A stretch of DNA of 39,540 bases from an uncultured Oscillospiraceae bacterium. GTDB taxonomy: Bacteria; Bacillota; Clostridia; Oscillospirales; Oscillospiraceae. The notes under the pieces are model-generated. The model was not told the DNA's origin. It ran no database searches and saw only the letters and a program-made list of their open reading frames with translations. Positions within the stretch are counted from its first letter, which is position 1. The number at the start of each line of letters is the position of its first letter. Positions 1-39,540 of the stretch are shown here, piece by piece. The translations under genes and the position numbers were made by a program. Location of the stretch: assembly GCA_904420435.1 (NCBI GenBank), contig CAJFVK010000006.1, forward strand, positions 1 through 39,540, read 5' to 3'.

Positions 1-11
1 AAAGAGAACAA

Positions 12-50
12 CATACCCGCCGGTGCGTTTTCGCCGCACCGGCGGGTATG
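12..50 (-). terminator. Intrinsic terminator downstream of the EndoQ-UvrD fusion gene
   Basis: 16-bp perfect inverted repeat CATACCCGCCGGTGCG / CGCACCGGCGGGTATG; on the minus strand followed by T-rich TTGTTCTCTTT. Confidence 0.75.
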
Positions 51-72
51 CCCGTTTTCTGAAAGAGGCAGC

Positions 73-3000
73 TCAGAAGAGGCTGAGCTGCTCCGCCTCC
101 CGCTGCCGGACCCGGCCGGCCCGCTCCCGGACCACGGTCTCCGGCAGATCTGAGAGGAAGGGGGAGGGCTCGCCGCCAAAGGTGAGGACCAGCTCCTCCC
201 GGGCCCGGGTCATGCCCACAAAGAGGAGCCGCCGCTCCTCCTCCGGGTCCGAGGGGCGGTCCCGGGACTCCAGGGGCAGCATCCCAGCGGCGACGCCGGA
301 CACGAACACCGCCGGGAACTCCAGCCCCTTGGCGCCGTGGAGGGTCATCAGCCGGACCGCGCCGGACTCCCAGCCCCGGCCCTCCGCCCGGCGGAGATCC
401 GCCTCCTCCCCTAAGGCCAGGGCGCTCCACAGGCTGTCGAAGTCCTCGTAAAACACCGCCGCGCTCTCCAGGCGGGCCAGGGAGGGAGAGGCGCCGTATC
501 GCTCCTGCCAGCGCTCCGCCAGCCTGCGGGGCTTTTCCGCCTGAACCAGGGGGAGCCACTCCGCCGCCCGGCCCAGCCACGCCTCCAGGTTCCCATAGCC
601 CCGGACCGTGTCCGCCAGATCCTCTGTCCGGAGGGCCGGCAGGTCCCGGCAGGCCCGGACGGCCCGCTTTCGCAGATCCGCCGGGCAGTCAAAGAGTAGC
701 TTCAGGGCGGTTTCCAGGGCCGCCGCGTCCCCGGGGCAGAGGAGGAAGCGGAAGAAGGCCAGGAAGCCCCGCACATCCTCCGCCTCCCAGAAGTCCTCCC
801 GGCCGGAAATCAGGCAGGGGATGTCGTCGTGGCGGAGGCACTTCTCCACCAGCTCCAGCTGCCGGTGGGTGCGGCAGAGGACGGCGATGTCGGAGAAGGC
901 CCGGACGGGCCGCTCATGGCCCAGGCTCTGGGCCTCCAGCATGTCCACCCCGCCGGTCATGCGGCTGATCTCCTTGGCGATGAAGATCCCCTCGGCAAAG
1001 TCGTCTGCCGCCTCCACCAGCCGCACCGCCGCTCCCGATGGGCGGCGGGGAACCAGGGAGCGGTCCCCGCCGGGGTTGGGGGCGATCACCGGCAGGGCGG
1101 CGGCCAGCACCTCCGGCGTGGAGCGGTAGTTTTCCTCCAGACGGATCAGCCGCAGCTCCGGGCAGTCCGCCGCCAGCTGCTGAAAGCAGCGGCCCGAGGC
1201 CCCGCGAAAGCCGTAGATGGACTGGTCCGGGTCGCCGATGACAAAGAGGCTCTTGCCGCCCCGGCTCCAGGACCGGACCAGCCGGTACTGCGCATCGTTG
1301 ATATCCTGAAACTCGTCCACCAGCAGGTGGGTGAAGCGCTTCTGCCCGGCGGTGTCCACCGCCAGAGCCCGGGTCAGGAGATCGTCAAAATCCACCGCCC
1401 CCAGCTCCTCCAGCCGGCCGCAGTAGGCCTGGAAGACCTCCTCGTCCAGCCCGGCGTCTTCCAGGGACAGGCCGTTTTTCACCCGGGACACCCCCTGGAG
1501 CAGACGGCCGGGGCTGCCCTTTCTCCCCAGGGACTGGAGGATGTCCTCCGCAGCGGCCAGGGCGTCCCCCCGGCTGATGAGCCGCGCGCCGTCCCCCAGG
1601 AGCTTCAGGCAGATGGCGTGGAAAGTACCGATGGTCATGGCGGCCACCGCCCGCCTGCCCCCCAGCCGCTGCTCCAGCCGCCGGCGCATCTCCCCGGCGG
1701 CCTGGTTGGTAAAGGTGACGGCGGTGATCTCCCCGGGACGGACGCCCAGCTCCTCCACCAGCCAGGCGATCCGGGCCACCAGCGTTTTCGTCTTGCCGGT
1801 GCCGGGCCCCGCCGAAACGGCCGTGACAGCCGCCTCCGAGGTGACGGCCTCCAGCTGCCGGGGATTCAGGGCCTCCGCCTGAGGCGTTTCCGGGACCGCT
1901 TCCGGCGCCGTTGCGTGCTTCTTCAACTCCCGGCGGGGCTTGGGCTTCCCTGCGGGCACATCCAGGCCGAACAGAGAGATCTGCCCGCTGAACCGGGCGA
2001 TCTCGCCGGGGGTCAGCAGGGAGATGACGCCGTACTCCCCGTCAAAGCCGGGGCGGCGTTCCACCTGACCGGAGCGCAGCCGGCGGACGCCCTCGGCCAC
2101 GCAGGGGCCCGCCGTCCGGCGGAGCTCCTCCAGGGGGACCTCCCGCAGGATGGAAAACTCCGAACCCAGGGCGGCGAGCATGTCCTCGTACAATGCCAGG
2201 GTTTTCTTGGACGCGGGGGAGGCGCCGGTGGAGGCGGCGATGACCTCCGGCAGGGGTGCCAGGCTCTCAAAGGGTTTGGCACCCTTGGGCCGGAACCCGG
2301 CGGGCCGGTCCGCCAGCTCCTCCACCCGGTGCTCCACACCGATGGTGAGCTTCTTCCCGCACACCGGACACAGCCCGCCCCGCTCGATGGTTTCCAGGGG
2401 GGTCAGGCACACGCCGCAGTTCCGGTGGCCGTCCAGGTGGTACTTGCCCTCCTCCGGGAAGAACTCCACCGTGCCCAGAAACCCCTCCCCGGTGCGGATG
2501 GAGCGGACCAGCTCCGGATAGGTGCGCCCGGTATCCAGCAGGTCCGCCTCCCGGCCCAACTTGGCGGGGGAGTGGGCGTCGGAGTGGGACACCAGGGTGA
2601 GATGGTCCAGGGCGGAGAGCCGCCAGTTCATGGGCGGGTCCGAGGAGAGGCCCGTTTCCACCGCGTGGATGTGGCCGGTCAGGTCGGCAAAGCACTCCTC
2701 CATGGTGTCAAAGCCGGAAAAGGCGCCGAAGAGGGCGAAGTGGGGCGTCCAGATGTGGGCGGGGATGAACTCCGCCTCCGGGCAGGCATCCAAAGTCAGC
2801 TCCAGCAGGTCCCGGCTGTCCAGCCCCAGGATGGGCCGCCCGTCGGAGCGGATGTTTCCAATGGCCTCCAGCCGCTTCGAGAGCTCCTCCGCCGCCTCCA
2901 GGGAGGGCAGGAGGATCAGGTTGTGGACCTTCCTTGTCCTGCCGTGGCGCTTGTAGATGCAGCTGATCTCCCCGGTGATGACGAACCGGGGGGCCTCGCC

Positions 3001-3228
3001 GGGGGTGGTGTCCGGCAGGCGCAGGTCCTCCCGGAGGGTGTACACCCCCTCCCCGGCGGGAAGAAGCTGCTCCCGCAGTTCCGCGCGCCAGGCGGGGTGG
3101 GTGAAGTCCCCGGTGCCCAGAAGGCCGATGCCCTTCCGCCGGGCCCACCAGTCCAGGTGGGGCAGGTCGCAGTCCCGGCTGGTGGCCCGGGAGAAGCGGG
3201 AGTGGATATGGAGATCCGCGAAGTACAT
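73..3228 (-). CDS. PHP-domain EndoQ-like (TIGR00375-type) nuclease fused to UvrD/PcrA-type superfamily 1 helicase
   Basis: N-terminus MYFADLHIHSRFSRATSRDC (PHP motif), Cys4 zinc-binding CGVC...CPVC, then SAGPGTGKTKT Walker A and LLVDEFQDIN Walker B of UvrD helicases. RBS gggagg upstream. Confidence 0.9.
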   Translation of the reverse strand: MYFADLHIHSRFSRATSRDCDLPHLDWWARRKGIGLLGTGDFTHPAWRAELREQLLPAGEGVYTLREDLRLPDTTPGEAPRFVITGEISCIYKRHGRTRKVHNLILLPSLEAAEELSKRLEAIGNIRSDGRPILGLDSRDLLELTLDACPEAEFIPAHIWTPHFALFGAFSGFDTMEECFADLTGHIHAVETGLSSDPPMNWRLSALDHLTLVSHSDAHSPAKLGREADLLDTGRTYPELVRSIRTGEGFLGTVEFFPEEGKYHLDGHRNCGVCLTPLETIERGGLCPVCGKKLTIGVEHRVEELADRPAGFRPKGAKPFESLAPLPEVIAASTGASPASKKTLALYEDMLAALGSEFSILREVPLEELRRTAGPCVAEGVRRLRSGQVERRPGFDGEYGVISLLTPGEIARFSGQISLFGLDVPAGKPKPRRELKKHATAPEAVPETPQAEALNPRQLEAVTSEAAVTAVSAGPGTGKTKTLVARIAWLVEELGVRPGEITAVTFTNQAAGEMRRRLEQRLGGRRAVAAMTIGTFHAICLKLLGDGARLISRGDALAAAEDILQSLGRKGSPGRLLQGVSRVKNGLSLEDAGLDEEVFQAYCGRLEELGAVDFDDLLTRALAVDTAGQKRFTHLLVDEFQDINDAQYRLVRSWSRGGKSLFVIGDPDQSIYGFRGASGRCFQQLAADCPELRLIRLEENYRSTPEVLAAALPVIAPNPGGDRSLVPRRPSGAAVRLVEAADDFAEGIFIAKEISRMTGGVDMLEAQSLGHERPVRAFSDIAVLCRTHRQLELVEKCLRHDDIPCLISGREDFWEAEDVRGFLAFFRFLLCPGDAAALETALKLLFDCPADLRKRAVRACRDLPALRTEDLADTVRGYGNLEAWLGRAAEWLPLVQAEKPRRLAERWQERYGASPSLARLESAAVFYEDFDSLWSALALGEEADLRRAEGRGWESGAVRLMTLHGAKGLEFPAVFVSGVAAGMLPLESRDRPSDPEEERRLLFVGMTRAREELVLTFGGEPSPFLSDLPETVVRERAGRVRQREAEQLSLF

Positions 3229-3294
3229 AGATGCCTCCCGGCGCCCGCAGGCGCCTGTGATGCCAGAATTTGCGCAAAGGGGGATACGGCGGCC

Positions 3295-3930
3295 CTAGGG
3301 GACCAGGACCTCCGACGGAAGGTCCCTTTCCAGAAGGCAGCGCGCCAGCTCCGCCTCCATATGCCCGGCGAAGGTCCGGTGGCCGGCGGGGGTGAAGTGG
3401 ACGCCGTCATAGGAGAGAGCCACGTTCCATCTGGCCGCGTCAGCAAAGGCCACGCCCAGCCGCTCCGCCGCCCGGCGGTAGCAGTCCCCCAGAAGGGCGG
3501 ACTGCTCCAGGACCGACCGGTCCGTCACCCAGGTGCCGGCAGCCATGGCCGGAGGCGAAACCAGCAGCAGCCGGGTGCCCGCCAGCCGGAGGCCGTCCAG
3601 CCTCAGAAGGGCCCCCAGGAAGGCCTCCATCCGGTCCGCCACCTCGGCGGCGGTGCGCCCGCCGTAGTGGAGGAGATCGTTGGTGCCCAGCATCACCACC
3701 ATGCCGTCCAGTGCGCCGCAGCTGCAGAGCAGGTCGCTGAGATAGAAGCGCAGGTCCGACTCGTCCGGGATCTCCCGGCCGTTCTCCCCATAGTTGAGGA
3801 TCTCCCACCGGGGGGACTGGTTCAGAATCCCCGTCCACCGCTCCTCCGCGCTGTACCGCTCCCCCAGGGGGGAGCGGGGGTCGTAGCCATAGGTGTTGGA
3901 ATCGCCAAAGCACATGACGCGCTGCTTCAT
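3295..3930 (-). CDS. SGNH/GDSL-family lipase/esterase
   Basis: MKQRVMCFGDSNTYGYDPRS (GDS block), LGTNDLL, DGVHFTPAGH catalytic blocks. Start trimmed to the ATG preceded by GGGAGG. Confidence 0.88.
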   Translation of the reverse strand: MKQRVMCFGDSNTYGYDPRSPLGERYSAEERWTGILNQSPRWEILNYGENGREIPDESDLRFYLSDLLCSCGALDGMVVMLGTNDLLHYGGRTAAEVADRMEAFLGALLRLDGLRLAGTRLLLVSPPAMAAGTWVTDRSVLEQSALLGDCYRRAAERLGVAFADAARWNVALSYDGVHFTPAGHRTFAGHMEAELARCLLERDLPSEVLVP

Positions 3931-3996
3931 AAAACCTCCCTGCGCCCTTTGGGCGCCAAGCATGTTCCGGTCCGCCTGCGAGCTGTGATTACCTAC

Positions 3997-4025
3997 AGCA
4001 TACCAGAAAATATCGGATTTTTCAA
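3997..4025 (-). promoter_or_regulatory. Sigma-70-type promoter for the SGNH hydrolase gene
   Basis: Minus strand TTGAAA (4025-4020), 17-bp spacer, TATGCT (4002-3997) in an AT-rich intergenic island. Confidence 0.6.
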
Positions 4026-4149
4026 ATTTTACCTGTGGGAGAATGAAAAAAGTTTTCTGATTTTGCTGTTCCATTCCCCCGGGAAATGTGGTATCCTAGA
4101 CGGCGAAGGAATTTTGCCTGAAATGCTGACGATACGGAGAATCGAAACC

Positions 4150-5094
4150 ATGGACGCTGCGACACTGAAAGAAAAACTGACAGCCGCCCACTATGTGTGC
4201 GACGACGACCTGGTCACCACCCTGCTGGTGGCGCTGAAGCTGGGCCGGCCCCTGCTGATCGAGGGGGCCGCCGGCGTGGGCAAGACGGAGATCGCCAAGG
4301 TGATGGCCCAGGCCCTGGATCGGGAGCTGGTGCGCCTCCAGTGCTACGAGGGGCTGGACGAGAGCAAGGCCCTGTACGAGTGGAACTACCAGAAGCAGCT
4401 GCTGGCCATCCAGGTGAACATGAACCGGGCCAACCCGGAGGAGCTCACCCGCTCCCTCTTTGGCGACGAGTACCTGCTGGAGCGGCCCCTGCTCAAGTCC
4501 ATCCGCTCGGAGAAGCCGGTGGTGCTGCTGATCGACGAGATCGACAAGGCGGACGAGGAGTTTGAGGCCTTCCTCCTGGAGCTCCTCTCGGAGATGCAGA
4601 TCACCATCCCCGAGGTGGGGACCATCCGCTCCAAGACAGTCCCCTTCGTGGTGCTCACCTCCAACCGGACCCGCCCCCTCAGCGAGGCCCTGCGCCGCCG
4701 CTGCGCCTATCTCTACATCCAGTACCCGGATATCGAGAAGGAGGTGGCCATTATCCGCGCCAAGCTGCCGGATGCCAACGAGCACCTGGCGGTCCAGGTG
4801 GCCCAGGCCATCCACGATCTGCGGGAGAACACGGCCATTTTGAAAAAGCCCTCCATCGCGGAAACCCTGGACTGGGTGGCCGCCCTGGAGGCCCTGGGCA
4901 TCAGCGATCTGAACGGGGACGCCTTCCGGCTGACCCGGGGCTTTGTGCTGAAAAACAGCGAGGACCTGGACGCCCTGGACCAGGCGGAGGAGGCCGAACA
5001 GAGTCAAGACAACGCTCACGGCCACCACCACGGCCACAGCCATGAGCACTGCGGGCAGTGCGGCGGCCACAGCCCCGGGGAAGCAAAGGCATGA
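4150..5094 (+). CDS. MoxR-family AAA+ ATPase with His/Cys-rich C-terminal tail
   Basis: GAAGVGKTEIAK Walker A, LLIDEIDKADEEFEAFLLELL Walker B; C-terminus AHGHHHGHSHEHCGQCGGHSPGEAKA. The track ORF start at 829 is an antisense extension. Confidence 0.9.
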   Translation: MDAATLKEKLTAAHYVCDDDLVTTLLVALKLGRPLLIEGAAGVGKTEIAKVMAQALDRELVRLQCYEGLDESKALYEWNYQKQLLAIQVNMNRANPEELTRSLFGDEYLLERPLLKSIRSEKPVVLLIDEIDKADEEFEAFLLELLSEMQITIPEVGTIRSKTVPFVVLTSNRTRPLSEALRRRCAYLYIQYPDIEKEVAIIRAKLPDANEHLAVQVAQAIHDLRENTAILKKPSIAETLDWVAALEALGISDLNGDAFRLTRGFVLKNSEDLDALDQAEEAEQSQDNAHGHHHGHSHEHCGQCGGHSPGEAKA

Positions 5095-6359
5095 GAGCGG
5101 TCTACCTGGAAAAGCTGACGGAGTTCTCCCAGCTCCTGCGCTACGAGGGGCTGGCGGTGGGCCTGCAGGAAACGGCGGACGCCTGCGCCATCCTGGAGGA
5201 GGTGGGCTTTTCAGACCGGGAAACGGTCCGGACCGCCCTGTGCGCGGTCTACGCCAAGTCCCAGGCGGAGCAGGCGGCCTTCCGCAAGGTCTTTGACGAG
5301 TTCTTCCTCAGCCTGGACCAGAAGCAGCTCCTCCGGGAGCGGCAGCTGGAGGAGGCCAGGGAGCTGGCCCGCCGCCAGGCGGAGGCGGAGCGGGATCTCC
5401 AGGTCCGGGGCAAACCCATGGACCTGCGGGAGGACTTGCGGGAGGTCTACATCCGGATGCCGGAGGAGAAGCGGGAGGAGCTGCGGCAGATGATGGAGAA
5501 GTCCAAGGCCAACATCGAGCGCAGCCCGGAGCTCTACGGCAATTTCATCCGCTCGGTGTTCATGCGCTTCCTCCTGGAGCAGCAGATGATGATGGAGGAC
5601 GCGGCGGTGGGCTGCGAGGAGGTGGACGAGGATATGGCCCTCCTCTACCGGGACATCTCCCGGTTCAAGGAAACGGAGATCCCCAAGGCCACCGCCCTGA
5701 TCGCCAAGATCGCTCAGCAGCTGAACGCGGAGCTCTCCGCCCGCCGGCAGCAGGCCGGCCACCGGGGGGCCCTGGACTTCAAGCGGACCATCCGCAAGGG
5801 GCTGGCCACCGGCGGCAGCTTCTACCGCCTGGCCTTCCGCCAGAAGCGCCGCCGCCGGCGGAAGCTGATCCTGCTGTGCGACGTGTCCGGCTCCATGCTC
5901 CAGTTCTCCGAGTTCGCCCCGCGGTTCATCAAGTCCCTGACCGACATCTCGGAGACCTCCCAGACCTTCCTCTTCTCCGAGGGGGTGCGGGAGGTGGACC
6001 CCTTCGCTCTCCAGGATATGAACGCCTTCCGGGACTATGTGAAGAAGTCGGGCCTGTTCGGCAAGGGGACGGATCTGGGCACCGCCCTGGAGCAGCTCTC
6101 CGCCCGCCGGCCGGCGGTGTTCGGCCCCGCGGCCACGCTGCTGATTTTGTCGGACACCAAGACCATCGACCTGCCCCGGGCGGGCCGGGCCCTGCTGGAG
6201 GCCAAGCGCCTGAGCGGGAAGGTCCTGTGGCTCAACCCGATCCCGGAGCAGAAGTGGCCCTACGTCCGCAGCATCCGGACCATGGCGTCCCTGTGCCAGA
6301 TGGTGCCCTGCAGCACCCTGAACGAGCTGGCCTATGCCTGCCGCCGCCTGATGGTCTGA
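5091..6359 (+). CDS. VWA domain-containing CoxE-like protein (MoxR partner)
   Basis: LILLCDVSGSMLQFSEFAPRF (MIDAS DxSxS); start overlaps the MoxR stop as ATGA, the usual MoxR-VWA pairing. Confidence 0.9.
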   Translation: MRAVYLEKLTEFSQLLRYEGLAVGLQETADACAILEEVGFSDRETVRTALCAVYAKSQAEQAAFRKVFDEFFLSLDQKQLLRERQLEEARELARRQAEAERDLQVRGKPMDLREDLREVYIRMPEEKREELRQMMEKSKANIERSPELYGNFIRSVFMRFLLEQQMMMEDAAVGCEEVDEDMALLYRDISRFKETEIPKATALIAKIAQQLNAELSARRQQAGHRGALDFKRTIRKGLATGGSFYRLAFRQKRRRRRKLILLCDVSGSMLQFSEFAPRFIKSLTDISETSQTFLFSEGVREVDPFALQDMNAFRDYVKKSGLFGKGTDLGTALEQLSARRPAVFGPAATLLILSDTKTIDLPRAGRALLEAKRLSGKVLWLNPIPEQKWPYVRSIRTMASLCQMVPCSTLNELAYACRRLMV

Positions 6360-6403
6360 AAAGAAAAACGGAAAGTGTCCCGCCCGGCCTGGGCGGGACC
6401 GGA

Positions 6404-6448
6404 AAAGGCCGGAGGGCTGTACCAAACAGGTACAGCCCTCCGGCCTTT
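6404..6448. terminator. Bidirectional intrinsic terminator between convergent genes
   Basis: 20-bp perfect stem AAAGGCCGGAGGGCTGTACC / GGTACAGCCCTCCGGCCTTT with a 5-nt loop; preceded by a smaller hairpin GTCCCGCCC..GGGCGGGAC. Confidence 0.75.
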
Positions 6449-6465
6449 GTGGCATGTTGTCCCGC

Positions 6466-7152
6466 TCAGCCCCTGCGGCGAAGGGTCCGCAGATAGGCCT
6501 TCTGCTCGGGGGTGATGCGGTAGCTCTCCACCGCCTTCTGGATGGTCTTGTTGTGGACCCAGAGGCCCAGGCGGTTCTCCTCTAAGTAGGGCAGGGCCGC
6601 GGCGTACTGCTTGGCCAGGGCGGTGGCAAAGTACCAGGCGATCATCATGTTCACGTAGTACTCCTCCGACCGGACCGACGCGGCCAGCTCCAGGTACGCC
6701 GGCTGGAACGCCTCGTCCAGGTAGAGGCTCATCAGCATCCCCAGGCCGAAGCGGACGGTGTAGGTGCGGCCGCTGCCAATCCAGCGCTCCAGCTGGCCGG
6801 GCAGCGCCTCCGGCCGCCGGTCGAAGGCCTTGGGGTGGAGCAGGTCGCAGGTGGCCCAGTTGTCCACATAGGGGAGGAACCGCTCCAGGGCCTCCACCGC
6901 CCGGCTGTAGTCCCGCTCCTCCCCGATCAGCAGGCCGTGGAGGTTGTTCTCCTCGTAGGTTTCGTGGGGCAGGGCGGCCAGGAAGGCTGCCGCCTCTTCC
7001 GTCCCGCGGAGGGACTTGGCAAGCTTTCGCAGCTGGGGCATCCGGACGCCGACGACCGTTTCCGGCGGCACCGTGGGCATCAGCCTGCGCTGGAAATCGG
7101 CGTAGCCCGGGTCCGCCAGGGCGGCCAGGCGCGCCGCAATCGATTGGCACAT
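6466..7152 (-). CDS. DNA alkylation repair protein, AlkD-like HEAT-repeat family
   Basis: VGVRMPQLRKLAKSLRG, YEENNLHGLLIGEE, FLPYVDNWATCDLLHPKAF and NKTIQKAVESYRITPEQKAYLRTLRR match the family pattern. Confidence 0.85.
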   Translation of the reverse strand: MCQSIAARLAALADPGYADFQRRLMPTVPPETVVGVRMPQLRKLAKSLRGTEEAAAFLAALPHETYEENNLHGLLIGEERDYSRAVEALERFLPYVDNWATCDLLHPKAFDRRPEALPGQLERWIGSGRTYTVRFGLGMLMSLYLDEAFQPAYLELAASVRSEEYYVNMMIAWYFATALAKQYAAALPYLEENRLGLWVHNKTIQKAVESYRITPEQKAYLRTLRRRG

Positions 7153-7177
7153 GGTTCTCCCTCCTCTCCCCGGGCCG

Positions 7178-8983
7178 TCAGCTCCGGGCGGTCAGAGCAT
7201 CCATTTCATCCAGCAGCTCTCCGAAGAGATCCAGGGCCTCCTGCACCGGGGCGGCGGTGGTCATATCCACCCCGGCGCCCTTCAAAAGATCGATGGGGTC
7301 CTTGGAGCAGCCGCCGGAGAGGAAGCCCAGGTAGTCCTCCACCGCGCTTTTTCCCTCCCGGCGGATCCGCCGGGCCAGGGCGATGGCGGCGGAGAAGCCG
7401 GTGGCGTACTGGAACACGTAGTAGTTGTAGTAGAAGTGGGGGATCCGGGCCCACTCCATGTCGATCTGGGTGTCCAGGACCATGTCCGGGCCGAAATAGT
7501 CCACGTTCAGCTGACGGTAGAGGGCGCACAGGTCCTCCGCCGTCAGACTCTCCCCGGCCTGGCACCGCTGGCCCAGGAGCAGCTCGAACTCGGCGAACAT
7601 GGTCTGCCGGTAGAGGGTGCCCTTGAACTGCTCCAGGAAGTGGTTGATCAGCTCCGCGCGCTCCTGGGGGTCCTCCGTCCGGTCCAGCAGGTGGTACATG
7701 AGGAGGGTCTCGTTGCAGGTGGAGGCCACCTCCGCCACGAAGATCACATAGTCCGCGTACACGGCGGGCTGGTGCTTGTTGGAGAGGTAGGAGTGGATGG
7801 CGTGGCCCATCTCGTGGGCCAGGGTGAACTGGCTGTCCAGGGTGCCGGTGTAGTTGAGGAGCACGTAGGGGTGGACCTTGGGGCCGGCGGAGTAGGCGCC
7901 GGACCGCTTGCCCGCGTTCTCATAGACGTCGATCCACCGGCTCTCATAGCCCTCCCGGAGGATGGCCCGGTACTCCTCCCCCAGGGGGGCCAGGGCCTCG
8001 TAGACGGTTTCCTTGGCCTGCTCGAAGGGGATGCGGCGCTTCTCCGTGGGGACCAGGGGGGCGTACACGTCGTACATGTGGAGCTCCTCCACCCCCAGGA
8101 GCTTTTTCCGCAGGCCCACATAGCGGTGCATCTTGTCCAGATTGTCCCGGACTGTGCGGATCAGGCTGTGGTAGACCTCCACGGGCACGTTGTTCCCGTC
8201 CAGGGCCCGGTGGAGGCTGGAGGGGTAGTGCCGGGCCTGGGAGAAGAACTGGAGCTGCTTGACCTGGGCGGCCAGCACCGCCGCCAGGGTGTTGCGGAAG
8301 GCGCCGTAGCCGGCGTAGAGGTTTTCAAAGGCGGAGCGGCGCAGCTGCCGGTCGCCGCTCTCCTCCAGGGAGGCGAAGGTGCTCTGGCTCAGGGGGTGGC
8401 GGACGCCGGCGCTGTCCACGGCGTCCTCAAAGCGGAGGTCCGCGTCGTTGAACATGGAGAAGATGGTGTCCGGCGCCTGGGCCATCTCACCGGCCTGGGC
8501 CAGGAGCTGCTCCTCCGGGTCGGAGAGGATGTGGGCCCGCCGCCGCCGGACGTTCCAGAAGCTGCGGCGGTAGAGCTCCAGGTCCGGCTCCTGGCGGTAG
8601 AAGTCCTCCAGGGTTTCCTCCGGGATGGCCAGCAGCTCCGGGGTTTCAAAGGCCCCCGCCGCCGAGATCTCCACCCACAATGCCGTGGCCTTGGCGGCTA
8701 TGGCCTGGTAGGCGGCCACCCGGGTGTCCTCGTCGTTTTTCCGCTGGGCGTAGTTTACCAGCTTATCCAGCAGCAGGCCGATCTCCTCGTCCAGCCGGGC
8801 GAACTCCAGCAGGGTCCGGGCCGAGGAGCCCAGCCGGCCCCGGTAGGACGGCAGCTTGGCTGCCAGCGCCTTCGCCTCGTCAAAATCCGCTTGCCAGGCC
8901 TCATCGGAGGGGTAGAGGTCCCCCAGGTTCCACTGGTCCTCCGGCCGCAGCTGGCTGCGCTCGGGAATGTTTGCTGTACTCAT
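7178..8983 (-). CDS. pepF: Oligoendopeptidase F (M3 family)
   Basis: HEMGHAIHSYLSN zinc motif, MSTANIPERSQLRPEDQWNLGDLYPSDEAW N-terminus. Start set 7 nt after GGGAGG. Confidence 0.93.
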   Translation of the reverse strand: MSTANIPERSQLRPEDQWNLGDLYPSDEAWQADFDEAKALAAKLPSYRGRLGSSARTLLEFARLDEEIGLLLDKLVNYAQRKNDEDTRVAAYQAIAAKATALWVEISAAGAFETPELLAIPEETLEDFYRQEPDLELYRRSFWNVRRRRAHILSDPEEQLLAQAGEMAQAPDTIFSMFNDADLRFEDAVDSAGVRHPLSQSTFASLEESGDRQLRRSAFENLYAGYGAFRNTLAAVLAAQVKQLQFFSQARHYPSSLHRALDGNNVPVEVYHSLIRTVRDNLDKMHRYVGLRKKLLGVEELHMYDVYAPLVPTEKRRIPFEQAKETVYEALAPLGEEYRAILREGYESRWIDVYENAGKRSGAYSAGPKVHPYVLLNYTGTLDSQFTLAHEMGHAIHSYLSNKHQPAVYADYVIFVAEVASTCNETLLMYHLLDRTEDPQERAELINHFLEQFKGTLYRQTMFAEFELLLGQRCQAGESLTAEDLCALYRQLNVDYFGPDMVLDTQIDMEWARIPHFYYNYYVFQYATGFSAAIALARRIRREGKSAVEDYLGFLSGGCSKDPIDLLKGAGVDMTTAAPVQEALDLFGELLDEMDALTARS

Positions 8984-9070
8984 GTGCATGCCTCCCTGTT
9001 TCCGTCGAATCGGGGGGATCCGGCCGGGCAGACGCGCCGGCCCACGGGCCCCCGGACTGTGCAAGGCCAA

Positions 9071-9111
9071 AAAAACGGCCGCTTTCCTGGTAGTATACCA
9101 CGAAAGCGGCC
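9071..9111 (-). terminator. Intrinsic terminator after the amidohydrolase gene
   Basis: Minus strand GGCCGCTTTCGTGGTATACTACCAGGAAAGCGGCC followed by GTTTTTTT. Confidence 0.85.
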
Positions 9112-9205
9112 ACAGTGCCATGCCGGAGGGAAAAGTTTACAGATCGGTCAAAAAGAGAGGGGAAAAATCCGAGAAGGGCAGAGAAGACGTCCTCCGGCAC
9201 GCCCC

Positions 9206-10471
9206 TCAGGGGGCGAAGCGGGGCAGGGCGGCGCAGAGCCGCTCCAGATCGATGGTGGCGTACCGGCCGTTCTCGTAGAGGATCCGGCCGCCCACCATGG
9301 TCAGGGCCACCTCCCCGGTGGGGGCGGCGTACACCAGCTCCGCCTCCGGGGAGAAGCCGGGATGCCACTGGGGGGCGTCCCGGCGCAGCAGGATCAGGTC
9401 CGCCGGCGCGCCGGGGGTGAGCCGGCCCACGGGAAAGCCCATGGCACCGCCGGCGGCGGAGGTGGCCATGGCGATGGCCTGATCCAGGGAGACGGCGGTG
9501 GGGTCCCGGAGGACTCCCTTTTGCAGCAGGGCGGCGAACCGGAGCTCCTCCAGGATATCCTGATTGTTGTTGCTGGCGGAGCCGTCCGTCCCCAGAGCCA
9601 CAGGGATTCCCGCCTGGAGGAAGGCGGCAGCCGGGGCGATGCCGCTGCCCAGCTTCAGATTGCTCCGGGGGCAGTGGACCACCGTGGCCCCCCGCTGGCG
9701 GGCCAGGGCGATATCCGCCTCCGTGAGATGGACGCAGTGGGCCATGAGGGTGTTCGGCCCCACCAGGCCGTGGCGGTCCAGCAGGGAGAGGGGGGTGCAG
9801 CCGTGCTGGGCCAGACAGTCCGCCTGCTCCCGCTCCGTTTCAGAAACGTGAACATGGACCGGGAGGCCCCGGTCCGCCGACAGCCGGGCCGAAGCGTCCA
9901 GCAGGGCGCCGCCGCAGGTGTAGACCGCGTGGGGGCCGATCCCCACCCGGATCAGGGGGTTCCCTTGGTACCGATCCGCCAGGCGGGCGATGGTCTCCAG
10001 CCGGTCTGGCTCCGCGGCCAGGAGCTCGTCGGTGACCGTGGGGGTGACCAGGGCCCGGAGCCCCGCCTCCTCCAGGGCCTGGGCTACCGCCTCACTGTGA
10101 ATATACATATCGCACAGGCAGGTGACCCCGGAGCGGATACACTCCGCCGCGTTCAGCAGGGCGCCCCAGTAGCAGCTCTCCCAGGTGTGGCGGGCCTCAT
10201 AGGGCCAGACCACCTGGCGCAGCCAGTCCTGGAGGACCAGCCCCTCCCCCCGGGAGCGCAGCAGACTCAGGGGGGAGTGGGTGTGGGCGTTGACAAGGCC
10301 AGGCATCAGCAGGCCGCCGCCGCAGTCGATGGTCCGGACCGGGGCGAAGTCCGCGGGCGGCTCCCCGCCGGCGAAGGCCACGGCGCCGCTTCGGATGCCC
10401 ACCGACACGTCGCGCCGGAGGGGCGCGCCGGCCCCCTCCAGAAAGAGGGCGTGGGTGAAGAGCAGATCCAT
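9206..10471 (-). CDS. Amidohydrolase, MTA/SAH deaminase-like (MtaD/DadD family)
   Basis: MPGLVNAHTHSPLSLLR, VHVHVSETE, MAHCVHLTEADIALA, GTDGSASNNNQDILEE metal-site motifs. Start is 3 nt after the upstream stop. Confidence 0.85.
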   Translation of the reverse strand: MDLLFTHALFLEGAGAPLRRDVSVGIRSGAVAFAGGEPPADFAPVRTIDCGGGLLMPGLVNAHTHSPLSLLRSRGEGLVLQDWLRQVVWPYEARHTWESCYWGALLNAAECIRSGVTCLCDMYIHSEAVAQALEEAGLRALVTPTVTDELLAAEPDRLETIARLADRYQGNPLIRVGIGPHAVYTCGGALLDASARLSADRGLPVHVHVSETEREQADCLAQHGCTPLSLLDRHGLVGPNTLMAHCVHLTEADIALARQRGATVVHCPRSNLKLGSGIAPAAAFLQAGIPVALGTDGSASNNNQDILEELRFAALLQKGVLRDPTAVSLDQAIAMATSAAGGAMGFPVGRLTPGAPADLILLRRDAPQWHPGFSPEAELVYAAPTGEVALTMVGGRILYENGRYATIDLERLCAALPRFAP

Positions 10472-10474
10472 ACC

Positions 10475-11650
10475 CTACAGCGCCAGCATCCGGCGGCTGA
10501 CCGCCACGTCGATTTCCCGGGGGATGGGCTGGACACCCCGGTGGAGGCTGTGCTTCCCGCTGGCCAGCAGCGCCCCGCAGGAGGCCTGGAGCCCCAGCCC
10601 CAGATCCATGATGGCGATGGGATTGCCATCCCCGGCGGAGAGGTTCAGGGGGTTGGCGTTTTCCAGAAGGAACACCTTCTTCTCCCCGTACCAGAGGGCC
10701 TCCTTGCCCTTGCCCACATCCTCCACCTTGTCTGCGGCAGCCCGGAGGTCCTCCGTGTCGATCTCAAAGCCAAAGTGGCCGGCGTTGGCGAGAATCAGCC
10801 CGTCGGAGAAGCAGGGGATGTGCTCCTTGGTGATCACATGGAACCGTCCGGTGGAGGTGATGAGGACCTCCGCCTCCCGGATCAGCTCGCTTAGATCCTC
10901 GGACACCCGGTGGCCGTCCACCTTGGCCTTCAGCAGGTACACCGGATCGATGTCGTAGACGGAGGTGTGGGCCCCCAGGGCCCGGAGCTTTCCGGCGATG
11001 CCGCTGCCGCACCAGCCGTAGCCGATCACCAGGATGCGCTTGCCCCCCAGCAGCAGGCTGGTGGAACGCATGAGCCCGTCCACCACAGACTGGCCCACCC
11101 CCACCGCGTTCTCCAGCAGCTTTTTTAAGGGGGAGTCGTCGATGACAATCACAGGGAAGCGGATGTCATAGCCGGATTCGTCGATCAGCAGGCGGCCGGT
11201 GCGGGTCTCCTCGTTGGCCCCCAGGGGGACCCAGTCCCGCTCCTTTTTGTGGTAGGCCAGGATCAGGCTGGCCCCGTTGTCCAGCAGCAGCTGGGGCCGC
11301 TGCTCCATCACCAGCTCCAGGTAGCGCTGGTGGTCGGCCATGGTATCCTTCTCCCGGGCCAGAACGGTGATGCGGGGGTTGCTGGCCAGGAAGGCCGCGG
11401 TGTCCGGCTTTGTGGTGCCAAGGCACCCCACCAGATAGACGTGCTCCGCCCCGCCGGTCAGGATGGCGTCGATCCAGAAGGCGGTTTTCGGCTCCACATG
11501 GAGACAGATGGCGACCGTCAGGCCCCGGAAGGGCTGCTCCTCCCGGAAGCTCTCCTTCAGGGAGGCAATGAGGGGCATCTGCTCCATAAACCAGCGCATC
11601 CGCGCCTTGCCCGCCGCGGCAAGGGAGGGATCATCAATGATAGAAGTCAT
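10475..11650 (-). CDS. Divergent adenosylhomocysteinase-family protein (SAHH or S-inosylhomocysteine hydrolase-like)
   Basis: LHVEPKTAFWIDAIL, GANEETRTGR, VIGYGWCGSGIAGKLRALGA NAD-binding motif, LANAGHFGFEID. Protein is only 391 aa and its C-terminus ends soon after EIDVAVSRRMLAL. Confidence 0.8.
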   Translation of the reverse strand: MTSIIDDPSLAAAGKARMRWFMEQMPLIASLKESFREEQPFRGLTVAICLHVEPKTAFWIDAILTGGAEHVYLVGCLGTTKPDTAAFLASNPRITVLAREKDTMADHQRYLELVMEQRPQLLLDNGASLILAYHKKERDWVPLGANEETRTGRLLIDESGYDIRFPVIVIDDSPLKKLLENAVGVGQSVVDGLMRSTSLLLGGKRILVIGYGWCGSGIAGKLRALGAHTSVYDIDPVYLLKAKVDGHRVSEDLSELIREAEVLITSTGRFHVITKEHIPCFSDGLILANAGHFGFEIDTEDLRAAADKVEDVGKGKEALWYGEKKVFLLENANPLNLSAGDGNPIAIMDLGLGLQASCGALLASGKHSLHRGVQPIPREIDVAVSRRMLAL

Positions 11651-11675
11651 TTTTTCTCATCCTTTCCGTTGTGAA

Positions 11676-11705
11676 TTGACATGAGCATATCTTGTTCGCT
11701 ATAAT
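11676..11705 (+). promoter_or_regulatory. Sigma-70 promoter of the Crp/Fnr-family gene
   Basis: TTGACA (11676-11681), 18-bp spacer, TATAAT (11700-11705). Confidence 0.8.
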
Positions 11706-11712
11706 AATTCGA

Positions 11713-11724
11713 GGACAAATGTCC
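11713..11724. promoter_or_regulatory. Palindromic operator candidate GGACA-AA-TGTCC
   Basis: Same half-sites recur at 12615-12626; lies at about +1 to +12 of the Crp-gene promoter and ~30 bp upstream of a minus-strand TATGCT. Confidence 0.6.
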
Positions 11725-11763
11725 GGTTGCGCCGGGGCGCGGCCAGAGAGGAGGCGCGGGGAC

Positions 11764-12444
11764 ATGGTAACGGATAAGAGCCCGGAACGGATCCGGCAGG
11801 TGGCCGCAGAATTGGGGGCGGAGAGCCTTCTACTGCCGGAGGTGCTCCGGAACACGCGGATCGTTTCCTATGAGGAAGGCGAAACCATGATGACCTCCGG
11901 GGACCCGGTGGAGGAGGTTTCCGTGCTGTTTCGCGGGGCCATGCGGGTGTACTCCGTTTCCGAGAGCGGCAAACTGGTGACCGTGGCGGTGGCCAGACCG
12001 CCGGAGATGTTTGGGGACATTGAATTTCTCCAGGGGCGGGACACCCTCCACAGCGTGGTGGCGGAAACCCAGTCGGAGGTGCTGTGCTTTGCCCTGCGGG
12101 ACGTGCGGACCTATCTGGCGGAAAACGTGGTGTTCTACCGGATGATCTGCAACAACCTGATCGAGAAGCTGTACAACACCTCCAGCAACTACTCCCGGGT
12201 GCTCCAGTACCCCACCAAGACCCTCCTGGCCCAGTACCTGCTGCGGTCCCGGGAGGCGGACGGAATCGTCAGCTGCAAAAGCAGGGAGCTGGCGGAGTAC
12301 CTGGGGGTGACCCCCCGCCATATCAGCCGGCTCATTACAGAGCTGGTGGAGGAGGGGGCTGTGGCCCGGGAGAGCGGGCGGCGGCTGCGGGTGACCGACC
12401 CGGAGCGGCTCCGCGCCTGCATGGACCAGCTGCTGCAGAAGTAG
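11764..12444 (+). CDS. Crp/Fnr-family transcriptional regulator
   Basis: cNMP-like domain (EVSVLFRGAMRVYSVSESGKLVTVAVARPPEMFGDIEFLQG) and HTH SRELAEYLGVTPRHISRLITELVEEGAV. ATG after gaggaggcg. Confidence 0.88.
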   Translation: MVTDKSPERIRQVAAELGAESLLLPEVLRNTRIVSYEEGETMMTSGDPVEEVSVLFRGAMRVYSVSESGKLVTVAVARPPEMFGDIEFLQGRDTLHSVVAETQSEVLCFALRDVRTYLAENVVFYRMICNNLIEKLYNTSSNYSRVLQYPTKTLLAQYLLRSREADGIVSCKSRELAEYLGVTPRHISRLITELVEEGAVARESGRRLRVTDPERLRACMDQLLQK

Positions 12445-12504
12445 GACGGTCCGCCGGGCGGAATGTTTTGGAAATCCAGATCAGCGGAAAGCGATAGCAA
12501 GGAC

Positions 12505-12547
12505 CAGCGCCGGACGGGGCCTTTTGCTCCATCCGGCGCTGTTTTTT
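12505..12547 (+). terminator. Intrinsic terminator downstream of the Crp/Fnr gene
   Basis: CAGCGCCGGA ... TCCGGCGCTG followed by TTTTTT. Confidence 0.75.
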
Positions 12548-12614
12548 CGCTCGGCGGCAGGGGGGATGCCCTGTCGCATATTTGGTTTTTTTCGAAAGAT
12601 TTAACACGGGATGG

Positions 12615-12626
12615 GGACATATGTCC
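12615..12626. promoter_or_regulatory. Palindromic operator candidate GGACA-TA-TGTCC
   Basis: Perfect 12-bp palindrome matching the site at 11713-11724; upstream of the MBL-HD gene. Confidence 0.6.
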
Positions 12627-12687
12627 TATTTTTGAAGTGGTGTTTTCCTGTTTGATGAGAGCAAGAAAAACGACGGGAGGCGAGAGC

Positions 12688-14133
12688 ATGTTTCTGACCA
12701 TGCTGGGGACCGGCAACGGCTTTACGCCGGGGCTTCTGGACAGCAACGCGCTGCTGGAGTCCGGAAACAGCCGGACGCTGATCGACTGCGGGACCACCGC
12801 CTGGGACAGCCTGGGCATGCTGGGATTGAAGCGGGAGTCGATTGACACCATTTTTCTGACCCATATCCACTTCGATCACGCCGGCGGGCTGGAGTCCATC
12901 GCCCTTTACAGCAAGTATGTATCCCACCGGCGCGTCCGGCTGATTGTGCCGGCGCCCATCCGTCAGGAGCTGTGGGACCGCTGCCTCTCCGGCGGGCTTG
13001 ATAACCCTGCGGGGGGCTGCAGCAGCCTGGAGGACTACTTCGATGTGGCCGCCCCGGTGGAGGGGGAGCGGTTTCCCCTGTGCGGCGACGTCCAGGCGGA
13101 GTGGTTCCCAACCCGGCATATCCCCGGGAAGTTCAGCTGCGGCCTTCTGATGGACGGGGGCGTGGCCTACACCTCGGACATGGTCTGCGACCTGCCCCTG
13201 GTGGAGTCCCTGGCAGCCCGGGGGGCGGAAACAATCTTCCACGACTGCCAGATGGGCGACGCCAACAACCACTGCAAATACCAGGAGATCCTCCGGTTCC
13301 CGCAGGAGATCCGGGACCGCCTGATCCTGATCCACCACGGGCAGCTGACGCCGCCCTCCGGCGACGGACTGCGCTTTGCCGTCCAGCACCAGCGGATGGA
13401 CCTCTCCGGCCGGACAGCCCATCGGGAGGAGGGGGCGTCAGATCCCCTGGTGGAGCGGACCATGGACCACATGCGGCAGCTCCAGGGCGACGAGCATACG
13501 GGCCACGACTGGTTCCACACCCAGCGGGTCTATCAGGCGGCCATGCGCTTTGCGGATATGTCCGCCGTGCCGGTGGACAGGCGGACTGTGGCCCTGGCGG
13601 CCCTGCTTCACGACATCGCCGACTGGAAGTTCAACGGCGGCGATGAGGAGGTCGGTCCCCGGGCGGCCCGCCAGTGGCTGGAGGAGTGCGGGGTGGAGGA
13701 GGAAACCATCCGGCATATTCAGACCATTATCCGGGACCTGTCCTTCAAGGGAATGGGAGAGCGGAAGGCCATGACCACACCGGAGGGCGAGATCGTCCAG
13801 GATGCGGACCGGCTGGACGCGGTGGGTGCCATCGGCATCGCCCGGGCCTTCGCCACAGGCGCGGCGCTGGGCAACCTGATCCTGGACCCGGATCTGCCCC
13901 CACGGGACAACCTGGACAGCAAGACCTACAAGGACCACTCGGTCCGGGCCACATCGGTCAACCACTTTTATGAAAAACTGCTGCACATCTACCAGCTGAT
14001 GAATACCCCCCAGGCCAGGGCGGAGGCCCTCTCCCGCCACCGGTACATGATCGCCTATCTGCAGGAGCTCTACGGGGAGTGCGGGATGCTGGAGAGCGTG
14101 CATCAGCAGTTATTAAAGCAGTATGAGATCTAG
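12688..14133 (+). CDS. Metallo-beta-lactamase (RNase Z-like) fused to HD-domain hydrolase
   Basis: N-half TIFLTHIHFDHAGG (HxHxDH); C-half HTGHDWFHTQRVYQAAMRFA ... ALLHDIADWKF ... VQDADRLDAVGAIGIARAF (YedJ-like HD). GGGAGG RBS at 12675. Confidence 0.85.
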   Translation: MFLTMLGTGNGFTPGLLDSNALLESGNSRTLIDCGTTAWDSLGMLGLKRESIDTIFLTHIHFDHAGGLESIALYSKYVSHRRVRLIVPAPIRQELWDRCLSGGLDNPAGGCSSLEDYFDVAAPVEGERFPLCGDVQAEWFPTRHIPGKFSCGLLMDGGVAYTSDMVCDLPLVESLAARGAETIFHDCQMGDANNHCKYQEILRFPQEIRDRLILIHHGQLTPPSGDGLRFAVQHQRMDLSGRTAHREEGASDPLVERTMDHMRQLQGDEHTGHDWFHTQRVYQAAMRFADMSAVPVDRRTVALAALLHDIADWKFNGGDEEVGPRAARQWLEECGVEEETIRHIQTIIRDLSFKGMGERKAMTTPEGEIVQDADRLDAVGAIGIARAFATGAALGNLILDPDLPPRDNLDSKTYKDHSVRATSVNHFYEKLLHIYQLMNTPQARAEALSRHRYMIAYLQELYGECGMLESVHQQLLKQYEI

Positions 14134-14164
14134 CGGTATGCAAATGGCAAAAGGAGGACATCTT

Positions 14165-15256
14165 ATGAAACGCTTACTCACACTTCTGCTGGCGGCAGCC
14201 ATGACGCTGTCCCTGCTGGCCGGCTGCGGCAGCAGCAATCAGAACAACGGCGGCAATAGCGGTAATGGCGGCGGCAACGCCGGCAGCGGCGATTCAGACA
14301 CAGGCGGCGAGAAGGAGTGGAAGATCGGCCTGGTGGCCGCCGGCACCTTCGGCGACAACGGCCTCAACGACGCGCTGAAGACTGCCATGGACACCTTTAC
14401 AGAGAACACGGGCATCGAGGTGACCTGCGTGGAGGTCAACGAGTTCAACGACCACGAGATCCACGCCCGCAACTTCGGCAGCGAGGGCTACGACCTGGTG
14501 ATCATGGGCGGCACCGTGTCGGAGATCATGCCCACCATTCTGGAGGACTACCCCGACACCCACTACGTGCTCAACAAGGGCACCGTGGACGGCTACGACA
14601 ACTGCACCTCCATCCAGTTTGAGGAGCCCCAGGCCGGCTTCATCGGCGGCGCCTTTGCCGTGATGATGAGCGAGTACCTGGGCGGGCCCTCCGAGGTGGG
14701 CTGGGTCGGCGGCCAGCGGATCGCGGACCTGGAGCTGTGCCGCTACTGCTTTGAGGCTGGCGCGGCCTACGCCGGCGGCCACGCCACCACCGCCTATGTG
14801 GGCGACTTCACCGACATCGCCCGGGCCAGCGAGCTGGCGCTGCAGATGTACAACGACGGCATGGTGATCGTCCAGGCCTTCGCCGGCGGCGCCGCCAACG
14901 GCGTCTACCAGGCCGTGGAGGGCCTGGAGGAGGGCAAGTACGCCATGGGCGCCGCCACCGGGCAGTTCGACCTGTCCCCGGACCGGATCATCGCCTCCCA
15001 CATCATCAAGACCGACGAGTACTTTGCCGACGTCTGCCAGCAGTTCATTGACGGCGAGCTGCCCTCCGGCATTGTAAAGGCCGGCCTGGCGGACGGCGCC
15101 ACCGGCATCCGCCTCTCCCCCTACATCGGGGACCTGATCCCCCAGGAGATCCTGGACGCCATGGACGAGATTGAGGCGAAGATCATCTCCGGCGAGATTG
15201 TGCCTCCCACCACGGAGGAGGAGCTGGAGAACTACCTGGCCTCTCTGGAGGCTTAA
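14165..15256 (+). CDS. BMP-family ABC transporter substrate-binding lipoprotein (nucleoside type)
   Basis: Lipobox MKRLLTLLLAAAMTLSLLAGCGSS; GLVAAGTFGDNGLNDALKTAM; GGFIGGAFAVMMSEYLGG-like block (AGFIGGAFAVMMSEYLGGPSEVGWVGG). Confidence 0.9.
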   Translation: MKRLLTLLLAAAMTLSLLAGCGSSNQNNGGNSGNGGGNAGSGDSDTGGEKEWKIGLVAAGTFGDNGLNDALKTAMDTFTENTGIEVTCVEVNEFNDHEIHARNFGSEGYDLVIMGGTVSEIMPTILEDYPDTHYVLNKGTVDGYDNCTSIQFEEPQAGFIGGAFAVMMSEYLGGPSEVGWVGGQRIADLELCRYCFEAGAAYAGGHATTAYVGDFTDIARASELALQMYNDGMVIVQAFAGGAANGVYQAVEGLEEGKYAMGAATGQFDLSPDRIIASHIIKTDEYFADVCQQFIDGELPSGIVKAGLADGATGIRLSPYIGDLIPQEILDAMDEIEAKIISGEIVPPTTEEELENYLASLEA

Positions 15257-15447
15257 GCCGGAGCGGCCTGGGCGCCGACGGCACAGAAATAGGACCACAG
15301 GCCACGGGTCTCCCTCCGCACGGCGGAGGGGGCCCGAACGCCGCCGGGTGATTTTCGCCCGGCGCGCTGCCTGCAGACCAGGCGGAATGGCCGGCCTGCC
15401 GCACCAGCTGCGGCGGGCTGGCCTGAATCTCTTTAGGAGGAATTTCG

Positions 15448-16971
15448 GTGGGATACGCAATTGAGATGCGGGAGATCAGCAAACGCTTTCCCGCTGTGCT
15501 GGCCAACGACAAGGTGACGCTGCGGGTGAAGGAGGGCACGATCCACGCCATCATCGGGGAGAACGGCGCGGGGAAAACCACGCTGATGAACATTCTCTAC
15601 GGGCTCTATGAGCCGGATGGCGGGGAGATCCTGGTCAAGGGCCAGCGGGTGGCGTTCCGCTCCGCCATGGACGCCATCCGCCAGGGGATCGGCATGGTGC
15701 ACCAGCACTTCATGCTCATCCCCCGGCTCTCCGTGGCGGACAACATCGTTCTGGGAGAGGAGCCCCACCGGGGCGTGCGCTACGACGGGAAGGCCGCAGT
15801 GCAGCGGGTGGAGGAGGTCTGCCGGACCTACGGCATCCACATCGACCCCAAGGCCCGGGTGCGGGACATCTCCCTGGGCATGCAGCAGCGGGTGGAGATC
15901 GTCAAGACCCTCTACCGGGGCGCGGACGTGATCATCCTGGATGAGCCCACGGCAGTGCTGACCCCCCAGGAGATCGACGATCTGGGGTTGGTGCTCAAGG
16001 GGCTGAAGGAGCGGGGCAAGACCATCCTGATCATCACCCACAAGCTGGAGGAGGTCATGGACTTCAGCGACGAGATCACCGTTCTGCGGGCCGGCCGCCA
16101 TGTGGTCACCGTCCGGAAGGAGGACACCAGCATCCCGGAGCTGACCGCTTACATGGTGGGCCGGGAGGTGCACCTGGGCGGCCACAAGCAGCCGGTGGAC
16201 GGCTCCCAGGTAATGCTCCAGCTGGACCACGTGAGCTTCCATCAGAAGGGACGGCAGGCTCTGGAGGATATCTCCCTGACCATCCACAGCGGGGAGATCC
16301 TGGGCATTGCCGGCATCGACGGCAGCGGGCAGACGGAGCTGACGGAGTTGGTGGCGGGGATCCTCCCCTGCGACCAGGGCAGCCTGACCTTCCGCGGGGA
16401 GGACATCACCCGGGTGTCCATCGCCCGGCGAAAAGCCGGGGGCATCGGCTTCATTGCCCAGGACCGCCGGCGCCACGGACTGATCCTGGATTTCTCCGTG
16501 GAGGAGAACCTGCTGCTGGGGATGCAGCGGCGGGAGGAGTTTGTCCGGCGGCGGTTTTTGCAGGACGGCAGGCGGATCCGGGAGATGGCGGAGCGGCGCA
16601 TTCAGGACTTCGACATCCGGCCGCCCCTCCGGACCAGCCGCGCCAGTACGCTCTCCGGCGGCAACCAGCAGAAGGTTGTCATTGCCCGGGAGATGGGGCC
16701 TGACCCGGCCCTGATCGTGGCGGATCAGCCCACCCGGGGGGTGGATGTGGGGGCCATCGAGTTTATCCATAACACCCTGGTGGAGCACCGCAACCGGGGC
16801 GGCAGCGTGCTGCTGGCCTCCCTGGAGCTGGACGAGGTGCTGCTGCTCAGCGACCGGATCGCCGTGATGTACAGCGGCCGCCTGATCGGCATTTTGGACG
16901 CCGCGGAGGCGACCAGGGAGAAAATCGGCCTGATGATGGTGGGCCGGCGTCCGGAGGAGGTGGAGTCCTGA
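15448..16971 (+). CDS. Nucleoside ABC transporter ATP-binding protein (duplicated ABC domains)
   Basis: GENGAGKTTLMNILYG, LDEPTAVLTPQE, second domain GIDGSGQTELTELVAGI and LSGGNQQKVVIAREM. GTG start after TAGGAGG. Confidence 0.93.
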   Translation: MGYAIEMREISKRFPAVLANDKVTLRVKEGTIHAIIGENGAGKTTLMNILYGLYEPDGGEILVKGQRVAFRSAMDAIRQGIGMVHQHFMLIPRLSVADNIVLGEEPHRGVRYDGKAAVQRVEEVCRTYGIHIDPKARVRDISLGMQQRVEIVKTLYRGADVIILDEPTAVLTPQEIDDLGLVLKGLKERGKTILIITHKLEEVMDFSDEITVLRAGRHVVTVRKEDTSIPELTAYMVGREVHLGGHKQPVDGSQVMLQLDHVSFHQKGRQALEDISLTIHSGEILGIAGIDGSGQTELTELVAGILPCDQGSLTFRGEDITRVSIARRKAGGIGFIAQDRRRHGLILDFSVEENLLLGMQRREEFVRRRFLQDGRRIREMAERRIQDFDIRPPLRTSRASTLSGGNQQKVVIAREMGPDPALIVADQPTRGVDVGAIEFIHNTLVEHRNRGGSVLLASLELDEVLLLSDRIAVMYSGRLIGILDAAEATREKIGLMMVGRRPEEVES

Positions 16972-18053
16972 TGAAAGGATACGGAAAGAAACTGCAAAAG
17001 CCACAGAGAAAGACAGTAGTGGACATTGCGCTCCCGTTTCTGCTGCTGTTTTTGTCCTTCCTCTTCAGCTCCATCTGGATCCTCCTCATGGGGAAAAAAC
17101 CGTTGGAGGCCTACGCCGCCCTGCTGGACGGGGCCTTCGGCTCCGCCACAGGGCTGGTGAACACCATCAAGAAGTCCGTTCCCATCGCCTTCGCCTCTTT
17201 CGCGATCATCGTTTCCATGAAGGGCAACACCTTCAATATCGGCGCCGAGGGACAGCTGGCCCTGGGCGGCATCGGGGCCACCCTGGCCGGGGCGCTGATC
17301 CCGGGGCTCCCGGCGCCGCTGCACATCGCCGTGTGTATTCTGGCCGGGGCCCTCTTCGGCATGCTCTATATCCTTTTTCCCACCATCATGCACGTGCGGC
17401 GTGGCGTGGACCTGCTGGTGATCCTCCTGCTGCTGAACAATGTGGCCAGCTATCTGCTCCAGTACTTTGTGCTGGACCTCTTCAAGTCGGACAACGCCCT
17501 GGTCCCCTCCTCCCGGCCGATCCTGGAGTCGGCGGAGCTGCCCTACCTGATTGGCCCACCCTACAGGATGACCATCGCCATCCTCTTTGTGGTCGTGGCG
17601 GCCCTGGTGCTGTACTGGTTCTTCTCCCGCACAGTGGCCGGCTATGAGATGCGGGCGGTGGGGCTGAGCCGGGAGGCGGCCTACTACGCGGGCATTCCCA
17701 TCCGGAAGTACACCAGCCTGGCCCTGCTCCTCAGCGGAGCCCTGGCCGGCATCGGCGGAGCGCTGGAGGTCCTTGGCAACTACCACTGCCTGTATACGGA
17801 TTTCTCCCCCGGCTTCGGCTACGACGGCATCCCCATCGCCCTGCTGTGCGGCTCTAACCCGATCCTGGCGGTGGTGGGCAGCATCGCCTTCGGTGCCCTG
17901 CGCAACGGCTCCCTGACCATGCAGGCCCGGGTGGGGATCTCCAACGAGATCATCTCCGTCATCCAGGGCTCCCTGATTTTGTTCGTGGCCAGCAACTATA
18001 TCTTCCGGTATCTCCTGAACCGCAGGAGAAGAAAGGAGAAGGCACATGGCTGA
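16971..18053 (+). CDS. Nucleoside ABC transporter permease (YufP/NupB-like)
   Basis: Multi-TM; GNTFNIGAEGQLALGGIGATLAG motif; overlaps the preceding stop (TGATG). Confidence 0.9.
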   Translation: MKGYGKKLQKPQRKTVVDIALPFLLLFLSFLFSSIWILLMGKKPLEAYAALLDGAFGSATGLVNTIKKSVPIAFASFAIIVSMKGNTFNIGAEGQLALGGIGATLAGALIPGLPAPLHIAVCILAGALFGMLYILFPTIMHVRRGVDLLVILLLLNNVASYLLQYFVLDLFKSDNALVPSSRPILESAELPYLIGPPYRMTIAILFVVVAALVLYWFFSRTVAGYEMRAVGLSREAAYYAGIPIRKYTSLALLLSGALAGIGGALEVLGNYHCLYTDFSPGFGYDGIPIALLCGSNPILAVVGSIAFGALRNGSLTMQARVGISNEIISVIQGSLILFVASNYIFRYLLNRRRRKEKAHG

Positions 18054-18975
18054 GTCCCTCGTATTCGGATTTCTTCTCTCGGTGATCCGCCTGAGCGCCC
18101 CCATGTTCATCGCCGGCATGGGGAACATGTACTGCGAGCGGGTGGGCGTTTTGAACCTGGGGGCGGAGGGTATGATGGTCAGCGGGGCCTTTGCCGCGGT
18201 GCTGGGCTCCTATCTGACGGGCAGTCCCTGGGTGGGGGTGCTCTTCGGCATCCTGGCGGGGCTTCTGGCCGGCGGCATCCACGCCCTGGTGTGCGTGGAG
18301 TTCGGCGGGATGCACGCCATCAGCGGCCTGGGGCTGACCATGCTCTGCAACGGCATCGCCCGTTTTCTCTGTATCTCCATCTTCGGATCCACCTACTCCC
18401 CCAACGTCAATTCCCTCCAGACCACGGACATCCTGGCGGGCATCCCACTGGTGGGCGGCTTCCTCTCCCAGCTCTCCCCGCTGATCTATATCGGAGTCAT
18501 CCTGGCGGTGGTTTCCTGGTACGTGATCTTCCGCACCACCTACGGCCTGCGGGTCCAGGCGGTGGGGGACGACCCCCGGACGGTGGAAACGGCGGGCATC
18601 AGCGTCTGGCGCCTGCGCTACAGCGGCGTGCTGATCTGCGGCGCCCTGTGCGGCATCGCCGGCGCCTATATGTCCCTGGGGCAGCTGGATCGGTTCTTTG
18701 ACGGCATGATCAGCGGCAAGGGCATGATGGCGGTCATCGCCGTGAAGATGGGCAAGTGGGCCCCCGGCGGCATTCTGGGGACGGCGCTGCTCCTGGGGCT
18801 CTTCGACGCGCTGCAGATGCGCCTGCAGGTGTCCAGCGTCATCGGCCTCTCCCCGGAGATGCTGGGAATGGTGCCCTACCTGGCGGGCATCGCCGTGCTG
18901 TGCCTCCAGCGCGGCAAGAGCGACCGCCCGGCGGCTTTGGATACCACCTACCTGCGCAACAAGTACAAATTCTAA
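18046..18975 (+). CDS. Nucleoside ABC transporter permease (YufQ/NupC-like)
   Basis: ERVGVLNLGAEGMMVSGAFAA motif, multi-TM, overlaps the upstream permease. Confidence 0.9.
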   Translation: MAESLVFGFLLSVIRLSAPMFIAGMGNMYCERVGVLNLGAEGMMVSGAFAAVLGSYLTGSPWVGVLFGILAGLLAGGIHALVCVEFGGMHAISGLGLTMLCNGIARFLCISIFGSTYSPNVNSLQTTDILAGIPLVGGFLSQLSPLIYIGVILAVVSWYVIFRTTYGLRVQAVGDDPRTVETAGISVWRLRYSGVLICGALCGIAGAYMSLGQLDRFFDGMISGKGMMAVIAVKMGKWAPGGILGTALLLGLFDALQMRLQVSSVIGLSPEMLGMVPYLAGIAVLCLQRGKSDRPAALDTTYLRNKYKF

Positions 18976-18983
18976 GCGGAGCC

Positions 18984-19027
18984 AAAAAGCTCCCGGCCGT
19001 GCCCTCTGGCATGGCCGGGAGCTTTTT
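18984..19027 (+). terminator. Intrinsic terminator of the nucleoside transporter operon
   Basis: AAAAAGCTCCCGGCC ... GGCCGGGAGCTTTTT, near-perfect stem with T tract; works on both strands. Confidence 0.88.
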
Positions 19028-19064
19028 CCTGGGGAAAATCGCTGCCCGCTGACGCTTGGCCTTT

Positions 19065-20000
19065 TCAGTTGTGGTGGTAGATCCGCCGGTCCAGGGCGGG
19101 GATCCGGCCGCTGAACTGGCCCGCCGGCAGGCTCTCCAGCTGCTCCCGGTAGATCTCCATGCGGCTGTCGATCATGTCGATGTAGGACAGCAGCTCGCTC
19201 TCGGCGCAGGCGGGCCGCACCGCGGCCCCGTACTCCGGCTCCCCGTGGTGGGAGAGGATCATGTGCTGGAGGAGCAGGGACTTCTCCTCCGGCATGGCCA
19301 GCTCCTCCGCCAGCTTGGCCACCTCCTGGGCGCCCATCACCAGGTGGCCCAGCAGCTGGCCCGGGAGGGAGTACTCCGTCACCAGGCCCAGGGGGGAGGT
19401 GACGAACTCCCGGCACTTGGCCATGTCGTGGAGGATGGTGCCCGCCAGCAGCAGACTGCGGTCGATGACAGAGCTGTAGAGCCCGGCCAGGAAGTCCGCC
19501 GTGCGGGCCATATACAGCGTGTGCATGAGAAGGCCGTGGCGGAAGCCGTGGTGGACGCTCTTAGCGGCGGGGAGGGTGACAAACCGGTCCCCCAGCCTCT
19601 CAATGGCCGCGGCGCACACCCGGCGGTAGTCCCCGTCCTGGATGGAGCCGATCAGCTCCCGCAGCTCCTGGAGGGCCGCCTGGGCGTCCAGGGGCGCCGT
19701 GGGGACCAGATCCTGGATGTCATAGCGGTCGTCGGGGCCGGCCAGGCGGATCTGCTCCACCGTCACCTGGGGCGCGCCCCGAAACTCCCCCACCGTGCCG
19801 CTGACGCGGACCACCGCGCCGGTATCCGCCGGGGAGATGGGGCCGCTGTAGTCCCACACCTTCCCCTCCACCGTGCCGCTGCAGTCGGTGAGCTCGATGC
19901 TAAGAAAGGGCTTCCCGCCGGCGGTCCGCTTGGCGTAGACGCTCTTGAGAAGGTAGTATCCGTCCAGGGTGTCCCCCGGCTTCGTGTCTTTGATGTACAT
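19065..20000 (-). CDS. yhaM: YhaM-like OB-fold/HD-domain 3'-5' exoribonuclease
   Basis: OB-fold start MYIKDTKPGDTLDGYYLLKSVYAKRTAGGKPFLSIELTDCSG, then HHGFRHGLLMHTLYMAR ... AGTILHDMAKC HD motif. Confidence 0.82.
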   Translation of the reverse strand: MYIKDTKPGDTLDGYYLLKSVYAKRTAGGKPFLSIELTDCSGTVEGKVWDYSGPISPADTGAVVRVSGTVGEFRGAPQVTVEQIRLAGPDDRYDIQDLVPTAPLDAQAALQELRELIGSIQDGDYRRVCAAAIERLGDRFVTLPAAKSVHHGFRHGLLMHTLYMARTADFLAGLYSSVIDRSLLLAGTILHDMAKCREFVTSPLGLVTEYSLPGQLLGHLVMGAQEVAKLAEELAMPEEKSLLLQHMILSHHGEPEYGAAVRPACAESELLSYIDMIDSRMEIYREQLESLPAGQFSGRIPALDRRIYHHN

Positions 20001-20161
20001 AGGTTCTCTGCCTGCTTTCTCTTGAATTTTTTCTGCGCTCTCTATTATACCCGCCCGGGGGCCCGGATGCAAGCGGCAGAGAGGCACCCTTTGCTTTTTC
20101 CGGCGGAATCGGATATAATCGGGAAAACGGCGGAAGACCCGCCTGCAGAGGAGGGATATCC

Positions 20162-21352
20162 ATGATGATTACTGCGGAGGCGATCCGGGGCTTCCGGCTG
20201 CGCGCCCACCATCTGGACCGAAGGCTCCCCGCCGGGGAGCTGTGCTCCGGGGCGGGGGCCTGCGGCGTGCAGAATTCCCCGCCGGGGGCCTGGGAAACGG
20301 CCCTGTTCCTCCGGGTGGAGGGCGCCGCCCAGGAGACGCTCCGCAGGGCCCTCTGGGAGGAGAGAGTCCTGCTCCAGGCCTGGAGCATCCGGGGGGTGCC
20401 CCTGGTGTTCCCGGCGGCGGACATGCCCGTATTTTTGGCGCCTCTGGCGGCGGAGGCGGGGGAGGAGCCCTGGATCTACACCCGGGGGATCACGGCGGCC
20501 CTGGACTTCCTGGGGATGGACTTTGACCAGCTGCTGCCCCTGGTGAAGGCGGCCTGCGGCGCTCTGGAGGAGTACACGGTGGTCGGCAAGGAGGAGCTGG
20601 ACCGGGTGCTGGCGGAGCGGGTGCGCCCTCTGCTGCCGCCGGAGAAGCGGGCGCTGTGGGACGCTCCGTCCCTGTACGGCCGGCCGGACCGGCAGACCAT
20701 GGGCGGGGCGGCGGTGTCCTTCCTGCTGCGGCCCTGCTCCTTTTCCTCCCTGGTGGTATTTGGCGGGCGGGAGGGGACCAGCCCCGCCTTCACCGCGCCC
20801 CGCCGGTGGCTGGGGCAGCTTCCGCCTCCCCGGGCGGACGGGGGACGGGAGCTGGTGCGCCGGTTCCTCCGATGCTACGGCCCCTCCACGGTGGGATGCT
20901 TCCAGCAGTGGCTGGGCAGCTCTCCCCGGCAGGCCAAAAGGCTGTGGCAGGCGGCCGGGGAGGAGATGGAGCCGGTGGAAACGGAGCTGGGCCGGCGATA
21001 TGCCCTGGCTCAAGACATTCCGGAGCTGAGAGCGGGCGGGGCGACGGAGGACAGGCTCCTGCTGCTGGGCCCCCACGATCCCTACCTGGACCTGCGGGAC
21101 CGGGCCCTGATTCTGGCGGACAAGGGCCGCTGCCGGGAGGTCTGGCAGACGGTGTCCAACCCGGGGACGGTGCTCCGGGCGGGCCGGGTGATCGGCGTCT
21201 GGCGGGCCAGGGCCGCGGGAGGGAAGCTGGAGCTCAGCGCGTCCCTCTGGGAGCCACTCCGCCCGGAGGAGCGGCGGCAGCTGGCGGAGCTGGGGGAGGC
21301 CTACGCCGCCTTCCGGCAGCTGCCGGTGAAAAAATTTGACATGGACCTTTGA
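20162..21352 (+). CDS. Winged-helix DNA-binding protein, AlkZ-like (HTH_42, PF06224-type)
   Basis: N-terminal FRLRAHHLDRRLPAGELCSGAGACGVQNSPPGAWETAL, TRGITAALDFLG, QWLGSSPRQAKRLW, GPHDPYLDLRDRALI, VWRARAAGGKLELSASLW. Confidence 0.7.
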   Translation: MMITAEAIRGFRLRAHHLDRRLPAGELCSGAGACGVQNSPPGAWETALFLRVEGAAQETLRRALWEERVLLQAWSIRGVPLVFPAADMPVFLAPLAAEAGEEPWIYTRGITAALDFLGMDFDQLLPLVKAACGALEEYTVVGKEELDRVLAERVRPLLPPEKRALWDAPSLYGRPDRQTMGGAAVSFLLRPCSFSSLVVFGGREGTSPAFTAPRRWLGQLPPPRADGGRELVRRFLRCYGPSTVGCFQQWLGSSPRQAKRLWQAAGEEMEPVETELGRRYALAQDIPELRAGGATEDRLLLLGPHDPYLDLRDRALILADKGRCREVWQTVSNPGTVLRAGRVIGVWRARAAGGKLELSASLWEPLRPEERRQLAELGEAYAAFRQLPVKKFDMDL

Positions 21353-21381
21353 AGGGGGATGGACCTCTCGTAGAAAAGACG

Positions 21382-21423
21382 AAAGCGCGCCAACGCATGA
21401 ACCATGCGTTGACGCGCTTTTTT
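21382..21423 (+). terminator. Intrinsic terminator
   Basis: AAAGCGCGCCAACGCATG aac CATGCGTTGACGCGCTTTTTT (18-bp arms, one mismatch, T tract). Confidence 0.85.
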
Positions 21424-21453
21424 CGCAAAATGCCCAGGCGCTCCCGCCGCCGG

Positions 21454-21915
21454 TCAGGGGACGGGTGGGGGGAAGGAAACCTTCTCCAGGCGGTACCGGC
21501 CATCCTCCACCTCCATCACGCAGAAGGTCAGCTCCGGGTCCCAGCGCCGGCGGCCGCAGCTGCCGGGGTTGAGCCACAGCACCGCGCCCCGCTGCTCCTG
21601 GCGATAGCGGTGGGTGTGGCCGCAGACCACCACGTCCGCGCCGGCGTAGGCGGGGGAGAGCACACGCTCGCTGTGGAGCATGAAAAACCGGACCCCCTCA
21701 ATGGTGACCGACACGGTTCTCGGCATATGGGGCGCCCACCACCGGTCGTTGTTCCCCTGGACCAGATAGGCGGGGGCGCACCGGTAGATGGCGTCCGCCA
21801 CCTCCGGCGTGTCCAAGTCCCCAGCGTGGAGGATCACATCCGCCTGCCGCAGGCGGGCGAGGACCTCCGGGTGGAGGACGCCGTGGGTGTCCGACAGAAT
21901 GACGACTCTCTTCAC
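21454..21915 (-). CDS. YfcE/MJ0936-like metallophosphoesterase
   Basis: VKRVVILSDTHGVLHPEVL, VILHAGDLDTPEV, VQGNNDRWW, VCGHTHRY, LNPGSCGRRR. GTG start overlaps the upstream stop (GTGA). Confidence 0.85.
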   Translation of the reverse strand: MKRVVILSDTHGVLHPEVLARLRQADVILHAGDLDTPEVADAIYRCAPAYLVQGNNDRWWAPHMPRTVSVTIEGVRFFMLHSERVLSPAYAGADVVVCGHTHRYRQEQRGAVLWLNPGSCGRRRWDPELTFCVMEVEDGRYRLEKVSFPPPVP

Positions 21916-22265
21916 CCCTTGTCCCCGCTTTCCTCCAGGCCCGTCCGATAGAGGGGGATCACATTGATCACCGGCTCCTCGTAGGGGTGGGCGGCCCTGA
22001 CGGTGGCCACCACCGCGTCCACCCGGTCCGCGGGACAGGTGACCTCCGCCTTCACCTCCGGCTGGATGCAGAGCTCCCCCGGCGTGCCCAGATAGGGCTC
22101 GCTGCCGGGCAGGGGCCGCCAGCAGCTGGTGACGGGGCTCCAGGAGAGGCACCGGTCATACCGACCGATGTGCCCGGCGTCCTGGGACCAAAGGGCCTCC
22201 CGGAGGGCAGGCAGGCTGTCCTCCGGGAGAAAGATTTCCAATTTGCAGAAGGCAATATGTTCCAT
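21912..22265 (-). CDS. NIF3/CutA-type PII-like domain protein
   Basis: MEHIAFCKLEIFLPEDSLPALREAL ... VATVRAAHPYEEPVINVIPL (HPYEEP motif). Confidence 0.7.
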   Translation of the reverse strand: MEHIAFCKLEIFLPEDSLPALREALWSQDAGHIGRYDRCLSWSPVTSCWRPLPGSEPYLGTPGELCIQPEVKAEVTCPADRVDAVVATVRAAHPYEEPVINVIPLYRTGLEESGDKG

Positions 22266-22299
22266 GGCGTCCTCCGGAGTCAGGCGGGGAGAGGGAGCG

Positions 22300-23175
22300 T
22301 TAAAAATAGGACGGGTCCAGCTTCCTGGAGCAGGCGATGGCCAGAGCGCCGGGGCCGATATGGCAGGCCACGCTCAGGCTCAGAGGGTCGCAGAAGGTGA
22401 CCGGCAGGCCCAGGGTTTCCTCCACCATCCGGCAGAAGTCCGCCGCCGCCGGGGCGTTGTGGGTGTGGGCCACAAAGAGCCGGACCTGGTCGGCGCCGCC
22501 GAACCGTTCCTCCATGTCCTTGGCCATGGCCTCCAGCATGATGCTCCGGCCGTGCTTCTCGCTGCGGGCCTTGGCAAAGGCGTCCAGCTTCTCCCCCTGG
22601 ATCTGGAGCACCGGGCGGATCCGCAGCACCGTGGCCACCGCCGCCGCGGCGGGGGTCACCCGGCCGCCCTTTTTGAGATACTTCAAGGTGTCCAGCATGA
22701 TGTAGATGCTGGATTCAAACTTAACCTTCTCCAGGATCTCCCGGATCTCCTCGGCGGACTTTCCCGCCTCCGCCAGCGCCAGGGCGTCCATCACAGACTG
22801 GCGCTGGGTGACAGAGATACGCTGGTTGTTCACCACGGCCACCCGGCCGTCGTAGTCCTCCGCCAGGGCGATGGCGGTGGCGCAGGTACCGGAGAGGCCG
22901 CTGGACATGGGGATGTGCACCAGCTCGTCGTACTCCTCCAGAATTTTGTCCCACAGGTCCAGCACGGAGCCGGCGATGGGCTGGGAGGTGGAGATGTCGG
23001 CGGTGTCGTCGGTGAGCTTCTCGTAGAAGGCCTCCTGGGTGAGGCTGATATCCTCATAGTAGGTTTCGCCGTTGATGACAAAGGGCATGGGAACCACGAA
23101 GACACCCAGCTCCCTGGCCAGGGACTGGGTGATGCCGCTGTTGCTGTCGGTGACAATCGCTACCTTTTTGCTCAT
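22300..23175 (-). CDS. DegV family fatty-acid-binding protein
   Basis: VAIVTDSNSGITQSLARELGVFVVPMPFVINGETYYED; SGLSGTCATA. Confidence 0.92.
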   Translation of the reverse strand: MSKKVAIVTDSNSGITQSLARELGVFVVPMPFVINGETYYEDISLTQEAFYEKLTDDTADISTSQPIAGSVLDLWDKILEEYDELVHIPMSSGLSGTCATAIALAEDYDGRVAVVNNQRISVTQRQSVMDALALAEAGKSAEEIREILEKVKFESSIYIMLDTLKYLKKGGRVTPAAAAVATVLRIRPVLQIQGEKLDAFAKARSEKHGRSIMLEAMAKDMEERFGGADQVRLFVAHTHNAPAAADFCRMVEETLGLPVTFCDPLSLSVACHIGPGALAIACSRKLDPSYF

Positions 23176-23897
23176 GGCTGTTTCCTTTCCTCGGCGCGCT
23201 CGCTGATGTACCTGCGCAGGTCGGCGAAGCCGCCCTGGGGACAGCCGGCGATGGGCCGGTTTGTTTTGTTGATGAGGCAGTCCGTCAGGAGAAAGACCTC
23301 GATGCCCGCCTCCCGGGCGGCCAGATCCTCCTGGGCGTCATTGCCCACCATCAGGCACTCCTCCCCCCGGCAGCCCAGGCGGAGGAGGATATCCCGGTAG
23401 TAGGAGGGGTTGGGCTTGCAGAAGGAGGTGTTCTCATAGGTGGTGATCAGCTCGAACTCCTCCGGCTCCAGGCCGGTCCAGCGGACCCGGCTCTCCGTGG
23501 CGACAGCGGGGAAGATGGGGTTGGTGGCCAGGGCCAGCCGGAAGCCCTGCTGCCGGAGGGACCGCACGGTTTCCGCCGCCTGGCTGTTGTGGCCGCACAC
23601 CTGGGCCAGGGAGGGGAAATCCTCCCGATAAAAGGCCTCAAAGACGGGCTTGTCCGCCAGGACCCGCTCCCCGAAGCGCCGGGAGAAGCAGTCCCAGAAG
23701 GCCTTCTCATTGATCCGGGAGCCGTCGTTTCGCACCATGGCCTCGGTGCCCTCCCAGATGCCCTTCACCAGCTGCTCCGGGTCGTAGCCGCGGGGCGCCA
23801 GCTTCTCCGCCAGGCGGCGGAAGTAGGCCCTGGTGAAAACCTCCTGGTCCATGGGCAGAAGCGTACCATCCAGATCAAACAGAATCATATGTATCAT
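23172..23897 (-). CDS. HAD-superfamily hydrolase
   Basis: MILFDLDGTLLPMDQ, ALATNPIFP, MVGNDAQEDLAAREAGI; overlaps the degV start (ATGA). Confidence 0.9.
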   Translation of the reverse strand: MIHMILFDLDGTLLPMDQEVFTRAYFRRLAEKLAPRGYDPEQLVKGIWEGTEAMVRNDGSRINEKAFWDCFSRRFGERVLADKPVFEAFYREDFPSLAQVCGHNSQAAETVRSLRQQGFRLALATNPIFPAVATESRVRWTGLEPEEFELITTYENTSFCKPNPSYYRDILLRLGCRGEECLMVGNDAQEDLAAREAGIEVFLLTDCLINKTNRPIAGCPQGGFADLRRYISERAEERKQP

Positions 23898-24082
23898 GGT
23901 GTGCCTCCTCTGGGTCGGATGGCCGGGATTTCGGCCCTGAATGAGTCTTTACGGCGATTCAGTATACCGTGAATTCTGCCGGAAGTCAATAGAGGGGGCG
24001 GGGAAAGGGCTGGATGAAGCCCATCATAGGCGGAAAAAAGCGCTTTATGTACCCCGCCGAAGGGCGGGGCGGCAGCGCGGCC

Positions 24083-25468
24083 TCACAGAGTTACCGTGGG
24101 CTGACAGCAGCAGTAATAGTCGGTGTCGATGTTGTGGGCGATCAGGCGGACCCGGAAATTCCGCCGGTTGCACATGGCCCGGCCTGAGCCGGAGGCCACG
24201 TCCAGATCCTCCGGGACGACAAACTTCACGCATTTGACCAGAACATCCCGGCAGGTGGGATAGTTGTGGGCGGAGATGGTCAGGGCCTTCATGCCCCGGG
24301 GGTACTCCAGCCCCTGGCTGTCCACCTCGGTCAGGATCGCCGCCAGGGCTACCCGCCTGCCGGGGCAGACGTTCTTGATGGTGAAGTTCAGCTGCAGGAT
24401 GCGGCCCTGGGACTCCAGATAGGTGTCCCCCAGATCCACCAGCACCGCGTCGGAGCACCCCTCGGCCGCCAGGTCCACAGGGACGGGGCAGCCCTCCGGG
24501 CAGACGGAAACGCCGCAGTCCACCGTTACGGCGGGGGCGGGGAAGGTGACCTGATTCCCCTCGTTGTCGGAATAGGTGATGGACAGATTGACCGGCTTTA
24601 CCCCGGAGGACTGACCGGTGTGCCGGACAAGGAACTCCAGAACGGCGCTCTCGCTGGAGGAAACACCCAGCTGGTCGATGTTCCAGCGCAGCGTGTTGGA
24701 GCCCAAAGTGGTGACCATGCCCCTGGTGGGGGCGAAAACGTTTGTAATGACAAAGTCCGGGTTCACCATCTCCAGGATTTCGATGTTGGTGGCGCCGACC
24801 TTGGAAATGTTCGCCGCCAGGTCGGCAAACAGCTGCTCCAGATCCGACGGATCCGGCGTGACCGCCACATGGGATGCGTCGGGGTCCGTGGCCCAGTCGT
24901 TCAGCGCGCTGACGTCAACGCCGTCGGAGCCCACAAGGCCGATGCAGTAGATGATGATGCCATGGGATCTGGCCAGGGCGGCAACGGGAGCGGGCGGCGC
25001 GCCGGTGGTGGTGTTGCCGTCGGTGAACATAACAATGACCTTGGCGCTGCTGGAGGCGGGAGCGAACAGGTCGATGGCCTGGGTAAAGGCGTCGGCGTGG
25101 TTGGTATTTCCGCCGGCGCTCAGGGCGTCCACGGCGGCCTTCAGCGTATCCACAGAGGTCATAAGCGGCGCGTCCGCCGTGGCGGTGGCGGCGAAGCTGA
25201 CGATGCCGATGCGGCTGCCGGAGCCGATCTGCCCGTCCGACGAGCTGTCCGTGGCCTCGTCGATGATATCGATGAAGGCCTTGGCGCCGGCCTTCATGCT
25301 CTCCAGGGGCACGCCGGCCATGCTGCCGGACCGGTCCAGCACCAGCACGATATCCGTGGGGTTGCTGACGATATCAGGAGCGGCCGTCAGCGCGAGGGTC
25401 ACCCGCAGGGAGCCGTCGCAGCTGATCTGGTCTGTGCTGATGACCTTATTGGAATTTGTAACACCCAT
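24083..25468 (-). CDS. VWA domain protein with Cys-rich C-terminal region
   Basis: DIVLVLDRSGSMAGVPLESMKAGAKAF (MIDAS), VIVMFTDGNTTTG; C-terminal VDCGVSVCPEGCPVPVDLAAEGC ... YYCCCQPTVTL. ATG after AAGGAGGTGACACAA. Confidence 0.85.
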   Translation of the reverse strand: MGVTNSNKVISTDQISCDGSLRVTLALTAAPDIVSNPTDIVLVLDRSGSMAGVPLESMKAGAKAFIDIIDEATDSSSDGQIGSGSRIGIVSFAATATADAPLMTSVDTLKAAVDALSAGGNTNHADAFTQAIDLFAPASSSAKVIVMFTDGNTTTGAPPAPVAALARSHGIIIYCIGLVGSDGVDVSALNDWATDPDASHVAVTPDPSDLEQLFADLAANISKVGATNIEILEMVNPDFVITNVFAPTRGMVTTLGSNTLRWNIDQLGVSSSESAVLEFLVRHTGQSSGVKPVNLSITYSDNEGNQVTFPAPAVTVDCGVSVCPEGCPVPVDLAAEGCSDAVLVDLGDTYLESQGRILQLNFTIKNVCPGRRVALAAILTEVDSQGLEYPRGMKALTISAHNYPTCRDVLVKCVKFVVPEDLDVASGSGRAMCNRRNFRVRLIAHNIDTDYYCCCQPTVTL

Positions 25469-25563
25469 TTGTGTCACCTCCTTCTGGGGATGTTCCCCCA
25501 GCCCCATGCTATTCCGGAGGAGCGCCGGCTGACACGCTGCGGCCCGGCGGGGGAAAAGACAGA

Positions 25564-25610
25564 AAGGAGGGCCCCGACGCCGGTGATGATCCGGTATCGG
25601 GGCCCTCCTT
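25564..25610 (-). terminator. Strong hairpin between CMD and VWA genes (terminator or 5'-UTR element)
   Basis: 14-bp perfect arms AAGGAGGGCCCCGA / TCGGGGCCCTCCTT with inner CCGG/CCGG; T-rich downstream on the minus strand. Confidence 0.6.
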
Positions 25611-25700
25611 GGCCTGTCCGATGGAATGGGCGCGCCCGCCCCCGTTCCGCCGCCTGGAGAAATTTTCTCCGGACGTCAGGGAGGGCGCCCCGCCGGGCCG

Positions 25701-26465
25701 TCAGGCCTGGGCGGCGGCCTCGTTGACGCACCGCAGGGCGTTGAGGCTCCTGGGGTAGCCGATGTAGGGCAGGCACTGGGAGATGACCTGGATGAGGAAC
25801 GCCTTGTCGTTGCCGATCTTCATGTTGCCGGCGGCGTGGCTGGTGAGCTGGGGCTCGCAGCCGCCCTGGGCAGCCAGGAAGCAGAAGGTGATCATCTCCC
25901 GCTGCCGGTAGTCCAGGCCCTTCCGGGTGTAGTAGTCCCCGAAGCAGTTGTCCGCCAGCCAGCGGTTGATGTGGCGGCTCTCCTCCGGGCCGCTGTTCTG
26001 GAAGTTCCGCATGCCCTCGCCGAAGATGTCCACCTGGGCCTGGTTGCCCGCCTCCAGGCGGGTTTCCATCGTCGTGGTGGTCTGGCCCTCCAGAGGCAGC
26101 TGCACGCCGCCCTCGGCCAGGACCGCGTTGGTGGCCTCAAGGAAGGGGAGCACCCGGCCGATGCCCAGATACGCCGCGGCCTGGTAGACGATCTCCTTGA
26201 CCTCCACCGGCGTCACGCCGAAGTTCAGCGCCGCCGGCAGCATGGCCCGAAAGGCGTCCACGCCCTGGCAGCCCAGCAGCGTGGCCAGAATGGCCATAAA
26301 GCGGGTCCGGTCGTCCAGCTGGCCGGACTGGACCACCTCGTCAAAGGCGAAGTTTGCGAACCGCTCATAGAATTCCGGGTCGGTTTCCTTCAGACTTGCC
26401 AGACTGGACGGGCAGCCGGGGAACATCTTCTCCTGATACTGCTTGGAATACGCAGAAAGTTCCAT
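25701..26465 (-). CDS. Carboxymuconolactone decarboxylase (CMD)-family protein, two CMD-like segments
   Basis: MELSAYSKQYQEKMFPGCPSSLASLKETDPEFYERFANFAFDEVVQ; PAALNFGVTPVEVKEIVYQAAAYLGIGRVLPF; second half RQREMITFCFLAAQGGCEPQLTSHAAGNM. Confidence 0.88.
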   Translation of the reverse strand: MELSAYSKQYQEKMFPGCPSSLASLKETDPEFYERFANFAFDEVVQSGQLDDRTRFMAILATLLGCQGVDAFRAMLPAALNFGVTPVEVKEIVYQAAAYLGIGRVLPFLEATNAVLAEGGVQLPLEGQTTTTMETRLEAGNQAQVDIFGEGMRNFQNSGPEESRHINRWLADNCFGDYYTRKGLDYRQREMITFCFLAAQGGCEPQLTSHAAGNMKIGNDKAFLIQVISQCLPYIGYPRSLNALRCVNEAAAQA

Positions 26466-26542
26466 GAAAAAGCCTCCTTTGTGTGCGGACAAAATTTGCG
26501 GCGAACCGCGGCCTGTCCGCTGCTGTCAACGGGATGCCTTCT

Positions 26543-26573
26543 ACTTTATCACTTGGAGTGTACTCCATGTCAA
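26543..26573 (-). promoter_or_regulatory. MerR-family (AdhR/NmlR-like) controlled promoter of the CMD gene
   Basis: Minus strand TTGACA-TGGAGTACACTCCAAGTGA-TAAAGT: 19-bp spacer containing palindrome TGGAGT-AC-ACTCCA. Confidence 0.65.
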
Positions 26574-26685
26574 GAGAAAAGAGCGCCGCCGGGAACTCTC
26601 TATTTTTTCGACGGGGCCGCCTTTCGACGCAAACCGCCCCGGCGGACAGGCTATACTTTCCCCATGGAACGAAACGGAGAAAGGT

Positions 26686-27000
26686 GTGAGGACTGTGGAG
26701 ATCAGGACCAGAATGGAGGAGCGGACGCTGACCATCCGCCTCTTGGGAGAGCTGGACCACCACGGCGCCAAGGGGCTGATGGACCGGCTGGATGGCCTGA
26801 TGGAGCAGAATCTGCCCTCAAAGACCATCCTGGATCTGGGGGAGCTGACCTTTATGGACAGCTCCGGCATTGCCGTGATTCTCCGGGCCAAGCGGCGGAT
26901 GGAGGCTCTGGGGGGCAATCTCGTGGTGGTGAATATCCCCAAGCAGGCCGCCCGGGTGCTGGACACGGCGGGCCTGAGCCGCTATGTGAAGCTGATTTAG
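26686..27000 (+). CDS. spoIIAA: Anti-sigma F factor antagonist SpoIIAA (STAS)
   Basis: STAS motif LDLGELTFMDSSGIAVILRAKRRMEALGG; first gene of spoIIA operon; GTG start proposed. Confidence 0.9.
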   Translation: MRTVEIRTRMEERTLTIRLLGELDHHGAKGLMDRLDGLMEQNLPSKTILDLGELTFMDSSGIAVILRAKRRMEALGGNLVVVNIPKQAARVLDTAGLSRYVKLI

Positions 27001-27010
27001 GAGGAGCGCC

Positions 27011-27451
27011 ATGAAGGTGAACAACTACATATCCATGGAATTTCTGAGCCGCAGCGTCAACGAGGGCTTCGCCCGCATGGCAGTAGCGGCCTTTGCCGCC
27101 CAGCTGGACCCCACCCTGGAGGAGCTGGGGGACATCAAGACTGCGGTCAGCGAGGCGGTGACCAACGCCACCGTCCACGCCTACCCCGACACCCTGGGCA
27201 AGATCGTTTTGAAGGGGCGGATCCTGGACGACAACATCCTGGAGATCACCGTGCGGGACTGGGGCCGGGGCATCCCGGACGTGGAGAAGGCCCGCCAGCC
27301 CCTCTATACCACCGGCGGGGAGGAGCGCAGCGGCATGGGCTTCACCATTATGGAGAGCTTTATGGACCAGCTGCGGGTGGTGTCTCATGAGGGGCAGGGG
27401 ACAAAGGTGGTCATGCGCCGGCGGATCGCCCGCCGGAACGGGGGACGATGA
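27011..27451 (+). CDS. spoIIAB: Anti-sigma F factor SpoIIAB (HATPase kinase)
   Basis: AVSEAVTNATVHAYPD N-box, VRDWGRGIPDVEKARQPLYTT, GMGFTIMESFMD; AGGAGG RBS. Confidence 0.95.
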   Translation: MKVNNYISMEFLSRSVNEGFARMAVAAFAAQLDPTLEELGDIKTAVSEAVTNATVHAYPDTLGKIVLKGRILDDNILEITVRDWGRGIPDVEKARQPLYTTGGEERSGMGFTIMESFMDQLRVVSHEGQGTKVVMRRRIARRNGGR

Positions 27452-28152
27452 ACACCGCTCTGCTGGAGGCGGCCCGCCAGGGGGACCAGGAGGCCTGCGA
27501 CCAGGTGATCCGGGAGAACACGGGGCTGATCTGGAGCATTGTCCGGCGCTACTACGGCCGGGGAGCGGAGCCGGAGGACCTCTACCAGCTGGGCTGCGTG
27601 GGGTTCCTCAAGGCCATCCGGGGCTTCGACCCCTCCTACGGCACCCAGTTTTCCACCTACGCCGTGCCCAAGATCGCCGGGGAGATCCGGCGCTTCCTCC
27701 GGGACGATGGGAGCATCAAGGTGGGCCGGGGCCTCCGGGAGCAGGCTATGGTGATCCTCAGCGCCCGGGAGCGGCTCTTACACAGCCTGGGCCGGGAGCC
27801 CACCCTCTCCGAGCTCTCAGGGGAAACCGGCTACACGGCGGAAGAGATCGCCTCCGCGGAGCTGGCCTGCGCCCAGCCGGAGAGCCTCCAACAGGAGAAG
27901 GGGGACGGGCTGACGCTGGAGTCCACCCTCCGCAGCGGCGACGGGGAGGAGGCCATGGTGGAAAAAATCGCCCTCCGCAGCGCCATCGAGGCCCTGCCGG
28001 AGAGCGAAAAGAAGACAATCCTGCTGCGGTTCTTCAAGGGCCTGACCCAGGCCCAGGCCGCCCGGATCCTGAAGGTGTCCCAGGTGCAGGTATCCCGGCT
28101 GGAGCGCCGGGCTCTGGAGCGCCTGCGCCAGGCGTTTGCGCCGCCGGAGTGA
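27448..28152 (+). CDS. sigF: RNA polymerase sporulation sigma factor F (SpoIIAC)
   Basis: LYQLGCVGFLKAIRGFDPSYGTQFSTYAVPKIAGEIRRFLRDDG region 2 and C-terminal LTQAQAARILKVSQVQVSRLERRAL region 4; ATGA overlap with spoIIAB. Confidence 0.96.
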   Translation: MNTALLEAARQGDQEACDQVIRENTGLIWSIVRRYYGRGAEPEDLYQLGCVGFLKAIRGFDPSYGTQFSTYAVPKIAGEIRRFLRDDGSIKVGRGLREQAMVILSARERLLHSLGREPTLSELSGETGYTAEEIASAELACAQPESLQQEKGDGLTLESTLRSGDGEEAMVEKIALRSAIEALPESEKKTILLRFFKGLTQAQAARILKVSQVQVSRLERRALERLRQAFAPPE

Positions 28153-28894
28153 AGAATTCCTCCCCCTGGAACTCCGTCATGGTGCCCCAGTAGCGCATGG
28201 GCATGTGGGTCCGGCGGGTTTTGGGGTTGTACCGCTCTCGGATGGCCACCGTATCGTAGAAGGTCTTCCAGAGCCGGCGAAACTTTGCCTCGGTTTCGTC
28301 GGGCAGCGCCATGGTAAACTCCGCCAGAGGTATGACGCACCACCGGCCCTCCTGTCCCAGGAGGGCCTCCTTGTGGGTGCGGTCGTAGAGCAGGAACCGC
28401 TCCCCCAGACAGCGCTGGCAGAAGTGACGGCCCAGGAGGGGGAGGACCCGGTTTTTCGGCTGGATCTCCCCCACCAGAAAGCCCCCCAGGTCGGAAAACC
28501 GGACAAAGCCCTTGAGCAGATGGGCCTCCCCCTCCAGGTGCTGCACCGCCTGGCGCAGGGGGAGCACGTCGTCGTGGCTCAGCCGCTGGAGCAGGGGCGC
28601 CCCCTCCCGCAGGAGGGAGCGGATAAACCGGTAGAGCATCATCTCCCGCTCCGGCGCGCAGGTGAGGAACCCCCGCTCCACCAGGGAGCGGGCCGCCGGG
28701 GCGATGGCTTCTACTTTGGCGAGGACCCGGCGGGCGTGGTCCGGGTCAAAGACCGCGTCCCAGATGGGGAAGAGGGAGGCCTCCACCTCCTCCGCCGGGC
28801 AGATGCCCCCGGGGACCTCCCTGTTCTGATAGCTGTCAAACACGCAGCAGAGGAAGCCCTCGAAGCTGCCGTCGTAGCGGTAGATGCGCTCCAT
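28034..28894 (-). CDS. TIGR03915-type putative DNA metabolism protein (DUF4130-like)
   Basis: MERIYRYDGSFEGFLCCVFDSYQNREVP; FRRLWKTFYDTVAIRERYNPKTRRTHMPMRYWGTMTEF. The last ~40 codons are Pro/Gly-rich and antisense to sigF. Confidence 0.82.
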   Translation of the reverse strand: MERIYRYDGSFEGFLCCVFDSYQNREVPGGICPAEEVEASLFPIWDAVFDPDHARRVLAKVEAIAPAARSLVERGFLTCAPEREMMLYRFIRSLLREGAPLLQRLSHDDVLPLRQAVQHLEGEAHLLKGFVRFSDLGGFLVGEIQPKNRVLPLLGRHFCQRCLGERFLLYDRTHKEALLGQEGRWCVIPLAEFTMALPDETEAKFRRLWKTFYDTVAIRERYNPKTRRTHMPMRYWGTMTEFQGEEFFTPAAQTPGAGAPEPGAPAGIPAPGTPSGSGRPGPGSGP

Positions 28895-28899
28895 GGTTT

Positions 28900-30747
28900 T
28901 TAAGCCCCCTTCAGTGTCAGCTCCGCCTTGAACAGGTCCCCGTCCACGGCGATGGAGAACGTGCCGCCCATGAGCTCCATCAGGCTCCGGGCGATGCTCA
29001 GACCCAGCCCGCTGCCCTCGGTGTGCCGGGAGGCGTCTCCCCGGACAAAGCGCTCCATCAACTCCTCGGCGCTGATGTTCAGGGAATCCCGGGAGATGTT
29101 TTTCACCGTCAGGCGCACCCGGTCCCCGGCCCTCTCCAGATCCAGGTACACCCGGCTGCCGGACAGGGCGTACTTGCACACGTTGCTCAGCAGATTGTCC
29201 AGCACCCGCCAGAGCAGACGCCCGTCGGCCATGGCCGCCAGGTCCTCCCCAGGGGCGGTGACGATCACCTCCAGCTTCCCGGCGGCCAGCCGCTGGTCGT
29301 AGTCCCCCATGGCCTGGCGGACGATCTCGTTGACTACAATGGGCTGGAGGTGGACGGTGATGTTCCCCGTGGAGGCCTTGCTGGCCTCCACCAGGTCCTC
29401 CGTCAGCTTCTTCAGCCGCCGGGACTGCCGGTCCAGCACCGCCACATAGTCCGCGGCGGTGTCCGGCAGGTCCTCCTTTGCCAGCAGGTCCACATAGTTG
29501 ATGATGGAGGTCAGAGGGGTCTTGATGTCGTGGGACACGTTGGTGATGAGCTCCGTCTTCAGCCGCTCCGACCGCATCCGCTGGTCCACCGCCCGGCTCA
29601 TGCCCAAGCCGATGGCATTGAGATGCTCCCCGTGGGTCCTCAGATCCCAGAACATCCGGGAGGTGTCCACCTGGGCTTCCAGGTCCCCCTCCGCCAGGGC
29701 CTTCCCGGTATCCTTCAGCTTCTGCAGCTGCCAGGAGAGGAGGGCGGCGCCGGCTGCCAGGGCGGCGTCCATCAGGAGGGCCAGCAGGTAGTAGGAGCCC
29801 GAGTAGGAAACGCCGCCCAGATAGATGAGGGCTGTCTGGGCCAGCAGGACCAGGCACACCAGGGCGATGGCCCGCCAGGTGAGGGGGAGGATGCGGACAA
29901 AGTCCACCAGGGCCCGGCCGCAGCGGCGGAGGACCCGGCAGGCCCAGCGGAGCGCCCGCCAGCAGATGGTGTTCTCCCAGAAGCGGCCCAGCTTCAGCCG
30001 GGTGGCCACCGTCAGCAGCAGGGCCAGGGCCAGAACAGCCAGGGCCAGGCAGGTGACGGAGAGGAAGACCAGCTGGATGATGTAGATGCCGGAAATGTTC
30101 CGCCACATGGCCAGGAGCAGATAGGCCAGCACCCACTCCCCCAGCAGGTACAGGTCCAGGGGAATCCGGTCCTGCACATTGGCAGTAATGCCCTCCGCGC
30201 CCCGGCGGTGTCCGGCGGCGCAGAGGAGGTACACCAGACAGACCAGCATCAGCACGGCGGAGAGGACAGCCGCCGGGAGCAGGACGTTCCGGAGGGGATA
30301 GAACAGGGAGAAGAAGAGATGCTCCCCGTAAAAGGCGCTGTCCGGATCGTCAAAATCCAGCACATAGACGGTGACCCGGTAGGACCCCGCCTCCAGGGCG
30401 CGGCCGGGGTCGGAATCGGGGATGACGACCTCCGTTTCTGACACGGCGTCGTAGGAGGCGGGGACGGCGCCGCTCTGCCGGAGGACGGCGCCCGGATGGC
30501 CGGGGTCCTCCACCAGCACCACCACATTCTCCGACGGCTCGCCGCCGTAGAGGTAGTTGACCGCCTCGGCGTCCCGGAGGGAGGTGAAGGCATCCGTATC
30601 GGTAAAGTCCAGGGCTCTGCCGGTGTAGTACCCCATGTCAAAGGAGATGGCAAAGGCCAGGGCGGAGATGGCGGACAGGGCCAGGAACAGGATCGTGAGG
30701 AAGCAGGCCGCCGCCTTCAGCGGCAAGCTCCGGCGCAGGTCAGACAC
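28900..30747 (-). CDS. Sensor histidine kinase (VanS-like architecture)
   Basis: Multi-TM N-terminus; LITNVSHDIKTPLTSIINYVDLL H-box; SGLGLSIARSLMELMGG. GTG start after GGAAGGAGG. Confidence 0.92.
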   Translation of the reverse strand: MSDLRRSLPLKAAACFLTILFLALSAISALAFAISFDMGYYTGRALDFTDTDAFTSLRDAEAVNYLYGGEPSENVVVLVEDPGHPGAVLRQSGAVPASYDAVSETEVVIPDSDPGRALEAGSYRVTVYVLDFDDPDSAFYGEHLFFSLFYPLRNVLLPAAVLSAVLMLVCLVYLLCAAGHRRGAEGITANVQDRIPLDLYLLGEWVLAYLLLAMWRNISGIYIIQLVFLSVTCLALAVLALALLLTVATRLKLGRFWENTICWRALRWACRVLRRCGRALVDFVRILPLTWRAIALVCLVLLAQTALIYLGGVSYSGSYYLLALLMDAALAAGAALLSWQLQKLKDTGKALAEGDLEAQVDTSRMFWDLRTHGEHLNAIGLGMSRAVDQRMRSERLKTELITNVSHDIKTPLTSIINYVDLLAKEDLPDTAADYVAVLDRQSRRLKKLTEDLVEASKASTGNITVHLQPIVVNEIVRQAMGDYDQRLAAGKLEVIVTAPGEDLAAMADGRLLWRVLDNLLSNVCKYALSGSRVYLDLERAGDRVRLTVKNISRDSLNISAEELMERFVRGDASRHTEGSGLGLSIARSLMELMGGTFSIAVDGDLFKAELTLKGA

Positions 30748-30826
30748 GGCGCAGCCTCCTTCCCGCCGCCAGGGCCAGGGCCCCTCCGGCGGCTGCCAGC
30801 AGAACAAGGCATACTAATTTCTTCAT
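30740..30826 (-). CDS. Micro-ORF: 28-aa single-TM peptide MKKLVCLVLLAAAGGALALAAGRRLRRV
   Basis: ATG preceded by TGGAGG (RBS), hydrophobic core with basic C-terminus, stop TGA overlaps the histidine-kinase GTG start region; absent from the ORF track because of its size. Confidence 0.55.
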   Translation of the reverse strand: MKKLVCLVLLAAAGGALALAAGRRLRRV

Positions 30827-30857
30827 GGGAAAAACCTCCAGATATGAGAATGTTTTC

Positions 30858-31550
30858 TCACCCTTTTGCCTCCATCTTGTACCCCAGGCCCCAGACCACC
30901 TTCAGGTACCGGGGCTCCGAGGGGTTGATCTCGATCTTCTCCCGCAGGTGCCGGATGTGGACGGCCACGGCGCTCTCGGAGCCGGTGGCGCTCTCGTTCC
31001 ACACCTGCTCGTAGATCTGGGCCGAGGAGTAGACCCGGCCCGGGTGGGCCATCAGCAGGCGGAGGATATTGTACTCCATGGGCGTCAGGCTCACCGGCTC
31101 CCCGTCCACGGTGACGGACTTGGCCTCGTCGTCCAGCGCAACGCCGCCGATTACCAGGCGGGAGGGCTTTGCCTCCATGCCGCCCAGGGTGGTGTACCGG
31201 CGCAGCTGGGAGCGGACCCTGGCCAGGACCTCCACCGGGTCAAAGGGCTTGGTGATGTAGTCGTCGGCCCCCACGTTGAGCCCCAGGACCTTGTCCGTGC
31301 TCTCGCCCTTGGCGGTGAGCAGGATGATGGGGATGTTGCTGCTCTCCCGCAGTTTGGCGGTGGCGGCGATGCCGTCCAGCTCCGGCATCATGATGTCCAT
31401 CAAAATGAGATGGATCTCCTGGGTCCGCACCACCTCCAGGGCCTCCCGGCCGGTGTAGGCGGTAAAGAGGGTGTAGCCCTCGGCGGAGAGATAGATCTTC
31501 AGGGCGGAAACGATGTCCCGCTCGTCGTCGCAGATCAGAATGTTGGCCAT
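30858..31550 (-). CDS. OmpR/VanR-family response regulator
   Basis: MANILICDDERDIVSALKIYL, LILMDIMMPELDGI, LLTAKGESTDKVLGLNVGADDYITKPF, winged-helix YLKVVWGLGYKME. Confidence 0.95.
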   Translation of the reverse strand: MANILICDDERDIVSALKIYLSAEGYTLFTAYTGREALEVVRTQEIHLILMDIMMPELDGIAATAKLRESSNIPIILLTAKGESTDKVLGLNVGADDYITKPFDPVEVLARVRSQLRRYTTLGGMEAKPSRLVIGGVALDDEAKSVTVDGEPVSLTPMEYNILRLLMAHPGRVYSSAQIYEQVWNESATGSESAVAVHIRHLREKIEINPSEPRYLKVVWGLGYKMEAKG

Positions 31551-31576
31551 ATGGGGTGTCCCACCTTTCAAGAGGT

Positions 31577-31634
31577 ATTGTAGCACACCCCCTTTTAAGA
31601 AAAAAGAGGGCGGGAGATTAAGAAATCTTTAAGA
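31577..31634 (-). promoter_or_regulatory. Response-regulator promoter with upstream OmpR-type direct repeat
   Basis: Minus-strand TACAAT (31582-31577), poor -35 (CTTTTT at 31605-31600); TCTTAA-N5-TCTTAA at 31634-31618, 12 bp upstream of the -35. Confidence 0.6.
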
Positions 31635-31662
31635 CGGCCGGGCGGGGAACCCCTCCGGGCAA

Positions 31663-31719
31663 TCTTAAGAGAATCTTAGGAAAAATCCCCCTTGGATCTG
31701 AAACTTTTTCTGCTATCCT
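31663..31719 (+). promoter_or_regulatory. Divergent promoter with OmpR-type direct repeat
   Basis: TCTTAA-N5-TCTTAG (31663-31679), 12-bp gap, TTGGAT (31692-31697), 16-bp spacer, TATCCT (31714-31719). Confidence 0.55.
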
Positions 31720-31725
31720 GTCCTC

Positions 31726-31821
31726 AGCCACCTTTCAAAAGAAGCGAAAAAGGAGGGGATCGCAGATAGAAGAAACAGGGAGCGCCCCCGCGTCCACCCT
31801 TCGGACGCGGGGGCGCTTTTT
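31726..31821 (+). ncRNA. Candidate ~95-nt sRNA with intrinsic terminator
   Basis: Promoter at 31692-31719; no start codon suitably placed after AGGAGGGG; ends in a 15-bp GC-rich hairpin AGCGCCCCCGCGTCC/GGACGCGGGGGCGCT plus T tract. Confidence 0.45.
31781..31821 (+). terminator. Intrinsic terminator
   Basis: AGCGCCCCCGCGTCC accctTC GGACGCGGGGGCGCTTTTT; T tract is on the plus strand. Confidence 0.85.
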
Positions 31822-31835
31822 GACGCTTCAGCCCC

Positions 31836-32321
31836 TCAGGGGCTCATCCGGGCCTTGGCGCTGTACTGGTCCGCCCGGAGGAGAAAGACCGTCACATCCC
31901 GGGCCATCTCCTCCGTGACGGCAATCCTCCGCCCGGTCTGGTGGGCCAGGATGGCCTCCAGGGCGGCGGCCCTGTCCCGGGGGTCCTCCGGGAATTCCAC
32001 CCGGCCCCGGCCGGTGACGGACTGGTAGTCGCAGCTGTAGGCGCAGGGCGGCCCGCCCTGGCCGGTGAGGCGGAGCAGCCGGTCCATCTCAAAGGCGGCC
32101 AGAGGATTTTCCCGCAGGGCGGAGAGCTTCCGCCCCCGGCCGGCGCAGTGGAAGCACAGGATCAGATTCTCCCCCTCCCACAGGGCACCGAAGCTCATGG
32201 GGACGATGTAGGGGCCCTCCCGGTCCCACACCGCCAGGCGGCAGACCCGGCAGGCCGCCACGATGGCCTGGATAGCCACCAGATCCGTCACCTGCCGCTC
32301 CGAGCGGCGCATGGGGATCAT
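31836..32321 (-). CDS. Pyridoxamine 5'-phosphate oxidase (FMN-binding split barrel) family protein
   Basis: MIPMRRSERQVTD...CRVCRLAVWDREGPYIVPMSFGALWEGENLILCFHCAGRGRKLSAL; ATGA overlap with the upstream gene. Confidence 0.85.
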   Translation of the reverse strand: MIPMRRSERQVTDLVAIQAIVAACRVCRLAVWDREGPYIVPMSFGALWEGENLILCFHCAGRGRKLSALRENPLAAFEMDRLLRLTGQGGPPCAYSCDYQSVTGRGRVEFPEDPRDRAAALEAILAHQTGRRIAVTEEMARDVTVFLLRADQYSAKARMSP

Positions 32322-33343
32322 CGCAGAGCCTCCAGCCGGTCCAGCAGGGCGTCCACCTCCGCCTCCTGGGTGGTCCAGGAGGTGACAAACCGAACGCACA
32401 GCCGCCCGTCCGCCAGAAGCTCAATGGTTTCAAAGGCGCAGTCCTCCGCCAGGGCGGCGGACTGGGCGGCGGTCAGGACGGGAAAGAGCTGGTTGGAGGG
32501 GGAGTCGTAGGCCAGGGGATACCCCAGGCGGACCAGGCCCTCCCGCAGGCGCAGGGCCATCCGGTTGGCGTGCCGGGCCAGCTCCAGATAGAGGCCGTCC
32601 TTCAAAATGGCGCCGAACTGGACCCCCAGCAGCCGTCCCTTGGCCAGGATGGCCCCCTGCTGCTTCATGGCCCGCCGGAAGTTGGGGTAGAGGGACGGGT
32701 TGGTCAGCACCACCGCCTCGCCGAAGAGCAGGCCGTTTTTGGTGCCGCCGATGGTGAAGGCGTCGCACAGGGCGGCGTAGTCGGCAAAGCCCAGGTCGGA
32801 GCCCGGGGCGGTGATGGCGGAGCCCAGGCGGGCGCCGTCGCAGTAGAGCAGGAGCCCCAGTTCCCGGCAGCAGGCGTGGATGGCCGAGAGTTCCCGGCGG
32901 GTGTAGACCGTGCCCACCTCGGTGGTGTTGGAGAGATAGACCAGCCGGGGCAGGGGGGTGTACTCCTCGCCGCACTGGGAGACCGCCTGGGCCACCATCT
33001 GGGCGGTGAGCTTCCCGTCCGGGGCGGGGAGGGTGAGGATCTTGTGGCCGTTGTGCTCGATGGCTCCGGCCTCGTGGCCGGCGATGTGGCCTGTGGCGGC
33101 GGCGATCACGGCCTCGTAGGGCCGCAGCAGGGCGCCGATCACCAGCTTGTTGGCCTGGGTGCCCCCGGCCACAAAGTGCACCTGGGCCTCGGGGGCGCCG
33201 CACAGGCGGCGGATGGTATCCGCCGCGGCGGCACAGAAGCTGTCCGAGCCATAGCCGGGGGTTTTGAGCAGATTCGTTTCCGTCAGGGCCTCCAGCACCG
33301 CCGGATGGGCCCCCTCGGAGTAGTCGTTTCGAAAATTGAGCAT
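32318..33343 (-). CDS. Low-specificity threonine aldolase (beta-eliminating lyase family)
   Basis: MLNFRNDYSEGAHPAVLEAL; HIAGHEAGAIEHNGHKIL; YCDGARLGSAI; CDAFTIGGTKNGLLFGEAVV PLP-lysine region. Confidence 0.92.
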   Translation of the reverse strand: MLNFRNDYSEGAHPAVLEALTETNLLKTPGYGSDSFCAAAADTIRRLCGAPEAQVHFVAGGTQANKLVIGALLRPYEAVIAAATGHIAGHEAGAIEHNGHKILTLPAPDGKLTAQMVAQAVSQCGEEYTPLPRLVYLSNTTEVGTVYTRRELSAIHACCRELGLLLYCDGARLGSAITAPGSDLGFADYAALCDAFTIGGTKNGLLFGEAVVLTNPSLYPNFRRAMKQQGAILAKGRLLGVQFGAILKDGLYLELARHANRMALRLREGLVRLGYPLAYDSPSNQLFPVLTAAQSAALAEDCAFETIELLADGRLCVRFVTSWTTQEAEVDALLDRLEALR

Positions 33344-33387
33344 GATGGCGCAGGCTCCTTCCTGTTGAAATTGAAAGACGCCGGGGC

Positions 33388-34629
33388 TCAGAGCTCCGGG
33401 CCCCGGGGCTCCTCCTTGGGCTTTTTAGCGGCACGGAAGGCGCTGGCGACGGAGGAGAAGGCCACCACCACCGTCAGCACCACGCCGATGGCCAGATCGC
33501 CGATGAAGTCGGGCCAGAGCTCCAGGAGATCCATCATGTCGCCGAAGTTCTGGAGGATGTAGGCCACGCTGGAGCGGCCGGGGTTCAGCTCGTTGACCGC
33601 GTCGGAGATCATCCAGGCATAGCCCACCGCGTTGGCCAGGGCCAGCATCACCAGGGACACCAGCACGCTGAGCACTACGCCGGAGCGGTCCAGCCCGCCG
33701 CCCAGGAGCTTGTGGCCCTTCATGGCCAGGAAGATGATAAGGAAGCCGGCGATACCGGCGATGTAGCCGGCACGCATCAGGAGGACCCAGGCTATGCAGC
33801 CGACCAGGGCGCCCAGGACGGCGCCCAGGAGCCCCAGCCCCCGGCTGACGGCCGGGGCGCTGACCTCGCCGGCCACGGCGGTTTCCTGCTGGACGGCCAC
33901 GCCGGGCTGGACAGGCTGGCCGGAGGATTCCGGCTGGCCGGAAGGTCCCTCAGGCGCCGTCGCCGTCCCGTCCGGAGAGGCAGAAACCGGCGGCGCCTTG
34001 GGCTTGGAGAAGGCCTTGAAGAAGAAGTAGACGGCCAGGGCCAGGAAGGCCAGGGCGGCGATGCCGGCGGCCAGAAGGTTCATGCCGCCGCCGGCGCTCT
34101 CCGGCCGGTAGGTGGCGTCCAGGTAGTAGTTCCCCACGTACTCGGAGAAGTTGTCCTCGGTCAGCAGATCCGTGCCCAGGAAGTAGTCGTTGAAGTACTC
34201 GATGGCGTAGCTCCGCAGATCCGAAGAGATCTCCATGGGGTACCCGGTCACATAGCCGTAGTCGGCAAAATACGCCGAGTCGCTGAAGGTTTCCTCGTAG
34301 ATGGTCCGGTAGGAGGCAAACTGCTCATCGGACAGGCACACCAGGTAGACAAAGGTACCGTCGGAGCTGGCGTCCAGAACAAAGTGGATGTTGTGGCTGT
34401 CCCCCAGGGCCGGGGCGGCAAAGGAGTCGGTGAGGGCGTTGAAGTAGAGGACCTGTTCCTCATCCGTTCCGGTGTAGGCGTCAAAATAGGGGAGCTCCGA
34501 CGGGTCCCGGGCGGGGGCGTCCTCCCCCATCCCGTCCATCAGCAGCCAGGCCGCCGCGGCGCCGATGAGCAGCATGAGGACGCCGAGGACGATAAAGGTG
34601 GTTTTTGCGCTTTTGCTGGTTGTCTGCAT
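33388..34629 (-). CDS. Uncharacterised multi-TM membrane protein with N-terminal extracytoplasmic domain
   Basis: TM near the N-terminus, ~140-aa soluble segment, TM (GMNLLAAGIAALAFLALAVYFFF), Pro/Gln/Ser-rich linker, then four hydrophobic segments; RBS present. Confidence 0.75.
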   Translation of the reverse strand: MQTTSKSAKTTFIVLGVLMLLIGAAAAWLLMDGMGEDAPARDPSELPYFDAYTGTDEEQVLYFNALTDSFAAPALGDSHNIHFVLDASSDGTFVYLVCLSDEQFASYRTIYEETFSDSAYFADYGYVTGYPMEISSDLRSYAIEYFNDYFLGTDLLTEDNFSEYVGNYYLDATYRPESAGGGMNLLAAGIAALAFLALAVYFFFKAFSKPKAPPVSASPDGTATAPEGPSGQPESSGQPVQPGVAVQQETAVAGEVSAPAVSRGLGLLGAVLGALVGCIAWVLLMRAGYIAGIAGFLIIFLAMKGHKLLGGGLDRSGVVLSVLVSLVMLALANAVGYAWMISDAVNELNPGRSSVAYILQNFGDMMDLLELWPDFIGDLAIGVVLTVVVAFSSVASAFRAAKKPKEEPRGPEL

Positions 34630-34683
34630 AGAAAGATTCCTCCTGTTGTCCTAAAACACACAAATGGGCGGTCAGGGCCGCCG

Positions 34684-35805
34684 TTACTGTCCGTTTTCAA
34701 AGAGCTGGGCCACCTTTTTCAGCTCCTCCGGGATATCGATGTGCTGGGGGCAGCTCCGGGCGCACTGGCCGCAGCCCACGCACTGGGAGGCCAGGCCGTG
34801 GCCCCGGGCGGCGTTGGTGTAGTACACCAGCTGCTTGGCATAGCCGTGCTGCTGGGCCACGTACTCCGCGTTGTACAGGGCAAAATAGGTGGGGATCGGG
34901 ATGTTCATGGGGCAGCCGTCCACACAGTAGCGGCAGGCGGTGCAGGGCACCGGGGTGGCCTGGTGGATCAGGTCCACCACCTGGCGGAGCACGGCGTAGT
35001 CCTCCTGGGTGCAGGGCGCAAAGCGGGACATGTAGTCCGTGTTGTCCGCCATCTGCTCCAGGCTGGACATGCCGCTGAGCACCATCATGACCCCCTCCTG
35101 GCTGGCGGCGAAGCGGATGGCCCAGGAGGCCACCGAGTCGTTTGGGCGGCTGGCCTTCAGCAGCGCCTCCGCCTCTGGGGGGATCCGGGAGAGGATGCCC
35201 CCCTTCACCGGCTCCATGACCACGATCTCCTTCCCGTGGCGGCGGGCCACATCGTGGCAGCTCTTAGCCTGGATGGTGGGGTCCTCCCAGTCCAGATAGT
35301 TGATCTGCAGCTGGACGAAATCCACCTCCGGGTGCTCGGTGAGGATCTGCTCCAGCACCTGGGGGGAGTCGTGGAAGGAGAAGCCCAGGCGGCGGATCTG
35401 GCCGGCGGCCTTCCGCTCCGCCAGGTAGGCGAAGGTGCCGAAGGCCTGGGCGGTGCGGTAGTTCTCCACCCCCAGGTTGTGGAGCAGGTAGTAGTCAAAG
35501 TAGTCCACCCCGCACTTCTCCAGCTGCTCGGCGAAGATCCGCTCCTGGTCCCCAGGGGTTTTCAGGAACATGGTGGGCATCTTGGTGGCCACGGTGAAGC
35601 TCTCCCGGGGATGGCGCTTCACCAGAGCCTCCCGGAGGACGATCTCGCTGCGGCCGCCGCAGTACATGTAGGCGGTGTCGAAGTAGGTGAAACCCCGTTC
35701 CAGGAATAGGTCCACCATAGCGCAGACCTGGTCCAGGTCCACACTGGCGGGGTCCTCCCGATTCAGCAGGGGCAGGCGCATCAATCCAAATCCAAGCTTT
35801 TCCAT
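34684..35805 (-). CDS. Aldo/keto reductase with C-terminal 2x[4Fe-4S] ferredoxin domain
   Basis: MEKLGFGLMRLPLL, GFTYFDTAYMYCGGRSE, ending CTACRYCVDGCPMNIPIP and CVGCGQCARSCPQHIDIP. Confidence 0.9.
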   Translation of the reverse strand: MEKLGFGLMRLPLLNREDPASVDLDQVCAMVDLFLERGFTYFDTAYMYCGGRSEIVLREALVKRHPRESFTVATKMPTMFLKTPGDQERIFAEQLEKCGVDYFDYYLLHNLGVENYRTAQAFGTFAYLAERKAAGQIRRLGFSFHDSPQVLEQILTEHPEVDFVQLQINYLDWEDPTIQAKSCHDVARRHGKEIVVMEPVKGGILSRIPPEAEALLKASRPNDSVASWAIRFAASQEGVMMVLSGMSSLEQMADNTDYMSRFAPCTQEDYAVLRQVVDLIHQATPVPCTACRYCVDGCPMNIPIPTYFALYNAEYVAQQHGYAKQLVYYTNAARGHGLASQCVGCGQCARSCPQHIDIPEELKKVAQLFENGQ

Positions 35806-35953
35806 TCTCACAATACCTCCGTATGAGATAAATCCTGGTAGGAAACAGTATACCATAGGGGGCACAGGTGCGGTCAAGAGGGAATCGGGGCCTAAGGGCG
35901 GAGAAGGGAAAATTTGCGGAAAAATCGGGGCGGAAAAACCGGGCCTCCGGCGG

Positions 35954-35982
35954 TTGCGCGGGGGAGCGGGCTGTGGTATACT
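35954..35982 (+). promoter_or_regulatory. Sigma-70 promoter for the ThrE operon
   Basis: TTGCGC, 17-bp spacer, TATACT; RBS GGGGGGAGG at 36003. Confidence 0.55.
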
Positions 35983-36015
35983 GCCCTTTGGAACAAAAGG
36001 AAGGGGGGAGGACCC

Positions 36016-36795
36016 TTGTATCGGCATCCGGACAGCAAGGCGGCGGACGAGGCCAACGAGTACCTGAAAAACGCCCTGACCCTGGGGGAGCAGATGCTGC
36101 GCTCCGGCAGCGAGGCCAGCCGGGTGGAGGACAGCATCCGCCGGATCTGCCTGGCCTACGGCGCGGAGCGGGTGGACGTGCTCACCATCACCGCCTCCAT
36201 CGTGGTCACCATCAGCGGAGAGCGCTTCGGCGTGGTGACCCAGACCCGGCGGGTGACCCGGATCCGCTTCGACCTCCAGCGGCTGGAGCTGCTCAACCAG
36301 CTCTCCCGGCGCATGGTAGAGGAGAAGCTCAGCGGCCAGCAGGTGGAGCGGGAGCTGGAGCGCATCGACAGGGCGCCCAGCTACACCTTCCTCCAGCAGA
36401 TTTTCATCTATATGCTGGTGTCCTCCTCCTTTGCCATATTCTTCGGCGGGGACGGCTGGGACGCTCTGGCGTCGGCCCTGATCGGCGTGGTGCTGAAATT
36501 CGCGGACGCCGGGGTCAAATGGCTGGAGGTCAACGGCTTTGTGGGGACGCTCCTCTGCTCGGTGCTGGGCGGCCTGCTGGCCTATCTGCTGGTGGACTGG
36601 GGGCTGGGAAGCTCCGTGGAGATGATCAGCATCGGAAACATCATGCTGCTGATCCCGGGGGTCATGCTGACCAACTCCATCCGGGAGCTGTTCAGCGGAG
36701 ATACCATCTCCGGCCTGCTCCGGTTTATGGAGGCGCTGCTGCTGACGGTGATGATCGCCCTGGGCTTTGTGGCGGCATCACTGATTGGGGGGTGA
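36016..36795 (+). CDS. Threonine/serine exporter family protein, N-terminal half (ThrE/DUF1212)
   Basis: LGEQMLRSGSEASRVEDSIRRICLAYGAERVDVLTITASIVVT; multi-TM. TTG start proposed after GGGGGGAGG. Confidence 0.87.
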   Translation: MYRHPDSKAADEANEYLKNALTLGEQMLRSGSEASRVEDSIRRICLAYGAERVDVLTITASIVVTISGERFGVVTQTRRVTRIRFDLQRLELLNQLSRRMVEEKLSGQQVERELERIDRAPSYTFLQQIFIYMLVSSSFAIFFGGDGWDALASALIGVVLKFADAGVKWLEVNGFVGTLLCSVLGGLLAYLLVDWGLGSSVEMISIGNIMLLIPGVMLTNSIRELFSGDTISGLLRFMEALLLTVMIALGFVAASLIGG

Positions 36796-38062
36796 GAGGA
36801 TGGACGCTTATGCGCTGCAGCTGGTGACGGCCCTTACCGGATCCCTGGGCTTTGCCATGCTCTTCCATGTGCGCCGCAGCCAGATGCTGCCGGCGGCCCT
36901 GGGGGGGCTGGTGGCCTGGTCGGCGTGCCTGCTGGGCCTGCTGATCACCCCCAACGAGGCGGCCCGCTACTTTCTGGCCACCCTGGTGCTGACGCTGTAC
37001 GCGGAGGTGATGGCTCGGGTGCGCAAGGCACCGGCCACGGTGTTCCTGGTGCCGGGGACCATCCCCATGGTGCCCGGCGGCTCCCTGTACTACACCATGC
37101 GCCATGCCGTCCTGGGGGAGTGGGAGGACTTCTTCGTCCAGGGGCTCCATACCATCCTGCTGGCGGGAGCCATTGCCGGGGGCGTGGTGTGCATGATGGG
37201 CCTTCTCCACCTGGGAAACCGGCTCCTGGCCCTGAAACGGAGATAAGAGGAAATGTCGAAGGAGAACAGGCGGCGGACAGCCCGGATAGGGCTGTCCGCC
37301 CACCGGGAAGAACACCGTGGTGGTCAGTTTTTTCCGCTCCGGGTCGTTGAGGCCGAAGACATAGAACTCCATGGGGCTGTCCACCACGTCCAGGTCGTGG
37401 AGCTCCGCGTACTCCTGGAGCACGTCGTAGGCCTCGCCCACCTGGCTGTAGTCCCCGTGGTGGACGGTGGAGATGGCCCGGGGCACCTCCACCCGCACCA
37501 CGTCGTCCTCCAGCATGCCGCCCATTACCGGCAGGTAGACCTCGCACCGGATGTTCTCCGTCTGGAAGGCGATGTCGGTAAAGCGGGCGAAGGGGGGACG
37601 CTTGCGGTCCACCTTCAGATGCCGCTCCAGGGCGGTGTCAAAGAGTCCCATGAAGGCGGAGAAGATCTCGCCGCTGTCCCGGGCCACCAGCCGGTGGCGG
37701 AGGTAAAAGCCGCCGGGCAGGCTGTTCTCCACCACCCTGTATCCGCTGCTCTGCTGCTCCAGCTGGCGCAGGAGGGAGATGGCGGTGCGGATGGCGGTCA
37801 GCCGGTCCTTCAGGGCGGCGATCTGCCCCTCCAGGTCCTTTTCCGCCGCCACATCCTTCAGATCCCGCATGGACATGCCCGCATCCCGCATGACCAGGGT
37901 CTGCCACAGGTACAAAATGGCCTGCTGGTCGTAGTAGCGGTAGCCGGTCCGCGGGTCCACCCGGGTGGGCACCAGCACTCCCTGTTCCTCATAGTACCGC
38001 AGGGTCTTGGGATTGACGCCCATCAGACCCGCCACATCTGAAATCCGGTACAGACTGCTCAT
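36725..38062 (-). CDS. MerR-family regulator with GyrI-like effector domain; ORF reads ~190 codons past its expected end, antisense to the ThrE genes
   Basis: MSSLYRISDVAGLMGVNPKTLRYYEEQGVLVPTRVDPRTGYRYYDQQ; GyrI-like end ...KLTTTVFFPVGG near 37300. The remaining frame (to 36725) is antisense to conserved ThrE coding sequence. Confidence 0.75.
   Translation of the reverse strand: MSSLYRISDVAGLMGVNPKTLRYYEEQGVLVPTRVDPRTGYRYYDQQAILYLWQTLVMRDAGMSMRDLKDVAAEKDLEGQIAALKDRLTAIRTAISLLRQLEQQSSGYRVVENSLPGGFYLRHRLVARDSGEIFSAFMGLFDTALERHLKVDRKRPPFARFTDIAFQTENIRCEVYLPVMGGMLEDDVVRVEVPRAISTVHHGDYSQVGEAYDVLQEYAELHDLDVVDSPMEFYVFGLNDPERKKLTTTVFFPVGGQPYPGCPPPVLLRHFLLSPFQGQEPVSQVEKAHHAHHAPGNGSRQQDGMEPLDEEVLPLPQDGMAHGVVQGAAGHHGDGPRHQEHRGRCLAHPSHHLRVQRQHQGGQKVAGRLVGGDQQAQQARRPGHQPPQGRRQHLAAAHMEEHGKAQGSGKGRHQLQRISVHPLTPQSVMPPQSPGRSSPSAAAPP
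36800..37246 (+). CDS. Threonine/serine exporter family protein, C-terminal half (ThrE_2/DUF3815)
   Basis: FAMLFHVRRSQMLPAALGGLVAW; VPGTIPMVPGGSLYYTM motif; directly downstream of the N-half gene. Confidence 0.87.
   Translation: MDAYALQLVTALTGSLGFAMLFHVRRSQMLPAALGGLVAWSACLLGLLITPNEAARYFLATLVLTLYAEVMARVRKAPATVFLVPGTIPMVPGGSLYYTMRHAVLGEWEDFFVQGLHTILLAGAIAGGVVCMMGLLHLGNRLLALKRR
37272..37300. terminator. Hairpin between the convergent ThrE and MerR genes
   Basis: GGCGGACAGCCC ggata GGGCTGTCCGCC, 12-bp perfect stem; T/C-rich on the minus strand. Confidence 0.55.
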
Positions 38063-38264
38063 ATACCCTCCCATTCTCCGTCCACACACATTCCAGCGCA
38101 GGGCAATGTTTTGCTGATAATAGTGTATCACGCCATGGGCTGAAATGCAAGAAAATTTCCAGTTTTTCCCTGATTTCCGGAAGGGAACCGGAGAAAACGG
38201 CCCGGATGGGTGCCGAGGGGGCCGGAGGAGGGCGGCCGCGGGGCCGGGCCGGACCCCTCCGGGA

Positions 38265-38304
38265 AGAGAAAAAGAGGCGCCGGGCCCTGCGGATCCGGCG
38301 CCTC
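38265..38304 (-). terminator. Intrinsic terminator of gltA
   Basis: Minus strand GAGGCGCCGG-N11-CCGGCGCCTCTTTTTCTCTT. Confidence 0.8.
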
Positions 38305-38317
38305 CGCGCTGGAAGGT

Positions 38318-39540
38318 TTACTTCTGGGAGAGGTACTCGTCGATGGCCTTGGCGGCGGTCTTGCCGGCGCCCATGGCCAGGATCACTGTGGCGGCGCCGG
38401 TGACGGCGTCGCCGCCGGCATACACACCCTCCCGGCTGGTGAGGCCGTGCTCATCGGCGATGATGCCGCCCCACTTCTGGGTGTCAAGCCCCTTGGTGGT
38501 GGACTTGATCAGGGGGTTGGGGCTGGTGCCCAGGGCCATGATGACGCAGTCCACGTCCATGTCGAACTCGCTGCCCTCCTTCACAATGGGACGGCGGCGG
38601 CCGGAGGCGTCGGGCTCACCCAGCTCCATCTCCACGCAGCGGATGCCGCACACGGAGCCGTTGTTGGGATCCCGCTTGTCCTCGCTGTTGTGGTAGCCCA
38701 GGATCTCCACCGGGTTGGTGAGGGTCTTGAAGATGATGCCCTCCTCCTTGGCGTGCTCCACTTCCTCCGCCCGGGCGGGCAGCTCCGCCTCGCTGCGGCG
38801 GTAGACGATGTACACCTCGGCCCCCAGGCGCTTGGCGCAGCGGGCCGCGTCCATGGCCACGTTGCCGCCGCCCACCACGGCCACCTTTTTGCCGTGCTGG
38901 ATGGGGGTGTCGGAGCCCTCCTTGTAGGCCTTCATCAGGTTGATCCGGGTGAGGAACTCGTTGGCGGAATAGACCCCCTTCAGGTTCTCGCCGGGGATGT
39001 TCATAAACTTGGGCAGGCCGGCGCCGGAGCCGATGAACACCGCCTCAAAGCCGAACTCCTCCTTCAGCTCGTCAATGGTGATGGCCCGGCCGATGACCAT
39101 GTTGGTCTCCACCTTGACGCCCAGGTCCTTCAGGGTGTCCACCTCTTTCTGCACGATGGCCTTGGGCAGGCGGAACTCCGGAATGCCGTACACCAGCACG
39201 CCGCCGGCCAGGTGGAGGGCCTCAAAGACGGTGACGTCGTAACCCTTCCGGGCCAGATCCCCGGCGCAGGTCAATCCCGCAGGGCCGGAGCCGATGACAG
39301 CCACCTTGTGGCCGTTGGGAGTGGGTCTGGGGGGCAGGTCGCAGGTGTGGGAGTTGTGCCAGTCGGCCACAAAGCGCTCCAGCCGGCCGATGCCCACGGG
39401 CTCGGTCTTGATGCCACGGACGCACTTGGCCTCGCACTGGTTCTCCTGGGGGCAGACCCGGCCGCACACGGCGGGCAGGGCGCTGTCGGCGGCGATGATC
39501 TGATAGGCGGCCTCAAAGTCGCCCTCCGCCACCTTGGCGA
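38318..39540 (-). CDS. gltA: NADPH-dependent glutamate synthase small-subunit-type protein (N-terminus truncated by the window edge)
   Basis: CGRVCPQENQCEAKCVRG, VAVIGSGPAGLTCAGDLARKGYDVTVFEA, VVGGGNVAMDAARCAKRLGAEVYIVYRRSEAELPAR, GVYAGGDAVTGAATVILAMGAGK. Confidence 0.93.
   Translation of the reverse strand, partial: AKVAEGDFEAAYQIIAADSALPAVCGRVCPQENQCEAKCVRGIKTEPVGIGRLERFVADWHNSHTCDLPPRPTPNGHKVAVIGSGPAGLTCAGDLARKGYDVTVFEALHLAGGVLVYGIPEFRLPKAIVQKEVDTLKDLGVKVETNMVIGRAITIDELKEEFGFEAVFIGSGAGLPKFMNIPGENLKGVYSANEFLTRINLMKAYKEGSDTPIQHGKKVAVVGGGNVAMDAARCAKRLGAEVYIVYRRSEAELPARAEEVEHAKEEGIIFKTLTNPVEILGYHNSEDKRDPNNGSVCGIRCVEMELGEPDASGRRRPIVKEGSEFDMDVDCVIMALGTSPNPLIKSTTKGLDTQKWGGIIADEHGLTSREGVYAGGDAVTGAATVILAMGAGKTAAKAIDEYLSQK

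Follow-up and report, generated by a model that had tools for sequence, protein, structure and literature searches.

A two-component response regulator gene in an uncultured Oscillospiraceae bacterium is preceded by an intergenic region in which similar direct repeats face two divergent promoters. What does the regulator do at these promoters, and what would the second of them transcribe? The window referred to below is the whole 39,540-nucleotide stretch of DNA that was analyzed (contig CAJFVK010000006.1); related genomes are given by handles such as G004. The reading favored here, with a probability of roughly 0.85, is that a divergent promoter pair is under the control of the adjacent VanR-like regulator through three-half-site operators, and that the divergent coding sequence has been deleted, leaving what is most likely a relic. 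(Binding, activation, transcription and relic status are all things that we infer from sequence comparison.)

The regulator and its kinase

The regulator belongs to the OmpR/PhoB family by its receiver domain (Pfam Response_reg, 8e-30) and its C-terminal winged helix (Trans_reg_C, 5e-26). Its best NCBIfam model is VanR, at 250.7 bits against a cut-off of 350, and the kinase scores 132.9 bits with VanS against a cut-off of 400; because both scores fall short, the regulator is called VanR-like. The kinase gene adjoins the regulator gene in relatives too.

28900..30750, minus strand: cognate membrane sensor histidine kinase (HisKA and HATPase_c), same operon direction, start codon approximate
30858..31550, minus strand: VanR-like OmpR/PhoB-family response regulator, 230 amino acids (Pfam Response_reg and Trans_reg_C)
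31561..31569, minus strand: Shine-Dalgarno region of the regulator mRNA, GAAAGGTGG, conserved in relatives

Downstream of the two-component operon, and convergent with it, lies a gene for a SigF/SigG-like sporulation sigma factor (27448-28152, plus strand; best NCBIfam model SigF, 248 bits, below cut-off).

Two operators, each facing its own promoter

An earlier note on this DNA had described a repeat pair upstream of each promoter, TCTTAAAGATTTCTTAA at 31634-31618 on the minus strand and TCTTAAGAGAATCTTAG at 31663-31679 on the plus strand. Both are correct to the base, as are the promoter boxes (ATTGTA, that is, TACAAT on the minus strand, at 31577-31582; TTGGAT at 31692-31697, 16 bp from TATCCT at 31714-31719), and the 12-bp distances separating each repeat from its -35 position also hold (31617-31606 and 31680-31691, with a 17-bp spacer on the regulator side). 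Alignment of congener upstream regions indicates that each promoter comprises an extended -10 preceded by three TTAAG half-sites, spaced 11 and then 23 bp. The TTAAGA at 31595-31600, rightly placed but taken for a loose additional copy, is thus the third half-site of a triple. On both sides the third half-site overlaps or abuts the -35 region; its distance to the -10 (18 versus 17) differs by 1 bp between the two sides.

31577..31585, minus strand: extended -10 of the regulator promoter, TGCTACAAT (TGNTANNNT is conserved in congeners)
31595..31600, minus strand: third half-site TCTTAA, in the -35 region, 23 bp nearer the promoter than the pair; spacing conserved in genus and family
31618..31634, minus strand: operator half-sites 1 and 2 of the regulator promoter, TCTTAA-N5-TCTTAA; unique in the genome, conserved
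31663..31679, plus strand: operator half-sites 1 and 2 of the divergent promoter, TCTTAA-N5-TCTTAG; aligns with GT2 and vanY promoters of relatives
31697..31702, plus strand: degenerate third half-site TCTGAA of the divergent promoter; CTTAA in G001, G003, G005, G009 and G010
31711..31719, plus strand: extended -10 of the divergent promoter, TGCTATCCT, from sequence and alignment with relatives

The divergent third half-site, TCTGAA, which the earlier note had passed over, is one base removed from the TCTTAA of G005. The -35 boxes are weak, as had been said, and TTGGAT may not be a genuine -35 at all, given that each -10 is of the extended type (the box is only partly conserved in relatives). 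The symmetry of the region comes down to two ordinary operators, each facing its own promoter; no special shared device is involved. A genome-wide search for exact TCTTAA-N5-TCTTAR, which had been suggested as a check, finds two matches in 2,419,629 bases, both in this intergenic region. Within the window, three matches with at most two mismatches are observed where 0.49 are expected. No further strong operator site was found outside the intergenic region of this genome (a draft assembly, about 93% complete), two one-mismatch matches lying elsewhere.

The lost divergent gene

The same divergent promoter serves a 396-residue membrane GT2 glycosyltransferase (PF13641) in G004, G006 and G007, and a VanY-type D,D-carboxypeptidase (PF02557) in G005. 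In G001, G010, G003 and G009 the GT2 promoter is set apart from the regulator, by roughly 0.7-1.2 kb, and has a three-half-site operator to itself. PNPOx-like and aldolase-like genes are common to the window, G004, G005 and G007, which implies that these loci correspond. No coding sequence separates promoter from terminator in the window, where the terminator comes immediately after the leader and a Shine-Dalgarno-like AAGGAGGGG; the earlier note does not remark on this. An overlooked divergent gene is ruled out: no plus-strand open reading frame of at least 20 codons' worth of amino acids starts between 31726 and the terminator T-run.

31750..31758, plus strand: orphan Shine-Dalgarno-like AAGGAGGGG, not followed by any usable start codon (sequence; open reading frame check)
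31781..31821, plus strand: terminator hairpin with T-run, separating the divergent transcript from the convergent PNPOx gene (terminator and fold analysis; alignment)
31836..32399, minus strand: convergent pyridoxamine-phosphate-oxidase-like (PNPOx) gene, synteny anchor common to G004, G005 and G007
32318..33343, minus strand: threonine-aldolase-like gene, second synteny anchor

Relocation of GT2 within the genome is also rejected: the only GT2 found elsewhere in it is a 35% identical paralogue without an upstream operator, and similar paralogues exist in G005, G006, G007 and G008. A search of the same genome for VanY gives distant VanY-domain matches only. By this comparison the genome appears to have lost both GT2 and VanY while keeping promoter, leader, orphan Shine-Dalgarno sequence and terminator. 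In a regulator-plus-kinase tree rooted on other genera, G005 and G008 branch outside the window genome and the rest, so that GT2 was probably lost at least twice among congeners; a VanY gene took over the divergent promoter in G005, and G008 lost the promoter too.

In G002, an integrase-like gene adjoins the regulator promoter (about 240-1270 bp upstream of the regulator) and GT2 lies on a different contig, which is what insertion of a mobile element into the divergent region might leave.

The leader RNA: relic or regulator

With the target coding sequence deleted, the divergent promoter would yield at most an RNA of ~96 nt, ending at the terminator that is shared with the convergent gene.

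31726..31821, plus strand: predicted ~96-nt non-coding transcript from a putative start site, made up of what remains of the lost gene's leader and the terminator
31728..31738, plus strand: CCACCTTTCAA, perfect complement of the regulator Shine-Dalgarno region (31561-31571)

The predicted fold of this RNA (-47.7 kcal/mol, z -4.8) is mostly terminator stem, and its assignment to a known RNA family is rejected, since nothing in the window matches Rfam at gathering score. Its 5' end contains CCACCUUUCAA, complementary to the regulator Shine-Dalgarno sequence over 11 perfectly paired nucleotides. What generates this complementarity is a same-strand repeat, CCACCTTTC, in the divergent and regulator leaders (31728-31738 and 31561-31571; about 20 nt in G005), which makes divergent transcripts complementary over the regulator Shine-Dalgarno in lineage-specific variants (CCACC in some, CCTGCC in G005, a GTCCG extension in G004 and G007).

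The divergent transcript might on these grounds be a functional, csRNA-like small RNA, activated by the regulator, whose CCACCUUUCAA end pairs with the regulator Shine-Dalgarno (the candidate pairing is CCACCUUUC with GAAAGGUGG) and exerts negative feedback on translation. Its size is like that of csRNAs, which have anti-Shine-Dalgarno stretches and TTTAAG-N5-TTTAAG sites (PMC3091779), the pairing is retained with lineage-specific sequences, and an inverted promoter duplication would not yield this orientation. The duplexes of G004, G005, G006 and G007 are matched by only 0-2 of 500 shuffles, that is, they beat nearly all of them, but those of the window, G001, G003, G009 and G010 are matched by 15-63 of 500 (38 in the window), and G002 has no complementarity. 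The divergent gene's own Shine-Dalgarno, moreover, is a possible partner for any anti-Shine-Dalgarno stretch, which is a simpler reason for the stretch to be retained. The two operator core substitutions, CTTAG and CTGAA, are what decay would be expected to leave; falling in two of the three divergent half-sites, they make a decaying relic the likelier interpretation of the gene-less promoter. A functional small RNA is accordingly rated improbable, and slightly more so the wider proposal that divergent leaders have been selected for complementarity and that an RNA born from the lost gene's leader was kept for feedback in trans on the regulator.

In the GT2 leaders of G003 and G009, pairing is possible between a 5' AUACC-A-CCUU and AAGG-A-GGUAU within one mRNA (fold z-scores are not significant); such pairing would hide GT2's own Shine-Dalgarno.

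Conservation of the array

If the repeats serve this regulator, the earlier note had reasoned, close relatives with the same two-component system should keep them. They do: scored as three half-sites at spacings 11 and 23 upstream of the regulator gene (maximum 15/15), the array is perfect in the window and in nine of nine congeneric regulator genes scanned. Conservation declines with regulator identity, fading below about 60%: scores of at least 13/15 are found in 9/16 relatives at 65-80% regulator identity, 6/20 at 55-65%, 0/13 at 45-55% and 1/50 below 45%. Since the spacing rule was derived from the genus, the figures from outside it constitute an independent test.

A composite pattern that includes the extended -10 has 13 matches in 11 genus genomes and no control matches; 11 are at regulator promoters, one in each genome, and the other two at the GT2 promoters of G003 and G009. 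Across 401 family genomes, CTTAA-N6-CTTAA-N18-CTTAA has about 70 matches, against 2 for reversed-pattern controls. Among 70 distinct family sites, 42 directly precede a regulator orthologue, 10 a membrane GT2 glycosyltransferase and 18 other or unclear genes (by inspection only, these include lipoproteins, a family-4-like glycosyltransferase and a PAP2-like membrane protein). A -10-like TANNNT starts 11-12 nt past the third half-site in 60 of the 70. The array also fronts GT2 in genomes where GT2 does not adjoin the regulator promoter. Other regulators may share the TTAAG half-site.

Some family genomes have two or three promoters of the three-half-site type, fronting secreted lipoproteins or glycosyltransferases, which suggests a larger envelope regulon there.

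Relation to known systems

An architectural parallel exists with enterococcal VanR and VanRG promoters, which likewise combine an OmpR/PhoB-type regulator, direct repeats (one to three), a non-conserved -35 and envelope genes including vanY. At the promoter of a vanY-led resistance operon, VanRG binds three direct repeats that precede a -35 lacking conservation, and VanR and VanRB bind their own promoters (PMC4405338). The VanR half-site, (T/C)CGTANGAAA(T/A)T, is unlike TTAAG, however, and the regulator described here scores below the VanR cut-off. Unlike the arrangement of van operons, no van resistance genes lie beside the operon among the neighbors examined, and the targets in relatives are GT2 or VanY alone.

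The half-site has its parallel elsewhere. A literature search for TCTTAA repeats gave only RR_1586 of C. difficile, an OmpR-family regulator that binds 11-bp direct repeats with core TTAAG and consensus DRTTAAGNWWWDRTTAAGNWWW (PMC6222199). Regulator family, repeat period and core are the same here, but for RR_1586 two half-sites are described, with mostly repression and a different predicted regulon. Streptococcal CiaRH also offers a direct repeat of the TTAAG type, CiaR binding NTTAAG-N5-TTTAAG and controlling a regulon that includes small RNAs with anti-Shine-Dalgarno stretches (PMC3091779). The CiaR repeat reads as TTTAAG when followed toward the promoter, and 10 nt separate its end from the -10, whereas the array described here has the opposite orientation and a third half-site; unlike the csRNAs, the predicted divergent RNA looks like what is left of a coding transcript. 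Architecture and half-site are thus both familiar, and the lost target is the unexpected part.

Probable control by the regulator

The array tracks regulator identity and precedes regulator orthologues and GT2 genes, so that the comparison lends good support to control of both promoters by the regulator. It is also strong evidence for the array as this regulator's operator and for autoregulation as an ancestral trait. Very likely the repeats are real binding sites from which the stress-sensing regulator switches on its own gene and the neighboring envelope sugar-transferase gene (the latter itself lost here). Most likely, phosphorylated regulator would bind the TTAAG half-sites head to tail and recruit RNA polymerase, thereby raising its own operon as well as the divergent gene (a membrane GT2 glycosyltransferase in relatives, except for one species with a VanY-type D,D-carboxypeptidase).

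The earlier note had the regulator activating its own operon and the divergent transcript. Dependence on the regulator is supported by conservation and by the independent GT2 arrays; the direction, activation rather than repression, we infer from weak -35 elements and precedent. Repression of both promoters from operators reaching into the -35 region is considered unlikely. It would suit the overlap of the third half-site with that region, and RR_1586, whose site is a DRTTAAG direct repeat, appears to repress (PMC6222199). A poor -35 combined with an extended -10 is, on the other hand, typical of activated promoters, and the first two half-sites lie upstream of the -35 as in activated promoters of the VanR family (PMC4405338). 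A chance origin of the repeats, as AT-rich stretches of a genome rich in GC, could appeal to the shortness of the half-sites and to the AT-rich islands in which promoters usually sit. It is rejected as scarcely credible in view of the repeats' genome-wide uniqueness, the count in the window, the fixed 11/23 family spacing and the excess of family matches over controls.

Significance

Activation by the VanR-like regulator through an operator of three TTAAG half-sites, spaced 11 and 23 bp and followed by an extended -10, would amount to an operator rule for a widespread and apparently uncharacterized two-component system of Clostridia. The rule points to the membrane GT2 glycosyltransferase as the conserved target, and with it regulons can be predicted from raw genomes in organisms that do not lend themselves to manipulation. 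In the gene-less promoter, for its part, one would have a natural example of a target lost while its regulator survives, and in its orphaned leader a candidate source of a small RNA.
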